From contig NZ_FNQE01000005.1 of NCBI RefSeq assembly GCF_900107485.1, forward strand, positions 1,863-65,862: a DNA stretch of 64,000 nucleotides, given 5' to 3'. This DNA is from Proteiniborus ethanoligenes. GTDB lineage: Bacteria; Bacillota; Clostridia; Tissierellales; Proteiniboraceae. A program made the position numbers and the translations under genes. The first letter of the stretch is position 1. Each line of letters opens with the position of its first letter. Under the pieces are notes generated by a model. The model saw only the letters and a list, made by a program, of their open reading frames with translations, ran no database searches and was not told the DNA's origin. Below, piece after piece: positions 1 through 64,000 of this stretch.

Positions 1-366
1 GGAGATGAAGAACCGGGAGATGAAGAACCGGGAGATGAAGAACCGGGAGATGAAGAGCCAGGAGATGAAGAACCTGTTGACGAACAACCAGAAGATGAAA
101 TAATAATTATAGAAGATGACGAAATTCCTCTAGGCGAGCCAGAAGTTGTTGAAGAAGTTATTGAGCCTGAAACAATTGAAGAGTCAATAGAAGAAATGAT
201 TTTGGAATCAGAAGAATTAGAGGAGGAAATAATTATTTTAGATGACCCTGTTCCACTAGGTGCTCCTGAGACTCTACCACAAACTGGAGAAGGTATTCCA
301 TATTTAGCATATATTTTCGGAAGCTTAGTTCTAGCACTAGGAATATTCTTAAAGAAATTTAGATAA
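1..366 (+). CDS. LPQTG cell-wall-anchored surface protein, C-terminal end (partial)
   Basis: This open frame enters from the left edge and stops at 364-366. It opens with five near-perfect copies of a 15-base unit encoding Gly-Asp-Glu-Glu-Pro, followed by a long Glu/Asp-rich stretch. The end is a textbook sortase signal: LPQTG at about residues 94-98, a hydrophobic segment and the basic tail KKFR. The acidic repeats probably act as a stalk crossing the peptidoglycan. The sortase 79 bases downstream is the obvious partner. The N-terminal functional domain lies outside the window, so the role of the protein is unknown. Confidence 0.9.
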   Translation, partial: GDEEPGDEEPGDEEPGDEEPGDEEPVDEQPEDEIIIIEDDEIPLGEPEVVEEVIEPETIEESIEEMILESEELEEEIIILDDPVPLGAPETLPQTGEGIPYLAYIFGSLVLALGIFLKKFR

Positions 367-381
367 ACTTATAGTCCACAT

Positions 382-411
382 AAATATCTGGATAGAAATA
401 TCCAGATATTT
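382..411 (+). terminator. Hairpin after the LPQTG gene
   Basis: An 11-bp inverted repeat (AAATATCTGGA / TCCAGATATTT) lies 15 bases after the stop codon and ends in a short T run. It could end or attenuate transcription before the sortase gene. Confidence 0.6.
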
Positions 412-444
412 TAAACCTAATTTTCATAAAGGAAGAGATCCAAG

Positions 445-1110
445 ATGAAAAAATTATCTAATTTGATTATATTATTAGGCATTTTAATAATACTTTCTCC
501 TTATATTATAAAAAAGTACGAGGATTATAGAAGTCAGCAGATTCTCAAAGCCTTAGAAATGGAAATGATAATTCTAGAAGAAGCAAACTATAGATTAGAC
601 GACTTTAACCAGGAGGCCATAGATTCTGACAGTATATATAACTCCCTAAGTACTCATGATAACAGTCCTACAGAAACAAGCACCGAAGTTCAAAGCAATG
701 AAGCTAAGTCTCAAGATAAGGAGAAAACTATTATAAAAATTGAAAAGATAAATTTGAAATTGCCTGTTTTTTCAGGAGTCAATGATAAAAATTTAAAATA
801 TGGAGCTGCAAGCTTTAGAGGGGACATTGACCCAGGAAATATAGGAAACTATTCCTTAGCAGGCCATAGAAGCTATACCTATGGCAGAATGTTCAATAGA
901 TTAAATGAAATAGAAAAGGGAGATATTATAGAAATAATCCATAATAGCAAAAAATTCGTCTATAAAGTAATGGATACCTTCATAGTAAACCCCCAGGACA
1001 CATGGGTATTAAATAATGAAGAGGACAAAAAATTAATAACCTTGGTAACCTGCCACCCTATTCGCATAGCTAATCAAAGGCTAATAGTAAAAGGTGAGTT
1101 GGTTGAGTAA
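445..1110 (+). CDS. srtD: Class D sortase
   Basis: Membrane-anchored transpeptidase that cleaves LPXTG-like signals and joins surface proteins to the cell wall. One N-terminal membrane segment (about residues 5-22) is followed by a linker and the sortase barrel from about residue 95. The catalytic residues are visible: His141 in LAGHRSYTYG, Cys203 in TLVTCHP and Arg212 in NQRLIV. The TLVTC(H/T)P form and the 221-residue length fit class D. It lies just downstream of an LPQTG protein, its likely substrate. The start ATG at 445 follows a GGAAGAG-like site. Confidence 0.93.
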   Translation: MKKLSNLIILLGILIILSPYIIKKYEDYRSQQILKALEMEMIILEEANYRLDDFNQEAIDSDSIYNSLSTHDNSPTETSTEVQSNEAKSQDKEKTIIKIEKINLKLPVFSGVNDKNLKYGAASFRGDIDPGNIGNYSLAGHRSYTYGRMFNRLNEIEKGDIIEIIHNSKKFVYKVMDTFIVNPQDTWVLNNEEDKKLITLVTCHPIRIANQRLIVKGELVE

Positions 1111-1117
1111 GGGCAAT

Positions 1118-1164
1118 AAAAAAGGAACTCCTTTATGGTCATAGTCCATTGGCAGGAGTTCCTT
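1118..1164 (-). terminator. Terminator between convergent srtD and glpX
   Basis: An 11-bp stem (AAGGAACTCCT 1122-1132 with AGGAGTTCCTT 1154-1164) lies between convergent genes. Read on the minus strand it ends in a run of T, so it serves glpX and possibly also srtD. Confidence 0.8.
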
Positions 1165-1182
1165 GCATTTCTCTGTTAATTT

Positions 1183-2154
1183 TTACTTAGCATATTCAGG
1201 TTTTTTATCCAGCTTGTGGATAGCCTCAACAAATCTAATAGTTCCAGTTTCCATTCTGGCTACCATAGAATGAGTTTTGGCTACATTATTTTGATGATAT
1301 ACTACTCCCTTCAATAGCTCTCCATCTGATATACCTGTAGCTGCAAAAAATACTTCATTTCCCTTTACTAAATCGTCCATTGTAAGTATTTTATTTATAT
1401 CTCCTATTCCCATATCCATACATCTACGTCTTTCCTCATCGTTCATAGGATATAGCTTACCTTGAAACTCTCCACCCATGCATTTTAATGCAGCCGCTGC
1501 TATTACACCCTCTGGAGCTCCACCTATACCTAAGAGTATATCTACTCCAACATGCTCAAAGCAGGTTGCTATTGCTGCTGCAACGTCCCCATCTGTGAAA
1601 AGCTTTATTCTGGCACCTGCTTTTCTAACCTTCTCTATTAGTTCAGCATGTCTTGGTCTATCTATTATTGTTACGGTTAAATCTGATATATCCTTATTTA
1701 AAGCCTGTGCAACAGCTTTTAGATTTTCCTCTACAGGAGCATCTATATTGATTTTACCTGCTGCTTGTGGACCTACAGCTATTTTATCCATATACATGTC
1801 TGGTGCATGAAGTAGGCATCCTCTAGGTGCCATAGCCACTACTGATATAGCATTTGGTAAACCCTTTGCTACTGCAGTAGTTCCATCTACAGGATCTACT
1901 GCTACGTCTACCTTTAAGCTGTTATTTATACATCTTCCTAGCTGTTCTCCAATATATAGCATAGGTGCCTCGTCCATTTCTCCTTCACCTATGACTACTA
2001 CACCATCAATATTTAGGGTATCAAACATTTTTCTCATGCCATCTACTGCGGCTTGATCTGCTGCATTTTTATCACCCCTACCTAAATATCTAGAGCAGGA
2101 TAGTGCCGCAGCTTCCGTTACTCTCACTATGTTCAAAGCAAGATTTCTGTCCAT
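1183..2154 (-). CDS. glpX: Fructose-1,6-bisphosphatase class II
   Basis: Gluconeogenic phosphatase converting fructose-1,6-bisphosphate to fructose-6-phosphate in the cytosol. The 323-residue length is normal for GlpX. Family motifs are present: GEGEMDEAP at residues 56-64 and DPVDGTT at 87-93, which bind metal and phosphate. An AGGAGG site precedes the ATG. In Bacillus glpX sits in a cluster with fba, tal, spo0F and pyrG, and all of these occur on the same strand in this window. That makes this a remnant of the conserved cluster with a nucleoside locus inserted between glpX and tal. Confidence 0.96.
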   Translation of the reverse strand: MDRNLALNIVRVTEAAALSCSRYLGRGDKNAADQAAVDGMRKMFDTLNIDGVVVIGEGEMDEAPMLYIGEQLGRCINNSLKVDVAVDPVDGTTAVAKGLPNAISVVAMAPRGCLLHAPDMYMDKIAVGPQAAGKINIDAPVEENLKAVAQALNKDISDLTVTIIDRPRHAELIEKVRKAGARIKLFTDGDVAAAIATCFEHVGVDILLGIGGAPEGVIAAAALKCMGGEFQGKLYPMNDEERRRCMDMGIGDINKILTMDDLVKGNEVFFAATGISDGELLKGVVYHQNNVAKTHSMVARMETGTIRFVEAIHKLDKKPEYAK

Positions 2155-2189
2155 ATATGTTACCTCCTGAGCCTATTATTTATATAAAT

Positions 2190-2219
2190 AGTATATTCCA
2201 TTCTATATTTATTTGTCAA
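2190..2219 (-). promoter_or_regulatory. Sigma-A-type promoter of glpX
   Basis: The minus strand shows TTGACA (2214-2219), an 18-base spacer and TATACT (2190-2195), about 35 bases ahead of the glpX start codon. Confidence 0.6.
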
Positions 2220-2281
2220 AGAGTATATCATAAATACTTATTATAAAAGGATATTAGCTAAATATTACTATGCCCTTTTCT

Positions 2282-3586
2282 CTACAGAGTATTAGCAATA
2301 GTCATTACTCTATCTTTTATTTTCTTAAACTCATTTGACAAGCTTCTATAATCTTGTGTTAGTAATGCTTTATCCTTTACTATAATCTTGCCGTCAACAA
2401 TTACTGTAGAAACATTGCTTGAATTAGCTGAATATACCAAAACTGAATAATAGTCATAGATTGGCTGCATATTAATTGATTCTGTCTCTACTAGGACTAA
2501 ATCTGCTTTCTTACCAATTTCTATTGAGCCTATTTTCTTATCTAGGTTTAAGGCTCTAGCTCCACCTATTGTAGCCATTTCTAATATCTGGTCCGCTGAA
2601 AAAATCGTTCTATCATTGTTCACTAGTTTGTGGATTTTTGCAACTAGTCCCATTTGGGTGAACATATCTAGTGTGTTGCCACTCATAGGACCATCGGTTC
2701 CCAAGCCAAGCTTTAAGCCCATATTATACATTTTATAAGCTGGAGCAACACCATGTGCTCCCTTAGCATTTGCGCCTATGTTGTGAGAAATACCTACTTC
2801 TCTCTTTTTTAATATTTCTAAGTCTTCATCATTAACCTTTATTAGATGTGCTCCCAGCATTCTACTATTTAATACACCTATACTATCTAAATATTGAACA
2901 GGAGTTAAGTTGTACTCATTCATATATTTTTCGCTTTCATAATCCATTTCGGCTATATGCATTATTATAGGCACATCTTTTTCTTCAGCAAGATAAAAGG
3001 CTTTCTGTAAATGCAAAGTATCACTACTATATGGTGCATGAGGAGCAACTGCTGGAATAATTAAATTATCATCCTTCCATTTATCAATAAACCAATTGCA
3101 GTATTCTAAGCCCTCATAGGGTTTTTTTGCATCAGGAGCTATAAAATCAACTATAGTCTCCCCAAGTATACCTCTTAAACCAATTTCTTTAGTTGATTTT
3201 GCAACTTCATCTTCAAAATAGTACATGTCTGCAAAGGTAGTTACTCCTGCTAAAGCCATCTCACAAATACCGTATTTTGACCCAAGAGCTACTATCTCTT
3301 TGTCTACAAGCATTTTTTCCAAAGGAAATAAATATCTCTTTAATCTATTGGGAACATCATCTCCTAAGCTTCTAAAGGCTATCATAGAACAATGTGTATG
3401 TGCATTTATAAATCCAGGTATTAATATGCCTTCTTTCCCATCTATAACTTCATGGTTAGGATAATTTTTTATTATACTTTCCTCTCCAATATCTATAATA
3501 ATGTCATCATCAAAGACAACTACACCATTTTCTATTATGTCCTTGTTAGAATTCATAGTTAGTACGGTTACGTTTTTTATCAACAT
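2282..3586 (-). CDS. Amidohydrolase of the MTA/SAH (guanine-type) deaminase family
   Basis: Metal-dependent deaminase of the TIM-barrel amidohydrolase family, 434 residues. The metal ligands are visible: HxH in NAHTH (residues 61-65), a His in MHIAEMD, a His in ISHNIGAN and the Asp in GLGTDGP. The overall pattern is closest to 5-methylthioadenosine/S-adenosylhomocysteine deaminases, but the family also contains deaminases for other N-heterocycles, so the substrate is not fixed. A hairpin (3693-3718) separates it from the transporter genes upstream, but it lies on the same strand. Together with a nucleoside hydrolase in this locus it points to uptake and breakdown of a nucleoside-like compound. 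Confidence 0.82.
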   Translation of the reverse strand: MLIKNVTVLTMNSNKDIIENGVVVFDDDIIIDIGEESIIKNYPNHEVIDGKEGILIPGFINAHTHCSMIAFRSLGDDVPNRLKRYLFPLEKMLVDKEIVALGSKYGICEMALAGVTTFADMYYFEDEVAKSTKEIGLRGILGETIVDFIAPDAKKPYEGLEYCNWFIDKWKDDNLIIPAVAPHAPYSSDTLHLQKAFYLAEEKDVPIIMHIAEMDYESEKYMNEYNLTPVQYLDSIGVLNSRMLGAHLIKVNDEDLEILKKREVGISHNIGANAKGAHGVAPAYKMYNMGLKLGLGTDGPMSGNTLDMFTQMGLVAKIHKLVNNDRTIFSADQILEMATIGGARALNLDKKIGSIEIGKKADLVLVETESINMQPIYDYYSVLVYSANSSNVSTVIVDGKIIVKDKALLTQDYRSLSNEFKKIKDRVMTIANTL

Positions 3587-3606
3587 GTTTTTCTATCCTC
3601 CTTTGA

Positions 3607-3680
3607 TTAGTTGTTAGTTGTTAGGACTGACAGGGTCGTCAGTCCCTAGGGTAGTTCTGAACATAGTGAATAATCTTTCT
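3607..3680. repeat. Heptamer repeat followed by a degenerate dispersed repeat
   Basis: TTAGTTG units (3607-3623) are followed by an 8-bp hairpin (GGACTGAC / GTCAGTCC) and a tail containing CTGAACATAGTGAA. The tail resembles the element at 12433-12500, so this is probably a decayed copy of the same dispersed repeat. Confidence 0.6.
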
Positions 3681-3692
3681 TTTTATTGAAAT

Positions 3693-3718
3693 AAGCACCT
3701 AGAACAACCTAGGTGCTT
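3693..3718 (-). terminator. Hairpin after the substrate-binding protein gene
   Basis: A perfect 10-bp stem (AAGCACCTAG / CTAGGTGCTT) lies 10 bases after the stop codon at 3728. The T run is weak, so it may attenuate rather than fully stop transcription into the amidohydrolase gene. Confidence 0.6.
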
Positions 3719-3727
3719 ACCTTAATA

Positions 3728-4837
3728 TTAGTTTCCACTACTAATTTCTTTATTCCATCTATCAATCCATTCTTTATTTACACTATGGATATATTTCCAA
3801 TCAGCTAGTATTAGTTTGTTAATAACATCTGCACCATAAGTCAATCCACTAGCTTCCTCTTCTGTCAGAACTACGTTTTTATTTGCTGGTGAGTCTACCT
3901 TATCAATAGCATTAGCTTTTTGAACTTCTTCGCTTAAAATCCAGTCTATAAACTTTTCTGCTAATTCTTTATTTTTAGTACCCTTAACTATATTGATTGT
4001 ATTTACTATAGCGTAAGCGCCTTCTTTAGGATCTACCCATTTTGCTGTAGGAACAGCATCTTTAACTTGCCCAAAAGAAAAGTCTTGCCCAGCAACAGCA
4101 GATACTTCCCCTTGACTAAACATATTTACAACCTCAGATGATTTAGAATAGATTTTAACTAGGTTATTATCTAGGTCTTTAATTTTATTAAAAATAGCAT
4201 CAATATCAGTCTTAACATCTAGATTTTCTATTTGTCCTACAATAAATGGCATAAAAGGACCAGCTGTTGTTGTAATATCAGGGATTATTACTTGCTTTGC
4301 TAAAGAACTGTCCCAAAGGTCTGCCCAAGATTCTATTGGCTTACTTACTTTAGCTTCATCATACATAATGCCATATCTTCCTACAGTATATGCAGGACCA
4401 TACTCTTCACCAAATGGTGCCTTTGCAACATCATATAGGTTTTGGATGTTTGGTATATTGGAACGATCAATTTTTTCGAATAAGCCTTCTTCTATAGCTT
4501 GAATTGCAAATCCTTCTGCTAATTGAATAATATCTACATTACTGCTTCCTAGTCTTATTTTGTTAAGTCTATCAGCATTGTTACCTACTTCTAATACAAT
4601 CTTTACATTGTTAGCTTTTTCAAATGGCTCATAAATGTTTTTTCTTAATAAGTCTTCATTAAATCCCCAAGTTGAAATAACTAATTCTGTAGGAGCACCT
4701 GTATTACCTGATTCGGTGTTGCTTCCTGTATTCTCTCCTGGGTTGTTACCACCCTTATTATCCCCTGCTGGTGAACATGCCACCATAAACATTGACAATA
4801 CAAGAACTAAAACTAATAATAAGCTTATCTTCTTCAT
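3728..4837 (-). CDS. PotD-like ABC transporter substrate-binding lipoprotein
   Basis: Extracytoplasmic solute-binding protein, 369 residues. It has a lipoprotein signal peptide with lipobox around MVAC (Cys about residue 21), then a low-complexity Gly/Asn/Thr linker. The mature part, with ELVISTWGFNEDLLRKN and AVAGQDFSFG, resembles the spermidine/putrescine-type binding proteins. That family also binds thiamine, iron, phosphonates and other small solutes. It is the last transporter gene of the operon permease-permease-ATPase-binding protein. The neighbouring nucleoside hydrolase and deaminase make a nucleoside or base analogue a better guess than polyamine, but the substrate is not proven. 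Confidence 0.85.
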   Translation of the reverse strand: MKKISLLLVLVLVLSMFMVACSPAGDNKGGNNPGENTGSNTESGNTGAPTELVISTWGFNEDLLRKNIYEPFEKANNVKIVLEVGNNADRLNKIRLGSSNVDIIQLAEGFAIQAIEEGLFEKIDRSNIPNIQNLYDVAKAPFGEEYGPAYTVGRYGIMYDEAKVSKPIESWADLWDSSLAKQVIIPDITTTAGPFMPFIVGQIENLDVKTDIDAIFNKIKDLDNNLVKIYSKSSEVVNMFSQGEVSAVAGQDFSFGQVKDAVPTAKWVDPKEGAYAIVNTINIVKGTKNKELAEKFIDWILSEEVQKANAIDKVDSPANKNVVLTEEEASGLTYGADVINKLILADWKYIHSVNKEWIDRWNKEISSGN

Positions 4838-4858
4838 TTGAAATCCTCCTTTTTTTAA

Positions 4859-5920
4859 TTACTTAACTAAAATAATTTTGTCCTTTGGAAAGTGTATGCT
4901 TACCCTTTCACCCACTTCAAAAATTTTTAGGGCTTCATGGTTTACAATAAAGTTTCCAAGCTCTGTTTCTATCTCATATTGATAATCTCTTCCTAAAAAA
5001 GTTCTCACCAATATTTGACCGTTTATCATATTGCTCTCTTTTTCTTCCTTTGAACTGCTTATCTTTAAATCGTCTGGCCTTATTGCACCTTTTGAAGGTT
5101 GGATATCTTTATATATATCTAAATTGTCCACAATAAAACTAGAGCCATTGTCTGCTTCTAACTCTAAAACATTTTCATTTTTAGAAACCATTTTTAAATC
5201 TATGAAGTTTTCAAACCCTACAAATCTAGCAACAAATTCACTAGTTGGATATTTATAAATTTTTGAAGGCTCATCCATTTGCTCAATAATGCCCTCATTC
5301 ATAATAGCTACCTTATCTGAAATAGAAAAGCACTCTTCTTGGTCATGAGTTACATATACAGTTGTTATACCTAGTTCCTGTTGTATTTTTCTTATTTCTA
5401 CTCTCATCTTAACTCTTAATTTTGCATCTAGGTTACTTAAAGGCTCATCTAGCAACAATAAGTCTGGCTTAATAACCAAAGCTCTTGCTAGGGCAACTCT
5501 CTGTCTTTGACCACCTGATAACTCTGCTGGAAACCTTTCCTCAAAGCCAAGCAAATCAACAGTTTTCAGTATTTCCATAACTCTCTTTTTGGTTTCAGCT
5601 TTGTCAACCTTTCGAAGACCTAATCCAAATGCTACATTATCAAACACATTTAAATGTGGAAATAGTGCATAGCTTTGAAAAACAAGTCCAAAATTCCTCT
5701 TATGAACAGGAATATTTGAATAATCTTTTCCATCAAATAAAAATCTTCCCTTTTGTGAATCTAAAAAGCCAGCAATTAACCTTAATGTAGTAGTCTTGCC
5801 ACATCCACTAGGACCTAAAAGTGATACTAACTCACCTTTTTCCACATTTAAATCTAAATCTTTTAAAATTACATTATTGCCATATGCAACAGTTACTTTT
5901 TCTAAATTAATTAGTGACAT
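4859..5920 (-). CDS. PotA-like ABC transporter ATP-binding protein
   Basis: Cytoplasmic ATPase driving the adjacent permeases, 353 residues. Walker A is GPSGCGKTT (about residues 36-44), the signature is LSGGQRQRVALARAL, Walker B is LLLLDEPLSNLD and the switch His lies in VTHDQEE. The C-terminal about 110 residues form a TOBE-type regulatory domain typical of PotA/FbpC ATPases. A GGAGGTG site precedes the ATG. It lies 18 bases after the permease stop and 21 bases before the binding-protein start, so the genes form one operon. Confidence 0.93.
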   Translation of the reverse strand: MSLINLEKVTVAYGNNVILKDLDLNVEKGELVSLLGPSGCGKTTTLRLIAGFLDSQKGRFLFDGKDYSNIPVHKRNFGLVFQSYALFPHLNVFDNVAFGLGLRKVDKAETKKRVMEILKTVDLLGFEERFPAELSGGQRQRVALARALVIKPDLLLLDEPLSNLDAKLRVKMRVEIRKIQQELGITTVYVTHDQEECFSISDKVAIMNEGIIEQMDEPSKIYKYPTSEFVARFVGFENFIDLKMVSKNENVLELEADNGSSFIVDNLDIYKDIQPSKGAIRPDDLKISSSKEEKESNMINGQILVRTFLGRDYQYEIETELGNFIVNHEALKIFEVGERVSIHFPKDKIILVK

Positions 5921-5938
5921 TTGTTCACCTCCAAAAAT

Positions 5939-6730
5939 CTATTTTGCAAAATATCTTAATCCTAAAGTTCTCTCTATAATAAACATTAGTATGGCAGTCA
6001 TAAGCATAAGAACTACTGACAACGCCGCAATAGTGGGATCGAAGTTATACTCAACATGAATAAGCATTTGAATAGGTAAAGTGCTTACACCTGGTCCTGT
6101 TAAAAATACTGATACAGGCACATTATTAAATGAGTTAATAAAAGCAAGAATAAATGCTGCAATTACACCAGATCTAATATTAGGCAGTACAACTACAAAG
6201 AATGTTTTTATTTTATTAGCTCCTAAGCTCATAGAGGCTTCTTCTATTGAATAATCAAAGGTACTAAGACTAGAAGATATAACCCTTATAATATAAGGAA
6301 TTATAATAATCACATGCCCAATCAATAAACTTGTATAAACATTTAATTTGCTGTAAATCACTAAATATTTTAACAAGGAAAAGCCAAGAACTATTCCAGG
6401 TATTAAAACTGGTGATAAAAATATGCTGTTGAAAAAATTCTTACCTTTAAAATTATACCTGCTTAATGCATAAGCAGCAGGTATACCCATTATAAGAGCT
6501 ATAATCGTACCTATGACGGATAACTGCATACTGATTAAGAAGGTTTTTCTAAACATCTCTATTTTAAATATATTCATCATCCATTTTAATGAAAATCCTT
6601 TTGGAGGAAAGATTAAGGATTTGTCAGGACCAAAGGATGTAGCAATGATGATTGCTAAAGGTGCTAGTAAAAAGAAATACACTAGAAAAGCAAATATACT
6701 TAATCCTTTACTTTTTTTATTCACTGACAT
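5939..6730 (-). CDS. PotC-like ABC transporter permease
   Basis: Inner-membrane permease of 263 residues with six predicted membrane segments. The EAA loop that contacts the ATPase is visible (EEASMSLGANKIKTFFVVVLP). I chose the ATG at 6730, which overlaps the TGA stop of the preceding permease by one base and follows AGGGGG. A GTG one codon earlier is possible. Such overlap implies translational coupling of the two permeases. Confidence 0.9.
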   Translation of the reverse strand: MSVNKKSKGLSIFAFLVYFFLLAPLAIIIATSFGPDKSLIFPPKGFSLKWMMNIFKIEMFRKTFLISMQLSVIGTIIALIMGIPAAYALSRYNFKGKNFFNSIFLSPVLIPGIVLGFSLLKYLVIYSKLNVYTSLLIGHVIIIIPYIIRVISSSLSTFDYSIEEASMSLGANKIKTFFVVVLPNIRSGVIAAFILAFINSFNNVPVSVFLTGPGVSTLPIQMLIHVEYNFDPTIAALSVVLMLMTAILMFIIERTLGLRYFAK

Positions 6731-7563
6731 CACCCCCTAGAATTTAACTTTCTTGCAAAGGAATTAATAATTCCGCTGACTAAGATTGTCACAATAATCA
6801 TTATAGTAGCCACAACTGCAGCAGTATCCCAGTCAAATAGTGTCATAGCATTTTGATATATAACCGTTGCAAGAACTCTTGACTTTGTACCACCTAGTAG
6901 CTGGGGAGTAGTATAAGCTGTTAAGCTTCCTGTAAATACTAGTACACTACCTACTATTAAGCCAGGTACACTTAGTGGAAAAATCACCTTCATAAATGCC
7001 TTAAACCTTGTAGCTCCCAAACTCTCTGCAGCCATTATTAAGTCCTTGTCTATATTTTCAAGTACACCTACTAAGGATAATATCATCAATGGCATAAATA
7101 AATATACAAATCCAACTACTATTGAAAATTCATTATATAGCAATGATAAAGGCTCCCTTATAAGACCTATCTTTATCAATAGATTGTTTACTATGCCATA
7201 TTTCCCTAGTATAACCATCCAGCTAAATGACCTTACTACAGGACTTGTCAGCATAGGAAACACTGATAAAGCAATATATAAGCCTCTTTTATTTACATTA
7301 GTCTTGCTAATATAATAGGCCGTTGGAAATCCTAAAACTGCAGATATTACAGTTGATATCAATGCTAGCTTTAAAGTTCTTAGTAAAATAGTAATATAGT
7401 AATCATCCTTAAAGAACTCAATATATCTGCTTAGTGTGAAGCTTCCTTCACTAGCAAAGGAACCAGAAATCAGCATGACTAATGGAAGTATCGCAAAAAC
7501 TAGTAAAAAAAGAAATCCTGGAGCTAGAAGCAAATAAAACGAATATTTCTTCACTTTAACCAT
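6730..7563 (-). CDS. PotB-like ABC transporter permease
   Basis: Inner-membrane permease of 277 residues with about six membrane segments and an EAA loop (AAESLGATRFKAFMKVIFP) for docking on the ATPase. It pairs with the next permease to form the heterodimeric channel. The start is uncertain: ATG at 7563 has its purine-rich site very close, and GTG at 7554 is an alternative. It follows the nucleoside hydrolase gene in the same direction after 59 bases. Confidence 0.9.
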   Translation of the reverse strand: MVKVKKYSFYLLLAPGFLFLLVFAILPLVMLISGSFASEGSFTLSRYIEFFKDDYYITILLRTLKLALISTVISAVLGFPTAYYISKTNVNKRGLYIALSVFPMLTSPVVRSFSWMVILGKYGIVNNLLIKIGLIREPLSLLYNEFSIVVGFVYLFMPLMILSLVGVLENIDKDLIMAAESLGATRFKAFMKVIFPLSVPGLIVGSVLVFTGSLTAYTTPQLLGGTKSRVLATVIYQNAMTLFDWDTAAVVATIMIIVTILVSGIINSFARKLNSRG

Positions 7564-7622
7564 CCTTTCCTTTAAGCTTTAACTCTCCGAGTATTTTATG
7601 TTTTAAAGCTATTTCTGTAATG

Positions 7623-8546
7623 TTATCCAATAATACTCTTTAAAAACATTTTCATAAATTTATCTCTATCTAATTCTAAAGCCACTCTAACATTAGGCTT
7701 TTTCCCATATCTATTATTAAAGTCACATATGCTCTGTCCATCAGACAATCTGCTAGAGTATTCCACATCTACAAAATAATCCTTCATCTCAACAATGCTC
7801 TCGTCCATGGCCACTGCTACAGCAAGAGGATCATGGAGTAAGCATCTTCTAACATCCTTGCCTATTGAAGCTCTATCTATATAATGATTAGTAATATTCT
7901 TAACAAAATTAGTTACATCTGAGTTGTTTACAATATTGTCTAGGTCTGATTCAAATAATGGAGCTTTTCTGGTCACATCCAGCCCTATTAATTTTATAGG
8001 CACTCCACTGTTCAATACTTCATAAGCACTTTCTGGGTCAGTATAGAAGTTAAATTCAGCAACAGGGCTTTCATTTCCACGTCCATCTACCACTCCCCCC
8101 ATAATATAAAGCTCTTTTATTTTAGCTATTATCTCTGGAGCTTTTTTAAAGGCCATTGCTAGGTTTGTAAGAGGAGCTAGCATTATCATTGATATTTCAC
8201 CAGGATGACTATTTATTTCATCTATTATAAAGTCTACCCCATGCTTTTCATTCTTTTTCTTTATATTTATATCCTTTAGTTCGCCAGCTAAACCATTTTC
8301 TCCATGTACTGACTCTTTAAAAATTATTTCTCTAGCTATGGGATAGCTACAGCCTTCATATACTTCTATATCATCACGCTTTAATAGCTTTAACACCTTA
8401 AGGGTATTCTCTGTAGCTAGTTCTACTGGAATATTGCCGCAAACCGTAGTAATCCCTTTTATATCAAATTTTCCACTGTTAATAGCAAGGATTAAAGCTA
8501 GTGCATCATCTATTCCCGTATCTACATCAATTATAACCTGCTTCAT
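7623..8546 (-). CDS. Nucleoside hydrolase (inosine/uridine-preferring family)
   Basis: Cytosolic hydrolase that splits the N-glycosidic bond of ribonucleosides. The N-terminal DVDTGIDDALAL is the hallmark Asp cluster that binds calcium and ribose, and GGVVDGRGN with AEFNFYTDP carries further active-site residues. The family length of about 307 residues is met. A GGAGAGGTG site precedes the ATG. It lies between a LacI-type regulator and a PotBCA-D-type transporter, so it probably acts on the imported solute or on a nucleoside derived from it. Confidence 0.93.
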   Translation of the reverse strand: MKQVIIDVDTGIDDALALILAINSGKFDIKGITTVCGNIPVELATENTLKVLKLLKRDDIEVYEGCSYPIAREIIFKESVHGENGLAGELKDINIKKKNEKHGVDFIIDEINSHPGEISMIMLAPLTNLAMAFKKAPEIIAKIKELYIMGGVVDGRGNESPVAEFNFYTDPESAYEVLNSGVPIKLIGLDVTRKAPLFESDLDNIVNNSDVTNFVKNITNHYIDRASIGKDVRRCLLHDPLAVAVAMDESIVEMKDYFVDVEYSSRLSDGQSICDFNNRYGKKPNVRVALELDRDKFMKMFLKSIIG

Positions 8547-8592
8547 TTTATCACCTCTCCGCTATTTAAATATCTAAATTTATCAAGTTTCC

Positions 8593-9573
8593 CTAGGTGC
8601 TCATTCTTTCAACTAAACTATGATTCAATACTCTTAATAGTTTAGTTTCTCTTTTTTCAATCATATCTATTAATAAATTAACTGCTTCATGTCCCATATC
8701 ATATATTGGCTGTTTTATAGTTGTTAAAGGAGGGTCCATATAGCAGCTAATAAATATGTCGTCAAGACCAATTACCTTTATATCCTCAGGAATACTAATA
8801 TTTTTCCCCTTTAAGGCTCTCATGACTCCAATAGCAATTAAATCATTGCCACAGCAAATTCCATCTATTTTACCCTTTTCGAGTATCTTCAAGGCTCCCA
8901 TATATCCAGTATCAATTGAATATTCTCCAAGATATACATTGTCTTCATTATATGGAATATTATTTTCTCCTAATGCTTTTTTGTAACCTTTCAAGCGTTC
9001 ATGAGATAAGGTATTAACTGTTTTAGAGGAAATAAAGCCTATATTCCTGCAGCCCTTTTTATACAGGTGATTGACAGCATCATAAATACATTTTTCATTA
9101 TCTATCTTTATTCTGCCAACAGGCTTTTCTGTTTGTATATCTCTATCAAGCAATACAACCGGTGCTATACAGTTCATTAAATTAGTATCGTTTTTGTTTT
9201 CTACAGCGGTAATAATAATTCCATCTACCATTTTAGCCTGCAATACCTGTAAATATTTTTTCTCCTTATCTGGATTATTATCCGTATTACAAAGTATAAG
9301 TGAATATCCAACCTTGTCAGCTGAATCTTCTACTCCCTTAGCTAGTTCACTAAAAAACAAATTCATTACATCAGGTATAATAAGTCCAATAGTTTTTGTA
9401 TGCTTTATTTTAAGACTTTTAGCTATGGCATTGGGAACATATTTTTCCCTCTCTACAATTTCTAAGACTCTTTGTCTTGTAGCTTCGCTTATAGCTTGAT
9501 CCTTTCCATTTAAAATCTTAGAAACAGTAGCCGTTGATACTCCTGCAAGTCTAGCTATTTTCAAAATACTCAT
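8593..9573 (-). CDS. LacI-family transcriptional regulator of the nucleoside locus
   Basis: Repressor with an N-terminal LacI helix-turn-helix (IARLAGVSTATVSKILNG, about residues 5-22) and a periplasmic-binding-protein-like effector domain. I start it at the ATG at 9573, eight bases after AAGGAAAG; the GTG at 9582 sits too close to that site. It is the first gene of the apparent operon regulator-hydrolase-transporter. It probably controls itself and the locus through the operator-like sequence at 9614-9628. The effector is likely a nucleoside or its sugar, by inference only. Confidence 0.92.
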   Translation of the reverse strand: MSILKIARLAGVSTATVSKILNGKDQAISEATRQRVLEIVEREKYVPNAIAKSLKIKHTKTIGLIIPDVMNLFFSELAKGVEDSADKVGYSLILCNTDNNPDKEKKYLQVLQAKMVDGIIITAVENKNDTNLMNCIAPVVLLDRDIQTEKPVGRIKIDNEKCIYDAVNHLYKKGCRNIGFISSKTVNTLSHERLKGYKKALGENNIPYNEDNVYLGEYSIDTGYMGALKILEKGKIDGICCGNDLIAIGVMRALKGKNISIPEDIKVIGLDDIFISCYMDPPLTTIKQPIYDMGHEAVNLLIDMIEKRETKLLRVLNHSLVERMST

Positions 9574-9613
9574 AATGAACACTTTCCTTATTATTTTTTA
9601 GCATACTACTTTA

Positions 9614-9628
9614 GGTAATCGTTTAACT
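9614..9628 (-). promoter_or_regulatory. Candidate LacI-type operator
   Basis: The minus strand reads AGTTAAACGATTACC, an imperfect palindrome around a central CG as in LacI-family operators. It lies just downstream of the -10 element, a position that suits autorepression. Confidence 0.45.
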
Positions 9629-9634
9629 AATTAT

Positions 9635-9662
9635 AGTATAACATTTTCATCTGTTTTATCAA
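9635..9662 (-). promoter_or_regulatory. Promoter of the LacI/nucleoside operon
   Basis: TTGATA (9657-9662), a 16-base spacer and TATACT (9635-9640) on the minus strand, about 60 bases ahead of the regulator start. Confidence 0.55.
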
Positions 9663-9729
9663 TATATAATTATAGTTATATTTTTATCATTTCTACTTTT
9701 TTATAACCTGCAATTCTTTATTTTTGGGC

Positions 9730-9774
9730 AAAAAAAAGAGAAACGCATCCCTTAAGGGCTTGATTTTCTCTTTT
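9730..9774 (-). terminator. Terminator after the transaldolase gene
   Basis: A 10-bp stem (AAAAGAGAAA / TTTCTCTTTT) contains an inner CCCTTAAGGG palindrome and is followed on the minus strand by a T run. It separates tal from the LacI operon. Confidence 0.8.
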
Positions 9775-9803
9775 AAGATTACATTTATAAAATTGTTTAA
9801 AAT

Positions 9804-10448
9804 TTACTTAGGTACACCTTCCCAATCCTTCAAAAATCTTTCAATGCCTAAATCTGTCATAGGATGTTTTACCATAGTTTGAAATACGTTGTAGGGTATT
9901 GTAGCTATGTGAGCTCCTGCCTTTGCAGAGTCGATAACATGCATTGGGTGTCTAATACTTGCTGATATGATTTCAGTACCTATTCCATGTAAATCGAAGA
10001 TATCTACTATATCCTCTATAATATCTATGCCTTCATTGCTTATATCATCCATTCTTCCTACAAAAGGACTAACATATGTAGCACCAGCCCTTGCAGCAAG
10101 AAGTGCTTGACTTGCGGAAAAGATGAGAGTTACATTTGTTTTAATTCCTTTTTTATTTAGGATGCTTACTGCCTTTAGGCCATCTTTTGTCATTGGAATT
10201 TTAATAACTATATTTTTATGAATTTGAGCTAGCTCTAAAGCTTCCTCAACCATTCCATCTGCATTTAGGCTAATTACCTCTGCACTAATAGGACCGTCTA
10301 CTATACTGACTATTTCATGTATAACCTCTTTAAAATCTCTACCTTCCTTGGCTATAAGTGATGGGTTTGTAGTAACTCCACAGATTACTCCCCAGTCGTT
10401 TATTTCTTTTATTTCTTCTATATTAGCTGTATCAATAAAAAGCTTCAT
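9804..10448 (-). CDS. tal: Transaldolase, short TalC/MipB type
   Basis: Pentose-phosphate enzyme, or a related fructose-6-phosphate aldolase, of 214 residues, the length of the short family. The Schiff-base lysine is Lys83 in [20 protein letters not shown] and [11 protein letters not shown] are family motifs. GAGGTG precedes the ATG. It lies downstream of fba on the same strand, as in the Bacillus fba-tal pair, but the gap here has been expanded by two kinds of tandem repeat. Sequence alone does not separate transaldolase from F6P aldolase activity. Confidence 0.93.
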
Positions 10449-10463
10449 TAATTCACCTCTTTT

Positions 10464-10511
10464 TAGTTGCTAGTTGTTAGTTGTTAGTTGTTAGTTGTTA
10501 GTTCTTAGTAA
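10464..10511. repeat. Tandem heptamer repeat (TTAGTTG family)
   Basis: About six TAGTTGT-type units run directly into the 11-bp array. It is one of about nine members of this family in intergenic gaps of the window. Confidence 0.85.
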
Positions 10512-10742
10512 TTGAACAGTAGTTAAACAGTAGTTAAACAGTAGTTAAACAGTAGTTAAACAGTAGTTAAACAGTAGTTAAACAGTAGTTGAACAGTAGT
10601 TAAACAGTAGTTAAACAGTAGTTAAACAGTAGTTAAACAATCGTTACACTATCGTTAAACTATCGTTACACTATCGTTAAACTACCGTTACACTATCGTT
10701 AAACTACCGCTACACTATCGTTAAACTATCGTTACACTATCG
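10512..10742. repeat. Bipartite 11-bp tandem array, 21 units (fba-tal gap)
   Basis: Exactly 21 units of 11 bp. The first 11 are TTRAACAGTAG (10512-10632). The next 10 are TTAAACWAYCG/TTACACTATCG variants (10633-10742), in which TTAAAC and TTACAC units often alternate. It ends four bases before the fba stop codon and fills the gap between fba and tal. It contains no good hairpin or gene. Together with the heptamers it accounts for nearly the whole 298-base gap. Confidence 0.95.
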
Positions 10743-10746
10743 TTAA

Positions 10747-11598
10747 TTACGCTCTTCCTGCTGAGCCAAACATGATCATTTTTTCAATAATTATATTTTT
10801 CATTGCTTCTCTAGCTGGGTCTAATAGCTTTCTAGGGTCATATTCATTAGGCTTGTTTCTTACAACTTCTTTTACAGCATTAGAAAATGCCATTCTAATA
10901 TCTGTATCTATATTTATCTTATTAACTCCAAGGCTTACTGCTTTTTTAATGCTTTCCTCTGGTACTCCTGATGAACCATGAAGCACTAAAGGTATATTAA
11001 GCCTTTCCTTTAAAGCCTTCAATCTATCAAAGTCTAGCTTTGGTTCTCCTTTGTATAGACCATGAGCAGTTCCTATAGCTATAGCTAAGGAGTCTACTCC
11101 CGTTTCTCTAACAAATCTATCTGCTTCCTCTACATCTGTAAATGTAGCATCTCTATCTGCTACAGTTATATCATCTTCTGTACCGCCTATTTTACCTAAC
11201 TCAGCCTCTACAGATACTCCTACAGCATGTGCTAGCTCTATAATTTTATTAGTTAATCTAATATTTTCATCTAGGGGATGCTTAGAGCCGTCTATCATCA
11301 CTGATGTAAATCCATGTCTAATACATTGCATTATTTGAACAAAATCTGTTCCATGATCCAAGTGAATCACTACTGGAACCTTTGTGTTATATGCCGCTAT
11401 TTGAGCCATTTTAGCTATATACTCTACTCCTGCATATTTTAATCCTCCCTGACTAGCCTGAAGAATAACTGGCGAATTTGTTTCCTCAGCAGCTTGGACT
11501 ATTGCTTGGACTATTTCCATATTATTTACATTAAATGCACCTACTGCATATCCATTTTTATGAGCGTGCTGTAGCACTTCTTTGCCTGATACTAACAT
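10747..11598 (-). CDS. fba: Class II fructose-1,6-bisphosphate aldolase
   Basis: Zinc-dependent glycolytic/gluconeogenic aldolase, 283 residues. Zinc and catalytic residues are visible in VIHLDHGTD (about residues 78-86), AELGKIGGTED and VLHGSSGVP. An AAAGGAGG site lies upstream of the ATG. It belongs to the pyrG-spo0F-fba-tal-glpX group. The stop codon abuts an 11-bp repeat array (10512-10742). Confidence 0.96.
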   Translation of the reverse strand: MLVSGKEVLQHAHKNGYAVGAFNVNNMEIVQAIVQAAEETNSPVILQASQGGLKYAGVEYIAKMAQIAAYNTKVPVVIHLDHGTDFVQIMQCIRHGFTSVMIDGSKHPLDENIRLTNKIIELAHAVGVSVEAELGKIGGTEDDITVADRDATFTDVEEADRFVRETGVDSLAIAIGTAHGLYKGEPKLDFDRLKALKERLNIPLVLHGSSGVPEESIKKAVSLGVNKINIDTDIRMAFSNAVKEVVRNKPNEYDPRKLLDPAREAMKNIIIEKMIMFGSAGRA

Positions 11599-11659
11599 TT
11601 AATATTGCCTCCTTTAGATTATATGACGGGACTGGTGCAAAACCAGTCCTACTATTTGT

Positions 11660-12319
11660 TTATTTGTTTTTTGTATCTTTGCTTTGATTTATAGCATCTA
11701 TACATTCAAAGCTGCTCTCATGAATTATTATTTCTTTCTTAGAAATAAGATTTTGATAATCCTCTTCATATTCTGCATATATTAGCTTTATCCCTTGGCA
11801 GCTCATACATTTAAGCTCTATTCTATCTGGGAATAGATTCATTTCAATGTTATTAGCACCACAGCTGCAGCCTAGAAGACCTTCAGTATCTAATTCTCTA
11901 ATTCTTTCAAGAGATTGCATCATTATTTCAGAGTTAAGAAAATACTCTAGAAAGCCAAGCTCTTTATAAAGCTGCTCTGGATTCATTTCGTATTTTTCTA
12001 TAAGCTCATCAATGTCTCCATTACTTACTATAAAGCATATATTTAATCCTGTTTCTATGCATCTAGTAATTATGTTACCCTTTAAAAGCTGTGTTAATGT
12101 ATATTTAAACGTATGTTTATCCCTACATGCAAAACAATCTATGTCCACCCATAAAGACTTAAAATCCTTAGCCTTTATTATAGCATTATGCTGACCGCAA
12201 GAGCACATTATTTCTGTTTTTTTGTTTTTGAAAAGCTTAAACAAAGAAGTCTCATGAACCTTAAGAGTTCCACAAACACTGCATCTTACAGCAATAGCTA
12301 TATTAGTGTTGATTAACAT
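11660..12319 (-). CDS. Conserved cysteine-rich zinc-ribbon-like protein of unknown function
   Basis: I do not recognise a characterised family. The protein has four Cys pairs in zinc-ribbon spacing: CSVC, CSCG, CFAC and, near the C-terminus, CSCG...CMSC. These frame a helical middle part, and no signal peptide or membrane segment is seen. Cytosolic metal binding is a fair inference. I start at the ATG at 12319, nine bases after AAGGAGG; a GTG at 12328 overlaps that site. It lies 61 bases upstream of fba on the same strand and is probably co-transcribed with it. Confidence 0.7.
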   Translation of the reverse strand: MLINTNIAIAVRCSVCGTLKVHETSLFKLFKNKKTEIMCSCGQHNAIIKAKDFKSLWVDIDCFACRDKHTFKYTLTQLLKGNIITRCIETGLNICFIVSNGDIDELIEKYEMNPEQLYKELGFLEYFLNSEIMMQSLERIRELDTEGLLGCSCGANNIEMNLFPDRIELKCMSCQGIKLIYAEYEEDYQNLISKKEIIIHESSFECIDAINQSKDTKNK

Positions 12320-12416
12320 TTTCTCCACCCTCCTTACTATATTTTAATTCTCTATTCGAATAATAATTCCTTCTTTTTAAAAATTATTATGCAAATAAAA
12401 TATTTTAGGCGGGGTG

Positions 12417-12500
12417 TTAGTTGTTAGTTAAAAAAAGATCCTCCGCTTCGCTCAGGATGACAGGGATGGTGTCTTTCTGAACGTCAGTGAAGAATCTTAT
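12417..12500. repeat. Heptamer remnant plus dispersed hairpin-type repeat
   Basis: TTAGTTG units (12417-12430) are followed by a 65-base element containing GATCCTCCGCTTCGCTCAGG, ATGACAGGG and CTGAACGTCAGTGAAGAATC. The two ends are roughly inverted copies of each other. A decayed relative lies at 3624-3680. The type is a dispersed noncoding repeat seen in many Clostridia. Confidence 0.65.
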
Positions 12501-12510
12501 ATATTTTTTA

Positions 12511-13323
12511 TTATTTTAAGCTTAGTATTTTTCTCGCTTCGTCTGGTGTGGCTACTTCTCTGCCAAGCTCCTTGGATATTCTTGCTATTCTTTCCACTAG
12601 CTCTGCATTAGACTTTGCAAGTACGCCTTTGCTGTAGTAAACATTATCTTCAAATCCAACTCTTACATGCCCTCCGAGAGTTATCGCAGCTACAGCAAGA
12701 GGAAGCTCAAATCTACCTATTCCCGCAACAGTCCAAGTGGAACCAGCTGGTATACTCTCAACTAAATATAAAAGGTCTCTAAGCTCACCAGTCATTGCGC
12801 CTGGAACTCCAAGTACAAAATCAAAATGTAGTGGCATATCTATTAGGCCTTTTTTAAGTAGCTTTAAGCCATTATTTATCATTCCTCTTTCAAATATTTC
12901 AAGCTCTGGCTTAACTCCAAGCTCCTTCATTTTTGCTGCAAATTTTTCCATGTATTCCTCACTGTTCATGAATACATCTGGACCAAAATTACAGGTTCCA
13001 CAGCTAAGTGTTGCCATCTCAGGCTTTAAGTCTACAGGTTGAAGTCTTTCCTCAGGTGAATGCCATACTGCACCACCAGTAGAAGGCTGAAATATTATAG
13101 GACATTTAGCTTCAATTTTCTCCTTTATTTCTTTATATACTTCATAATCTTGCGTAGGATTTCCTTCACTGTCTCTAGCGTGAACGTGTACCATGGATGC
13201 TCCTGCCAGATAAGCCTCATATGCAGCATGTGCTATTTCATCTGGAGTTAAAGGTAAATTAGGCTGTTCTTTTCTAGTAACCTCTGCTCCTGTAAGAGCA
13301 GCAGTTATTATTAGCTTATCCAT
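12511..13323 (-). CDS. kce: 3-keto-5-aminohexanoate cleavage enzyme
   Basis: Lysine-fermentation enzyme that converts 3-keto-5-aminohexanoate plus acetyl-CoA to L-3-aminobutyryl-CoA and acetoacetate. The 270-residue protein has the family TIM-barrel pattern, with the zinc-binding HVHARD motif near residue 47 and conserved stretches LSCGTCNFG and HVRVGFEDN. It starts two bases after the kal stop codon, so the two are co-translated. The rest of the pathway lies 42 kb away at 54735-62778. Confidence 0.95.
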   Translation of the reverse strand: MDKLIITAALTGAEVTRKEQPNLPLTPDEIAHAAYEAYLAGASMVHVHARDSEGNPTQDYEVYKEIKEKIEAKCPIIFQPSTGGAVWHSPEERLQPVDLKPEMATLSCGTCNFGPDVFMNSEEYMEKFAAKMKELGVKPELEIFERGMINNGLKLLKKGLIDMPLHFDFVLGVPGAMTGELRDLLYLVESIPAGSTWTVAGIGRFELPLAVAAITLGGHVRVGFEDNVYYSKGVLAKSNAELVERIARISKELGREVATPDEARKILSLK

Positions 13324-13325
13324 CC

Positions 13326-13715
13326 CTATTCCCCCTTATTTCTTTGTTTATTTTTAGGAACTACGCAGGTTCCTGCTGCTTTGCATACTACTATTGGCTC
13401 ATCTAACACATCACATGCTGAGTCACTTATATCTGGTCTAGGTACTATTACCTTTCTAGCTTCAAATATCATTTTTCTAGAAGAATTTCCAGTTTCGATT
13501 ATTTCTCCTACAGCTTCAATAAAATCTCCTGCATATACAGGTGCTTTAAACTCAACGCTTTCATAGGCTACAAATAGTCCTTCATCTCCATCCTGTCTTA
13601 TCAAAAGTTCTGTTGCCACGTCTCCAAACAGCTGAAGCATCTTAGCTCCATCTACAAGATTGCCACCATAATGTGCATCCTGCATGCTCATTCTCACTCT
13701 AATCATTGACTTCAT
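13326..13715 (-). CDS. kal: 3-aminobutyryl-CoA ammonia lyase
   Basis: Hot-dog-fold lyase that removes ammonia from L-3-aminobutyryl-CoA to give crotonyl-CoA, the last dedicated lysine-fermentation step. The frame is open to 13778, but I start at the ATG at 13715 (protein [18 protein letters not shown]...), which follows AGGAGGG and gives the usual 130-residue length. [15 protein letters not shown] carries the conserved active-site region. It lies immediately upstream of kce, and a sigma-A promoter is visible at 13749-13778. Confidence 0.93.
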
Positions 13716-13748
13716 AATATATCCCTCCTGATAATTTCCCTCAAATAC

Positions 13749-13778
13749 ATTATACAAGAAATTAGTATAATTTAGCAA
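13749..13778 (-). promoter_or_regulatory. Sigma-A-type promoter of kal-kce
   Basis: TTGCTA (13773-13778), 18 bases and TATAAT (13749-13754) on the minus strand, 34 bases ahead of the kal start. There is no GG/GC sigma-54 signature, in contrast to the main lysine operon. Confidence 0.6.
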
Positions 13779-13806
13779 TTTGTTAAGGAATTGTGAAGAT
13801 TATTAC

Positions 13807-13834
13807 AAAAAAAAGAAGTCCTTCATCAAGACTT
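13807..13834 (-). terminator. Terminator after the Spo0F-like gene
   Basis: A short AAGTC / GACTT stem is followed on the minus strand by C and eight T. It separates the receiver gene from kal. Confidence 0.6.
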
Positions 13835-13881
13835 GTTAGTTGTTAGTCGTTAGCTAAGAGCTAAGAGCTAACAACTAACAT
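13832..13881. repeat. Heptamer repeat with inverted second half
   Basis: TTAGTTG units are followed by GCTAAGAGCTAAGAGCTAAC and CAACTAAC, so the two halves can pair into a long imperfect hairpin. This is a member of the dispersed heptamer family. Confidence 0.75.
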
Positions 13882-13896
13882 TGTTATGATTATCTA

Positions 13897-14277
13897 CTAG
13901 CTAACTAATACTTTATAATTATTATTAATGAGTTCATTGACACTACTTATAATTTGTTCAACGTCAAAAGGCTTCATGATTATTTTTTCTGGATTATAAC
14001 GCTTAATTTCTCCAAGCACGTCACAATCCTGATATCCTGTCATCATTATAGTATGAATATTACATTTAATCTGTCTAATTGCCTCTAATAGCTCCGTCCC
14101 CTTCATTTTTTGTAGCTTCATGTCTAATATGACTACTTGCGGGTCAAATACCCGCATATTCTCTATAGCCTCCTCTCCTGTTTCTACTGCCATCACGTCA
14201 TAGTCACTCTTTAGAATTTCTTTTAATAATAGTCTGATTCCATACTGATCATCTACACACAACACCCTTGTTTTCAT
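13897..14277 (-). CDS. Spo0F-like single-domain response regulator
   Basis: Stand-alone phosphorelay receiver of 126 residues with no output domain. Starting at the ATG at 14277 (after a run of G), the acidic pocket is Asp9-Asp10, the phospho-acceptor is Asp52 in VILDMKL, the switch Thr is Thr80 and the conserved Lys is Lys102 in MKPFD. These lie one or two residues from their places in Bacillus Spo0F, and VDDQYGIRLLLKE is close to the Spo0F signature. Its place between pyrG and fba repeats the Bacillus order. It suggests a sporulation phosphorelay, though no Spo0B or kinase is in the window. Confidence 0.85.
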   Translation of the reverse strand: MKTRVLCVDDQYGIRLLLKEILKSDYDVMAVETGEEAIENMRVFDPQVVILDMKLQKMKGTELLEAIRQIKCNIHTIMMTGYQDCDVLGEIKRYNPEKIIMKPFDVEQIISSVNELINNNYKVLVS

Positions 14278-14452
14278 TAAAGTACCCCCCCAGATAGCTT
14301 TAATCATTTATATATATTCAACTATTGTAATTAAATCCCTGCAAAACATATGTTTTTTTACGAAAAACCTTTCGCCTGCATATGACAAATACTGATTGGA
14401 TATAAGGCTATTAGCTATATTTCAGTTCTCTTTTCCAATTATCATTTTGCAC

Positions 14453-14490
14453 AAAAAAAAATAGGACAAGGTGCCTATGCCCTTGCCCTT
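14453..14490 (-). terminator. Terminator after the 528-residue SLH gene
   Basis: A 9-bp stem (AGGGCAAGG / CCTTGTCCT, one G-T pair) is followed on the minus strand by a long T run. Confidence 0.8.
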
Positions 14491-14509
14491 CTTTATACCT
14501 ATTCAATAA

Positions 14510-16096
14510 TTAATCTTCAATTTCTATTTCTACTATTATATCATTTACTATCTTAAATTCACCTTCATCTCCAACTCTTAAATCTCTTATCGTAGGATTT
14601 CTCATGTCGTCTATTTCTATCTTAACATCTTGATGGACTAAAAAAGTGTATATTTTACCAGTGTCTTCTTCTTTTATTTTTAGGGTAGTATCTTTATTGC
14701 CTTTTATTATTTCTGCTATGCTTCCTTCAATTTCTTTTTTTACATTCTTAGCTTCTACATACACTACTACACCATTTTCAAGCTCTACTTCAACATACAT
14801 ACCTACAGACAAATCTTTTATTTCTTTATTTTTTCCGTCTATTTTTACTTTTGCATCTGCAGCTAGGTCATATGTTTTTTTGTCTATGGTGATTTCATTA
14901 TATCTTCTGTTTAATTCTATTTTTGTTATGTTTCCTTTAACCTTTTCAATTGGCTTTACATATTTTCTGTCAACCTCAATTTTAATAGCTCTATTTCTTT
15001 TGTCAACTACTACAGTCACTTCATCTCCATTTTTAATATCTTCAAAGCTACCTTTTCCGTCTGTAAAGCTTACTTCTACATCATCTACTACTTCAAAGCC
15101 TATTACCATAGTCTCCACCTGTATTGCAAGCTTATATGGCTTTGTTTTACTTACTTCTTTTACAACACCATAGTACCTAGTGATTATTTTGTCATCTTCT
15201 ATTTTATCTACTACTTCAATAAACACTACCTTACCATCTAGGATTTCTATTATTACCTTTGAGCCTATTTTAATATCATCAATATCTATTCTTTTATTAT
15301 TTTCATATACTCTTACTCTACTATCTAAATCAAAGCTTTCTACTTTGTCCTTTACTTTGATTAGAATTCTATCATTATATATTCTATTTACTTCTCCTGA
15401 TACAGTTCCATCTTTTCCTATATCTACCTTATCATCTAATCTTGAGAAAAGAACTGCCATCTCTGCTCTAGTCATAGTTCCCATTGGATTAAATCTCTTT
15501 TGGTTGTCTCCTTGCATTAGTTCAAATTCATTTGCAAGGTACACATATCCTACTGAGCCCTGTGGTACTGCAAGAGCATCAACAAAAGGTAAATCCTTCT
15601 TCATATTCTTTTGAGCTTCCTTTTCATAGCCTAGTGCTCTTATAACATATTTTGCTACCTCATGTCTTAATGCAGGATCTGTAGGCTTAAAATACATCAT
15701 ATCCACATCATCAAGTATTCCTTTATCATATGCAAGTGTTACATAACCAGTAGCCCAGCTAGCTACTTTGTCTCCCTTATAATTCTTTGGAAGCTGAGTT
15801 ATTTCCTTAGCTTCATCTTCCCATCCCATTACTCTTAGTGCCATAATAATAGCTTCAATCTTTGTAACAGAAGCTTGTGGAGCAAAGTTATCATCTCCTA
15901 TACCAAATATAAGTCCCTTTTGGTATAGCTTTTCAATATATTTTTCAGCCCATTTATATGCATCTGTATCATTAAATATTTTTTTTGCTAATCCTGGGGG
16001 CACACTCCCGTTTCCCCAACCATTTGCATTAACAGATGTCATACCTATGCCAAGCACTAATACAAGTGCCAATGTAATTGATATTAGTTTTCTCAT
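14510..16096 (-). CDS. SLH-domain surface protein with beta-rich repeat region
   Basis: Secreted cell-surface protein of 528 residues. A signal peptide (to about residue 24, ending SVNA) is followed by three SLH domains (about residues 35-85, 95-155 and 165-220), which bind pyruvylated secondary cell-wall polymer. The rest is four or five degenerate 65-70-residue repeats with the pattern V-G-x-V...I-x-I...V-x-V-x-G-x-V, predicted to be all beta. It has its own terminator. The 631-residue protein upstream has the same plan, so the two are paralogues. The repeat function is unknown. Confidence 0.85.
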   Translation of the reverse strand: MRKLISITLALVLVLGIGMTSVNANGWGNGSVPPGLAKKIFNDTDAYKWAEKYIEKLYQKGLIFGIGDDNFAPQASVTKIEAIIMALRVMGWEDEAKEITQLPKNYKGDKVASWATGYVTLAYDKGILDDVDMMYFKPTDPALRHEVAKYVIRALGYEKEAQKNMKKDLPFVDALAVPQGSVGYVYLANEFELMQGDNQKRFNPMGTMTRAEMAVLFSRLDDKVDIGKDGTVSGEVNRIYNDRILIKVKDKVESFDLDSRVRVYENNKRIDIDDIKIGSKVIIEILDGKVVFIEVVDKIEDDKIITRYYGVVKEVSKTKPYKLAIQVETMVIGFEVVDDVEVSFTDGKGSFEDIKNGDEVTVVVDKRNRAIKIEVDRKYVKPIEKVKGNITKIELNRRYNEITIDKKTYDLAADAKVKIDGKNKEIKDLSVGMYVEVELENGVVVYVEAKNVKKEIEGSIAEIIKGNKDTTLKIKEEDTGKIYTFLVHQDVKIEIDDMRNPTIRDLRVGDEGEFKIVNDIIVEIEIED

Positions 16097-16209
16097 AGTA
16101 TTTACCTCCTTATATTTGTTTGTAATATATATTCGGGAAGCTGGAGTATTATTTTAGGGTAGAAATATTACATTTGTATTACAAGAGTATAAGAAGAGTT
16201 TTGCACGCA

Positions 16210-16238
16210 AATAAAAGCAAGGACTTTATGTCCTTGCC
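16210..16238 (-). terminator. Terminator after the 631-residue SLH gene
   Basis: GCAAGGAC / GTCCTTGC stem with a short loop, followed on the minus strand by TTTTATTT. Confidence 0.75.
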
Positions 16239-16255
16239 TCTGTTAATCCACTATA

Positions 16256-18151
16256 TTATTTTTTATATGGAACTATTATACTTATAGCTTCTATAAATGT
16301 ATCATTATAGTTAGCTATTATGATTATTTCATCTCCTACATCTAAAGAGCTTTCACGTACTGTACTTCCATATAAGTTCATAAATGTAGTATCTGATGTG
16401 TAGAATATTGTTTTCTCTTCACTTGTATTATTGTAAACATCATAAAGCATTACTGTAATCATGCTATGTCTAGTAGTTATAGCCTTTATGTTGCCTATAT
16501 ATATATTGTTTCTTTGTCTAGTCAATGCATAAAGTGATGTTATTTCATCTCCTTCTGCAGTATATTCTATAAAGTAGCCTTCTCTTATATCGTATAGCTC
16601 TGCTCTTTCTTTATCTAGTCTTATAGTAGCACCTAATCCGATAAAGTAAGTTTCTTTTTCACCCTTATTATTTATAATTGTTATCTCTGGTTTTTTTGCA
16701 TGTAATATAGATACTACAGAGCCTTCTCCTTCTTTCTTAACTATCTTAGCCTCTATATCAGTAATTACTCCATATTCGATATCTATAGTTACATTATCAC
16801 CTTTTCTTAAATCTATAACTTTTGCTTTGCTTTTATTCCTATAAACTGAAACATATTTATCCATAGGATATTCAAATGTTTTTTCATCTTTGTCTTCAAT
16901 AACTAAATAATAATCACTTGAAGCTAACTTAATGTCCTTAATTGTTCCTGTAAGCTTTAAATATCTGCTTTCAGCCTTTATTCTAGTTATCTTACTATTG
17001 ATTACTTTAATCTCAGCATTATCTCCTTCTTTGATTTCTCTAAGAAAAGCTGATTTCCCATCTAAGGTTATATCCACATTAGAATCAATAGAGAAGGATT
17101 TTCTTGCAGTTGTTTTTGTGCTTTCATTAGTAGTATATTCTATAGTAAGCATTTGAGGACTTGTCTGAATAACCGACTTCACTATGCCTTTGTATTCCTC
17201 ATTTATACCTTCTGCATATAAGGATACAACCTTATAATCCTCTGTAACCTTAGCTTCAAATTTTAATCCCTCAATAAGCTCAGTATATAAGATTTTATTG
17301 TTATCTAGTTTAACATCTGAATTGCTATTTACTATATATGTGCTTCTTTGACCTATTCTGTCCTCTATAGTTATGTATACTTCACTATTAGTTCTTAATA
17401 TACTAGAAATAGTTCCTGTTATAGTTTGAGTTTTAACTGCAACTGTGTCACCAGGGAAAGGTCTATTTAATAAAAGATTCGCTACCATATAATCATAGCC
17501 TACGGATAGCATCTTTGCCATAACGTCTCTAGTCACAAGAGAACTAGGGTTGAATTTTCCTTGTTCGTCTCCATTAGGGTCAATTATACCCTTCTTTATC
17601 ATCATATCTACATATCTAGTGTCTTCTGAACCTATGCTTTCTGCATCCTTAAATGAAAGCCTTACAATAGTAGTTTTTTTAGCTTCTTCTTCTAATCCCA
17701 TAGCTTTAGTTAGATATCTAGTTATATCTACTTTTTGAGCAACTGCAGGTTGTCCATTTACATAAAAGCCTTTTACTTCATCTTGAGTTACTACCTTAGC
17801 AGCTAATGCTACTGCAACTCCATCTTGAGCCCATGTTGGAATATTATTTTGAGTTAAAAAAGCCTGATATTCTTGTTTGGCTTTTGCAGTTTTTGTTGCA
17901 TCCATGCCCATCATTCTAGCTAGCATAATAGCAGCTTCTAATTTTGTAACATTGGCTTTAGGTCTAAAATTACCTTCATTATCTCCTAATATTAATCCAG
18001 CCTTGCTAACTTTATCTATGTACTCCTTCGCCCAATGGGTACTAGATACATCCTTAAAGGTCGCTGCATATGCTACAGTACCAGAAAATACGAAAACCAA
18101 AGCTAATATAAGAGAAAATCTTTTTAAGTGTCTTTTACTCATAGAAAACAT
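16256..18151 (-). CDS. SLH-domain surface protein with beta-rich repeat region
   Basis: Secreted protein of 631 residues. A signal peptide (about residues 1-30, ending AYA) is followed by three SLH domains (about 31-80, 90-150 and 160-220). About six further repeats of roughly 65 residues resemble those of the downstream 528-residue paralogue. The ATG at 18151 follows a GGGGG-containing site 11 bases upstream; a second ATG three codons later is possible. The gene has its own terminator and a possible ECF-type promoter at 18293-18321. Confidence 0.85.
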   Translation of the reverse strand: MFSMSKRHLKRFSLILALVFVFSGTVAYAATFKDVSSTHWAKEYIDKVSKAGLILGDNEGNFRPKANVTKLEAAIMLARMMGMDATKTAKAKQEYQAFLTQNNIPTWAQDGVAVALAAKVVTQDEVKGFYVNGQPAVAQKVDITRYLTKAMGLEEEAKKTTIVRLSFKDAESIGSEDTRYVDMMIKKGIIDPNGDEQGKFNPSSLVTRDVMAKMLSVGYDYMVANLLLNRPFPGDTVAVKTQTITGTISSILRTNSEVYITIEDRIGQRSTYIVNSNSDVKLDNNKILYTELIEGLKFEAKVTEDYKVVSLYAEGINEEYKGIVKSVIQTSPQMLTIEYTTNESTKTTARKSFSIDSNVDITLDGKSAFLREIKEGDNAEIKVINSKITRIKAESRYLKLTGTIKDIKLASSDYYLVIEDKDEKTFEYPMDKYVSVYRNKSKAKVIDLRKGDNVTIDIEYGVITDIEAKIVKKEGEGSVVSILHAKKPEITIINNKGEKETYFIGLGATIRLDKERAELYDIREGYFIEYTAEGDEITSLYALTRQRNNIYIGNIKAITTRHSMITVMLYDVYNNTSEEKTIFYTSDTTFMNLYGSTVRESSLDVGDEIIIIANYNDTFIEAISIIVPYKK

Positions 18152-18292
18152 TATATTAGTTGCCCCCTTTTCTAAATTAATATAGTAATATATTCTGTAA
18201 ATAAGCTGTAACTCCTTCTCTTTTTGCTAAAATACTGTGTTAATCCTATGTTTTTTTGTTAAAGCTAGACGAAAACAGATAACGTATACGGG

Positions 18293-18321
18293 TTAGACGA
18301 CTATAACCTTAATAAAGTTCC
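18293..18321 (-). promoter_or_regulatory. Candidate ECF-sigma promoter upstream of the SLH gene
   Basis: The minus strand has GGAAC, a 17-base spacer and CGTCTAA. This is the classical ECF-sigma layout (AAC at -35, CGTC at -10), about 140 bases ahead of the 631-residue SLH gene. A second CGTCTA lies about 25 bases further downstream. An ECF sigma gene occurs at 53937-54494, but a link is speculative. Confidence 0.35.
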
Positions 18322-18380
18322 ATATTTCGTGAAATATTTGATATATATTGTAGCACATATATATTATTAAAATATAATAA

Positions 18381-20975
18381 TTAAGGCAATAGGTCGTCAG
18401 TATAAAATCCATCTACTCCATTTGCTTCAAGCTCTTGTCTAAGGTCTTCCCTATTTATAGTATGAGCATATACAAATATGTTTGCATTTTTAAGCTTATT
18501 TGGAAGCTCTGTTCTAGCTTTACTTATTGGCATAGTAATGGCAAATATTTCATGTCTATTGACAAAATCTATTAGCTCTTCATCAGTGTAGTTAGATGCA
18601 TACAGAGTCAGAATAATGTTTGTATAGCCTAAGCCCTGTACTGGAATAAACTGATCTATTCCATATATTTGAGGAATGAATTGATGTATTAAATCAGGAT
18701 ATCTATCCCTTATAAGCTTAAGAGCTTCTACATTATCTCTTTTTATATCTGTAACAATATATACATCATCATGCTCATAAAGCCATTCTGCTAAATCTTC
18801 TAAAACCATCTGAGTAAGACCCTTAATCATTTTAAAGCCCTTAAATTCCTCCGTGCTGTACATTTTAGATTCTACAGAAAAAGCACTGTTAACATAGCTA
18901 TCCCAATCATGAATAAGGGCTAGATTGCCATCAGTAGTCCATTCAAAATCTAGTTCAATAAATCTATATCCATTTTCATAGCTTTTATCTATTGCTTCCT
19001 TAGAATTAGTATAGGACAATTCCTCTATTCTAGCACCTGCATGAGAGATTAGTGCTTCGGGCAATACTCTTGTGTCCACTTTTTCTTCCTCGTTAGAAAG
19101 CCCTTCTCTTTCTTCAATAAACTTTTTAAGTAAATCATTCTTTAATATATGATTAGAATTATTTATTTCTTTAATTGCTCTTTCATAGTCTTCTCTGCAT
19201 GCTTCAAGCTCAATAGGCTGTTTTGTGTTAGGATTCCAAGCTCTACTATTTTTAAATATTCCATCTCTAGACATTGAAAACACAACATCATCTTTAATAT
19301 AGGAGCCTTTTAGCATATATGTCTGCTGTGCAACAAATCCTTCTGTAGCATTGACTAGGTCCTGACCTAGCATTACTCCTTTTTTATTTTCAAGACCTAA
19401 TATATTCAATACTGTAGGTAAAAAATCCATTTGTCCTCCTGTAACAGATATTTTTTCATATACATTCGAACCTGGTACATGTATTATTAAGGGAATCTTC
19501 ATCATTTCATCAAAATCGTAATCATACCCTAGATATTCTGTCATTAGCCTTTTGTTATCCTCATCCATAGAAGAAATAGCAAAGTGATCTCCATAAATAT
19601 TTATCACTGTATCTTCATAAAGTCCTTCTCGCTTTAAGTCTTCTATGAACTCACCTATAGCAGCATCTGCATAATTTATAGATTGAATATAGTTGCCTAA
19701 TAGAGTATTTTCATGGTTATCCATAAGCTGAATCTCCTTGTATTCATCAGGCATAGTAAAAGGGTGATGACTAGATAGGGTAACTAAAAATGCATAATAA
19801 GGCTCTTGTGTAGCCTTCATATAACTAATAGATTGTTTGAAAAATTCCCTATCATTTATCCCAAAGCCAATAACAGGCTCAGTTATACTATAATCATTCT
19901 GGCTATAAAACCTATCAAAGCCTTGATATGGATAAGCCTTATCTCGATTCCAAAAATCTGGCTTATATCCATGATAGGCAGCTGTAGTATAACCCCTATC
20001 CTTTAATATCCATGGAAGTCCATAATATGTGTTATTATAATACATTAAATAGGTCTGTCCATCCATAGCAGGATATAGAGAATTATGCGATACAAATTCT
20101 GAGTCTGATGTGTTCCCCCTACCTAATTGCTGATAATATCTATCAAAATATATGCTATCTTCATTTATAAGCTTATTTAAGTTTGGAGTAATTTCTTTAC
20201 CATTATATTTTCTATTTATTACAAAGTTCTGAAGTCCTTCTACTTGAATAGTTATTACGTTTCTGTCCTTTCCTATCCCATAGTATTTTTTATCTTTATT
20301 GACTGTACTGCTACTAGCATTTTTCATAAAATCATCTATATTATCAACATAGCTTTCTCTAAAAAAAGTATTGTATATATCACTAATATGATAGGTGAAA
20401 AATTCCTGCCTTGATAAATTAATATCCTCATCAAGGCCATTTACAATAAGAACCGATGAAATAACCAGAACAAATGCTCCTGACACAATGGTAAATACTT
20501 TCCTTTTTTCAAGATTATATAGATTTTTAAATGGTGTAAGCTTGCGTGTATATAGATAGTAAAGTATTAAAGGCAAAATATCCATTACTAACAAGAAGTT
20601 TACAGGCTTTAAAACATAGTTTATACTTTCACCTATGGTTCCAAGTTGATTTACCTGCTTTAATACAACTACAGATGTAAGCTGATTAAAGTATGTAAAA
20701 TATCCTGCATCTGCAAACATTATAAAGGATATTATTGAATAAATAATCAATAACGCAATGTCTCGCTTTTTATCCTTCAATATATACGATAAGGCAATAA
20801 TAAAGATTATATAAATTAAGCTTACAAAGCTAAGCTTTAAACTTACGCTTCCATTTTGGATTAGATGATTATAGATAATTGCTTTAATAAAAAAAAGAAA
20901 TGATAATACTGTAGTTTCGATTAATTGGATTTTGTATTTTTTTATTATGCTCATGACTTGCTTAATCCTCTCCAT
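18381..20975 (-). CDS. LtaS-like polyglycerolphosphate synthase fused to a GDPD-like domain
   Basis: Membrane protein of 864 residues with two enzymatic parts. Residues 1-180 carry five membrane segments. Residues about 235-600 are an LtaS/sulfatase-fold domain: the likely metal-binding Glu lies in IQVEGLQ (246), the catalytic nucleophile is Thr289 in GRGNTSDSEF, and YGDH is at 461-464. Residues about 637-864 form a glycerophosphodiester phosphodiesterase-like domain with His645 in SHAG, Glu674/Asp676 in IELDFEWTTDG and His689 in LIHDWD. LtaS normally ends after the sulfatase domain, so the fusion is unusual. It may make and trim, or recycle, a glycerolphosphate polymer. An ATG at 20954 with GGAGAGG upstream is an alternative start. 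Confidence 0.85.
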   Translation of the reverse strand: MERIKQVMSIIKKYKIQLIETTVLSFLFFIKAIIYNHLIQNGSVSLKLSFVSLIYIIFIIALSYILKDKKRDIALLIIYSIISFIMFADAGYFTYFNQLTSVVVLKQVNQLGTIGESINYVLKPVNFLLVMDILPLILYYLYTRKLTPFKNLYNLEKRKVFTIVSGAFVLVISSVLIVNGLDEDINLSRQEFFTYHISDIYNTFFRESYVDNIDDFMKNASSSTVNKDKKYYGIGKDRNVITIQVEGLQNFVINRKYNGKEITPNLNKLINEDSIYFDRYYQQLGRGNTSDSEFVSHNSLYPAMDGQTYLMYYNNTYYGLPWILKDRGYTTAAYHGYKPDFWNRDKAYPYQGFDRFYSQNDYSITEPVIGFGINDREFFKQSISYMKATQEPYYAFLVTLSSHHPFTMPDEYKEIQLMDNHENTLLGNYIQSINYADAAIGEFIEDLKREGLYEDTVINIYGDHFAISSMDEDNKRLMTEYLGYDYDFDEMMKIPLIIHVPGSNVYEKISVTGGQMDFLPTVLNILGLENKKGVMLGQDLVNATEGFVAQQTYMLKGSYIKDDVVFSMSRDGIFKNSRAWNPNTKQPIELEACREDYERAIKEINNSNHILKNDLLKKFIEEREGLSNEEEKVDTRVLPEALISHAGARIEELSYTNSKEAIDKSYENGYRFIELDFEWTTDGNLALIHDWDSYVNSAFSVESKMYSTEEFKGFKMIKGLTQMVLEDLAEWLYEHDDVYIVTDIKRDNVEALKLIRDRYPDLIHQFIPQIYGIDQFIPVQGLGYTNIILTLYASNYTDEELIDFVNRHEIFAITMPISKARTELPNKLKNANIFVYAHTINREDLRQELEANGVDGFYTDDLLP

Positions 20976-21154
20976 AGAAATATAATTATTTTTAATGTTA
21001 CTGTTTCGAGCAATAACCTTGATGTCTTAAAGTTATTATAGCATATATACTATATTATGTGTTATATAACCATGCTCTAGGTTCAGTCTTTATTTCTTAC
21101 TAAGAATATAATATAATATTTCTTGAGTCGAAATATATAATAGAAGGTGTAAAA

Positions 21155-22378
21155 ATGACTGAAAGCTCTATATCTGTAAGTACAAACCTCAGTTATAACA
21201 AAAGAGTCAATATTATAAATGGTATATTGGCTACTATTGGGGCAAATTTAGTAAATCCTTATCTTTCAAAATTTGCTGAAAGGCTAGGTGCTACTGATTA
21301 TCAAATAGCTTATCTTACATCATTACCTCATTTCATCAGTATATTAGCATTTATTCCAGGGGCAATACTAATCGAATCCCTTAGTAATAAACAAAAGACC
21401 ATAGGCAGCACAATGCTATTACATAGAGTTTTCTTTTTATTTATAGCTTTTATACCTTTTTTGGATGTAAACCAGGCTAGCCTATTTGTACTTATGATAG
21501 GCTTAATGAACTTACCTGGTGCTATTGGGAATATGGGATATCAGGCTACTATGGGAGATGTGTTTTGTTCTAAAGAGCTGGGACAGGCAATGGGACTTAG
21601 AAATAGGTATTCTTCCATTATTGGAATATTTATAACCTTTTTATCAGGAAAGCTGCTAACTTCTATTCCAAATACAAATGAAGAAACTGTGAAGCTATAC
21701 CAATTGTTTTTTATTGTAGCTTTTTTGGTATCTATAGCTGAAGTAATTTATTTCTTTAAATTCAAGAATGTCGTAGTTCAAAACAAAAGAGAATCTAAAT
21801 ACATAAACAGTTTAAAGCAAGTACTAAAGGAGATCCCTAAAAACAAGAAATTTCTTATGTTTACATTTGCCTCATTATTTTTCCACATTGGTTGGGTAGG
21901 TGCACAGCCTCTTTTCAATATATATACTATAAAAATACTTAAAGCTAATGAATCATGGCTTTCAGCAATATCTATTGCTAGTGGATTGTCTTCAATATTA
22001 ACATATACCAAATGGCCAGTATTGGCAGAAAAAAAAGGCACTCATATTGCCTTAAGTATAGCTATTATAGGTATGGGCATAACTCCAATATTATATACTC
22101 TAAGTAAAAGCTTATTTATGCTATTATTATTTAATATTTTAATAGGAGTATCAGTAGCTGGTACAGTTCTACTGCTATTTAATATATTGCTAGAGATAAT
22201 TCCAAGTGAAAATAAAACAGTTTATATAGCTATATATAATACTCTAATAGCTATTATATCTGGTATATCTCCTATTGTTGGAGTTAAGCTTATGAATATG
22301 ACAAATATAACAATAGCTTTAATTGCAGTTGCTATTGTTAGGCTTACATCAAGCATGTTCTTTTATAGGATGAAATGA
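21155..22378 (+). CDS. MFS transporter
   Basis: Integral membrane protein of 407 residues with about 12 hydrophobic segments, of the major facilitator type, and a cytoplasmic loop near residue 205. A conserved N-terminal stretch (ATIGANLVNPYLSKFAERLG) and LATIGANLVNP-like packing resemble proton-coupled drug or solute exporters, but no substrate signature is visible. The start ATG follows AGAAGGTG. It is transcribed divergently from the LtaS-like gene and 61 bases ahead of the polysaccharide deacetylase gene, perhaps with it. Confidence 0.8.
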   Translation: MTESSISVSTNLSYNKRVNIINGILATIGANLVNPYLSKFAERLGATDYQIAYLTSLPHFISILAFIPGAILIESLSNKQKTIGSTMLLHRVFFLFIAFIPFLDVNQASLFVLMIGLMNLPGAIGNMGYQATMGDVFCSKELGQAMGLRNRYSSIIGIFITFLSGKLLTSIPNTNEETVKLYQLFFIVAFLVSIAEVIYFFKFKNVVVQNKRESKYINSLKQVLKEIPKNKKFLMFTFASLFFHIGWVGAQPLFNIYTIKILKANESWLSAISIASGLSSILTYTKWPVLAEKKGTHIALSIAIIGMGITPILYTLSKSLFMLLLFNILIGVSVAGTVLLLFNILLEIIPSENKTVYIAIYNTLIAIISGISPIVGVKLMNMTNITIALIAVAIVRLTSSMFFYRMK

Positions 22379-22439
22379 ATAGGAAACCAAGTAAAAACCT
22401 GATATAATAACTATATCATAATAAATAAGGAGAGTGCCT

Positions 22440-23339
22440 ATGAAAAAACTGACATTTTCAATTGTTATTACTCTTTTCTTAACTTTTATATTTACTAGCT
22501 ATTCCCATGCAGCAAACTATGAACTTGCAATTTTATCAATTTTAGAAGAAAGATATGTTCAGCTAAAAGAAGAAAACCAAAGACAAAGAGAAGAGATATT
22601 AAAGCTCTATAATCAGCTTAGCCCTAAGGCAGCAGAAAAAATTCCTGTTCTTCTTTATCATCATCTGCTTAAAGAAGAAGAGATGAAGGCTTATGGATGG
22701 GAAAATAATGATAGTGTAATATCCGTTGAAGCTTTTTCTGAACAAATGAAGTACCTTTATGATAATGGTTATTATACGGCTACATTAGATGAGTTATGGG
22801 ATTTTCTAAATGAAAACAAAACTCTGCCTGAGAAAACCGTTGTTATTACCTTTGACGACGGGTATTTGAGTAATGCTGTATATGCTTATCCCATAATGAA
22901 GGAATATGGCTTTAAAGGGGTTATATTTATGAGAGGTGGAGCAACTATATACCCACAGAAGCCTTTTGACCCTAAAGGTCTGCAGTCAATCTCTCTTGAA
23001 GAAAATTATAAATATGAAGATGTATTTGAGTACGGCTGTCATACTTATGATCTTCACCGAAAGGACATAAAAGATGTTGCTCTGTTAGTGAGTTCAAGTA
23101 AAGAGGAAATATTAGAAGACTTAAGTAAAAACAAGAAACTGTTTAATACCGATTACATAGCCTATCCCTTTGGCAAATATAATGACAGCACTCTTGAATA
23201 TTTAAAAGAATTAGGATATAAAATGGGATTTACTATAAAGAGAGGATATGTATCTAAAAATAGCGACAAGCTACAGCTCCCTCGTTTCATAATAGACCCA
23301 ACTATTAATATGGACAAGTTTAAGAAAATTTTACAATAA
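22440..23339 (+). CDS. Secreted polysaccharide deacetylase
   Basis: NodB-homology carbohydrate esterase (CE4 family) of 299 residues, acting outside the membrane on peptidoglycan or another aminosugar polymer. A signal peptide (to about residue 24, ending SHA) is followed by a short coiled-coil stretch. The NodB domain has the catalytic/metal Asp pair in ITFDDGY and the His pair in CHTYDLH. The ATG at 22440 lies seven bases after AAGGAG; a GTG two codons earlier overlaps that spacing and is unlikely. The tail AYPFGKYND is also typical of the family. Confidence 0.9.
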   Translation: MKKLTFSIVITLFLTFIFTSYSHAANYELAILSILEERYVQLKEENQRQREEILKLYNQLSPKAAEKIPVLLYHHLLKEEEMKAYGWENNDSVISVEAFSEQMKYLYDNGYYTATLDELWDFLNENKTLPEKTVVITFDDGYLSNAVYAYPIMKEYGFKGVIFMRGGATIYPQKPFDPKGLQSISLEENYKYEDVFEYGCHTYDLHRKDIKDVALLVSSSKEEILEDLSKNKKLFNTDYIAYPFGKYNDSTLEYLKELGYKMGFTIKRGYVSKNSDKLQLPRFIIDPTINMDKFKKILQ

Positions 23340-23340
23340 A

Positions 23341-23370
23341 ATTGGACAAGGTGCATTTACCTTGTCCAAT
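23341..23370. terminator. Terminator after the deacetylase gene
   Basis: A perfect 12-bp inverted repeat (ATTGGACAAGGT / ACCTTGTCCAAT) begins two bases after the stop codon. T-rich sequence follows on both strands. Confidence 0.7.
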
Positions 23371-23389
23371 CCATTTTACATACCGCCAC

Positions 23390-23553
23390 TTATTGTATTT
23401 TTACCTAATCCTATGCTGTATTTATAATCAAGCAATGCTAAGTTATATGCATGTGTTTGCTTGGAAAGATTCTTCTTTGTTGCCATATCTAATCCTGATT
23501 GAGCTTGAGATACAGCAAGCTCTACTGATAAAAGCTGCTGACGAGAAATAGTA
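23390..23553 (-). pseudogene. Fragment of a tolC-family gene
   Basis: Two pieces of the intact tolC gene at 26341-27555 are fused here. One matches its 3' end (about 26350-26430) and one an internal part (about 26916-26988), and both ends of the internal deletion are sharp. The rest of the gene is missing. At about 23550 the fragment joins the sequence that lies upstream of the intact gene (27669 onward), with AGTA shared at the junction. It cannot make a functional protein. Confidence 0.85.
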
Positions 23554-23858
23554 TTATTATGTTAGACCTAAGATTTTTGTTTATTACTTCAACAGTTCTG
23601 ATATGTTTTTAATATAATTTAGCTATGTATATGCAAAGAAATAGAGCAAAAAATAAAAATGGGCAAGCCCTATGCTCAACCCTTATCCTGTTTATTTCTT
23701 AATCTTTTATTTTACCCCTTTGATTACCCTTATTTCAACATCTTGTTTTTCAACCTTTTTATCAATTTCATCTACTTTCTTTTCAAGGGTATTTAGCTTT
23801 TCATAGGTTTGTTCATATCCGTCAAATAAAGTTTTGTAGTTTGTATCCATTTTGTCTT
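23550..23858. repeat. Duplicated segment, copy A
   Basis: About 309 bases nearly identical to 27669-27977, with only a few substitutions. It covers a noncoding stretch (ATTATTATGTTAGACCTAAG onward) and the 3' half of a small coiled-coil gene. The tolC fragment next to it shows the duplication included tolC and was later trimmed. Confidence 0.9.
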
Positions 23859-24009
23859 CCATCGCAACCAACTTTTGCTCAATTTTAATCAAATCATCCT
23901 TAGTTACCATTTCAGACTTAATTCCTTGCATTTTTTTGTCCATATTATCGATCTTCCCACTTAAATCAGCATACATCTTTTCTAGCAAACTAAAAACCTT
24001 ATCATCCAT
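23707..24009 (-). CDS. Small coiled-coil protein, paralogue 1
   Basis: Soluble, highly charged protein of 100 residues predicted to be mostly coiled coil. It starts MDDKVFSLLEKMYADL and ends VEKQDVEIRVIKGVK. The ATG at 24009 follows AAGGAGGG by seven bases; the ATG at 24027 is upstream of that site. Its C-terminal half is shared almost exactly with the protein at 27826-28098, while the N-terminal heptads differ. The family appears four times in the window plus a remnant. No catalytic motif is seen, so I assign no function. Confidence 0.7.
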   Translation of the reverse strand: MDDKVFSLLEKMYADLSGKIDNMDKKMQGIKSEMVTKDDLIKIEQKLVAMEDKMDTNYKTLFDGYEQTYEKLNTLEKKVDEIDKKVEKQDVEIRVIKGVK

Positions 24010-24087
24010 CCCCAAACCCTCCTTCATTAGTACATACTTTTAGTATATCATTTACTTCGTATCTTTAAAACAATATTTTAGCTTTAG

Positions 24088-24118
24088 AGAAATAGAACAT
24101 GGTTCTTGTTCTGTTTCT
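24088..24118. repeat. REP-like hairpin beside the RAYT pseudogene
   Basis: An imperfect 11-bp inverted repeat (AGAAATAGAAC / GTTCTGTTTCT) with a short loop, 12 bases from the end of the RAYT remnant. Confidence 0.5.
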
Positions 24119-24129
24119 TTTTCTCTAAT

Positions 24130-24564
24130 TTAAACACGATCAATAACACTTTTTGATATTCCAATAATTCTTGAAAGTTGCCTTACTGTAACTCCTTCTA
24201 TTTCCTTTAATTTTCTTATAATAGCATCTCTTCTATCTCTATCCAACTGTTTTAATATATTAATGTCTATAATACCTAGTTTATTAATATAGTCCCTAAC
24301 TTCATTATCTGATAATCATATTTTTTCTTCATCATCTAGGCATTGGTCTTTATTATTTTGATTCATATATTTATCAAATAATTCTTTAGCTTTTTGCCTA
24401 TCCACAGAAAATAAATCTAGTCCGAAATCAATATCTACCATATTTGTTCCTTTAATATACTCATTATAACTTGTCCATTTACTCTCCGAAGCACTTTTTG
24501 TAATACCTGCTTTTACTGGATTTTGATGTATATATCTAAGAACTGTTAAGAAATATTCATCACC
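24130..24564 (-). pseudogene. Decayed REP-associated tyrosine transposase (RAYT)
   Basis: The minus-strand frame encodes the C-terminal part of a Y1/RAYT-type transposase. FLTVLRYIHQNPVKAG, a linker and a C-terminal helix-turn-helix region (RRDAIIRKLKEIEGV, then ISKSVIDRV) are recognisable. An in-frame TGA interrupts it after DDEEKI, at about 24317-24319. The N-terminal catalytic part with HUH and Tyr is missing: another stop lies just before GDEYFLTVL. REP-like sequences flank it on both sides (24088-24118 and 24615-24644). Confidence 0.82.
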
Positions 24565-24614
24565 TCAAAAATATTATAAACCAAATCTTGGCTTTCTTAA
24601 AGGCAAAAGAAACA

Positions 24615-24644
24615 TTGGGACAAGGTTCCTGTCCCTGTGTCCCA
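24615..24644. repeat. REP-like element, copy 1
   Basis: TTGGGACAAGGTTCCTGTCC followed by CTGTGTCCCA. Related copies lie at 28138-28166 and 28470-28498. The GGGACA...TGTCCC ends pair to form a hairpin. Confidence 0.75.
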
Positions 24645-24661
24645 CCACTCCCAATTTGACC

Positions 24662-26059
24662 TTACTTGGTTATCTTTAGAATCTTATGTGTATAGGAAAA
24701 CACCTCTAAGCTTGGGTCAAAATATCTGTATATCATATCTCCATTTTCAAAAGAACCATCCTGATACTTGTTCCTGCTATTCCATGTTGTATCTAGAATA
24801 ATCCATCTACCATCAATTAAAGCTTCATTCCAAGCGTGATTCGATTTTGTATGGTCGACAACATCCCAATAACCACCACCTGCACTTCCCCCCAATGCAT
24901 GTCCTACTACTATTCTTGAAGGTATCCCAACTGATCTAATAAGTGCATTAGTCAATTCTGCATACCCTTGACATACGGATCTTTTGTTTTGCAAGGTTTC
25001 ATAGGGACTAGTTCCTACATATCCGCCAGTTAAATATGCATCCCAATCATAATAAATATTTTGTGCAACCCAATCATTTATCTTTAAAAGTTTTTCATAT
25101 TCGGAATTTGTGCCTTTTGTAATTTCCTTAGCCAAACTCTCTATTTGGTTTCTTTCGCTTTCATTTCTAATTATACTTAAATCTAAATATTCACTTGTCT
25201 CAATAACAGAATTCTTTAAAAACTGCACATAATTATTTTCATACACTGGTGAGATTAAAAAAAATATTTCACCGTTCCTATTTTCTAATGGTATATTCCA
25301 ATAGTAGCTCCAGTAGGTAGAATATCTAGCTTTACTAAAGTAGGTATCTACATAATATTCTCCATCCTTTAGCTTATTTCTTAAATTAAATGTTCCTTCA
25401 TATGAACCATTAGATTTAACATCTAGGTATTCACTAATAATATCATTATTATTTGATTTTTTAACCATGAATGACCAATTTGTTTTGCCTAAACCTGATC
25501 GCCCTTCAACTCTAATTCTCTCATTATCTACAATCTCCATTTTTATATAATCATCTTTAAAATTTGATGAGCTTTCATATACCTTTAGCTGTTTCAAAGC
25601 TTTTATATCCTGAGTATTAATTATAGATATTATTTTATTTTCGCCATTCCAATCTACCTCGTACATAAGGCTTTCCGCTATAAATCTTAATGGTACATAT
25701 GTAGTACTGTTAATTAGCTTTGGTGCAATTGATAGTAAATGTTCCTGATCATTTACCTTTGCAGCTTTACTATCGATAGATAATTCAATATTTTTGTCTT
25801 CAGTTCTTGCTGTGATTGCTTTTTTTTCCGCATCCCAAGTGACTTCAGCCCCAAGTTGTTCAAATATTGCCCTCATAGGAACTAAGGTATTTCCATTAAA
25901 AATATAGACTGGCTTATCGGTTTTAAACTCAATACCATCTTTAAAAATTTTAATATCCTGTACTACTTGTGGTTCAGAACTTCCCGCAAAAATTGCAACA
26001 TTAAAACTGGAAATCATAAGCAGAATAATTATTAATGTTTTTATAAGTTTTTTAGTCAT
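24662..26059 (-). CDS. Secreted copper-amine-oxidase-N domain plus transglutaminase-like protein
   Basis: Surface protein of 465 residues. A signal peptide (about 1-25, IFAGSSE) is followed by a stalk-type domain (about 35-145, with VPMRAIFEQLGAEVTWD and YVPLRFIAESL) known from clostridial wall proteins. The C-terminal third is a transglutaminase/protease-like fold with a Cys-His-Asp triad: Cys in RSVCQGYAEL, His in NHAWNEA and Asp in WIILDTTWN. It may cross-link or cleave surface proteins. GGGGG precedes the ATG. No anchor motif other than the stalk domain is seen. Confidence 0.88.
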   Translation of the reverse strand: MTKKLIKTLIIILLMISSFNVAIFAGSSEPQVVQDIKIFKDGIEFKTDKPVYIFNGNTLVPMRAIFEQLGAEVTWDAEKKAITARTEDKNIELSIDSKAAKVNDQEHLLSIAPKLINSTTYVPLRFIAESLMYEVDWNGENKIISIINTQDIKALKQLKVYESSSNFKDDYIKMEIVDNERIRVEGRSGLGKTNWSFMVKKSNNNDIISEYLDVKSNGSYEGTFNLRNKLKDGEYYVDTYFSKARYSTYWSYYWNIPLENRNGEIFFLISPVYENNYVQFLKNSVIETSEYLDLSIIRNESERNQIESLAKEITKGTNSEYEKLLKINDWVAQNIYYDWDAYLTGGYVGTSPYETLQNKRSVCQGYAELTNALIRSVGIPSRIVVGHALGGSAGGGYWDVVDHTKSNHAWNEALIDGRWIILDTTWNSRNKYQDGSFENGDMIYRYFDPSLEVFSYTHKILKITK

Positions 26060-26077
26060 ATTTGTTTTCCCCCTTTA

Positions 26078-26175
26078 TTACTCCGTTCTTAACATCATGC
26101 TTAGTTACCATGTAAGACTTCATCTCCTGCATTTTAGCTTACATTTTTTCATTAATTCAAACATTCTATCATCCG
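26078..26175 (-). pseudogene. Remnant of a small coiled-coil gene
   Basis: With one frameshift and one stop, the minus strand encodes DDRMFELMKKM, AKMQEMKSYMVTKHDVKN. This resembles the N-terminal half of the coiled-coil protein at 23707-24009 (MDDKVFSLLEKM, MVTKDDL). No ribosome binding site or full frame remains. The rest of the 280-base gap up to tolC holds only a terminator. Confidence 0.6.
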
Positions 26176-26291
26176 TGAATCATTTTTCCCATTTAATAGA
26201 AATCAAATTATATTATATCATTTGTTAGACATTTCAGGAATACCTTTTATATGACTGTGAGAAATGGCTAAGATGACCCCCTTCACCACAT

Positions 26292-26325
26292 AAAAAAACC
26301 CTTTGGATTTTACTCCGCCAGGGTT
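26292..26325 (-). terminator. Terminator after the tolC-family gene
   Basis: AACCCT / AGGGTT stem followed on the minus strand by seven T, 16 bases after the stop codon. Confidence 0.75.
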
Positions 26326-26340
26326 CTTCTTAATCACTAT

Positions 26341-27555
26341 TTATATTGTGTTTTTCCCTAAACCTATACTATATTTATAATCAAGCAATGCTAAGTTATA
26401 TGCATGTATTTGCTTGGAAAGATTCTTCTTAGCATCCATTAAATCTATTCTAGCCTTTGTAACATCATTTGCAGTATTTTGACCTAGCTCATAGCTTAGC
26501 TCTGTTAGCTCATATGCCTTTTGTGCGTTTTCTACTGCCTTTTCATAGGTCTTTATCTGTTTCTCTGCTGTAATTAAGCTATAATATGCAGCTCTTACAG
26601 ACATTTCAACACCATTTTTAGCCATATCAAGGTTTTTAGCTGCTTGTTCTACTGCGATTTCTTGTTCTCTGTATTTGTATTGATTTGGAGTAGAGTGTCT
26701 AGCTTTTACAGCTTTAAATGTAAGCTCAGATAACTCAAAGCCTTCCTGAGAAACCTTTAGCATTGCACTGTTTTCTTTAGCAGCTTGAATTGATTCCTCT
26801 AAGCTTATTTCCTCATGCTCTTTATACTCTATCTTATCAGTTAGCTTTACTTTCTGATCTAAAGGTAGACCTAATGTATTGTTAAAGCTCATTTTTTGCA
26901 ATTCATATCCCATTGTTGCCATATCTAATCCTGATTGAGCTTGAGATACAGCAAGCTCTACTGATAAAAGCTGCTGACGGGAAATAGTACCTAATTCGTA
27001 CATTTTTTTGCTTTGTTCATATTGTCTATTTACCAACTCTAAACCTTCTCTAGCTATTTCTAAATCCTTTTCACTTTGTAACAAATCAAAATAAGCTTTT
27101 TCTACATTGAATTTTATCTCATTTTCTTTTATTTCTTTATTCCATATGGATATTTGTCTTGAAAGCTTTAACTGTCTGTCTAGAACACCAAGTTCTAAGA
27201 GATGTAGTTCATATGTTGGAATACTTTTTTGAGATTCTCTAAAATCTTCATAACTTGGCTTGTCAGGGCCATCTGGTATTAAATCATAATTTATACTAGA
27301 CACATCTTCAATACCATCAAGTCCTCTTATAACGCTTCTATCTTGTTCATATTTCAGCTCTGTTCTCTTCATATCTAAATCCTGTATTTTTACATCTCTA
27401 CTATGCTCTAAGGCATATTCTATAGCCTGTTTTAAGCTTAATTCAATTTCTTTATTTTCTTTAACCTCATTTACACTATTACCCTCTGCATAAGCAACAG
27501 CACCTATAGAAAAAAGCATGACAACAGCTAAAACAAATGACATAAATCTCCTCAT
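26341..27555 (-). CDS. TolC-family (outer-membrane-efflux-like) helical protein
   Basis: Secreted, long-helical protein of 404 residues with a signal peptide (about 1-23, AYA) and two repeats of the TolC/OEP pattern (LSLKQAIEYALEHSRDV near 41; ISLEESIQAAKENSAML near 230). GLELVNRQYEQSKKMYELG and YELTELSYELGQNTANDV are typical of the two helical hairpins. TolC normally forms an outer-membrane channel, yet sortase, LtaS-like and SLH proteins here indicate a monoderm cell. The Gram-positive role of such proteins is unknown. A truncated duplicate lies at 23390-23553. Confidence 0.85.
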   Translation of the reverse strand: MRRFMSFVLAVVMLFSIGAVAYAEGNSVNEVKENKEIELSLKQAIEYALEHSRDVKIQDLDMKRTELKYEQDRSVIRGLDGIEDVSSINYDLIPDGPDKPSYEDFRESQKSIPTYELHLLELGVLDRQLKLSRQISIWNKEIKENEIKFNVEKAYFDLLQSEKDLEIAREGLELVNRQYEQSKKMYELGTISRQQLLSVELAVSQAQSGLDMATMGYELQKMSFNNTLGLPLDQKVKLTDKIEYKEHEEISLEESIQAAKENSAMLKVSQEGFELSELTFKAVKARHSTPNQYKYREQEIAVEQAAKNLDMAKNGVEMSVRAAYYSLITAEKQIKTYEKAVENAQKAYELTELSYELGQNTANDVTKARIDLMDAKKNLSKQIHAYNLALLDYKYSIGLGKNTI

Positions 27556-27668
27556 AACAAACTCCTCCTTATGTGTTAACTATATTATTTGAAATCTTAT
27601 ACTGTACGATATATATCTATATGTATTTTACTTGATTATAGCACAATTATATGTATATCATCAAGGTA

Positions 27669-27977
27669 AGTATTATTATGTTAGACCTAAGATTTTTGTT
27701 TATTACTTCAATAGTTCTGATATGTTTTTAATATAATTTAGCTATGTATATGCAAAGAAATAGAGCAAAAAATAAAAATGGGCAAGCCCTATGCTCAACC
27801 CTTATCCTGTTTATTTCTTAATCCTTTATTTTACCCCTTTGATTACCCTTATTTCAACATCTTGTTTTTCAACCTTTTTATCAATTTCATCTACTTTCTT
27901 TTCAAGGGTGTCTAGCTTTTCATAGGTTTGTTTATATCCGTCAAATAAAGCTTTATGGTTTGTATCCATTTTATCTT
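27669..27977. repeat. Duplicated segment, copy B
   Basis: Counterpart of 23550-23858. Here it stands upstream of the intact tolC gene and covers the 3' half of the coiled-coil gene at 27826-28098. Confidence 0.9.
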
Positions 27978-28098
27978 CAAGTCTTACTATAGACTGATTA
28001 GTTTTAGATAATTCTCCTTTGACGTCTGACAATTCTCCCTTAACATCTTGTATCTCTACATACATCTTTTCTAACAAACTAAAAACCTTATCATCCAT
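27826..28098 (-). CDS. Small coiled-coil protein, paralogue 2
   Basis: Soluble coiled-coil protein of 90 residues (MDDKVFSLLEKMYVEI...). The ATG at 28098 follows AAGGAGGG. Two short repeats, DVKGELS-DVKGELS, occupy the region where paralogue 1 has a different spacer. The C-terminal 50 residues are nearly the same as in paralogue 1. It overlaps the end of the gene upstream by eight bases. Function unknown. Confidence 0.7.
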   Translation of the reverse strand: MDDKVFSLLEKMYVEIQDVKGELSDVKGELSKTNQSIVRLEDKMDTNHKALFDGYKQTYEKLDTLEKKVDEIDKKVEKQDVEIRVIKGVK

Positions 28099-28357
28099 CC
28101 CCAAACCCTCCTTCATTGTTATTATATACTTTTAGAATTGGGACAAGATTCCTGTCCCAGAGACCTATGTAGCCATCAAATAAGTCATCTATTTCAGGCA
28201 TGACCTCGTGATCAATTTTAGTATTTGTCTTTTTAACTTCATTTTCTATACTATCTACTTTTGAATTTACTTGTTTAAATCCTTCTTGCATTTCACTATA
28301 CATCTTTGTCATAAATTCAAATAATTGTCCATTTGTTATGACTACATTTTCACTCAA
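28091..28357 (-). CDS. Small coiled-coil protein, paralogue 3, 3' end altered by a REP insertion
   Basis: Frame of 88 residues from the TTG at 28357, which follows GGAGGG by seven bases; an ATG at 28372 precedes that site. It begins with a family-type segment (QLFEFMTKMYSEMQEGF) and a coiled coil up to DDLFDGY. The family tail should follow there, but the frame instead reads through the REP element (residues GLWDRNLVP) into the leader of paralogue 2. This is probably a damaged gene. Confidence 0.6.
   Translation of the reverse strand: MSENVVITNGQLFEFMTKMYSEMQEGFKQVNSKVDSIENEVKKTNTKIDHEVMPEIDDLFDGYIGLWDRNLVPILKVYNNNEGGFGDG
28138..28166. repeat. REP-like element, copy 2, inside a coding frame
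   Basis: ATTGGGACAAGATTCCTGTC followed by CCAGAGACC. It interrupts the 3' end of the coiled-coil gene at 28091-28357. Confidence 0.7.
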
Positions 28358-28469
28358 CCCTATACCCTCCATATATCAACTATGTTTATTATACCATCAA
28401 TTTATCACCATATTCAATATAAATGAACATACAAGTTTCCAATACTTTAATTAGTCACCAATTTTTAAT

Positions 28470-28498
28470 TTGGACAAGGTTCCTGTCCCTGTGTCCTA
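28470..28498. repeat. REP-like element, copy 3
   Basis: TTGGACAAGGTTCCTGTCCC followed by TGTGTCC, nearly identical to 24615-24644. It lies in the 365-base gap 28358-28722, which otherwise holds two hairpins and no gene. Confidence 0.7.
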
Positions 28499-28586
28499 CC
28501 CTTGATTTTTCATTAAGTGTACCCTAGAACATGTATAACTCTATCTAATTCCATCATTATATTCAATTAGATCAAAACATAGTAAT

Positions 28587-28614
28587 GGGGCGGGATTAAA
28601 GATAATCCCACCCC
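28587..28614 (-). terminator. Second hairpin behind the S-layer gene
   Basis: GGGTGGGATTA / TAATCCCGCCC-type inverted repeat with one bulge. It is GC-rich against the AT-rich background and could be a back-up terminator. Confidence 0.5.
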
Positions 28615-28633
28615 AACTATTGACAAAGAACCG

Positions 28634-28672
28634 AAAAACCTCAAGGCTTTGGATCTCTCCTTTGCCTTGAGG
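28634..28672 (-). terminator. Terminator of the S-layer gene
   Basis: A 9-bp stem CCTCAAGGC / GCCTTGAGG followed on the minus strand by TTTTT, about 50 bases after the stop codon. Confidence 0.85.
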
Positions 28673-28722
28673 TCTTTAAGTTACTTAATTGCTAGGCATG
28701 AAATCTGCCCCGTTTAATCTTA

Positions 28723-31104
28723 CTATTTTACAACATACTTGATAAATCTGCCACTTGTTCCATCAAAGTAAAGTGTTACAGTATCTTCTGTTCCAACTTT
28801 GTCAGATAGATCTCTTAAAGCTTTCTTAGCATATCCATCTGTAGGATTTCCTACGTAAATTACTGCATCTGATACAAGCTCATAAGTTACTCCACCAATT
28901 TTTATTGTTCTATCTGTTAAGCTTATTCCGTTTGTATCAATTTTTCCTGATACTTTAGTAGCCATTGTTCCTGCTACTATTTCACCAGACTTATTGCCAA
29001 CCTTAACATCATATACTGTTCCAACTACTGTAGCTTTTTCAAAAGTTAATGATGTCAAATATACTTCTTCTTTTCCATTTATTTGCATTGTTATTTCTTG
29101 TTTGCCACCTACTCTAAGGTTTTTAACATCTGTAATTAAACCTTTAACAGTAGCATCACTAGCGTCTGCATTTGTAGCGTCTATAAACATAGCTACTACT
29201 CTACCATCTACTTCATACAATTTGCCACCTTGAACTTGGCTAAATTCAGCATCAGCTTTTGCCCATGTCATTACTGTATAATCAGCAACAGCTGATTCGT
29301 TATTTGTCCAGAATACTGTAGCATCTGATTGTAATCTAAGACCTTCAGCATAAGTTGCAGTAGTTTTAAATGCAGTTGAAATATTTGTTTGTCTTAATTT
29401 TTCAACTTTTGTCACTGCCCCATTTGCATTAAGTGTAACTATAACAACATCATGTTTTGTTCCTATAGTAGGATTAGAGATTGAGCCATCGTTAGTTCCA
29501 AAACCAACAAATTTTGCTGAATCTTCAATAAATGCTTTCGTTAAATCGTATTTTACTATTTTACCTTCACTATTTAATACATCAAATGTATAGTATACTG
29601 CTGAACCTCTTCCTTCATATCTAGCAAGTGGACTTGCTAATAAAGCATATGAACTATTAGTTGTAACTGCTCCAGTATCTCCTACTACAAGTACTGGGTT
29701 TCCATTATAATCGAAGTATACAGTCACTGTTCCTTCTTTCTTCATTGCATCTAATGCAGTTGCCGTTAAACCTGCTAGTTTGCTTCCGTCAAGATATTTA
29801 GCAGATAAATCGTAAACTTCTCCATCAAACTTAAATCCATCACTGTAAACTCTTTCGATTTCGCCACTTTCTTCTATATTGATTACAACAGCGAATTTTT
29901 GTGATGCATTATAGAATAAGATATCCATATCATCTAATTCTTCTGCTTTTACAGTTTTGCCATCTCTAATTAATGTGTATTTATTTACATCTAATTCATC
30001 TTTGTTATAGCTATAGACAACATCATCTTTAACATCTTTAACTACTATATTGCCATCAAATGTATATCCTTTTGCCCAAGCAATGTTTCCGTCTTCATCA
30101 AGTACTATTTTTGCATAATCTACATCATCAAAATTAGCTTTTACTTCTGTTGTTCCATTAAGTTTTAAATTTGCTCCAGTTGCAACGTCATATTTTACGT
30201 TTTCTGTCACTAGCTTAAGTTTTCCATCTGATGACGAATAAATAACAGCATCATATTTAGCTTCATTTTGTTGAGATAATGCTACTATTTTACCTGAAGC
30301 ATACCAAGCTTTTACAGTCAAGCCTTCATAGAAATTGAAATCAAATCCAGCTGGAGCTGTTAAAGTAGTATCGCCTACTTTTATAGAACTCTTTGTTGTA
30401 TTAACTATAGTAACCATACCTTCAACATTTTTAAATCCAAGCTCATCTAACAAAGTAACTGCAGTAGTACCTTGTGTACCTGATTTAACCCATACAGGTT
30501 GACCAGTTATTCCAGTACCAACTTGAACCATCATTTCGATTTCAAGTGCATTGTCAAGTAATTGAGCTACTAATCCTCTAACTGCTGGAAGACCTTGAAC
30601 GCCTTTTACTTGATCAAGTAAATCATTTTCGTTAGCTACGATTAGGTATCCGTATGGATATCCTCCTCTTGATTCTGCAGCTGTTTCATAGCCTAATGCT
30701 CTCATAACCATAGTTACTGCTTGTTCGTAAGTTACAGGACTATTTGGAGCAAATGTTCCGTCTCCCATACCCTTAACAATACCTAATTTAGAAGCTATAT
30801 TTACATATCCTGCAGCCCAGTTTCCTGCTGGAACGTCTGTAAATACAGTAGATCCTTGTGCAGCTAAAGCAGCAGACTCTAAGCCTTTTACTCTAACTAC
30901 TGCAGCAGCAAATTCTGCTCTTGTTATTGTGTTATTTGGTTTAAATGTACCATCTGGATAGCCTGTTAGTACTTTTAATTGAGATAGTCTCTCTACAGCA
31001 TCTTCGTAGTCTGTACCAACTACATCGCTTGGTGCAGCGAACGCGAAGCTGAAGCTACCAAGTACTAATGTAAGTACTAGTACTAATGATAAAACCTTCT
31101 TCAT
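28723..31104 (-). CDS. Probable major S-layer protein (SLH type)
   Basis: Secreted protein of 793 residues. The frame is open to 31281, but the ATG at 31104 has AGGGAGG directly upstream and begins a perfect signal peptide (MKKVLSLVLVLTLVLG, cleavage after AFA). Two clear SLH domains (about residues 25-80 and 86-145) and a degenerate third follow. The remainder, about 600 residues, is Val/Thr/Asp-rich, lacks Cys and looks all-beta. A consensus promoter, long leader with hairpins and strong terminator all fit a highly expressed gene, so I infer it is the main S-layer subunit. Confidence 0.85.
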   Translation of the reverse strand: MKKVLSLVLVLTLVLGSFSFAFAAPSDVVGTDYEDAVERLSQLKVLTGYPDGTFKPNNTITRAEFAAAVVRVKGLESAALAAQGSTVFTDVPAGNWAAGYVNIASKLGIVKGMGDGTFAPNSPVTYEQAVTMVMRALGYETAAESRGGYPYGYLIVANENDLLDQVKGVQGLPAVRGLVAQLLDNALEIEMMVQVGTGITGQPVWVKSGTQGTTAVTLLDELGFKNVEGMVTIVNTTKSSIKVGDTTLTAPAGFDFNFYEGLTVKAWYASGKIVALSQQNEAKYDAVIYSSSDGKLKLVTENVKYDVATGANLKLNGTTEVKANFDDVDYAKIVLDEDGNIAWAKGYTFDGNIVVKDVKDDVVYSYNKDELDVNKYTLIRDGKTVKAEELDDMDILFYNASQKFAVVINIEESGEIERVYSDGFKFDGEVYDLSAKYLDGSKLAGLTATALDAMKKEGTVTVYFDYNGNPVLVVGDTGAVTTNSSYALLASPLARYEGRGSAVYYTFDVLNSEGKIVKYDLTKAFIEDSAKFVGFGTNDGSISNPTIGTKHDVVIVTLNANGAVTKVEKLRQTNISTAFKTTATYAEGLRLQSDATVFWTNNESAVADYTVMTWAKADAEFSQVQGGKLYEVDGRVVAMFIDATNADASDATVKGLITDVKNLRVGGKQEITMQINGKEEVYLTSLTFEKATVVGTVYDVKVGNKSGEIVAGTMATKVSGKIDTNGISLTDRTIKIGGVTYELVSDAVIYVGNPTDGYAKKALRDLSDKVGTEDTVTLYFDGTSGRFIKYVVK

Positions 31105-31147
31105 TGAATAAAACCTCCCTATAATATAATTTTTATTTTTTTCTTTT

Positions 31148-31187
31148 GAAGGAATTTGAAACTTATAGGTCAGAATGTAATTCCTTC
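31148..31187 (-). promoter_or_regulatory. Stem-loop in the long 5' leader of the S-layer gene
   Basis: A perfect 9-bp stem GAAGGAATT / AATTCCTTC. A further inverted pair (CTGACCTATAAG-like) lies nearby, giving nested structure between promoter and start. Long structured leaders stabilise S-layer mRNA in other bacteria; this role here is inferred. Confidence 0.5.
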
Positions 31188-31252
31188 CGAAACCAGTCTG
31201 ACTTATACTTGTAGAAACAGGTAATATGTACAACACCTGCATTCTATCCCTA

Positions 31253-31281
31253 ATTATAGCACGAACATATTTGTCAGTCAA
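31253..31281 (-). promoter_or_regulatory. Consensus sigma-A promoter of the S-layer gene
   Basis: TTGACT (31276-31281), exactly 17 bases and TATAAT (31253-31258), about 150 bases upstream of the start codon. Confidence 0.85.
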
Positions 31282-31420
31282 TGAGACAAGTATGTTTGTA
31301 ATGAAAATGTAATAATAGGCAATTCCCTACCTCTTTATTACATTAACTATTATATAACAGAACTCTCTAAAATAACATTACAGTTGTGTTACAGTTGCTT
31401 TACAGTTGTGTGGCTGGTTT

Positions 31421-31509
31421 TTTAGTTGTTAGTTGTTAGTTGTTAGTTGTTAGTTGTTAGCTAAGAACTAAGAACTAACAACTAAGAGCTAAGAGTTAAG
31501 AACTAGGAA
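31421..31509. repeat. Heptamer repeat with inverted half, behind pyrG
   Basis: Five TTAGTTG units are followed by CTAAGAACTAAGAACTAAC, CAACTAAGAGC and further variants, so the two halves can form a long imperfect hairpin. It reaches the pyrG stop codon and could act as its terminator. Confidence 0.8.
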
Positions 31510-33168
<1,659 letters not shown>

Positions 33169-33258
33169 CTACGATTTGCTTGAGCGACTATAGGTGCCTC
33201 TACGGTTTAAATAACTATTGTATTTTATAATAAGCGAATGTATGTGTCAATGGTAGAA

Positions 33259-33397
33259 CGATAGTTTAACGATAGTTTAACGATAGTTTAACGATAGTTT
33301 AACGATAGTTTAACGATAGTTTAACGATAGTTTAACTACTGTTTAACTACTGTTTAACTACTGTTTAACTACTGTTTAACTACTGTTTAACTACTGT
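33259..33397. repeat. Bipartite 11-bp tandem array (S41 protease-pyrG gap)
   Basis: Seven units of CGATAGTTTAA (33259-33335) then five of CTACTGTTTAA and a partial one (33336-33397). Read on the minus strand the CAGTAG block comes first, directly after the protease, and supplies its last codon and TAG stop. It is the most homogeneous of the four arrays: within each block the units are identical. Confidence 0.95.
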
Positions 33398-34560
33398 TCT
33401 TTAAGTATTTTTATGGCTTTTTTTAGCTGTAGGTCTTCTTCTGTTGTATTTTCGACTATTATGTCTGGTTCTATACCTACATTGTTAACAGGGTTTTTGT
33501 TTGGTGTAAGGTATTCTGCTGTAGTTAGTTTTAATCCTCCACCATTTACTAGAGTGAGTACTGTTTGAACTGTTCCTTTTCCAAAGGTTTTGGTTCCTAT
33601 TATAGTACCTACCCCTCTGTCCTGTACAGCCCCTGCAAATATTTCAGATGCACTAGCACTACCTCCATTGACTAATACTGCTAGTTTATATTTAGGCGCA
33701 TCTAAATAAGAATTATAGGTTCTGATATTTTCATTGGCATCTCTTATGTGTACTAGTGGTCCTTCTGGAATCAAAAATCTAAGTATGTTTAATACTTCAT
33801 TTAAACCACCACCAGGATTGTTTCTGAGATCAAATATTACTTTTTTAACCTTGTTATTGTCGAACTCTCCTAGTACCTTTATTACATTTTCTAGTGCATG
33901 GTCATTAAATTCTGTTATTTTTATGTAGCCTATGTTGTTCTTTAAGATTTCATATTCTACTGGATTTATTTCTATGATTGCTCTTGTTAGGTTAAAATAC
34001 AAAAGCTTGTCTTCTCCATTTCTCCTTATACCTAGCTTTACTGTAGTTCCTGGCTCTCCTCTTATAAGGCTGGCCGCTTTTTGAGTAGTGAAGCCTTTAA
34101 TATCTACATCATCCACTGTCACTATAAGATCCTCTGGTAATATACCTGCTTTAAAGCCTGGAGTGCCTTTTATTGGTGAAACTACTAGAATGTATCCATC
34201 TTTTTCTGTTATATGAACGCCTATGCCTCCAAATTCACCTGATAGGGTTTCGTTAAGCTCCTTGAATTCATTTTCTGTGTAATAGCTGCTGTAGCCATCT
34301 AAGACTGAAAGTGCTCCTTTTATGGCTCCTTCTACAAGCTGCTCTTCTGTTACCTCATATGCATAGTTGAGTTTTACAAACTTTATTAGATTTTCGAGGA
34401 ATGTTAAGGCTTCTTTTACGTTATATTCTTGCTGTTCTGCTTGTTCCATTTGTTGTGGCTGCTCTACCTCACCTAAAGCTAATGTACTAGGTGAAGCTAT
34501 GATTAATGTAAATGCTAATATAATAGGTAAGAATTTTTTAGAGATGTTTTTTATGTTCAT
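33391..34560 (-). CDS. S41-family C-terminal processing peptidase (CtpA-like)
   Basis: Secreted serine protease of 389 residues with a signal peptide (about 1-28), a PDZ domain (about 95-175, GGIGVHITEKDGYILVVSP) and the S41 catalytic domain. The catalytic Ser lies in NGGSASASEIFAG and the Lys in GTKTFGKGTVQ. It trims C-termini of wall or membrane proteins. The last codons (Glu-Gln-stop) come from the adjoining 11-bp repeat array. The gene immediately upstream encodes an SLH protein with a PrcB-like end, so the two may act together at the surface. Confidence 0.93.
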   Translation of the reverse strand: MNIKNISKKFLPIILAFTLIIASPSTLALGEVEQPQQMEQAEQQEYNVKEALTFLENLIKFVKLNYAYEVTEEQLVEGAIKGALSVLDGYSSYYTENEFKELNETLSGEFGGIGVHITEKDGYILVVSPIKGTPGFKAGILPEDLIVTVDDVDIKGFTTQKAASLIRGEPGTTVKLGIRRNGEDKLLYFNLTRAIIEINPVEYEILKNNIGYIKITEFNDHALENVIKVLGEFDNNKVKKVIFDLRNNPGGGLNEVLNILRFLIPEGPLVHIRDANENIRTYNSYLDAPKYKLAVLVNGGSASASEIFAGAVQDRGVGTIIGTKTFGKGTVQTVLTLVNGGGLKLTTAEYLTPNKNPVNNVGIEPDIIVENTTEEDLQLKKAIKILKEQ

Positions 34561-34578
34561 GTTGTGCTCCTTTCGAGT

Positions 34579-34633
34579 ATTAGTTGTTGGTTGTTAGTTG
34601 TTAGCTAAGATCTAAGAACTAACAACCAACAAC
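34579..34633. repeat. Heptamer repeat with inverted half
   Basis: AGTTGTTGGTTGTTAGTTG, then GCTAAGATCTAAGAACTAAC and CAACCAACAACTG, fills the gap between the SLH-PrcB-like gene and the protease. Confidence 0.75.
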
Positions 34634-34639
34634 TGCTTT

Positions 34640-35542
34640 CTACTGTGCTATTTCAAAGGTGTATTTTTTGTCTAGGGATTTTTTATCTATTTCTATGGTT
34701 GCTCTTATTTGTGTGATTACTTGAAGTACTACTCTGTTTGGTTCTGGTGCTTTAATATCTAGGTGAACTCTATATTTACCTTCTGCATATTTTTCTACTC
34801 TTTTTATACCCATATTATAGCCTGATGTAGGAAATTCTTTTGAAATTGTTACTAGTACTTTGTCCCCTTTTTCTTTTGTACTGATGGTATCCTTTTGAGT
34901 TTTTTCCTCTACTATTTTATAGGGTATACTTGTGCTCTCTTCAATTTGCTTTTTAAGTTCTTGTAGCAGTACAATAGTTTCAGATATGCTTATATCTTCT
35001 TCTGGTCTAAAGCTACTATCTCCATAGCCTTTGATTAAACCAATCATATTTGCCTTTAATATGTATCTTTTGTATGTATCATCTAATCCTAGTATGTCCT
35101 TATATGGTGTGTAGTTTGTATCTGTTAACTGTATCTCCTTAGAAAGCTCTAATGTTTTTATCATATACTTGACTGCTTCTTTTCTAGTTAGCTTACCTTC
35201 TAAGCTAGAGTCTCCTTCTAGTATTTTTTTAGTTATAAGATATTTTCCTACTTTTTCTGTATGTGCCTTATCATTTAGTTTTTCTGTACTACTGTCTTTA
35301 TCTGTGCTTATCATGGTATAAAGTGAAAGCATAAAGTTCTTCTTGTCTATTTTAAAATCAGGGTTAAATGATATTGTGCTATCCTTGATTAAGTATTTAA
35401 AGTGAGCTTCTACTATACTTTTATCTATGACCCTCTCTACCCAATGCCCCTTTAAGTCTACTTTAATATCTGCAAAGGCTGTTACTGTACTTAAGAATAA
35501 GGCTATAGATAGTATAATCCATAATGATTTTCTTCTTTTCAT
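34640..35542 (-). CDS. SLH-domain protein with PrcB-like C-terminal domain
   Basis: Secreted protein of 300 residues. A signal peptide (to about residue 24, TAFA) is followed by degenerate SLH domains (about 25-200), the best being ANMIGLIKGYGDSSFRPEED. The last about 90 residues (VLVTISKEFPTSGYNMGIK to TFEIAQ) follow the pattern of the PrcB C-terminal domain, found in a protein that assists a surface protease in Treponema. The S41 protease gene directly downstream makes a protease partner plausible. The PrcB match is by eye, so moderate. Confidence 0.72.
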   Translation of the reverse strand: MKRRKSLWIILSIALFLSTVTAFADIKVDLKGHWVERVIDKSIVEAHFKYLIKDSTISFNPDFKIDKKNFMLSLYTMISTDKDSSTEKLNDKAHTEKVGKYLITKKILEGDSSLEGKLTRKEAVKYMIKTLELSKEIQLTDTNYTPYKDILGLDDTYKRYILKANMIGLIKGYGDSSFRPEEDISISETIVLLQELKKQIEESTSIPYKIVEEKTQKDTISTKEKGDKVLVTISKEFPTSGYNMGIKRVEKYAEGKYRVHLDIKAPEPNRVVLQVITQIRATIEIDKKSLDKKYTFEIAQ

Positions 35543-35698
35543 AATATATACCTCCTTAGTATATATTATATCACTGGATGGATGAAGTAATATTTCATTA
35601 ATATTACAAATTTAATGTGGTTTTTTTGTTTACATTAAATACTTATATGGTAGAATATATTTAAGAAATGGAACGGAAGGATATAGGAGGTGAATAGG

Positions 35699-36157
35699 GT
35701 GAATAATGAGGAAAAAATGTTTGACTTGCTTGAAAAAATTTATATTGAGCTGCAAGGCACTAAAAAGGAATTAAGGGATGAAATTCAAGACGTAAGAAAA
35801 GAGTTAAGAACTGAAATCCAAGAGGTTAGGGCTGAGTTAAAAGCTGAAATCCAAGAGGTTAAAGCTGAGTTAAAGGCTGAAATCCAAGAGGTTAGGGCTG
35901 AGTTAAAGGCTGAAATCCAAGAGGTTAGGGCTGAGTTAAAAGAAGAGATTCAAGGTGTTAGGAAGGAATTAAGAACTGAAATCCAAGAGGTTAAAGAAGA
36001 GCTGAAAGCTGAAATTCAAATGAATAGAAAAAGCATAGAAAAACTACAGTTCGATATGGACCAGCTTAAAATTGATGTTAACAGCCTCACTGCAAAAACT
36101 GCCCTTAATGAAAATAAAATAATTGAGCTTTCTAGAGATTTAAAAAGAGTAAAATAA
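35699..36157 (+). CDS. Small coiled-coil protein with 11-residue repeats, paralogue 4
   Basis: Highly charged coiled-coil protein of 152 residues. It starts at the GTG at 35699, eight bases after AGGAGG; the GTG at 35690 overlaps that site. The family head EEKMFDLLEKIYIEL is followed by about nine hendecad repeats of the type EIQEVRAELKA, each 33 bases long and nearly identical in DNA, then a family-like tail. Hendecads give a slightly right-handed coiled coil. Repeat number is likely to vary between strains. Function unknown. Confidence 0.75.
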   Translation: MNNEEKMFDLLEKIYIELQGTKKELRDEIQDVRKELRTEIQEVRAELKAEIQEVKAELKAEIQEVRAELKAEIQEVRAELKEEIQGVRKELRTEIQEVKEELKAEIQMNRKSIEKLQFDMDQLKIDVNSLTAKTALNENKIIELSRDLKRVK

Positions 36158-36190
36158 AGAGTTTAGGCTTGTCCTAAACTCTTCGTTTTT
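36157..36190 (+). terminator. Terminator after the coiled-coil gene
   Basis: A perfect 11-bp stem AAGAGTTTAGG / CCTAAACTCTT followed by CGTTTTTT. It lies between convergent genes and may also end the SLH operon on the minus strand. Confidence 0.88.
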
Positions 36191-37689
36191 TAATAGTTTA
36201 TTATATTTTCTCTATGATCTATTTTCATGTTTTCTTGAAGATAGGTTATGAATCTGTTAATAAAAGCTGCAGCCTCTGCTTTTGTCATTGGCTCATTTGG
36301 ATGTATGTATCCGTCTGTGCTTCCTTTTGCTATACCGACTTGATCTGCTACATAGATAGCTTTTTTTGCCCAAAGTGGTATTTGATTATCATCTATGAAC
36401 CTTGTCCTAAATGGTGGATTAGGTGCTAGTCTCTCTAGACCTAAGGCTCTGATAACTATGGTTATGGCTTCTGCTCTTGTTAGATTGCCCTCTGGTGCAA
36501 ATTTGTTATCTCCTACTCCACTCATTATCTCCTTTTCTTTTACTGCTTTGATATATTTGTAGTCAGGATATTCTCCTGAAATATCAGCAAAAAGATTAGG
36601 CTTTTCTTCTTGTGTTCTTGATGTTCTTCTGCTTGTCTGCTCCTCTTCTCCTGCTAAATCCATTGCTAAAACTATCCACTTTGCAAAGTCTGTTCTTTTC
36701 ATATTAAGATTTGGTCCAAAATACCTCTGTGTCCCATCTATTACTTGAAGTCCTGCTAATCTTTTAATGTCCCATTCTGCCCAATTGCCTTTTATGTCTT
36801 CAAATTTAGGTATGAAAAGCTTCTGCTGTGTCGGAAGTGTTTCAAAGCGTTCTATTCCACTTCCTATGTTTTTGCGATTGCTTGCCGCCTTGTTTGAGCT
36901 TAGGATAGGTAGCGTATATGAGTATTTCATCACTGTTTCATCCTGCTCTGTTAATGTATATCCTCCGTCAAAGCTTGTTTGATATGGAAGATTATCGAAG
37001 TACTCCATTTTTTTTGTTCTATTGAAGGATACATCTATGTCTACATAGCCATATTGTTTGATCTCTTTGTAGTTTTCGTCTTCTGTTATAAATGTAATAT
37101 CCTTGTGGATTTTTTGAGTTTCTGTGCCTCCCCAATAGTGATCATATCCATAAATATCTCCTGTTATTTCTTCTATTACCTTGCCTTCTGTTTTATTTAT
37201 GGTGTATTCCTTTGAGCCTCCCCAGCCTCCTTGATAATATGTAGCTACTGGCTGATTGTCACCTATGGTTGAGTTGTGGAGCAGGTAGTTTGTTAGGGCA
37301 TAAGTTTTTTTCCCATCTTCATCATTTACAGTTATGGTTTCCTTGAATTTTGTGATGTTATTTACTTCTACTCTTTGTCTATGATAGGTATTGTCATCAA
37401 TTATTCTTTCTAGGTCTATGTTTCTAGTCATTGATATTTTACCGTCTTTACTTGAAAGCTTATAGTTATAGGTAAGCTTTTTTTCTGACTCCTTTATTTC
37501 CACAGTGCCTTGAAGTAGTGTTGGCGTACCTGTTATAAAGAGCATTTCTTTATACTCCTTAGTTTTTTGAGTATTTCTCTCGTTTTTGTGTATGCCTCCT
37601 TCAAAGCCTGCGTTGTTTAGAATTGCATAGTTAGGCATAGCTGTGAATACTAATGCTAGTATGATTACAAGGGATAGGATTTTTTTCAT
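36190..37689 (-). CDS. SLH-domain surface protein, SLH at the C-terminus
   Basis: Secreted protein of 499 residues with a signal peptide (about 1-22). About 270 residues of unrecognised, Tyr/Thr/Lys-rich beta-type sequence follow. Three SLH domains lie at the C-terminus (about 290-345, 358-420 and 425-485; FADISGEYPDYKYIKAVKEK, then GVGDNKFAPEGNLTRAEA). It lies 16 bases after the 912-residue SLH gene and is the last gene of the operon started by the IPT/TIG protein. Confidence 0.87.
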   Translation of the reverse strand: MKKILSLVIILALVFTAMPNYAILNNAGFEGGIHKNERNTQKTKEYKEMLFITGTPTLLQGTVEIKESEKKLTYNYKLSSKDGKISMTRNIDLERIIDDNTYHRQRVEVNNITKFKETITVNDEDGKKTYALTNYLLHNSTIGDNQPVATYYQGGWGGSKEYTINKTEGKVIEEITGDIYGYDHYWGGTETQKIHKDITFITEDENYKEIKQYGYVDIDVSFNRTKKMEYFDNLPYQTSFDGGYTLTEQDETVMKYSYTLPILSSNKAASNRKNIGSGIERFETLPTQQKLFIPKFEDIKGNWAEWDIKRLAGLQVIDGTQRYFGPNLNMKRTDFAKWIVLAMDLAGEEEQTSRRTSRTQEEKPNLFADISGEYPDYKYIKAVKEKEIMSGVGDNKFAPEGNLTRAEAITIVIRALGLERLAPNPPFRTRFIDDNQIPLWAKKAIYVADQVGIAKGSTDGYIHPNEPMTKAEAAAFINRFITYLQENMKIDHRENIINY

Positions 37690-37705
37690 TTTCAGCCTCC
37701 TTTTG

Positions 37706-40444
37706 TTATCTACATATGACTATATACCCAAAGTCGTTTCTTCTTATAATATATAGACTGTCACTGGTTCGGATATCATTAAGTGTGGCAGGTCTTCCAT
37801 TTTTAATGAATATTGCTTCGCTTACATCTAGGTTTATCTCTGCCCTATTTATGTTCCAGCTTTCTCTAAAATCATTCCAATCTCTTATGTCTTTTAGAGT
37901 GATGATTTCATCCATTCTATCTATATCTTTTATATTTGCTCCAGATATAACTTGCCCTTCTTTGTCTCTGTCTATAATATCTATGGCTAGTACCATATCT
38001 CCATAGGCTACTGCATATGCATATTCTCTTATATAGTTTTCCTCATCCCATCTGTATCTGTCCTTGAGGAATCTACTGTTTGTAAATGCTTCTACTGTTA
38101 CTTCTAATACTTCATCGTCTCTTGTATCTATGATTTTAGTATCCTCGCTTATGTTAAAGGTTTTACGTCTTGTGGTGTATTTCTCTGTGCCTTCTATAAT
38201 ATCTATGCCATAAAGCTCTAGACCGTATTGCATGATATCATCTATTCTACCTCTATATACTACTAAGCCAGTATCTACTGATATGCCTTCTATGGAAATA
38301 AGTGAAGCTGTGTGTGTTCCTGTGCCATGTGATATGACAAATACATTGTCATCTGTCTTTAGGTTATATGGGTGTATAAGTCTACCATCTTTTATTATTA
38401 TAGTACTTTCATCAAAGTACATTTCGTTATAATCTACTTTAAGCTTACCTTCTCCAAAGGCTATTTCTTGTATAGAGTTGTAGTATTTGTTTTCGTAGCC
38501 TGTTTTAAATACTACCTTCATAGCTTCTTCTTTTCCAAAATTGTCATTTGTGGCTATATATGCCTCTCTGCCTAAGTAGCTCTTTAAAAGCTCCTTTGAT
38601 ATATTTCTACCATTTATATATATGCTTGAGTCACTGCTTAGTGGGAGTTTTGTATCCTGCGAACTGTTTTTCCACTGAGTATTGTCATAGTATGAGAGCT
38701 TTTCTAGGATTATTTCGTTTCTAGTAGGGTTATAGCCTACTATCTGTGCCTTATAGAGATTGGCTAATTGCCTATCTGGATATGCTATATATGCCTTTAT
38801 AGGCATACTCCCATTATACTCATCAAATTCTAGTCTAATAAGGTCTCCTTCTCTTATGCTGTTTATCCCTACATTTGAATTGTTTTTAATTACTGGAGTA
38901 AAAGAATCTATTACATATTCTCCCTGCTTATTATCCTCCAGAAGAGTGATCTTGCCATTTTGTCTATCTATATATAGGACCTTTCCTATGACTATTCTTT
39001 CTCCTGGATGGATGTAGCCTTCTTCCCCAGTATCTATATAACCATCTATATAGACTACATTTCCATTGGCTATTTTTAAGGTTAGCTCCTGACCATATAA
39101 AAGGTCTTCAAGCTTTGCATATAATCCGTTTACCGTAACATTTGCTCCACTGGCAATTTTGAAGCTATGGCTTCTATCATAATAATCCTTTATGGTTATA
39201 GTGTCCTTGCTATGATTTATGTCCTGTAAGTAGCCTTCCACTTCAATGCTGGTATTGGAAAGGGTTTCTACAAGCACTACCTCTCCTTGTGGGTTAATGT
39301 AGTATCTTATATAGTCCTTTTCGGATATTGCTGATGGAAAGCCTAGCTTTCTATCCTTATATGCTATAAATCCCCTTGAGTTTTCTTCTTTGTTGGACTC
39401 TTGAGCTATCAATGCGGAAAATGTACCATCATCATTTTTTACTAAAAATACTGTTCTAAGGTTTGTAGCTCCGTCCATGGACTGGGTGGATTTATCTATC
39501 CTGTCTACTATTCCTGTTTTTATGTTGTAGCCCTGTCTTTCAAGGCCTCCTATGTGTAGATTGTCTATTATTGTAGTCATTTGAGCCCTTGTTAATGAAT
39601 CCTTTGGTAAAAATCTTCCTTGGTCAGTTCCCTTCATAAGGCCTTTTTGAAGTATCCCTTCTATCAATGGAAGATTTTCAGTTTTTATGTCGTTCCAATC
39701 CTTTAGATTATATATCATCTGTTGTGCTGTCCCTGTTATAGGTACTAGTCCTTCTGCCCTTGCTACCCATACTGCTACCTGCTCTCTTGAAACAGGCTTT
39801 TTCCATGTATATGATTTTTCTAGCTTAGTTCTTAGTTGATTTCTTATGTTGTTTATCTGTGCCGCTGTATAGCTTTCATTATCCTCATAGGCTGACATTC
39901 TATTGCTTAGATTATCTTCTAGAGTAGTTCTTTCTCTTTCTGTTAATGTCTCTATTACTCTTTTTTCATCTGGAGTTATTATTCCTAGATTGGATGCTAG
40001 TCTGATATATCCGTCTCCCCAATAATCTCCTGTCTGGAGTATCTTAGCTCCACCTGTATCTCTATTATCTATCATAGACTGGCCTAGTAGCTGTGCATCC
40101 GATTCCATTCCCATGAGGCGTATAATAATGGCTATTGCTTCTTCTCTTGATATGGTGCCATTAGGATTAAATCTCTTTTCACCCAAGCCTCTTGTAATAG
40201 ATAAGGCACTGGCTCTATTTATAGAGTCCTCTCCCCAATGGTTTTTTGTGTCTGTAAAGCTAATATTATCATAAAGTGCTTTATAGCTTTGTATGCCTTG
40301 AAGCTGAGGAATATCCTCGTAGCTTTGTCCTAGGGCTGTATTCCCAAATACAATAGTAAATACTATCGCGAATATTAAAGCTAGGGGACAGGCTTTTAAA
40401 GCCAATGTCCCCTTTATGTTTTTCTTGAAAGGATATTTTTTCAT
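37706..40444 (-). CDS. Large SLH-domain surface protein, SLH at the N-terminus
   Basis: Secreted protein of 912 residues. A signal peptide (about 1-40) is followed by SLH domains near residues 48-100 (GLGEKRFNPNGTISREEA), about 130-170 (degenerate) and about 248-300 (GTDQGRFLPKDSLTRAQM), with a helical insert between. The remaining 600 residues are beta-rich with weak repeats (V-x-G-x-V...I-x-V-x-D) similar in style to the 528- and 631-residue SLH proteins. It starts 10 bases after the IPT/TIG gene stop. Confidence 0.86.
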   Translation of the reverse strand: MKKYPFKKNIKGTLALKACPLALIFAIVFTIVFGNTALGQSYEDIPQLQGIQSYKALYDNISFTDTKNHWGEDSINRASALSITRGLGEKRFNPNGTISREEAIAIIIRLMGMESDAQLLGQSMIDNRDTGGAKILQTGDYWGDGYIRLASNLGIITPDEKRVIETLTERERTTLEDNLSNRMSAYEDNESYTAAQINNIRNQLRTKLEKSYTWKKPVSREQVAVWVARAEGLVPITGTAQQMIYNLKDWNDIKTENLPLIEGILQKGLMKGTDQGRFLPKDSLTRAQMTTIIDNLHIGGLERQGYNIKTGIVDRIDKSTQSMDGATNLRTVFLVKNDDGTFSALIAQESNKEENSRGFIAYKDRKLGFPSAISEKDYIRYYINPQGEVVLVETLSNTSIEVEGYLQDINHSKDTITIKDYYDRSHSFKIASGANVTVNGLYAKLEDLLYGQELTLKIANGNVVYIDGYIDTGEEGYIHPGERIVIGKVLYIDRQNGKITLLEDNKQGEYVIDSFTPVIKNNSNVGINSIREGDLIRLEFDEYNGSMPIKAYIAYPDRQLANLYKAQIVGYNPTRNEIILEKLSYYDNTQWKNSSQDTKLPLSSDSSIYINGRNISKELLKSYLGREAYIATNDNFGKEEAMKVVFKTGYENKYYNSIQEIAFGEGKLKVDYNEMYFDESTIIIKDGRLIHPYNLKTDDNVFVISHGTGTHTASLISIEGISVDTGLVVYRGRIDDIMQYGLELYGIDIIEGTEKYTTRRKTFNISEDTKIIDTRDDEVLEVTVEAFTNSRFLKDRYRWDEENYIREYAYAVAYGDMVLAIDIIDRDKEGQVISGANIKDIDRMDEIITLKDIRDWNDFRESWNINRAEINLDVSEAIFIKNGRPATLNDIRTSDSLYIIRRNDFGYIVICR

Positions 40445-40454
40445 CTTCCCACCT

Positions 40455-43400
40455 CTATTCCTTGTATATTACTATGAACTTCCCATTTTCCTCAATAGAG
40501 GCTGCTATATTGTATATAGAATATAGTTTGTTATAATCATAGGCTTCTGTTATGCTAGTTGATGCTTTTTCAAGCTTATTATCCCTTGAGTTATACCTTC
40601 CTAGGTAAAGATTGTCCTTTTTCATACTTGCCTTTTCTAATGTTAAGCTTAAGCTTATGCCACCTGTTATCTTGATAGCATTTGTTTCTCTTTGTTTTTG
40701 CAATGCTATGTCTACTTCATAGGCATCCGATTTAGCTTTTTCTTTTCTAGTTAAGCCCTTTGTCAGCCTTGCTTTTTCTGTGCTATCTAGCTTTGATACT
40801 GTTATTATTACGTTTGCATCTTTTTCATTCCTTGCTGCAGTGTAGTAGGTGCTATACATTAGATTGTACATTGGTATATATAGTGAAATATCATTTGTAT
40901 TTATATAGGCTCCTCCACTACTATAGCTAATTGCTGACAATGGTACTACTACCTTTATTTTATCGTATTTGCTGTATTTATTGTCTGTAAGATCTACTGT
41001 ATATTGTCTGCTACTGTATTGGCTAGGCAGGTCTACTGTAATCAACCCGTTTGAATAGTTTACAACTGTTTCTGTAGTTTCTTTTTGGTCATATTTATCA
41101 CTACCATCATCGTTTCTAGTCTTTAGGGTAGTAGTCGAAGCATAGTCATAATCTATTGACTCTCCATATTTATTTATAGCCCATAGCCTAAAGTAGTATC
41201 TAGTATCTGGCTTTAGGTCTTTTATGATGTATTCTAGTTCTGTAGTCTCTCCTATAAACTCATATTCTCCTCCAGATCTTGTGGAGCCAAATATCTTGAA
41301 TCTATCTGCGCCAGGTGTTTGGTTCCATCTTAGAGTAATTGACCTTTCGTGGCCAGGATAGGCTACAAAGCCTGTAGGACCTTCTGGTAATGGTAGTATA
41401 TATGTAATTCCATTTTCCAGCGTGTATTTTCCTCCGTCTGTATTTTCTATCCTTACATCCTTTGGTCCTAGCTCACCTGGCGGTGTGATGATTTCTAATG
41501 TCTGCTCATTTATTAGCTCTACTCCCGTAGCTGGAGTGTCTCCTATATATACCTTTACTCCTGGTAAAAAGTTATTTCCTCTTATGGTTACCTTTTGCCC
41601 TCCTGTGTTATGAACTTGATTTGGTGTCACGCTAGTAATAGTAGGTACTGAGTAATAGGTAAATCCATTAACTAATATAACCTCTCCTAATGCTCCTTCG
41701 TTTCTTATAAATACATCTACTGGGCCTAATATATCACTAGGTGGTGTAATGATTACTAGCTCTTTATAGGATGATTCTTTTATTACTACTGTGGCTTCTC
41801 TAGCTCCTATACGAACTGTAATATTCTCTATTCTAAAATCATTACCTAATATCCTTATTTCTTCTCCACCTGCTGCACTTCCTCTGTTCGGTATAACACT
41901 TTCTATAGTAGGACTACTTTCCTTTGCCCTATATATATAGTACGCTGGTACCTTTGCTTCTCCAATCTTTGATAGTGCAGAGTCAGCACTTTCTCCGTCT
42001 TCGTTGATGACTATTATCCTTAAAGGCTTGTTTATATCTATCTCTCTGCCTTTTGGTGCACGGACTATAAGCTTAGTCTCTTCATTGTTCTTTGAGATTA
42101 TCTCTGCTTCTTGGCTCCCTATCATAACCCTAACACCTTTTCTAAAGTCCTTACCTTCTATAGTAAAGGTAATACCTCCATCTATGGTGGATTCTATTGC
42201 ATAATAGTCTACTTCATTTGAGCCATCTGCTTTAAACACTTCTCTTTTAGGATCTATGTTTGTAATCTCTGGCTTAGAGTCAGGATGCTTTATGATTATG
42301 CTGCCCTTTGCTGTTCCACCATCCCTATTGACTATCCTTACGCTTTGTGTACCTATGTTATCCATAGCAGGTGTAGTCATTACCAAAGTATTTGAATCTA
42401 CATATTTAACTGCTGGTGCTAATCTTCTAGTGACTATTAGTGTGTTGTCCTTTAAGGCTATTTTTACACCCTCTGTACCCTTAGTTCCATCTCCTGTTTG
42501 TAATATTATGATTCTAGATTGTCTTGGCTTTAGCTTAAATGTTTTTTCAGCTTCGTTTTTATATTTTACTGTTACTAGATTTGGATTTGATGCATCTCTA
42601 TTGTCATAGGTTACTCTTAAATCTCCTATAATAACTTCTCCATGTCCTCCTGTAATTCTAGAACTAGCTTCTTCGTTTCCTAGGATAACCTCTACGTCTA
42701 TATCTACTCCATAAATAGGAGTTGTAATATCTCCTGGGTCTAATGGTGTCTCTCCTGTTTGGTCTCCTACTCCTTTGCCTTCTATAAATCCAGCTCCAAC
42801 AATGGTTACTTCTGTACCGCCAAATTTAGTTACAGTATCTGGTGTAATACTTGTTATGGTTGGCTTAGACATTCTGTAGGTAAATCCATTTTTGAGAACT
42901 ACTGTACCAGCGTCTGGGTTAGTAACTGTAACATCTACTGCCCCTTCCTTTTCTCCAGGTGGTGTCTTTACTATAAGAGTTCCATAGCTTGAATACTGAA
43001 CATCTACTGCCTCTTCCCATCCAAAATATACCTTTGGAAGGGCTTCTCCTGGGTCTGGCTTGCCATTTTCATTTACGTCATCAAATCTAAAATCATCTCC
43101 ACTTATAACTACAGTTTGGTAGCCTGCTGTGGAGCCTTCTTTTGGATCTAACCCTGATATTTTAGGGAAGCTGCCTGGTACTCTAAAGGTAAATCCATCT
43201 TGTATCGTAGCAGAGCCTCCATCGCTATTGATTACTGTCACTGGTACCTTTACTCTGTCTGTTATTTTCTCATCTACAGTGTAGCTTGGTGTAGTGACTA
43301 GAAGCTTATATTTTTGTCCTTCCTCTTCTAGCACCCTTTCAACTATACCTTTTTTCTCTCCAAAATAAACTTCTATATTATTTTCTCTAAAATCCTCTCC

Positions 43401-46400
43401 TATGATGACTACCTTTGTACCTCCGTCTCTAGTTCCTTCATTTGGGATTATGGAATCTATTTTAGGCTCACTAATAGGACTTAGATATGTAAATCCGTTT
43501 TTTACTGTAACTCTTGTAGTATCTGGGTTAATTATGGTTACATCCTTTAAGCCTAAGGGTAAATTCTCTGGTAATGTTAGTATTATTGTATTCTTGTCTG
43601 CTACATAAACCCTTGAGGTTACTGTACTACCATCCTTAAGCTCTTTTGAGGTAGTAATTAAATTAAGCTCATGCTCATTAAATAATACTCTTGTCCCCAT
43701 TCTTTCGTATCTATCTGTAGCACTAAGATTTGGCAATACAAAGTCGTCTCCTTTTATGATGACCTGTGTATATGCTCCTCCGTGCTTAGGTGCTATGGTG
43801 GTTATCTTAGGATTAGTAGATACTCTGGTGTAGGTATAAGTGCTTTCACCTGTTCCTCCATCTCTATTGTTAAGGACCTGGAGGATTTTTTCTCCTTCTG
43901 TGCCCTTTGGAGTTGTAATGATAATATGGACAACATCTCCACCTGAGGCTGCTCTCTCTACTTTATCTATCTTTGCTATTTCGCCACCTATGGTAACTGT
44001 AAGGAGTATTTCTCTTATATCATAGTCAAGGTTTTTACCTGTGATGACTACCTTTTGTCCTCCATCTACACTTCCTTTGTCTGGAGATACAGATATTATC
44101 TCTGGCTGTTTTTTAGGTTCCATGTATTCAAAGGCATCTGTTGCTCTAGCTACTCCGCCATCAGGATTTATGATGATTATATCTCTGTATCCTTTTTCAC
44201 TAGGCTCTACTGATGGAAGCCTTACTGAAATTTTTGTACCTACTCTATCTTTTACTCCGTCTAAGGTGATTAGCTTTCCGCTTTTTTCTGCCGTGACCTC
44301 AAGAGTTTTTGCCTTATATTTTTCGTATGAGCCTAGATCTGCTAATAATTCTTGAGTAAGAACTGATCTAGGTACTGCATATATTGTAGGGTAAATGACT
44401 TGAGTCTGTCCGCTGATGTCCTCTTTATTATCTACTAAAAACATGTCTCCATTTATCATAGCTACTGGATGATGAGGATTTTTCCCCGCCGTATTTGTTG
44501 AACCAAATTCTGGTGTTATCTCTTTTATTACTGGAGTACTCATATAGTCAAACTGTCTGACTCTTGTTTCATCCTCATTATGTCCACCTTCAGCTAAATA
44601 TTCGTTTAAGGTTTTAGTTCTACCCTTGTCTCCATTTTGAACAAGTACTGTAGTGGCTCCTAGCTCCTTAATATCTGGTGCTACTACTTCTATTCTATAT
44701 GCCATCTTTCCCTTGACCTGATAATCAAGTGTGCTTACAGATATAACCTGTCCTTGATTTCTGGCTACTAAATACTCATTTAATGGCTTGTTTGTTTCTT
44801 TGAAAAAGTATACCTTGGCGTCTGGTCTAAAATCCAGACCATAAATATAAACTGTGCTTCCTGCTGGTCCCTTTGCCATAGGAGTTTTATCGTCTATGAG
44901 TGGTATACCTTCGAATTTTTCATTGTGTACTACTTCTAGCTCTGGTGCACTTGGTACTGGCTTGTAGATGTATTTTCTAGATGATATGGCTTTTTCTGTA
45001 AATCCATCTACTATTTTGCCCTCGTACTCATCACCAGATTTAATGCCTTTATATTTTGTAATTATCTCAATAACTACGTCTACTGGTGTGTTTGTTCTTG
45101 GATCTAGTGCAATTTGCGGTGTTAATACTATCATACCCTGCTGGCCTGTATCTGGGTTTATATTTGTGGCTACAAAACTACCATCATCTACTTTTATGGG
45201 TAATATCTCTGCTTTTTCTCCTCCAAAGTAAACTCTTATTTCACGGATTCTTTCTACATCTGTTGTATTGTTTGTACCTGGAACTATAAAGCTTTTTACA
45301 GTATCTTTTTTAAGTTGTAAAACTCTGTTTTTTTCAATCTCTCCATTTTTTCTTGGTTCATCTAATATAGTAAAACTATCTTCTTCTGATACTGTTTTGC
45401 CTGTATTGTCTTTTATAGTCCTTTGAAAATTAAGCCCTGTAAGTGTTACTCTTTCCCCTCCTGATTCAAAGCCTTCTGTCGGATTTAAATCTATGAGCAC
45501 CAAGGAGTTTTCTACTTCTGTGTATCTAAATAGACCTTGAAACTGCCTCATGCCATTATCTATAGGGTTCTCTACGGTTACTGTAACTGGCCCTATTGTA
45601 TTAGATGATGGTGTTATTGCCTTGAGAACTGTAGTATTCCCTACTGACATTTCCGTATCTAGCTCCACTCCTGTTGCATATCTATCCCCAAATTTAATTT
45701 TCATACCTGGGTTAAGACCTGTACCTATTAATCTTACCTCTGTACCTCCATTTTTAGGTCCTGCATTTGGTGATACTGCTTTTACTTCAAAGTAGCCTGG
45801 TGTCGGCAATACTTGAAGTCTATCTATAAATGTAACTGCTGTATGGTTTAAGGAGTTTGAAGTATCTACTACCTTTATTTTTTGATAGCCTGATGTAGTT
45901 ACCTGTGGTACTTCTATATCTATTTGCCCCTCGCTTGGAGTAGTGCCAGTAAATATACTAGCTTCATTTTCGCCACTAGGATTGACTATATAGACCTTTA
46001 GGTTATTAAGCGATGTATTTGTATCCCATTCAGGAAATTTAGTTCCTTGTATGCCTAGCTTATCTCCTATGTTTACCCTTAAGGTTGAGAGCTGAGTTAT
46101 GTCGTGCTTTGCAAGATTTATATTTGGTTTTGGATCTGCTGGATTTTTAGGATATCTTGCTTCTCCACCATATTTGTTCCGTATAGTTATTTCATATTCC
46201 TTGTTGAACTCAAAATTTTCTGGAAGCTTTACTTTTATATATCCAGGTCTTTGTTCTACTACTGTTCCTTGTGTTGTGTATTCTCCCTGTAGGTCTACTC
46301 CACTTTCTATTTCGTTTGCTCCTGAAAGATTTATGTTATTGCCAAATATTTCGAGAAAGGTTGCCTTTGTGCCTGTTGTTCCATCAGGATTTTGGATAAT

Positions 46401-46835
46401 ATTTCCATTAGCATTTCTATTTATGGTTACTTCTGTATTAGTTACTATTTTTGTTATTTCTGGGTCTGGCACATAATCAAATCCCGCTATGTCTGAACCT
46501 ACATCTGTCCTATCTACTATTAGCTGTGCCTTTCCTGAATTGCCACCATTATCTGGAACCATTACGCTTATTTGTGTGTTATTTACCGATAATATCATGT
46601 CAGGACCTATTGGCTTTAAAACTCCACCAACAAAAACCTTTACTGCTATATCTGATTTTTTAGTTCCAAATCCACTACCTATTATCTTTACAACACCACC
46701 ATTATTAGCTGAAACCTTGTTAGGTTCTAGCCCAGTGATTATTACATCATCTGCTGCAAATGCTGTTAAACTATCTATAGGAATAAATGTAATTAGCATC
46801 ATAATTGACAAAAATATAGATAAAAATCTTTTCAT
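40455..46835 (-). CDS. Giant IPT/TIG-repeat surface protein with fibronectin type III domain
   Basis: Secreted protein of 2126 residues, the largest in the window. A signal peptide (about 1-28, TAFAAD) is followed by about 15 IPT/TIG immunoglobulin-like domains. These are recognisable by repeats of the type I-x-x-I-x-P-x-x-G-x-x-x-G-G-x-x-V-x-I-x-G-x-x-F, for example SVSPDKGSVDGGQKVVITG and SVTPNQVHNTGGQKVTIRG. One fibronectin III domain lies at about 1790-1880, then a C-terminal module of about 230 residues. It has no SLH or LPXTG anchor itself. It leads an operon with two SLH proteins, which may hold it on the surface. A TAGGAGGG site precedes the ATG. Confidence 0.9.
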   Translation of the reverse strand: MKRFLSIFLSIMMLITFIPIDSLTAFAADDVIITGLEPNKVSANNGGVVKIIGSGFGTKKSDIAVKVFVGGVLKPIGPDMILSVNNTQISVMVPDNGGNSGKAQLIVDRTDVGSDIAGFDYVPDPEITKIVTNTEVTINRNANGNIIQNPDGTTGTKATFLEIFGNNINLSGANEIESGVDLQGEYTTQGTVVEQRPGYIKVKLPENFEFNKEYEITIRNKYGGEARYPKNPADPKPNINLAKHDITQLSTLRVNIGDKLGIQGTKFPEWDTNTSLNNLKVYIVNPSGENEASIFTGTTPSEGQIDIEVPQVTTSGYQKIKVVDTSNSLNHTAVTFIDRLQVLPTPGYFEVKAVSPNAGPKNGGTEVRLIGTGLNPGMKIKFGDRYATGVELDTEMSVGNTTVLKAITPSSNTIGPVTVTVENPIDNGMRQFQGLFRYTEVENSLVLIDLNPTEGFESGGERVTLTGLNFQRTIKDNTGKTVSEEDSFTILDEPRKNGEIEKNRVLQLKKDTVKSFIVPGTNNTTDVERIREIRVYFGGEKAEILPIKVDDGSFVATNINPDTGQQGMIVLTPQIALDPRTNTPVDVVIEIITKYKGIKSGDEYEGKIVDGFTEKAISSRKYIYKPVPSAPELEVVHNEKFEGIPLIDDKTPMAKGPAGSTVYIYGLDFRPDAKVYFFKETNKPLNEYLVARNQGQVISVSTLDYQVKGKMAYRIEVVAPDIKELGATTVLVQNGDKGRTKTLNEYLAEGGHNEDETRVRQFDYMSTPVIKEITPEFGSTNTAGKNPHHPVAMINGDMFLVDNKEDISGQTQVIYPTIYAVPRSVLTQELLADLGSYEKYKAKTLEVTAEKSGKLITLDGVKDRVGTKISVRLPSVEPSEKGYRDIIIINPDGGVARATDAFEYMEPKKQPEIISVSPDKGSVDGGQKVVITGKNLDYDIREILLTVTIGGEIAKIDKVERAASGGDVVHIIITTPKGTEGEKILQVLNNRDGGTGESTYTYTRVSTNPKITTIAPKHGGAYTQVIIKGDDFVLPNLSATDRYERMGTRVLFNEHELNLITTSKELKDGSTVTSRVYVADKNTIILTLPENLPLGLKDVTIINPDTTRVTVKNGFTYLSPISEPKIDSIIPNEGTRDGGTKVVIIGEDFRENNIEVYFGEKKGIVERVLEEEGQKYKLLVTTPSYTVDEKITDRVKVPVTVINSDGGSATIQDGFTFRVPGSFPKISGLDPKEGSTAGYQTVVISGDDFRFDDVNENGKPDPGEALPKVYFGWEEAVDVQYSSYGTLIVKTPPGEKEGAVDVTVTNPDAGTVVLKNGFTYRMSKPTITSITPDTVTKFGGTEVTIVGAGFIEGKGVGDQTGETPLDPGDITTPIYGVDIDVEVILGNEEASSRITGGHGEVIIGDLRVTYDNRDASNPNLVTVKYKNEAEKTFKLKPRQSRIIILQTGDGTKGTEGVKIALKDNTLIVTRRLAPAVKYVDSNTLVMTTPAMDNIGTQSVRIVNRDGGTAKGSIIIKHPDSKPEITNIDPKREVFKADGSNEVDYYAIESTIDGGITFTIEGKDFRKGVRVMIGSQEAEIISKNNEETKLIVRAPKGREIDINKPLRIIVINEDGESADSALSKIGEAKVPAYYIYRAKESSPTIESVIPNRGSAAGGEEIRILGNDFRIENITVRIGAREATVVIKESSYKELVIITPPSDILGPVDVFIRNEGALGEVILVNGFTYYSVPTITSVTPNQVHNTGGQKVTIRGNNFLPGVKVYIGDTPATGVELINEQTLEIITPPGELGPKDVRIENTDGGKYTLENGITYILPLPEGPTGFVAYPGHERSITLRWNQTPGADRFKIFGSTRSGGEYEFIGETTELEYIIKDLKPDTRYYFRLWAINKYGESIDYDYASTTTLKTRNDDGSDKYDQKETTETVVNYSNGLITVDLPSQYSSRQYTVDLTDNKYSKYDKIKVVVPLSAISYSSGGAYINTNDISLYIPMYNLMYSTYYTAARNEKDANVIITVSKLDSTEKARLTKGLTRKEKAKSDAYEVDIALQKQRETNAIKITGGISLSLTLEKASMKKDNLYLGRYNSRDNKLEKASTSITEAYDYNKLYSIYNIAASIEENGKFIVIYKE

Positions 46836-47175
46836 AAATTTTCCCTCCTAGAAATATATCCTATGTATATTATCGACAAAATAAGTCTTACAGTTAAATT
46901 ACAATATGATTACAATAGTTGTTAGTTGTTAGCTAAGAGCTAGAAACTAAGAACTAACAACTAAGAGCTAATCATTTTCGCTGTATTCTTTTATTATTCA
47001 ACATATTATTCTTTTTTCCTGCAATACCAAAAGCCTAAAAATTCTTTGTTATTTTTTAAACTTTTCTTCGACAAAGTGTTCAAAATAGTCTGAATTTTTG
47101 GTAGTCTATAGATATCAAGTAAAAAACAAGAAGAGTCACACAGGATATTAATATATTATAAATGGGGGTATTTAA
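46836..47175. other. Divergent intergenic region between the IPT/TIG and beta-helix genes
   Basis: A 340-base AT-rich gap. It holds the ribosome binding site of the IPT/TIG gene, a heptamer repeat (46917-46971) and, presumably, divergent promoters that I cannot place with confidence. No gene is seen. Confidence 0.6.
46917..46971. repeat. Heptamer repeat with inverted half
   Basis: AGTTGTTAGTTGTTAGCTAAG is represented here in the form (TTAGTTG)n-GCTAAGAGC, followed by ACTAAGAACTAAC and CAACTAAGAGC. The two halves can pair. Confidence 0.75.
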
Positions 47176-48711
47176 GTGAAATTGGCAGGTTTAAGGAAAA
47201 TATTTATTTTACTTATAATATCAGTTTTTTATATCCTAGTCTTAAATTTTACTTCTAATGATGTGAGTTATTCTGCATCAGGTGGTAAGGATGTGGTTTA
47301 TGTAAGTCCTTATGTTGGCGATTATAAAACTTTAAAAGATGGCCTAAATGCTGTGAATGATGGTGGTACTATTTATGTTAAATACTATCATCAGTCTTAT
47401 TATTTTGAGGATATTGTTGTGAATAAAAATATTAAAATAATAGGTATTCCCTCTGGCAGCAATATACCTAGGATTACTTGCAAGCTAGAGAACAATATTC
47501 CATTTATAATGGTAAAGGAACCCTATTCACTCCAAATAGAAAACCTATATATTCAATCGGTCACATCTAAAAAGCTAATAGAAAGCAACACCTCTAACCT
47601 TTCTCTTAAGAACATATATCTTAAATATGGACAACCCATTATAATTAATTCCCCAGCTAATAGCAGTAATTTAAATATCAGCTTTGATAAATGCATCTTT
47701 GATGGTATATCACCAAAAGTTATTTTAAATACTCCCGTCAACGGAAATATCCTTTTTAATAATTGTAATTTTGTGAGAGATTCTATAATTATTAAAAATA
47801 GTGGTGCAAATATAGATATATCTAATTCTATATTTGAACAAAGAGGTATTAAAATAGAAAAATACAGCTATGGAAGGATAAATGTAAGTAATAATAATTT
47901 TGTAGGTAACAACGCTCTCATTGACTCATATTCCTCTAGTGATATTGTGCTTTCATATAATAAATTCCCTTCTAGTGGAGTAATCATTTATACTCATGAT
48001 GATACAAAGCTAGATGCTAATAATAACTGGTGGGGAAGTCCTGATGGCCCTTCTCCTTCCATTAGGAATTCTATAGTATGTGATAGATGGGCTTGTGATG
48101 AGGCTTTTACTGTCTTTAATGATACTCCTTCTACGCCAGGATACGGTGGGGGTGGTTCTGATGAAACTGAGGAGCCTAAGGAACCAGATGTGCCAGAGGA
48201 AGATGATCCAAAAACTCCTACGGAGCCTAGTGAACCAGAAGAAGATATTCCTACTGAACCAGAGGATCCTAAGGATAAAGACCCAGAACACCCTGAAAAT
48301 CCTCCTGAGCAAGAAGAGCCAGAAGCCCCAACAGAACCTGTAGATGGTGAAGAGCCTGTTGCACCAGAAGAGCCTGGGATTATTGAGGAGCCCGAAGTAC
48401 CTGTAGTGCCAATAATACCAGATATTCCTCCGATTCCTACTGCCCCACAGATTCCAGAGGATAAAGATTCTAAGGATTATAATGTGGAGCCATATGACGA
48501 TGAAGTTACTATGCCTAAAGGTAAAATTACCATATTTGATTTAAATACTGCTACAGCAGCTATAAGGATAGATGATGAAGCTATCACCAGCATTATATGT
48601 GAATCTTTAAAGGATGGTAAAGGACACTGGCTTTTTAATTGTTATATTATTTATCATTCAGATGGAAGTCTTTTAATTTATATATTAGGAGACAACTATT
48701 TTGTAATATAA
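47176..48711 (+). CDS. Secreted parallel-beta-helix protein with Pro/Glu-rich region
   Basis: Secreted protein of 511 residues from a GTG start. A signal peptide or anchor (about 1-36) is followed by a right-handed parallel beta-helix of pectate-lyase type (about 40-310), with turns such as ISNSIFEQRGIKIEKYSYGR and NNNWWGSPDGP. A Pro/Glu-rich spacer (about 325-435, EEPEAPTEP-like repeats) resembles a wall-spanning stretch. A C-terminal module of about 65 residues ends SLLIYILGDNYFVI. No LPXTG or SLH motif is present, so how it is held is unclear. Enzyme or adhesin cannot be decided. Confidence 0.75.
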   Translation: MKLAGLRKIFILLIISVFYILVLNFTSNDVSYSASGGKDVVYVSPYVGDYKTLKDGLNAVNDGGTIYVKYYHQSYYFEDIVVNKNIKIIGIPSGSNIPRITCKLENNIPFIMVKEPYSLQIENLYIQSVTSKKLIESNTSNLSLKNIYLKYGQPIIINSPANSSNLNISFDKCIFDGISPKVILNTPVNGNILFNNCNFVRDSIIIKNSGANIDISNSIFEQRGIKIEKYSYGRINVSNNNFVGNNALIDSYSSSDIVLSYNKFPSSGVIIYTHDDTKLDANNNWWGSPDGPSPSIRNSIVCDRWACDEAFTVFNDTPSTPGYGGGGSDETEEPKEPDVPEEDDPKTPTEPSEPEEDIPTEPEDPKDKDPEHPENPPEQEEPEAPTEPVDGEEPVAPEEPGIIEEPEVPVVPIIPDIPPIPTAPQIPEDKDSKDYNVEPYDDEVTMPKGKITIFDLNTATAAIRIDDEAITSIICESLKDGKGHWLFNCYIIYHSDGSLLIYILGDNYFVI

Positions 48712-48785
48712 ATGAAATGAAATTCTCATGTTAACTTTGATATAATTAAACTGTAACAAATTGATTACTAGGGAGAGATTATATT

Positions 48786-49355
48786 ATGCTAAAGAAAACT
48801 ACTATTCTAGTTTTAGTGTTTGTATTAGCCTTTGGTGGGCTGGTTTTTGCTAAAAATACAGATACACAAAAATTAGAAGCAGCAGAAAGATTAGTTGCTA
48901 TGGGAATAATTACAGGATTTGAGGATGGGTCCTTAGGCCTGGAGGGTAATTTGACTAGGGAGCAATTTGCTACTATAGTTGTTAGATTAATGAACAAGCA
49001 AAATGAAGTAGATAAATATAAGCAGGATTCTATATTTAGTGATGTTAAAAAAGAACGTTGGTCTGCAGGTTATGTGAATATTGCTGTAAAGGAAGGTCTT
49101 ATTGTAGGACGTGGCGATGGCACCTTTGATCCTCAAGGCAATATAACTCATGCCGAAATCTTAACTGTTTTAGTTAGACTACTTGGATATGAAGGTACTA
49201 TTGATAAAAACAAAGCATGGCCTGATAACTATGTGGATAAGGCTAAGGAGCTTAAAATGGACCTTGGAGCCGGTTTTGATATTAAATCTCCTGCATTAAG
49301 AGGAGATATTATGCTATATATAGATAAAAGCCTTGTGGTGAAAATAAATAGATAA
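48786..49355 (+). CDS. Small SLH-domain protein
   Basis: Secreted protein of 189 residues consisting of a signal peptide (about 1-20, VFA) and SLH domains only: GIITGFEDGSLGLEGNLTRE (about 38-75), VGRGDGTFDPQGNITHAE (about 95-130) and a weak third to the end. GGGAGAG precedes the ATG. With no further domain it may act as an anchor or capping protein of the wall polymer. It is followed by nagB in the same direction after 79 bases. Confidence 0.88.
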   Translation: MLKKTTILVLVFVLAFGGLVFAKNTDTQKLEAAERLVAMGIITGFEDGSLGLEGNLTREQFATIVVRLMNKQNEVDKYKQDSIFSDVKKERWSAGYVNIAVKEGLIVGRGDGTFDPQGNITHAEILTVLVRLLGYEGTIDKNKAWPDNYVDKAKELKMDLGAGFDIKSPALRGDIMLYIDKSLVVKINR

Positions 49356-49434
49356 AATCCTTGTTTTTAATTTAACTAATCTGGGTAATATATTAGTTGT
49401 AATGAATTAACGACCATTTTGGGAGGCGTATTTT

Positions 49435-50160
49435 GTGAGAATACTAGTTGTAAATGACTATAATGAAATGAAAAATAAGGCTGCCAATATTATTGCAAGC
49501 CAAATGGTGCTTAAGCCTAATAGTGTTTTAGGTTTAGCTACTGGTAGTACTCCCTTAGGCACATATGAGGAGTTAGTCCGTCTTTATAAAATAGGTATAA
49601 TTAGCTTTTCTGAGATAACTTCCTTTAACTTAGACGAATACTATGGACTTTCAAAAAACAACAATCAAAGCTACAACTATTATATGTATATGAACTTATT
49701 CAATCATGTAGATATTGATGAGGACAATGTTCATATACCTGACGGAATGTGTGAGAATATCGAGAGAGAATGTGCTGATTATGAAAGAAAAATAAAAGAA
49801 TCTGGCGGAATAGATCTTCAATTGCTTGGTATAGGTAGAAATGGACATATAGGCTTCAATGAGCCTAGTGACTCCTTCCAACTTAACACTCATCTTGTAC
49901 AGCTAGATGAGGATACTATTGAAGCTAACTCTAGATTTTTTGCTTCTATAGACGAGGTGCCTACAAGGGCCATTAGCATGGGAATAGGCTCTATTCTAAG
50001 AGCTAAGAAAATAGTACTGCTTGCTAGTGGAGAAGAAAAGGCCGATGCTATTTACGATACTGTTAAGGGCCCAATTACTCCAAAAGTACCTGCCTCTATT
50101 CTTCAGCTTCATCCTGATGTGGTCATTATAGCTGATAAGGAAGCGGCTAGTAGATTATAA
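49435..50160 (+). CDS. nagB: Glucosamine-6-phosphate deaminase
   Basis: Cytosolic enzyme converting glucosamine-6-phosphate to fructose-6-phosphate and ammonia; 241 residues, usual for Gram-positive NagB. Motifs: GLATGSTPLGTYEEL near the N-terminus (phosphate site), FNLDEYYGL (catalytic Asp region) and LGIGRNGHIGFNEP (catalytic His). A GTG start follows GGGAGG. It lets amino sugars from wall turnover feed glycolysis. A strong terminator follows. Confidence 0.96.
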   Translation: MRILVVNDYNEMKNKAANIIASQMVLKPNSVLGLATGSTPLGTYEELVRLYKIGIISFSEITSFNLDEYYGLSKNNNQSYNYYMYMNLFNHVDIDEDNVHIPDGMCENIERECADYERKIKESGGIDLQLLGIGRNGHIGFNEPSDSFQLNTHLVQLDEDTIEANSRFFASIDEVPTRAISMGIGSILRAKKIVLLASGEEKADAIYDTVKGPITPKVPASILQLHPDVVIIADKEAASRL

Positions 50161-50184
50161 AAGGTCTAATGGAAACATTATATA

Positions 50185-50225
50185 AAAGACATACCCCTTG
50201 AAATGAGAAAGGGGTATGTCTTTTT
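50185..50225. terminator. Bidirectional terminator between nagB and the acyl-transfer operon
   Basis: A perfect 13-bp stem AAAGACATACCCC / GGGGTATGTCTTT, with T runs on both strands, between convergent genes. Confidence 0.92.
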
Positions 50226-50244
50226 ATATAATGCCATTGAATCT

Positions 50245-51375
50245 CTATCTATTTAGAAGATTGAAGGTTTTAAACTGAGAAAAATTTTGAATATTAAAAG
50301 CAAATAATATATCATCAACATTTATATTTTTAATATATTCTGGTATGCTTTCCCTAAAATATCTTGTATCTATCAAAACAATTTTTTCATAATGTAAGGA
50401 TAAAAAAGGCAAAAGACTATTGGCATATGAATCCTTAATTATCACTATGGATTTTCCATTTTTTATAGATGTCTCTATATTTACTACTCCGTAATCTCCA
50501 CCTAAGAAATATGAGTATTTATCAGTCTTATTAAGATAGCTCTCATCATATAAGCTTTCTGTTTCCATGCTTTCATTTATAGTAATTTTATATTGTACAT
50601 CCTCAGGAAATGTGTATTTATAAATGGAATCTGGTTTCCCTGTATATAGGTTTGCTTTTCTATAAATAGTACCTAGAAAATCTTCAGAAACCTTTTCAAT
50701 TTTAAATTTGTTTTCAGAATAGGGTTTATATCCTAAGGCATTAGACAAAGCTTTGTAGCCATAGTAAGCACCCTTTGTAGTCCAATGATGATCTGTCCTA
50801 TAGTAAATGTATTCATTAGATTTTTCCTTAAGGACCTTTATTAAATCTACTACATAAAAATCCTCGGGAAGAGACTTTATAATATCTTCCATTATTTTAT
50901 ACTCATCAATTATGGGTGCATATTCTGGCAATGATTCTGAATATACTATTCCTTTAGAAGGAATTAAAACTGCTCCAACTTTTATATCCTTATTTAGTTG
51001 ATGGATTTTGCTAATAAAATTGTTAATATAGCTCATGTTTTTGGCAAATTGGTCTTGGTCAAAATCAGAATCAACATCAAATAAAAGCTCTTCTTTCCCA
51101 AAATACACTCTGCCATTGTCTTTTTTTAGCATTATTAAATCAGTTCCTGTCTTTACTTTTATCCAAAAATCTCTATATGGAAATTGGTCTGTTGTGTATT
51201 TTTCAAAATCACTAGAATATTTGCCAGACAATATGTTTTTGACATTAAAATCTGGTATTTTTTGAAGATACCTATTTTCTTGACTTGAAAAGGATTGAAT
51301 AGGCATCAAGATGTTTATAGTTGAAAAAGTAATTACAATTAAACTAACTATTATGATTCTAATCTTATTTTTCAT
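50245..51375 (-). CDS. DHHW-family (AlgX/AlgJ-like) acyl-transfer partner protein
   Basis: Protein of 376 residues with one N-terminal membrane segment (about 5-22) and an extracellular SGNH-like domain. YRTDHHWTTKGAYYGYKAL carries the DHHW signature (about residues 195-200), and IVIKDSYANSLLPFLS holds the putative nucleophile region (D-S) of AlgJ-type proteins. It starts nine bases after the MBOAT gene. In this pairing the MBOAT protein brings the acyl group across the membrane and the DHHW protein puts it on a polymer outside. The target, perhaps a secondary wall polymer, is not known. Confidence 0.85.
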   Translation of the reverse strand: MKNKIRIIIVSLIVITFSTINILMPIQSFSSQENRYLQKIPDFNVKNILSGKYSSDFEKYTTDQFPYRDFWIKVKTGTDLIMLKKDNGRVYFGKEELLFDVDSDFDQDQFAKNMSYINNFISKIHQLNKDIKVGAVLIPSKGIVYSESLPEYAPIIDEYKIMEDIIKSLPEDFYVVDLIKVLKEKSNEYIYYRTDHHWTTKGAYYGYKALSNALGYKPYSENKFKIEKVSEDFLGTIYRKANLYTGKPDSIYKYTFPEDVQYKITINESMETESLYDESYLNKTDKYSYFLGGDYGVVNIETSIKNGKSIVIIKDSYANSLLPFLSLHYEKIVLIDTRYFRESIPEYIKNINVDDILFAFNIQNFSQFKTFNLLNR

Positions 51376-51384
51376 GTCCCGCTC

Positions 51385-52791
51385 CTAAAATCTAAAGTAT
51401 AAGAAAGGGTTATAGCTTTGGTCAACAAGGTATGCTGTTGATAAAAGCAAAACCACTACAATATAAATATTTTCTATTATCCATAAGCTTTTAAATTGTT
51501 TTCTATACTTTTCCCATAATTTCTTTGGATAATTAGTTGAGCCAATAATGGCTATTAAAAGGAGAATAATATTAGTATATAAGATGTAAATTGTAGTATC
51601 ATTAATAATCATATTATCAGTGTTAAACATGGCCTTGATATATGATAGTCCTGTAATTATATTGTCCTGTGCAAAAATTGTCCATGATATTAGTATTAAT
51701 ACAATAGTATAGAGTCTTTTAAATATAGTAGGAATTCTTTCTATAATTTTTAATAAAAAGGCTTTTTCTAAGATTAGTATTATTCCAAAATACAAGCCCC
51801 AAACAACAAAGTTCCAGCTTGCTCCATGCCAAATACCTGTTAGTAGCCACACAACCGTTATATTTCTAAGCTGTTTTAATAAGCCCTTCTTGTTGCCTCC
51901 TAAAGGAATATATACATATTCCTTAAACCAAGTTCCTAATGAAATATGCCACCTTCTCCAAAACTCTGTAATTGAATTAGACATATATGGATAATCAAAA
52001 TTTTCTAGAAAATTAAATCCAAACATTTTTCCTAATCCTATTGCCATATCAGAATAAGCTGAAAAATCAAAATAAATTTGAAAAGCATAGGCTATAATCC
52101 CTAGCCAAGCCGCCATAATAGGTAAGGAGCTTATTTCCATCTTAGATATGCTTTCCCATATCAACCCCACATTATTTGCTATGAGGACCTTTTTACCTAG
52201 TCCAATTATAAACCTTGTGATTCCGTAACTGAACTTTTCCGAGTTAATGGTTCTATCTTTTAGTTCCTTTGCAATAGTCATGTATCTTACTATAGGTCCT
52301 GCTATTAGTTGTGGGAAAAGTGTTACATAGCTGCCAAAAGAAATAATATCCTCTTGAATCTCTGCTTCACCTCTGTAAACATCTATTGAGTAGGACATTG
52401 TTTGAAAGGTATAAAAAGATATTCCTATTGGCAAAGGCAAATATAATAGTGGAATACTACTGCCAAAAACACTATTTATGTTTGAAATTATAAAATCTGC
52501 ATATTTGAAAAATGATAACAAGCCAATATTTATAAATATTGAAGCAAATAGCCATAGCTTTGCTCTATTTTTATTATGGTTTAGTATATTTGTGTGGATG
52601 TTTTTACCGCATGTATAATCAACTATTGTTGAAAACAGCATAAGCCAAATATATTTAGGTTCTCCCCATCCATAGAAAAACAAACTAAATAAAAATAATA
52701 TAAGGTTTCTATACCTTTTTCCTGATATGAAATAAGTTATTAAAACTAATGGTAAAAAATAGAATAAGAATAATATGCTGCTAAATACCAC
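51385..52791 (-). CDS. MBOAT-family membrane O-acyltransferase (AlgI/DltB type)
   Basis: Integral membrane protein of 468 residues with about 10-12 hydrophobic segments. WRRWHISLGTWFKEYVYIPL is the conserved cytoplasmic loop, and the catalytic His is in LTGIWHGASWNF. It moves acyl groups, usually acetate, for esterification of extracellular polysaccharide. GTG start after GGAGGAG. No DltA, DltC or DltD is nearby, and the adjacent DHHW gene makes an AlgI-like role more likely than D-alanylation. Confidence 0.92.
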   Translation of the reverse strand: MVFSSILFLFYFLPLVLITYFISGKRYRNLILFLFSLFFYGWGEPKYIWLMLFSTIVDYTCGKNIHTNILNHNKNRAKLWLFASIFINIGLLSFFKYADFIISNINSVFGSSIPLLYLPLPIGISFYTFQTMSYSIDVYRGEAEIQEDIISFGSYVTLFPQLIAGPIVRYMTIAKELKDRTINSEKFSYGITRFIIGLGKKVLIANNVGLIWESISKMEISSLPIMAAWLGIIAYAFQIYFDFSAYSDMAIGLGKMFGFNFLENFDYPYMSNSITEFWRRWHISLGTWFKEYVYIPLGGNKKGLLKQLRNITVVWLLTGIWHGASWNFVVWGLYFGIILILEKAFLLKIIERIPTIFKRLYTIVLILISWTIFAQDNIITGLSYIKAMFNTDNMIINDTTIYILYTNIILLLIAIIGSTNYPKKLWEKYRKQFKSLWIIENIYIVVVLLLSTAYLVDQSYNPFLYFRF

Positions 52792-52810
52792 GATTCTCCT
52801 CCATAAAATT

Positions 52811-52833
52811 CTAGTCTGGTTAAACCAGACTAG
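52811..52833 (-). terminator. Palindromic terminator after the DUF4358 gene
   Basis: A 23-base near-perfect palindrome (CTAGTCTGGTT / AACCAGACTAG) begins ten bases after the stop codon and is followed by a T-rich stretch on the minus strand. Confidence 0.7.
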
Positions 52834-52842
52834 ATAAGTTAA

Positions 52843-53376
52843 TTATTTAAAAAATTCACCTATGACTTTTTCAATCCTTGCAACTTCTGATTCAGCAAAT
52901 TCTCTTGCCTCGTCACTTTCTGCATCTTCAATCTCATCATTATACCTTCCTAGCATAATAAAGAATGAATAATCACCGTTTTGAACTACCTTTGCTGCAT
53001 TTACCTTAGGTAAATTCATTGGGTATTGAAGTGATTCTTCAACTAAGTAAGTCCTGTATTTTTCTAGACCTTTGTATACTGCATCTCCATTGCCTTCTGT
53101 TGCTTTTATAGCAATAAATGTGTCTACTCCCACGCTAATCATTGGAACTTGAGCTATAAATTCTTCAATTTGATCATCACTCAAGCCTGTAAAATCTTTA
53201 ACCTCTGACAATTCCATATCTCTATTTGGATAATAATCCTCTCCTAGCTCTGCTTTTACTGCATTAAGAACTTCGCTAAGCTCAACATCTTTTCTTACAC
53301 TTTGTTTTCCTGCACAACCTGCTAATACCCCTGTTAACATTATTCCTACCAATATTAAAATTAAAAATCTTTTCAT
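52843..53376 (-). CDS. DUF4358-type lipoprotein
   Basis: Secreted lipoprotein of 177 residues with lipobox around LAGC (Cys about residue 21). The mature part (EVLNAVKAELGEDYYPNRDM; DDQIEEFIAQVPMISVGVDTFIAIKAT) resembles the DUF4358 family, which is common in Clostridia and uncharacterised. It starts two bases after the anti-sigma-like gene, so sigma, anti-sigma and lipoprotein form one operon. It may be a sensor or the main regulated product. Confidence 0.78.
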   Translation of the reverse strand: MKRFLILILVGIMLTGVLAGCAGKQSVRKDVELSEVLNAVKAELGEDYYPNRDMELSEVKDFTGLSDDQIEEFIAQVPMISVGVDTFIAIKATEGNGDAVYKGLEKYRTYLVEESLQYPMNLPKVNAAKVVQNGDYSFFIMLGRYNDEIEDAESDEAREFAESEVARIEKVIGEFFK

Positions 53377-53377
53377 T

Positions 53378-53947
53378 TTATCTACTCCTGTCTATGTTTT
53401 TAGTAATATCTTCTATTGAATATTCGTTACCAAATATATCAATATAGGTGTTTGGGAGATGTTCGATTAGTATGCCCTCACTATCATTGAATATAAAGTA
53501 GTCACCATCTTGTTCATATAAGAAAACTACCACGTCTGTACCATCAGATAAAAAATTCACTATTTCTTTTGAGCCATAGGCTATTATTTCATTATTAATG
53601 TCATTGCCAAATAGTTTCTCATCTATTGATAACTTAAGTTCTACATAGTCATCATCACTTGTTTTAGAGACAACACTTCCTTTTAGTATATATTCTGCGT
53701 TAGAGAAGCTATAATCTATATTACCAAAAGACGTTGTTCTAGGCTGGCTTATTGGAGAAGGTTGTTCTATAGGAGAAGGCTCGTTATTATTTATTATGTT
53801 TTGCAATAACAAAATTGGAATTAATATAAATAATGCAGCTACTGATGAATACTTAATATACTTATTGTATTTATACTTTTCTTTTTCCTTTGAAAGAGCT
53901 TCTGCCTTTGCATACACGCCTTTCAAAAACTCTGCATCATTCTTCAT
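53378..53947 (-). CDS. Putative membrane-bound anti-sigma factor
   Basis: Protein of 189 residues with a cytoplasmic N-terminus, one membrane segment (about 31-48, AALFILIPILLLQN) and an extracellular part of about 135 residues. No zinc HxxxCxxC motif of the ZAS type is seen. Its gene overlaps the end of the ECF sigma gene by 11 bases, the usual place for the cognate anti-sigma factor. The assignment rests on topology and position. Confidence 0.65.
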   Translation of the reverse strand: MKNDAEFLKGVYAKAEALSKEKEKYKYNKYIKYSSVAALFILIPILLLQNIINNNEPSPIEQPSPISQPRTTSFGNIDYSFSNAEYILKGSVVSKTSDDDYVELKLSIDEKLFGNDINNEIIAYGSKEIVNFLSDGTDVVVFLYEQDGDYFIFNDSEGILIEHLPNTYIDIFGNEYSIEDITKNIDRSR

Positions 53948-54494
53948 TATCCTTAACCTCCTCTTTCATTAAAGTTTTAATAAAGTTCCTAGCTCTATGG
54001 ATGAGTATTTTAATCTGTGGTAGTGACTTACCCATCACCTTAGCAATTTCTTTATATGATAGCTCTTCAAAAACATAAAGATATAAGGCTCTTTGATATT
54101 CAGGCTTAAGTTTTTTAAAACTATCATATATCAAGAGCTTTTCCTCAGTTTTTATTATTTTGTCTTCAATAGTTTTGTAATCACTGCTCATTTCAAGTGC
54201 CTCATCATAGGCATTAAAACTAAGCCTTGACTGTTTTCTCATGAAATCAATAGCCTTGTTTTTGCCAATTCTGAAAATATATGTTTTAAATGAGTAATTA
54301 AAGTCATACTTTTCCTTATAAACATATACATGAGCAAAAACATCTTGAGCAATATCTTCTGCTGTTGACAAATCTCCACCTGTATATCTTGAAATAAAGT
54401 ATATTAGATTGTCCTTATACTCTAATACAAGAGCTTCAAAGGCTTTTATGCTACCATTTAAAAAATCTCTATAAAGTTGTTTTTCATCAATCAT
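53937..54494 (-). CDS. ECF RNA polymerase sigma factor
   Basis: Extracytoplasmic-function sigma factor of 185 residues. Region 2 includes YKDNLIYFISRYTGGDLSTA and DIAQDVFAHVY. Region 4 has the helix-turn-helix ELSYKEIAKVMGKSLPQIKI. The ATG at 54494 follows GGAGG; the codon at 54506 overlaps that site. The promoter-like sequence at 54521-54548 suggests autoregulation. Likely an envelope-stress sigma factor. Confidence 0.92.
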   Translation of the reverse strand: MIDEKQLYRDFLNGSIKAFEALVLEYKDNLIYFISRYTGGDLSTAEDIAQDVFAHVYVYKEKYDFNYSFKTYIFRIGKNKAIDFMRKQSRLSFNAYDEALEMSSDYKTIEDKIIKTEEKLLIYDSFKKLKPEYQRALYLYVFEELSYKEIAKVMGKSLPQIKILIHRARNFIKTLMKEEVKDNEE

Positions 54495-54520
54495 AGGGGC
54501 CTCCATCTATCTCTACTAAT

Positions 54521-54548
54521 TATTCGAATGAGAATTAAAAAAGTTACA
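54521..54548 (-). promoter_or_regulatory. Candidate autoregulatory ECF promoter
   Basis: TGTAAC (54543-54548), exactly 16 bases and CGAATA (54521-54526) on the minus strand, 26 bases before the sigma start codon. AAC at -35 and CG-rich -10 are the usual ECF signature. Confidence 0.55.
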
Positions 54549-54665
54549 ATTTTTTTATTTTTTCTTTTTCTTATTTGTATTTTTAAATTTAAAGAGCCTC
54601 TATTATACAGCATAGTTAATGCTTTTATAGATTATTAGTAACACTTAGATATCACCAGAAAATAT

Positions 54666-54693
54666 ATAATCCTATCTAATTAGATAGGATTAT
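54666..54693 (-). terminator. Perfect palindrome behind the lysine operon
   Basis: A 28-base perfect palindrome (ATAATCCTATCTAA and its complement) 42 bases after the kamE stop. It probably ends the operon, though the T run is weak. Confidence 0.6.
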
Positions 54694-54734
54694 ATTGTCC
54701 TTGTTTACTAATGTTCCTTCAAGGATTATCTATT

Positions 54735-55493
54735 TTATATAAGGTTTCGTTTCACTATTTCTGTCACTATAAATGAAGCTACATCATTAGCATAGGAGCC
54801 TGTGCCGAAGCCTGCGTCGTAGCCTAGCTCCTTTGCTAGTTCATGGTTTATTCTAGGACCACCACAGCATAGGACTATTTTATCTCTTATTCCTTCTGCC
54901 TCTAGTAGTTCTACTAGCTGTGTTAGGTTTGGAATGTGGACATTTTTTTGTGTAACTACTTGAGATACCAATATGGCATCTGCCTTTTCCTCTATGGCTT
55001 TGGCTACTAGCTCTTCGTTCGGAACCTGGCTTCCCATATTTATTGCCCTCACCATTTTATATCTTTCTAATCCAAAGTGCCCTGCATAGCCCTTCATATT
55101 CATTATAGCATCTATGCCTACTGTGTGAGCATCTGTACCTGTACAGGCTCCTACTATTGTTACTTCTCTTTTTATATTCCCTCTTATATACTCTTCTACT
55201 TCCTCCATAGTCATAGAATCTACTTCCACCTTCGGAACTTCAATTTTTGTGAAATCTATTGTATGTGTGCTTTTACCATATACTATGAAATGGGTATATC
55301 CTTTGCCTAAATTAGATGAATGGACTACATTTGGCTCCTCAAAGCCCATTTGTCCTGCTAATATTCTAGCTGCTTCCTTTGCCTCTTCCCCGTAGGGTAC
55401 TGGTAGTGTGAAAGAAAGCTGAACCATGCCATCATTTAATGTATCTCCATAGGGCTTAATTTTTGTCAGGTCTACTTTTTGAACTTTGTCCAT
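54735..55493 (-). CDS. kamE: Lysine 5,6-aminomutase, beta subunit (B12-binding)
   Basis: Small subunit of the adenosylcobalamin- and PLP-dependent enzyme that moves the terminal amino group of beta-lysine to give 3,5-diaminohexanoate. The B12-binding motif DAHTVG gives His123 as the lower cobalt ligand. Lys134 in MNMKGYAGH stands exactly 11 residues later, as the PLP-binding lysine does in the known enzyme. CCGGPRINHELAKELGYDAG completes the Rossmann part. Length 252. It follows kamD after an 80-base gap holding heptamer repeats. Confidence 0.96.
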   Translation of the reverse strand: MDKVQKVDLTKIKPYGDTLNDGMVQLSFTLPVPYGEEAKEAARILAGQMGFEEPNVVHSSNLGKGYTHFIVYGKSTHTIDFTKIEVPKVEVDSMTMEEVEEYIRGNIKREVTIVGACTGTDAHTVGIDAIMNMKGYAGHFGLERYKMVRAINMGSQVPNEELVAKAIEEKADAILVSQVVTQKNVHIPNLTQLVELLEAEGIRDKIVLCCGGPRINHELAKELGYDAGFGTGSYANDVASFIVTEIVKRNLI

Positions 55494-55536
55494 TAATTTT
55501 GCCTCCTATCGTTTTTACTAGATAGCTTTAAACACG

Positions 55537-55573
55537 GTTAGTTGTTAGTTGTTAGTTGAAAGTTGAACAATTG
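55537..55573. repeat. Heptamer repeat running into 11-bp-like sequence
   Basis: GTTAGTTGTTAGTTGTTAG, then TTGAAAGTTGAACAATTG, reaching the kamD stop. Its right end resembles one or two units of the 11-bp array, so both families meet here as they do at 10511. Confidence 0.65.
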
Positions 55574-57154
55574 TTAAACTATTGTACCGCTACTATTATA
55601 AAAATTCTTATTTAGCATTTTTTCTATAAATGGATTAAAATATTTTTTATCTTTTCCAACTACACCTTCTAGTCCTTTGCCACCATTTCTAGCTCTTTTA
55701 ATGGATGCGAATTTACCTTTTTCTATGGTGGAAAATAGTCCTTCTTTTTCAATTTCCAAAAGTAGCTCCTCTGCATTCTTAAGGACTTCCTGTGCTCTTG
55801 TTTGGATAATACCTCCTTCTTTGAAGCTTACCTCTTCTCCTATATCCTTTGCGTTATTAAATATATATTTTGCATTTTCTATGGAAAGTGCTCTGTCGTG
55901 CATATGTGGAGTGTGGATTGCTTCTGTTAGCATACCTAGTAGCTGTATGCCTTGATTTGTCCATATTGATACCAGATTAAACATTGCATTTTGTAAATGT
56001 CCTTTAAATATATTTCCTGTCATGAATTTTGTTGGTGGCATATATTTAAGTGGTGCTTTTGGGAATATTTCTCTAGCCATCTGTGCTTGTGCTAGCTCAT
56101 AAAGGAAGCCGTTCTCGATATCTGGTGCCATTTCAAATGCGTGGCCTAATCCCATTTGCTCTTCCCGTATTCCTGCTTTTTTTGCAAATTGTTCGTTCAT
56201 AAACTGAGATGCTAATACTGTATGTGCTTCCTCTACTGCATCCGCTGTAGTTAGGTAGTTATCCTCTCCTGTGTTAATAATGACTCCTGCAAAGCCGTTT
56301 ATTATTCTGGAAAAGTACTGATCTACTAAGGTTCTTTGCATGTTTATATCTCTAAACAGTATGCCATATAATGCATCATTTAACATTACATCTAATCTTT
56401 CAAGTGCTCCTATAGCTGCTATTTCTGGCATACATAGGCCTGAGCAGTAGTTACATAATCTTATGTATCTACCTACCTCTTCTCCTACCTCGTCAAGGGC
56501 CTTTCTCATTATTTTGAAGTTTTCTTGAGTAGCATATGTTCCTCCGAAGCCCTCTGTAGTTGCCCCATAAGGTACATAATCAAGTAAGCTCTGTGCTGTA
56601 GTTCTAATGACTGCTATTATGTCTGCTCCTTGCCTAACTGCAGCTTGTGCTTGGACTACGTCTTCATATATGTTGCCTGTAGCTACTATTACATAGATAT
56701 ATGGCTGTGGTCCTTCGCCTAGAGTTTTTATATAATTCTCTCTTGTCTTTCTATTTTCTTTTATTTTGTTTACTGTGATTTGAGCTATTTCATCTATTTT
56801 TTCTCTTATTCTATTTTCTTCCCCTATTGGAAGCTTTGTAAGGTTTAGCTCTCCTCTGGATACTTTTTCCCCTATGGTTTGTGGGTCTTCTCCTGTTTGT
56901 AACATTGCATTTCCTAGCCAGTATGCTACTCCTAGAGATAAGCCTCCGCCTTCTTTTATATTTTCTACTATTATGTTTGGAAGTGGTCTTTCTATTTCAT
57001 CTACGCCGTCTATGCCTAGTAGTCTGGCTATGGTACGTTCTACAGATACTGTAGTATGTCTATCTATGAACTCTTGGACATCTTCTGCAATGCTTGCTGC
57101 TGCGTTTCTGGCGTTTTCTATTATTTGTGGATTTAAATTAAGCTTGCTATTCAT
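55574..57154 (-). CDS. kamD: Lysine 5,6-aminomutase, alpha subunit
   Basis: Large catalytic TIM-barrel subunit of the B12/PLP aminomutase, 526 residues as in known KamD. Conserved stretches include IERPLPNIIVENIKEGGGLS, VVQAQAAVRQGADIIAVIRT, LPIGEE and NYCSGLCMPEIAA. AAAGGAGG lies between the 11-bp array (57177-57473) and the ATG, so the repeat stops just short of the translation signal. It is encoded between kamC and kamE in the order found in other lysine fermenters. Confidence 0.96.
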   Translation of the reverse strand: MNSKLNLNPQIIENARNAAASIAEDVQEFIDRHTTVSVERTIARLLGIDGVDEIERPLPNIIVENIKEGGGLSLGVAYWLGNAMLQTGEDPQTIGEKVSRGELNLTKLPIGEENRIREKIDEIAQITVNKIKENRKTRENYIKTLGEGPQPYIYVIVATGNIYEDVVQAQAAVRQGADIIAVIRTTAQSLLDYVPYGATTEGFGGTYATQENFKIMRKALDEVGEEVGRYIRLCNYCSGLCMPEIAAIGALERLDVMLNDALYGILFRDINMQRTLVDQYFSRIINGFAGVIINTGEDNYLTTADAVEEAHTVLASQFMNEQFAKKAGIREEQMGLGHAFEMAPDIENGFLYELAQAQMAREIFPKAPLKYMPPTKFMTGNIFKGHLQNAMFNLVSIWTNQGIQLLGMLTEAIHTPHMHDRALSIENAKYIFNNAKDIGEEVSFKEGGIIQTRAQEVLKNAEELLLEIEKEGLFSTIEKGKFASIKRARNGGKGLEGVVGKDKKYFNPFIEKMLNKNFYNSSGTIV

Positions 57155-57176
57155 TTTTTGCCTCCTTTGCTTATAA

Positions 57177-57473
57177 CGATGGTGGAACGATGGTGGAACG
57201 ATAGTGGAACGGTAGTTTAACGATAGTGTAACGGTAGTTTAACGATAGTGTAACGGTAGTTTAACGATTGTTTAACGATTGTTTAACGATTGTTTAACGA
57301 TTGTGTAACGGTAGTTTAACGATTGTTTAACGATTGTTTAACGATAGTTTAACTACTGTTCAACTACTGTTCAACTACTGTTCAACTACTGTTCAACTAC
57401 TGCTCAACTACTGTTCAACTACTGTTCAACTACTGTTCAACTACTGCTCAACTACTGTTCAACTACTGTTCCA
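57177..57473. repeat. Bipartite 11-bp tandem array, 27 units (kamC-kamD gap)
   Basis: Sixteen units of the CGATAGTTTAA/CGGTAGTTTAA/CGATTGTTTAA type (57177-57352) are followed by eleven CTACTGTTCAA/CTACTGCTCAA units (57353-57473). It fills the entire gap and extends 22 bases into kamC. The unit length is exactly 11 throughout. Confidence 0.95.
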
Positions 57474-59098
57474 AAAAGTATTCTCTCCGCATCTTCTATT
57501 ATACCCTGATCTAGTCCCATGAGTTTGGCTATGTTTATGGCGTCTCTGGGAACTTTAGTTTCTTGGGTTACCTTTGCTAGTCTATAGTCCATGTATCCGC
57601 TTATTAGCTCCATGCTAGTTCCTTTTGATTGTAGATTAGCTTTTAGCTCTTCATAGTCTATATTTGAAAGCCCTATTACTTGGTAATGCTGTATACCCTC
57701 TGAGGCTGCTATATTGTCATAGTGAGTAGTTATTAGTGTTATGCTCTTTTTGTTTTTTAGGTAATTTACTATAGCCTTTGATATGGCATAGCCTTCTTCT
57801 GGATTTGTTCCTCGTGCTAATTCATCTATTAATATAAGTCCTCTTTTATCTGCCTTTTCTATTCCTTCTTTTATACTATTTATTTCTGAACCAAAGGTGC
57901 TTAAGCCTTTATCTGTAGACTGCATATCTCCTATAGAGCCATATATAAATCCATGAAGTCCAATTTCCATACTGTCACAAGGTACAAGGAGTCCATATTG
58001 GGCCATGGCACATAATAGACCTATTAGCTTTAGAGATACTGTCTTCCCACCCATATTTGCTCCTGTAATACATGAAACACCTTCATGAAGCTTTATGCTA
58101 ATGGGTGTAAATACCATTTCTTTAGACCTTAGAATATCTTCTACCTCTATATGTCTTCCATTTATTATGTTTACTATATGATTTACCTGTATTGTAGGTC
58201 TTATGCTATTTGTATCTATTGCCATATAAGCCTTTGACAGGCTTAAGTCTAGTTTTCCTATAGCCTTTATGTTTTTATTTATATCCTCCTGATGGCTTCC
58301 TATTCCTCTTGATAGTTCTTTTCTAATATTTTCTTCTTCTTTTTCTTCTTTTTCTTTTATGATTGAAAGTGCATTTTCCCATTCACACATATCTAATGTA
58401 TATTTTAATGAATATTTAATGTCCATATAGGTTTCTGAGTTATAAATAAGATAAGGGCTGTTGTTAGCTTTATTCAGCATTTCTTTGTTAGATTTTGAAA
58501 TTGTAATTGTGTTATCTGGTCTTATTTTTATATTTAAATCTTTTTCTATTTTTTCTTTTAGATTTTTCGTTTCTAGTTTTAGTTTGTTGTCTATTTCTTT
58601 TTTGCTTTCCCTAATAGCTTTTAGTTCTTGAGAATAATCATCATATATATAAAATGCTCTAACCTTAGTGTTTTGTGGGTCTAATAGTTTTTCTAGCTCT
58701 GGTATTTTATAAGGCTTTATGGTGCTATGAAGCTGTTTTTCTATGATTTTAAGCTCTTCTGTAAGCTCCACTAATGTTAATATAAATCCTTTTACTTCAT
58801 ATAGCTCTACATTACTTAATATATATCCATCTGTAGCTCTAGATATTGAATTCCTTATATCTTTAATATTGCTTAATATACTTTTTATGTTTTTAAAGAA
58901 ATACCTATTTTCATTTATTAGCTTTACAAGAACCTCTATTTGGTCTAATTCCTCTATTAATAATTCCTCTTCTCCTATTTTAAAGGGCTTCATATTATCC
59001 TTAAGGTCTTTACCATATGGAGTTATTGTCCTTAGCTTTCCTATTACATAGTCTAAGCCTATGCTTTCTGATGTATTTATATCTATGAACTTATTCAA
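57452..59098 (-). CDS. kamC: MutS-like ATPase of the lysine operon
   Basis: Protein of about 548 residues with the MutS ATPase core at the C-terminus: Walker A in CITGANMGGKTVSLKLIG, Walker B in LILIDELARGTNPEEG, and the MutS helical clamp region before it. The DNA-mismatch-reading domain is absent. It lies between kamB and kamD, as in other lysine operons. A role in loading or reactivating the B12 enzyme is inferred. I start at the TTG at 59098, eight bases after GGAGG; a GTG at 59107 overlaps that site. The last six residues (GTVVEQ) and the stop are encoded by the 11-bp array. Confidence 0.88.
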   Translation of the reverse strand: MNKFIDINTSESIGLDYVIGKLRTITPYGKDLKDNMKPFKIGEEELLIEELDQIEVLVKLINENRYFFKNIKSILSNIKDIRNSISRATDGYILSNVELYEVKGFILTLVELTEELKIIEKQLHSTIKPYKIPELEKLLDPQNTKVRAFYIYDDYSQELKAIRESKKEIDNKLKLETKNLKEKIEKDLNIKIRPDNTITISKSNKEMLNKANNSPYLIYNSETYMDIKYSLKYTLDMCEWENALSIIKEKEEKEEENIRKELSRGIGSHQEDINKNIKAIGKLDLSLSKAYMAIDTNSIRPTIQVNHIVNIINGRHIEVEDILRSKEMVFTPISIKLHEGVSCITGANMGGKTVSLKLIGLLCAMAQYGLLVPCDSMEIGLHGFIYGSIGDMQSTDKGLSTFGSEINSIKEGIEKADKRGLILIDELARGTNPEEGYAISKAIVNYLKNKKSITLITTHYDNIAASEGIQHYQVIGLSNIDYEELKANLQSKGTSMELISGYMDYRLAKVTQETKVPRDAINIAKLMGLDQGIIEDAERILFGTVVEQ

Positions 59099-59099
59099 G

Positions 59100-60134
59100 C
59101 TATCCACCTCCGTACATCAGGTCTAATACAGGTATGTCTTTTATATATTCTCTCATTCTAGATAGGAATATATCCTGTTGAAAATAGTAGCCTTCTGGAG
59201 AATATGGGTTTAAGGTTAGTAGGATTGTATTAATGCTTTCTAGAGCTTTTATGTTTATACCTTTTTTCTTAAATATTTGCCAATCTCTAGGCTCTATGAA
59301 TATTTTTGTCCCATCCTTAACAATAAATGTGACCTGTTTGTACTTCTCTGTGGTCTTTATTATGTCCTCCACTGTTTTTTTTACTAATGAGCCTGGAAAG
59401 ACTATATATTTCATATTGTCATCTATACTTTGCCCTATGGTAGCTCCACTGTTTAAGGCTGTTTTAATATCTAGAATTATTGTATTATATTCATTATCTA
59501 TGAGAGCTACTGCATTTTGCTCTATAAGCTCTTCTGCAATAGCTTTTACTTTATTGTCTTTAACTTCTGGTAAGCTAAATAATTCTACTGTATGGAGTGT
59601 TTCTTCCATTACCTTGTTTATATCTCTGCTTAATACTGCACCTGTAGCCAATACCACTCCTTCAGATACAGAGGGAGAGGCTGATGCTAATCTATTTATT
59701 GCCCCGTCTATTAGCACTAGCTGTGCTCCTAATTCAAGCATTATATCTGCAACTTTTTTTATTCCTCTATTAGTCTGTGGTCCTGCTATTTGAAGATATC
59801 CCCTGTCTTTTACTTTTCCTATGACTATTTTTCCTAAAGGAGTATCTATATCTGTAACCTGTAGAATCTCTATTTTTGCATCGCCTAGCTCTAGGGTTTC
59901 TGAGGCTGTTGCTATAAAAGTACCTTCTTCTACATAAATTGGTGGCTTGTCTGTGTTTGTAACTATATCTTGGCTTTCTCCGTCTCTACCTGTTGAAGTA
60001 AGACCTAGGATAATTGAGTTTTCTATAGCCTCCTGGATTATGCTATTTAAGGCTACAGTTTTTCCTGAGTTTTTTGCCATGCCTACTATTGATATTATTT
60101 TGTATTGTGGGTATATTAGTTCAATTAAAGACAT
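59100..60134 (-). CDS. kamB: P-loop protein of the lysine operon
   Basis: Cytosolic protein of 344 residues with a P-loop near the N-terminus (GMAKNSGKTVALNSII, about 18-33) and no known catalytic domain that I recognise. It is always reported beside kamC in lysine operons and is taken to be a partner in activating or repairing the aminomutase. That role is inference. Its end overlaps the ribosome binding site of kamC. AAAGGAG precedes the ATG. Confidence 0.85.
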   Translation of the reverse strand: MSLIELIYPQYKIISIVGMAKNSGKTVALNSIIQEAIENSIILGLTSTGRDGESQDIVTNTDKPPIYVEEGTFIATASETLELGDAKIEILQVTDIDTPLGKIVIGKVKDRGYLQIAGPQTNRGIKKVADIMLELGAQLVLIDGAINRLASASPSVSEGVVLATGAVLSRDINKVMEETLHTVELFSLPEVKDNKVKAIAEELIEQNAVALIDNEYNTIILDIKTALNSGATIGQSIDDNMKYIVFPGSLVKKTVEDIIKTTEKYKQVTFIVKDGTKIFIEPRDWQIFKKKGINIKALESINTILLTLNPYSPEGYYFQQDIFLSRMREYIKDIPVLDLMYGGG

Positions 60135-60170
60135 GTTTTTCTCCTTTCGTCATTCTGTGTCACTTGTGGA

Positions 60171-61430
60171 TTATTTTCTATCCTTTACTGCCCTATCTCT
60201 ACGTTCTAGCTGTATTGGTTCTAGGGATATCTCATTTCCTTGAAGCAGTCCCGCTACTCCTGTTATCCTATGCTCTCTTTCTCCTGTGCATACTGGACAG
60301 CTGCAATGGTCTGTGTAGCTTTCTGGCTCTGTATATGTGGTGATAACTCCTTCAAAGTTTCTTAGAACTACTTTATTTGGAGACATAGATATTACATAAT
60401 TAGGCATTACAGGCGTTTTTCCTCCTCCCCCTGGTGCATCTACTACGAAGGTAGGTACTGCATAGCCTGATATATGTCCCCTTAAGCCTTCTATTATTTC
60501 TATTCCCTTTGATACAGGAGTTCTAAAATGTTCTATTCCCATAGAAAGGTCACATTGATATATATAATAGGGTCTTACTCTTATTTTAACTAGGTTAAGG
60601 ACTAGCTCCCTCATTATGTGAACGCAGTCATTGACTCCTCTTAATAGTACTGATTGATTGCCTAGTGGTATACCTGCATCTGCTAATTTTCCTATGGCTT
60701 TTTTTGATTCCTCTGTTATTTCCTTTGAATGGTTGAAGTGAGTGTTGAGCCATATTGGATGATATTTTTTAAGCATATTTACTAAATCATCTGTTATTCT
60801 CTGAGGCAATACTACAGGAGTTCTTGTGCCTATTCTTATAATCTCTACATGTGGTATTTCTCTTAATTTTTTTATTATGGTTTCTAATCTTTCATCTGAT
60901 ACTAATAGAGCATCTCCTCCAGAAAGTAATACATCTCTTACCTCTGGTGTGTTTTTAATATATTCTATAGATGCTTCTATTCTATCCATACCCATAGCTG
61001 AGTCATGCTGACCTGCAAATCTTCTTCTAGTACAATGCCTACAGTACATGGAGCATTGATCTGTAATTAGCATAAGGACTCGGTCTGGATATCTGTGAGT
61101 AAGTCCTGGCACTGGTGAATCCGCGTCTTCATGTAATGGGTCTTCCATGTCTGCAGAGCCTAGGTGGGTTTCCATGATTGTAGGTATGGCTTGCTTTCTA
61201 ACGGGACAATCAGGGTCGTTATCATCCATCAATGAGGCATAGTAGGGTGTTATTCCCATTCTAAACTTCTTTAGGGTTTCTTCTATATTCTTTTCTTCTT
61301 TTCCTTCAAGGTTAATTATCTGTTTTAATCCTTCTACTGTTGTTATTCTATTTCTAACCTGCCATTTCCAATCATCCCATTCTTCTTGGGTAACATTTTT
61401 CCACAGTTCTATATCTTTATAGGATCTCAC
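60171..61430 (-). CDS. kamA: Lysine 2,3-aminomutase
   Basis: Radical-SAM, PLP-dependent enzyme converting L-lysine to L-beta-lysine, 419 residues. The iron-sulfur motif CSMYCRHCTRRRF is near residue 137, the PLP lysine lies in APGGGGKTPVMPNY, and a C-terminal Cys cluster (CSCPVC) is present. The frame is open further upstream, but that part is repeat-derived. I start at the GTG at 61430, seven bases after AGGAGG. The array at 61451-61736 occupies the space between kdd and this site. Confidence 0.97.
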   Translation of the reverse strand: MRSYKDIELWKNVTQEEWDDWKWQVRNRITTVEGLKQIINLEGKEEKNIEETLKKFRMGITPYYASLMDDNDPDCPVRKQAIPTIMETHLGSADMEDPLHEDADSPVPGLTHRYPDRVLMLITDQCSMYCRHCTRRRFAGQHDSAMGMDRIEASIEYIKNTPEVRDVLLSGGDALLVSDERLETIIKKLREIPHVEIIRIGTRTPVVLPQRITDDLVNMLKKYHPIWLNTHFNHSKEITEESKKAIGKLADAGIPLGNQSVLLRGVNDCVHIMRELVLNLVKIRVRPYYIYQCDLSMGIEHFRTPVSKGIEIIEGLRGHISGYAVPTFVVDAPGGGGKTPVMPNYVISMSPNKVVLRNFEGVITTYTEPESYTDHCSCPVCTGEREHRITGVAGLLQGNEISLEPIQLERRDRAVKDRK

Positions 61431-61450
61431 TTGATAACCTCCTTTATTTA

Positions 61451-61736
61451 TTGAACAGTAGTTAAACAGTGGTTGAGCAGTAGTTGAACAGTAGTTGAGC
61501 AGTAGTTGAACAGTAGTTAAACAATCGTTAAACAATCGTTAAACAATCGTTAAACAATCGTTAAACAATCGTTAAACTACCGTTAAACAATCGTTAAACT
61601 ACCGTTAAACAATCGTTAAACTACCGTTAAACAATCGTTAAACTACCGTTAAACAATCGTTAAACTATCGTTACACTATTGTTAAACTATCGTTACACTA
61701 TCGTTAAACTATTGTTAAACTATCGTTCCCCTACCG
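61451..61736. repeat. Bipartite 11-bp tandem array, 26 units (kdd-kamA gap)
   Basis: Six TTGAACAGTAG/TTGAGCAGTAG-type units (61451-61516) are followed by 20 units of TTAAACAATCG, TTAAACTACCG and TTAAACTATCG type (61517-61736). In 61561-61659 the AATCG and TACCG forms alternate, giving a 22-bp higher-order period. It ends four bases before the kdd stop. Confidence 0.95.
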
Positions 61737-61740
61737 TTCC

Positions 61741-62778
61741 TTAACCGTACAGTTCTTCGTAAATCTTTCTTAGAGTTTCGCTTTCTCTCATTATCTGTAG
61801 TGCTATTTCTGCATGACCTTTTGTATAGCCATTTCCTACTATCATGGTTACGTCCTTGCCTACGCCTTCTGCTCCAAGGGCTGCTTTTGTAAAGCTGGTT
61901 GCCATGCTAAAGAAGTAAATAAGTCCTTCATTTTTTGTTGATAATATACTTGTCATTTCTGTATTTGGTATGTTGACACAGTTTATAGTTACATCTGCCA
62001 TTCTTCCGTTTGTGAGCTCTTTAACTTTGTCGTGTAATGCTAGGGCATCTGTTGCATCTACTTTAATATATTCATCTGCTAAATTAGCTCCTTTAGCTCT
62101 GGCTACGCTTTTATCTGTACTCCCTACACATATAACTTTTCCTGTTACTCCAACTCTTTTCTTTGCTTCGTACAAGCAAAGCATACCTGATTTTCCTGTT
62201 CCTCCTATGACCACTACATAGTCTCCAGGCTTTACTAGCTTTGCAGCCTGTGCTGGTGCTCCTGCAACGTCAAGAACTGATAATGCTAGGTTTTCTGGTA
62301 AATCCTTTGGTAATACTGCATATATTCCACTTTGAAATAATATTGCTTTTCCTTTTATATCTACTTGGTCTATATCTTTTCTGGTTTCTAGGAATTCATC
62401 TATCCTGAGTGGTGTAAGTGATAGTGAAACTAGTGTGGCTATTTTATCTCCTACTTTTAAATCTGTCTTTCCTTCTAGTGCAGGTCCTATTTTTTCAACT
62501 GTACCTATGAGCATACCCCCTGAGCCTGTTACAGGGTTCTGGTGCTTTCCTCTTGTGGCTACGATGTTTTTCATGATTTCTTTGATTTTTTCTATATCGC
62601 CTTGGGCTTCTTCTTTTATTTGTGTAAAGCTTGCTGAATCAATATTAAGCGTTTGTACGTCTATAAGTATTTCATTGTCGTAAATCTCCATGTCATTGTC
62701 AATTTTAAGTGCTGGCTGAGGTAATACTCCCTTTGGCTCAATAACTCTGTGTGTTCCGTATGGACATCCTTTTTTCAT
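61741..62778 (-). CDS. kdd: L-erythro-3,5-diaminohexanoate dehydrogenase
   Basis: NAD(P)-dependent oxidative deaminase giving 3-keto-5-aminohexanoate, 345 residues, the normal length. The Rossmann stretch VVVIGGTGKSGMLCLYEA and the N-terminal YGTHRVIEPKGVLPQPA are family features. It is the first gene of the operon and lies behind a sigma-54 promoter. AGGGAGG precedes the ATG. Its substrate comes from KamDE and its product goes to Kce. Confidence 0.95.
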   Translation of the reverse strand: MKKGCPYGTHRVIEPKGVLPQPALKIDNDMEIYDNEILIDVQTLNIDSASFTQIKEEAQGDIEKIKEIMKNIVATRGKHQNPVTGSGGMLIGTVEKIGPALEGKTDLKVGDKIATLVSLSLTPLRIDEFLETRKDIDQVDIKGKAILFQSGIYAVLPKDLPENLALSVLDVAGAPAQAAKLVKPGDYVVVIGGTGKSGMLCLYEAKKRVGVTGKVICVGSTDKSVARAKGANLADEYIKVDATDALALHDKVKELTNGRMADVTINCVNIPNTEMTSILSTKNEGLIYFFSMATSFTKAALGAEGVGKDVTMIVGNGYTKGHAEIALQIMRESETLRKIYEELYG

Positions 62779-62892
62779 TAATAATTCCTCCCTTAATAGA
62801 TTGTTAAATAATTGATGAATTTAGTTATGAAAACGTTTGTTTTAAGAAAAATACATAAATGCCTTACTCTATATAGTCCATAGATATTATTA

Positions 62893-62908
62893 TGCAATAC
62901 TTATGCCA
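62893..62908 (-). promoter_or_regulatory. Sigma-54 (-24/-12) promoter of the lysine operon
   Basis: The minus strand reads TGGCAT-N5-TTGCA, which matches the consensus TGGCAC-N5-TTGCW at all but one position. It lies about 115 bases before kdd and just downstream of a sigma-54 activator gene. Confidence 0.85.
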
Positions 62909-62963
62909 TTTAATGCAAATAATTGCTCTATATTCCTAATGTCTATTTTAGGCTATTTGAACA

Positions 62964-63020
62964 TAAAAAAACTGAAGCACGAGATTAAATAAACAATATT
63001 CTTGTCTCATACTTCAGTTT
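62964..63020 (-). terminator. Terminator of the sigma-54 activator gene
   Basis: A 16-bp stem (AAACTGAAGTATGAGA with TCTCGTGCTTCAGTTT, two G-U pairs) is followed on the minus strand by a T run. It isolates the activator from the operon. The rest of the 312-base gap 62779-63090 holds the sigma-54 promoter and a heptamer repeat. Confidence 0.9.
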
Positions 63021-63046
63021 GTGTGCCGATTTTTGGGCATAATTTT

Positions 63047-63097
63047 AGTTGTTAGTTGTTAGCTAAGAACTAACAACTAAGAGCTAAGAACTAAATA
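63047..63097. repeat. Heptamer repeat with inverted half
   Basis: TTAGTTGTTAGTTGTTAGCT, then AAGAACTAACAACTAAGAGC and further variants, overlapping the stop codon of the activator gene by a few bases. Confidence 0.75.
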
Positions 63098-64000
63098 CTA
63101 AAAAGTTTGTATTTCTTAATCTTATACTGTAGTGTTTGCCTAGGAATGTCTAGCTCCTCTGCTGTTTTTGTTATATTCCAATCTGTGGATAGAAGTGCTT
63201 TATGAATAAGTGTTTTTTCAGTTTGCTCTATAGTTTCCTTTAGGGATTTTCCCATATAAGAATCATCCCCTTGATAATTCCCTTGTTCAGCTTGATTCCC
63301 GAAAAGAACTGTGCCTATTGTATGTTGAAGCTTTATAGTATCTGTGTCGTATAAGGTCATTATGCCTTCTATTAAATGCTCTAGCTCTCTAACGTTTCCA
63401 GGCCAAGAGAAATTTATCAACAGATTCATAACTTCAGAATCTATTTTATTCACATTTTTCCCTAGAATTCTATTGTACTTGTTGACAAAATGGTTTGCCA
63501 ATATGGGGATATCATCAGGTCTATCTTTTAATTCTGGAATGTTTATAGAAACTACATTTAATCTATAATAGAGATCTCTTCTAAGAAGATTTTCTTTTAT
63601 AGCCTTTTCTGGCGGTATATTTGTAGCAGCTATTATTCTCACATCTACTAAGGTTGTCTTCACCTGTCCTACTCTTCTTATGGAACCATCTTGTATGACC
63701 CTTAAAAGCTTCGCTTGAAGGTCTAGAGGCATTGAGTTTATCTCATCTAATAGTAGGGTTCCTCCATCTGCTACTTCAAATAGTCCAGGTCTGTCCTCTG
63801 CTCCTGTAAAGCCTCCTCTTGCTGTGCCAAAAAGAATACCTTCTAATAGATTACTTGGCAGAGCAGCACAATTTTGTGCTATGAAGGGCTTGCTCCTTCT
63901 TGGGCTAGCATTGTGTATAGATTGGACAAATAGCTCCTTTCCCGTTCCTGTTTCTCCATATATGAGAACTGGGGAAGATGTGCCTGCAGCCTTTAAGGCA
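63091..64000 (-). CDS. Sigma-54-dependent transcriptional activator (partial)
   Basis: The frame is open to the right edge, so about 303 C-terminal residues are visible and the sensory N-terminus is outside. The AAA+ domain has Walker A in IYGETGTGKELFVQ, the sigma-54 contact loop as GGFTGAED (consensus GAFTGA), Walker B in LLLDEIN and the R-finger region in RRDLYYRLNVV. A Fis-type helix-turn-helix ends the protein (NITKTAEELDIPRQTLQYKI). Just upstream of the sigma-54 promoter of kdd, it is the probable lysine-operon activator. Confidence 0.95.
   Translation of the reverse strand, partial: ALKAAGTSSPVLIYGETGTGKELFVQSIHNASPRRSKPFIAQNCAALPSNLLEGILFGTARGGFTGAEDRPGLFEVADGGTLLLDEINSMPLDLQAKLLRVIQDGSIRRVGQVKTTLVDVRIIAATNIPPEKAIKENLLRRDLYYRLNVVSINIPELKDRPDDIPILANHFVNKYNRILGKNVNKIDSEVMNLLINFSWPGNVRELEHLIEGIMTLYDTDTIKLQHTIGTVLFGNQAEQGNYQGDDSYMGKSLKETIEQTEKTLIHKALLSTDWNITKTAEELDIPRQTLQYKIKKYKLFSI

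What the first reader, a model, noticed from the sequence alone, without database searches (positions are those of the whole stretch)
18381..20975. LtaS-like synthase fused to a glycerophosphodiesterase-like domain
The protein joins an enzyme that builds polyglycerolphosphate to one whose family cleaves glycerolphosphodiesters. Key residues of both appear intact (Thr289, YGDH; His645, Glu674/Asp676, His689). Such a protein could control chain length or recycle glycerolphosphate outside the membrane.
Basis: partly seen in the sequence, partly recalled or inferred. Interest (0 to 1): 0.65.

Follow-up and report, generated by a model that had tools for sequence, protein, structure and literature searches.

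The report
Teichoic-acid synthase fused to glycerophosphodiesterase
One bacterial membrane protein joins the enzyme that builds poly-glycerolphosphate surface chains to an unusual enzyme domain of a family that cuts such links, and relatives that have lost the active site of one half or the other suggest the cell edits this polymer as it makes it.

Summary
It has about five predicted membrane helices, an LtaS-type extracellular domain with all catalytic residues, a flexible linker and a complete GDPD barrel (residues ~640-864; AlphaFold pLDDT 96.9). The domain is not an ordinary GlpQ-type GDPD. It belongs to a distinct subfamily ("HAGG"): Ala/Gly replaces the Arg after the catalytic His, Asp replaces the usual Glu metal ligand, and there is an extra His838. 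The fusion occurs across one clostridial order (Tissierellales-like) but in no other sampled Bacillota genome; separate HAGG genes lie beside LtaS-like genes in five phyla (30 of 80 HAGG loci fused or linked, against 1 of 80 ordinary GDPD loci). Within the order the two activities decay reciprocally. About 30 fusions keep a perfect LtaS and a catalytically dead GDPD under purifying selection (dN/dS 0.10-0.29); eight secreted proteins keep an intact GDPD and a dead LtaS. Most likely the GDPD trims or transfers glycerol-1-phosphate units of the polymer its LtaS half makes. Activity, substrate and direction are inferred. I found no paper describing this fusion. New variant of a known kind.

The parts
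18381..20975 (-). Whole gene: LtaS-like / HAGG-GDPD fusion, 864 aa plus stop (857 aa if translation starts at Met8, codon 20952-20954)
   Evidence: ORF; Pfam; sequence
20310..20975 (-). Residues 1-222: about five membrane helices (model helices 2-38, 42-63, 68-96, 133-144, 157-181) and the link to the outside domain
19395..20264 (-). Residues 238-527: LtaS-type alkaline-phosphatase-fold domain
20109..20111 (-). Thr289, predicted nucleophile of the LtaS half; Glu246, His335, Trp342, Arg344, His403, Asp463 and His464 also kept
19059..19139 (-). Residues 613-639: linker between the domains (624-636 has pLDDT under 50)
18384..19058 (-). Residues 640-864: HAGG-type GDPD TIM barrel
19041..19043 (-). 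His645, first catalytic His; followed by Ala646 where ordinary GDPDs have Arg
18948..18956 (-). Glu674-Leu-Asp676, metal ligands
18909..18911 (-). His689, second catalytic His
18741..18749 (-). Asp743-x-Lys745: Asp in place of the usual Glu ligand; Lys kept
18462..18464 (-). His838, subfamily-specific (usually Trp in ordinary GDPDs)

Best explanation
The gene encodes a two-headed extracellular enzyme. The LtaS half moves glycerol-1-phosphate from phosphatidylglycerol onto a growing poly-glycerolphosphate chain. The tethered HAGG-GDPD half cleaves or moves terminal glycerol-1-phosphate units of the same polymer, using the free 2-OH and a cyclic-phosphate-type step as other GDPDs do, and so sets or edits chain length at the site of synthesis. 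Shown here: the domains, intact residues, predicted topology, a distinct active-site signature, the cross-phylum link to LtaS-like genes, and reciprocal loss of one active site or the other. Inferred: activity, substrate (Gro1P polymer), exo-trimming rather than transfer, and the effect on length.
For: Both active sites are complete. The barrel is predicted with high confidence and matches solved GDPDs. HAGG-GDPD genes are fused or adjacent to LtaS-like genes in 30/80 loci, against 1/80 for ordinary GDPDs; 19/69 when fusions are left out. Of the adjacent pairs 17/20 are on the same strand, mostly abutting, in five phyla. Two further fusions to distant LtaS-like proteins lie in other phyla (Falkowbacteria L108, Spirochaetaceae L159). 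LtaS enzymes use phosphatidylglycerol, giving Gro1P; GlpQ, with His-Arg and Glu in its site, cannot cut Gro1P polymer (PMC7086022), and the HAGG subfamily differs at exactly these Arg and Glu positions. A GDPD tethered to the membrane of S. aureus acts on lyso-phosphatidylglycerol through a cyclic intermediate (PMC10404611). The genome has no DltD match, so 2-OH groups may be free of D-alanine.
Against: No activity has been measured for any member. About 30 fusions carry a dead GDPD, so hydrolysis cannot be what keeps the domain in those species. The weak NCBIfam match to AvrBs2 points to a related clade that makes sugar phosphodiesters instead of cleaving (PMC12807533). The protein is below NCBIfam's LtaS equivalog cut-off (352 against 970 bits), so the polymer itself is not proven to be LTA. 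The genome also holds one TagF-like gene, so wall teichoic acid may be a second substrate.
Confidence: 0.5

Rival explanations
1. The GDPD half is a phosphodiester-forming transferase: it caps or branches the chain, or moves glycerolphosphate to a sugar acceptor, instead of hydrolysing it.
For: Altered catalytic neighbourhood (no Arg, Asp for Glu, extra His838); weak family match to AvrBs2, a GDPD-derived synthetase (PMC12807533).
Against: The match is weak (E 3.5e-5, one short stretch); the synthetase-specific motif was not looked for because that effector was not fetched.
Confidence: 0.2
2. The domain is mainly a polymer-binding or scaffolding module, with catalysis secondary or absent; it holds the growing chain near LtaS.
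For: Most fusions in the order have lost H/E/D/H yet keep the domain under purifying selection (dN/dS 0.10-0.29, like the TM region); the N-terminal catalytic part is eroded while profile positions 85-220 are kept.
Against: In the window protein, its congeners and several other lineages every catalytic residue is retained, and 79 subfamily members keep H, E, D, H, D, K without exception, which binding alone would not require.
Confidence: 0.17
3. The GDPD half acts on lipid: it removes the head group of lyso-phosphatidylglycerol or GroP-glycolipid side products at the membrane, protecting or regenerating the LtaS substrate pool.
For: S. aureus LpgD, a membrane-tethered GDPD, does this (PMC10404611); the domain is tethered close to the membrane.
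Against: Many HAGG relatives look secreted or S-layer anchored and are not held at the membrane (SLH-linked L023, L151).
Confidence: 0.1
4. Chance fusion of two unrelated activities with no joint function.
For: Neither activity has been measured.
Against: Conserved across genera and under purifying selection; other fusions and adjacency in other phyla.
Confidence: 0.03

Closest known systems
LtaS / LtaP lipoteichoic acid synthases (Listeria 4uop/4uoo, B. subtilis 2w8d, S. aureus 2w5q)
   Same: N-terminal membrane helices plus alkaline-phosphatase-fold extracellular domain; catalytic set Glu, Thr, His, Trp, Arg, His, Asp, His the same as in plain LtaS relatives
   Different: Carries a ~250-residue C-terminal extension with a second enzyme domain; below NCBIfam's LtaS equivalog cut-off
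GlpQ-type glycerophosphodiester phosphodiesterases (PF03009; B. subtilis GlpQ 5t91)
   Same: TIM barrel; H, E-x-D, H and x-K catalytic framework
   Different: Arg after the first His is Ala/Gly, Glu ligand is Asp, Trp is His838; extra invariant Gln769 and Tyr792. GlpQ is strictly Gro3P-specific (PMC7086022)
Phage K / phi812 GP-PDE domain of the central spike (9f5m, 9eul)
   Same: Best structural match of the barrel, TM about 0.8
   Different: Phage spike protein; 21% identity
AvrBs2 / agrocinopine synthase clade (GDPD-derived synthetases)
   Same: Weak profile match; GDPD-like catalytic residues (PMC12807533)
   Different: Sugar-phosphodiester synthetases working in other compartments; direct comparison not made
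YejM/PbgA (enterobacterial LtaS-fold proteins)
   Same: LtaS fold found by Foldseek; known as an LtaS-like protein that works without synthase activity (own knowledge), a precedent for the pseudo-LtaS halves seen here
   Different: No GDPD domain

Membership tests
LtaS / LTA synthase family | Sulfatase-type (PF00884) extracellular domain matching LtaS structures | tested here: met
LtaS / LTA synthase family | Catalytic set Glu, Thr, His, Trp, Arg, His, Asp, His | tested here: met
   ETHWRHDH in the window protein
LtaS / LTA synthase family | About five N-terminal membrane helices | tested here: met
   hydropathy count 5; model helices
LtaS / LTA synthase family | NCBIfam equivalog cut-off for Gram-positive LtaS (970 bits) | tested here: not met
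   352 bits; so an LtaS-like family member, not filed as the equivalog
LtaS / LTA synthase family | Makes polyglycerolphosphate from phosphatidylglycerol | not testable with these tools
   no biochemistry
GDPD superfamily (PF03009) | Match over Pfam gathering score | tested here: met
   44.7 against 23.6 bits
GDPD superfamily (PF03009) | TIM-barrel fold | tested here: met
   pLDDT 96.9; Foldseek TM 0.66-0.82 to solved GDPDs
GDPD superfamily (PF03009) | Catalytic H, E-x-D, H, Lys | tested here: met
GlpQ-type GDPD | His-Arg pair and Glu third ligand | tested here: not met
   Ala646, Asp743; 79/79 HAGG members lack Arg and have Asp
AvrBs2 / agrocinopine synthase clade | Clade-specific motif with Arg544/Asp547 in the active centre | not tested
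   effector sequence not fetched; motif known from PMC12807533

The most novel reading that the evidence does not exclude
HAGG-GDPDs are the dedicated partner enzymes of phosphatidylglycerol-dependent glycerolphosphate transferases across bacterial phyla: the missing glycerol-1-phosphate-specific counterpart of GlpQ, able to trim lipoteichoic acid. In many species the fused copy has turned into a non-catalytic module that binds the polymer or regulates its synthesis.
Probability: 0.35. Interest if true: 0.78.

Novelty: new variant of a known kind. Interest (0 to 1): 0.58.

Why it matters
How lipoteichoic acid length is set and how it is turned over is poorly understood, and the known teichoic-acid GDPD (GlpQ) cannot cut it because LTA is the opposite enantiomer. 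A polymerase that carries its own GDPD, with natural single-dead variants in both directions, gives a ready-made set of proteins to test editing against scaffolding. The HAGG signature also lets one find candidate partner enzymes of LtaS/MdoB-like transferases in other phyla.

Tried and rejected
Translation of the + strand: stops throughout. Gene conversion between the window's GDPD and the S-layer-anchored GDPD of its congeners: informative sites split 8:8, no sign of it. Fusion as assembly chimera: rejected, conserved in many genomes. Degenerate GDPDs as decaying debris: rejected by dN/dS. Paper searches for a described LtaS-GDPD fusion: none found; only open-licence papers were searchable. 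PHROGs: only a weak tail-fibre match. Profile alignment with the genome's own ordinary GDPD slipped by two residues at the Asp/Lys motif, so the many-sequence alignment was used instead.

Full report
WHAT IS THERE. The ORF at 18381-20975 is on the minus strand and encodes 864 aa. Pfam finds Sulfatase PF00884 at 238-527 and GDPD PF03009 (best stretch 657-727), both over their curated cut-offs. By sequence the nearest solved structures are LtaS of B. subtilis, Listeria and S. aureus; residues 660-860 match a GP-PDE domain. AlphaFold on the GDPD domain with 79 sequences gives pLDDT 96.9, pTM 0.93, and Foldseek puts it among GDPDs, best to the phage K gp155 domain, T. tengcongensis GDPD and B. subtilis GlpQ. 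The full-length model (pLDDT 84.3) shows N-terminal membrane helices, the LtaS domain, a linker with low confidence at 624-636, and the barrel; its best structural matches are LtaP and LtaS. I could not measure the distance between the two active sites, since coordinates are not given.

BOTH ACTIVE SITES. The LtaS half has Glu246, Thr289, His335, Trp342, Arg344, His403, Asp463 and His464, the same set as plain LtaS relatives. The GDPD half has His645, Glu674, Asp676, His689, Asp743 and Lys745, invariant in 79 sequences.

A DISTINCT GDPD SUBFAMILY. I aligned the 79 subfamily sequences with 72 ordinary GDPDs of the same class. Catalytic H, E, D, H and K are shared, but ordinary GDPDs have Arg after the first His (70/72; my picking pattern demanded Arg or Lys, so this count is not independent), while the subfamily has Ala, Gly or Ser (79/79). 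The Glu ligand (60/72) is Asp (79/79), and Trp (46/72) is His838 (77/79). Gln769 and Tyr792 are invariant only in the subfamily. In GlpQ the Arg and Glu line the site that makes it strictly specific for glycerol-3-phosphate; GlpQ degrades wall teichoic acid but not intact LTA, which is poly-glycerol-1-phosphate (PMC7086022). The subfamily thus differs where enantiomer choice might be made. That the change suits Gro1P is my inference.

HOW COMMON. Two congeners have the fusion at 69-71% identity. In 233 genomes of the order a profile of the domain finds many fusions; in 293 genomes of the class and 398 of the phylum no fusion lies outside the order. Named members include Clostridiaceae bacterium M8S5, Firmicutes bacterium FC7, Peptoniphilus nemausensis and Aedoeadaptatus coxii, so the order corresponds to Tissierellales with Peptoniphilaceae. 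Beyond it there are two fusions to distant LtaS-like proteins, in a Falkowbacteria and a Spirochaetaceae MAG.

LINK TO LtaS ELSEWHERE. Among 80 loci found in GTDB genomes with the domain profile, 11 are fused to and 19 lie next to an LtaS-like gene. As control I took 80 ordinary GDPD loci with the same flanks: 1 has an LtaS-like gene (Fisher P 1e-9; 19/69 if fusions are left out). The adjacent pairs are mostly co-directional and abutting and come from Planctomycetota, Pseudomonadota, Thermodesulfobacteriota, Bacillota and a CPR phylum. Limits: the control comes from Clostridia only, and some HAGG loci are close relatives of each other, so the P value overstates independence; the spread over phyla does not.

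RECIPROCAL DECAY. I classified 52 proteins with a long C-terminal part: 20 have all six GDPD catalytic residues and 32 do not; in two of the 32 (L031, L032) no GDPD profile match remains, so 30 are secure pseudo-GDPDs. Every one of those 30 keeps a complete LtaS catalytic set, with Tyr for Trp in two. Some are point losses in an otherwise whole barrel (L009: H to L, D to N, H to Q, D to T); others have lost the region around the second His. Conversely eight secreted proteins without the membrane part (Ezakiella, Peptoniphilus duerdenii, Tissierellia MAGs: L074, L079, L080, L093, L098, L106, L109, L129) have an intact GDPD and a ruined LtaS site. No protein with both halves dead was seen, but my searches would find such proteins less easily. 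On a tree of the LtaS domain, intact and dead states change at least six times among fused proteins, so loss happened more than once (quick tree, root not inferred, one 'none' row, L015_p3893, is an ORF cut by the end of its locus). The dead domains evolve under purifying selection: dN/dS 0.10-0.29, against 0.04-0.09 for LtaS and 0.08-0.26 for the membrane part of the same pairs (dS is high in some pairs, the closest pair gives 0.18).

CONTEXT IN THIS GENOME. The downstream gene (16256-18151) is an SLH-type protein also next to the fusion in both congeners. The congeners have in addition an S-layer-anchored HAGG-GDPD two genes away, absent here. The genome has one other GDPD (ordinary), one further distant LtaS-like protein, one TagF-like gene and no DltD match.

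MECHANISM. Most likely the LtaS half extends a glycerol-1-phosphate chain from phosphatidylglycerol and the GDPD half, tethered on the same side, removes or transfers end units. Catalysis in GlpQ is proposed to need a free 2-OH (PMC7086022), and S. aureus LpgD passes through a cyclic phosphate (PMC10404611). Lack of a DltD match fits a polymer with free 2-OH. The rivals are a transferase role like the AvrBs2 clade (PMC12807533), a polymer-holding role (which best explains the dead-GDPD fusions), and a lipid clean-up role. These are not exclusive: an editing domain that also binds chain could lose catalysis and keep binding.

VERDICT. A real, conserved and apparently undescribed architecture built from known enzyme families, with an unusual evolutionary pattern. 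The function is inferred, the tests are simple.

Noticed in passing
L023:4518-6002 and L024:10433-11854 (congeners): Secreted protein with HAGG-GDPD and two SLH repeats close to the fusion; about 76% identical to the window's GDPD domain and probably derived from the fused domain by duplication; absent from the window's genome.
   Followed up: partly
16256-18151, minus strand: SLH-type 631-aa protein that neighbours the fusion in all three species of the genus, though gene order differs.
   Followed up: no
20952-20954: Met8 has a GGAGAGG motif 12 nt upstream and Met1 has none; the true start may be Met8.
   Followed up: no
L031 (orf from 3761) and L032 (orf from 1435): LtaS proteins of 906-921 aa with ~370-residue C-terminal parts that may be very remote barrel domains, not recognised by the GDPD profile.
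   Followed up: no
L112:3041-4837 and L136:2984-4717: Secreted proteins that seem to hold two GDPD-like units, the first degenerate and the second intact (Criibacterium bergeronii, Eubacterium yurii); judged by eye.
   Followed up: no
50245-52791, minus strand: MBOAT-type acyltransferase next to a DHHW/AlgX-like protein (named from appearance, not searched); could O-acylate a surface polymer.
   Followed up: no
28723-49355: Dense run of proteins with S-layer-homology-like repeats and a 2126-aa IPT/TIG-repeat-like secreted protein (judged by eye).
   Followed up: no
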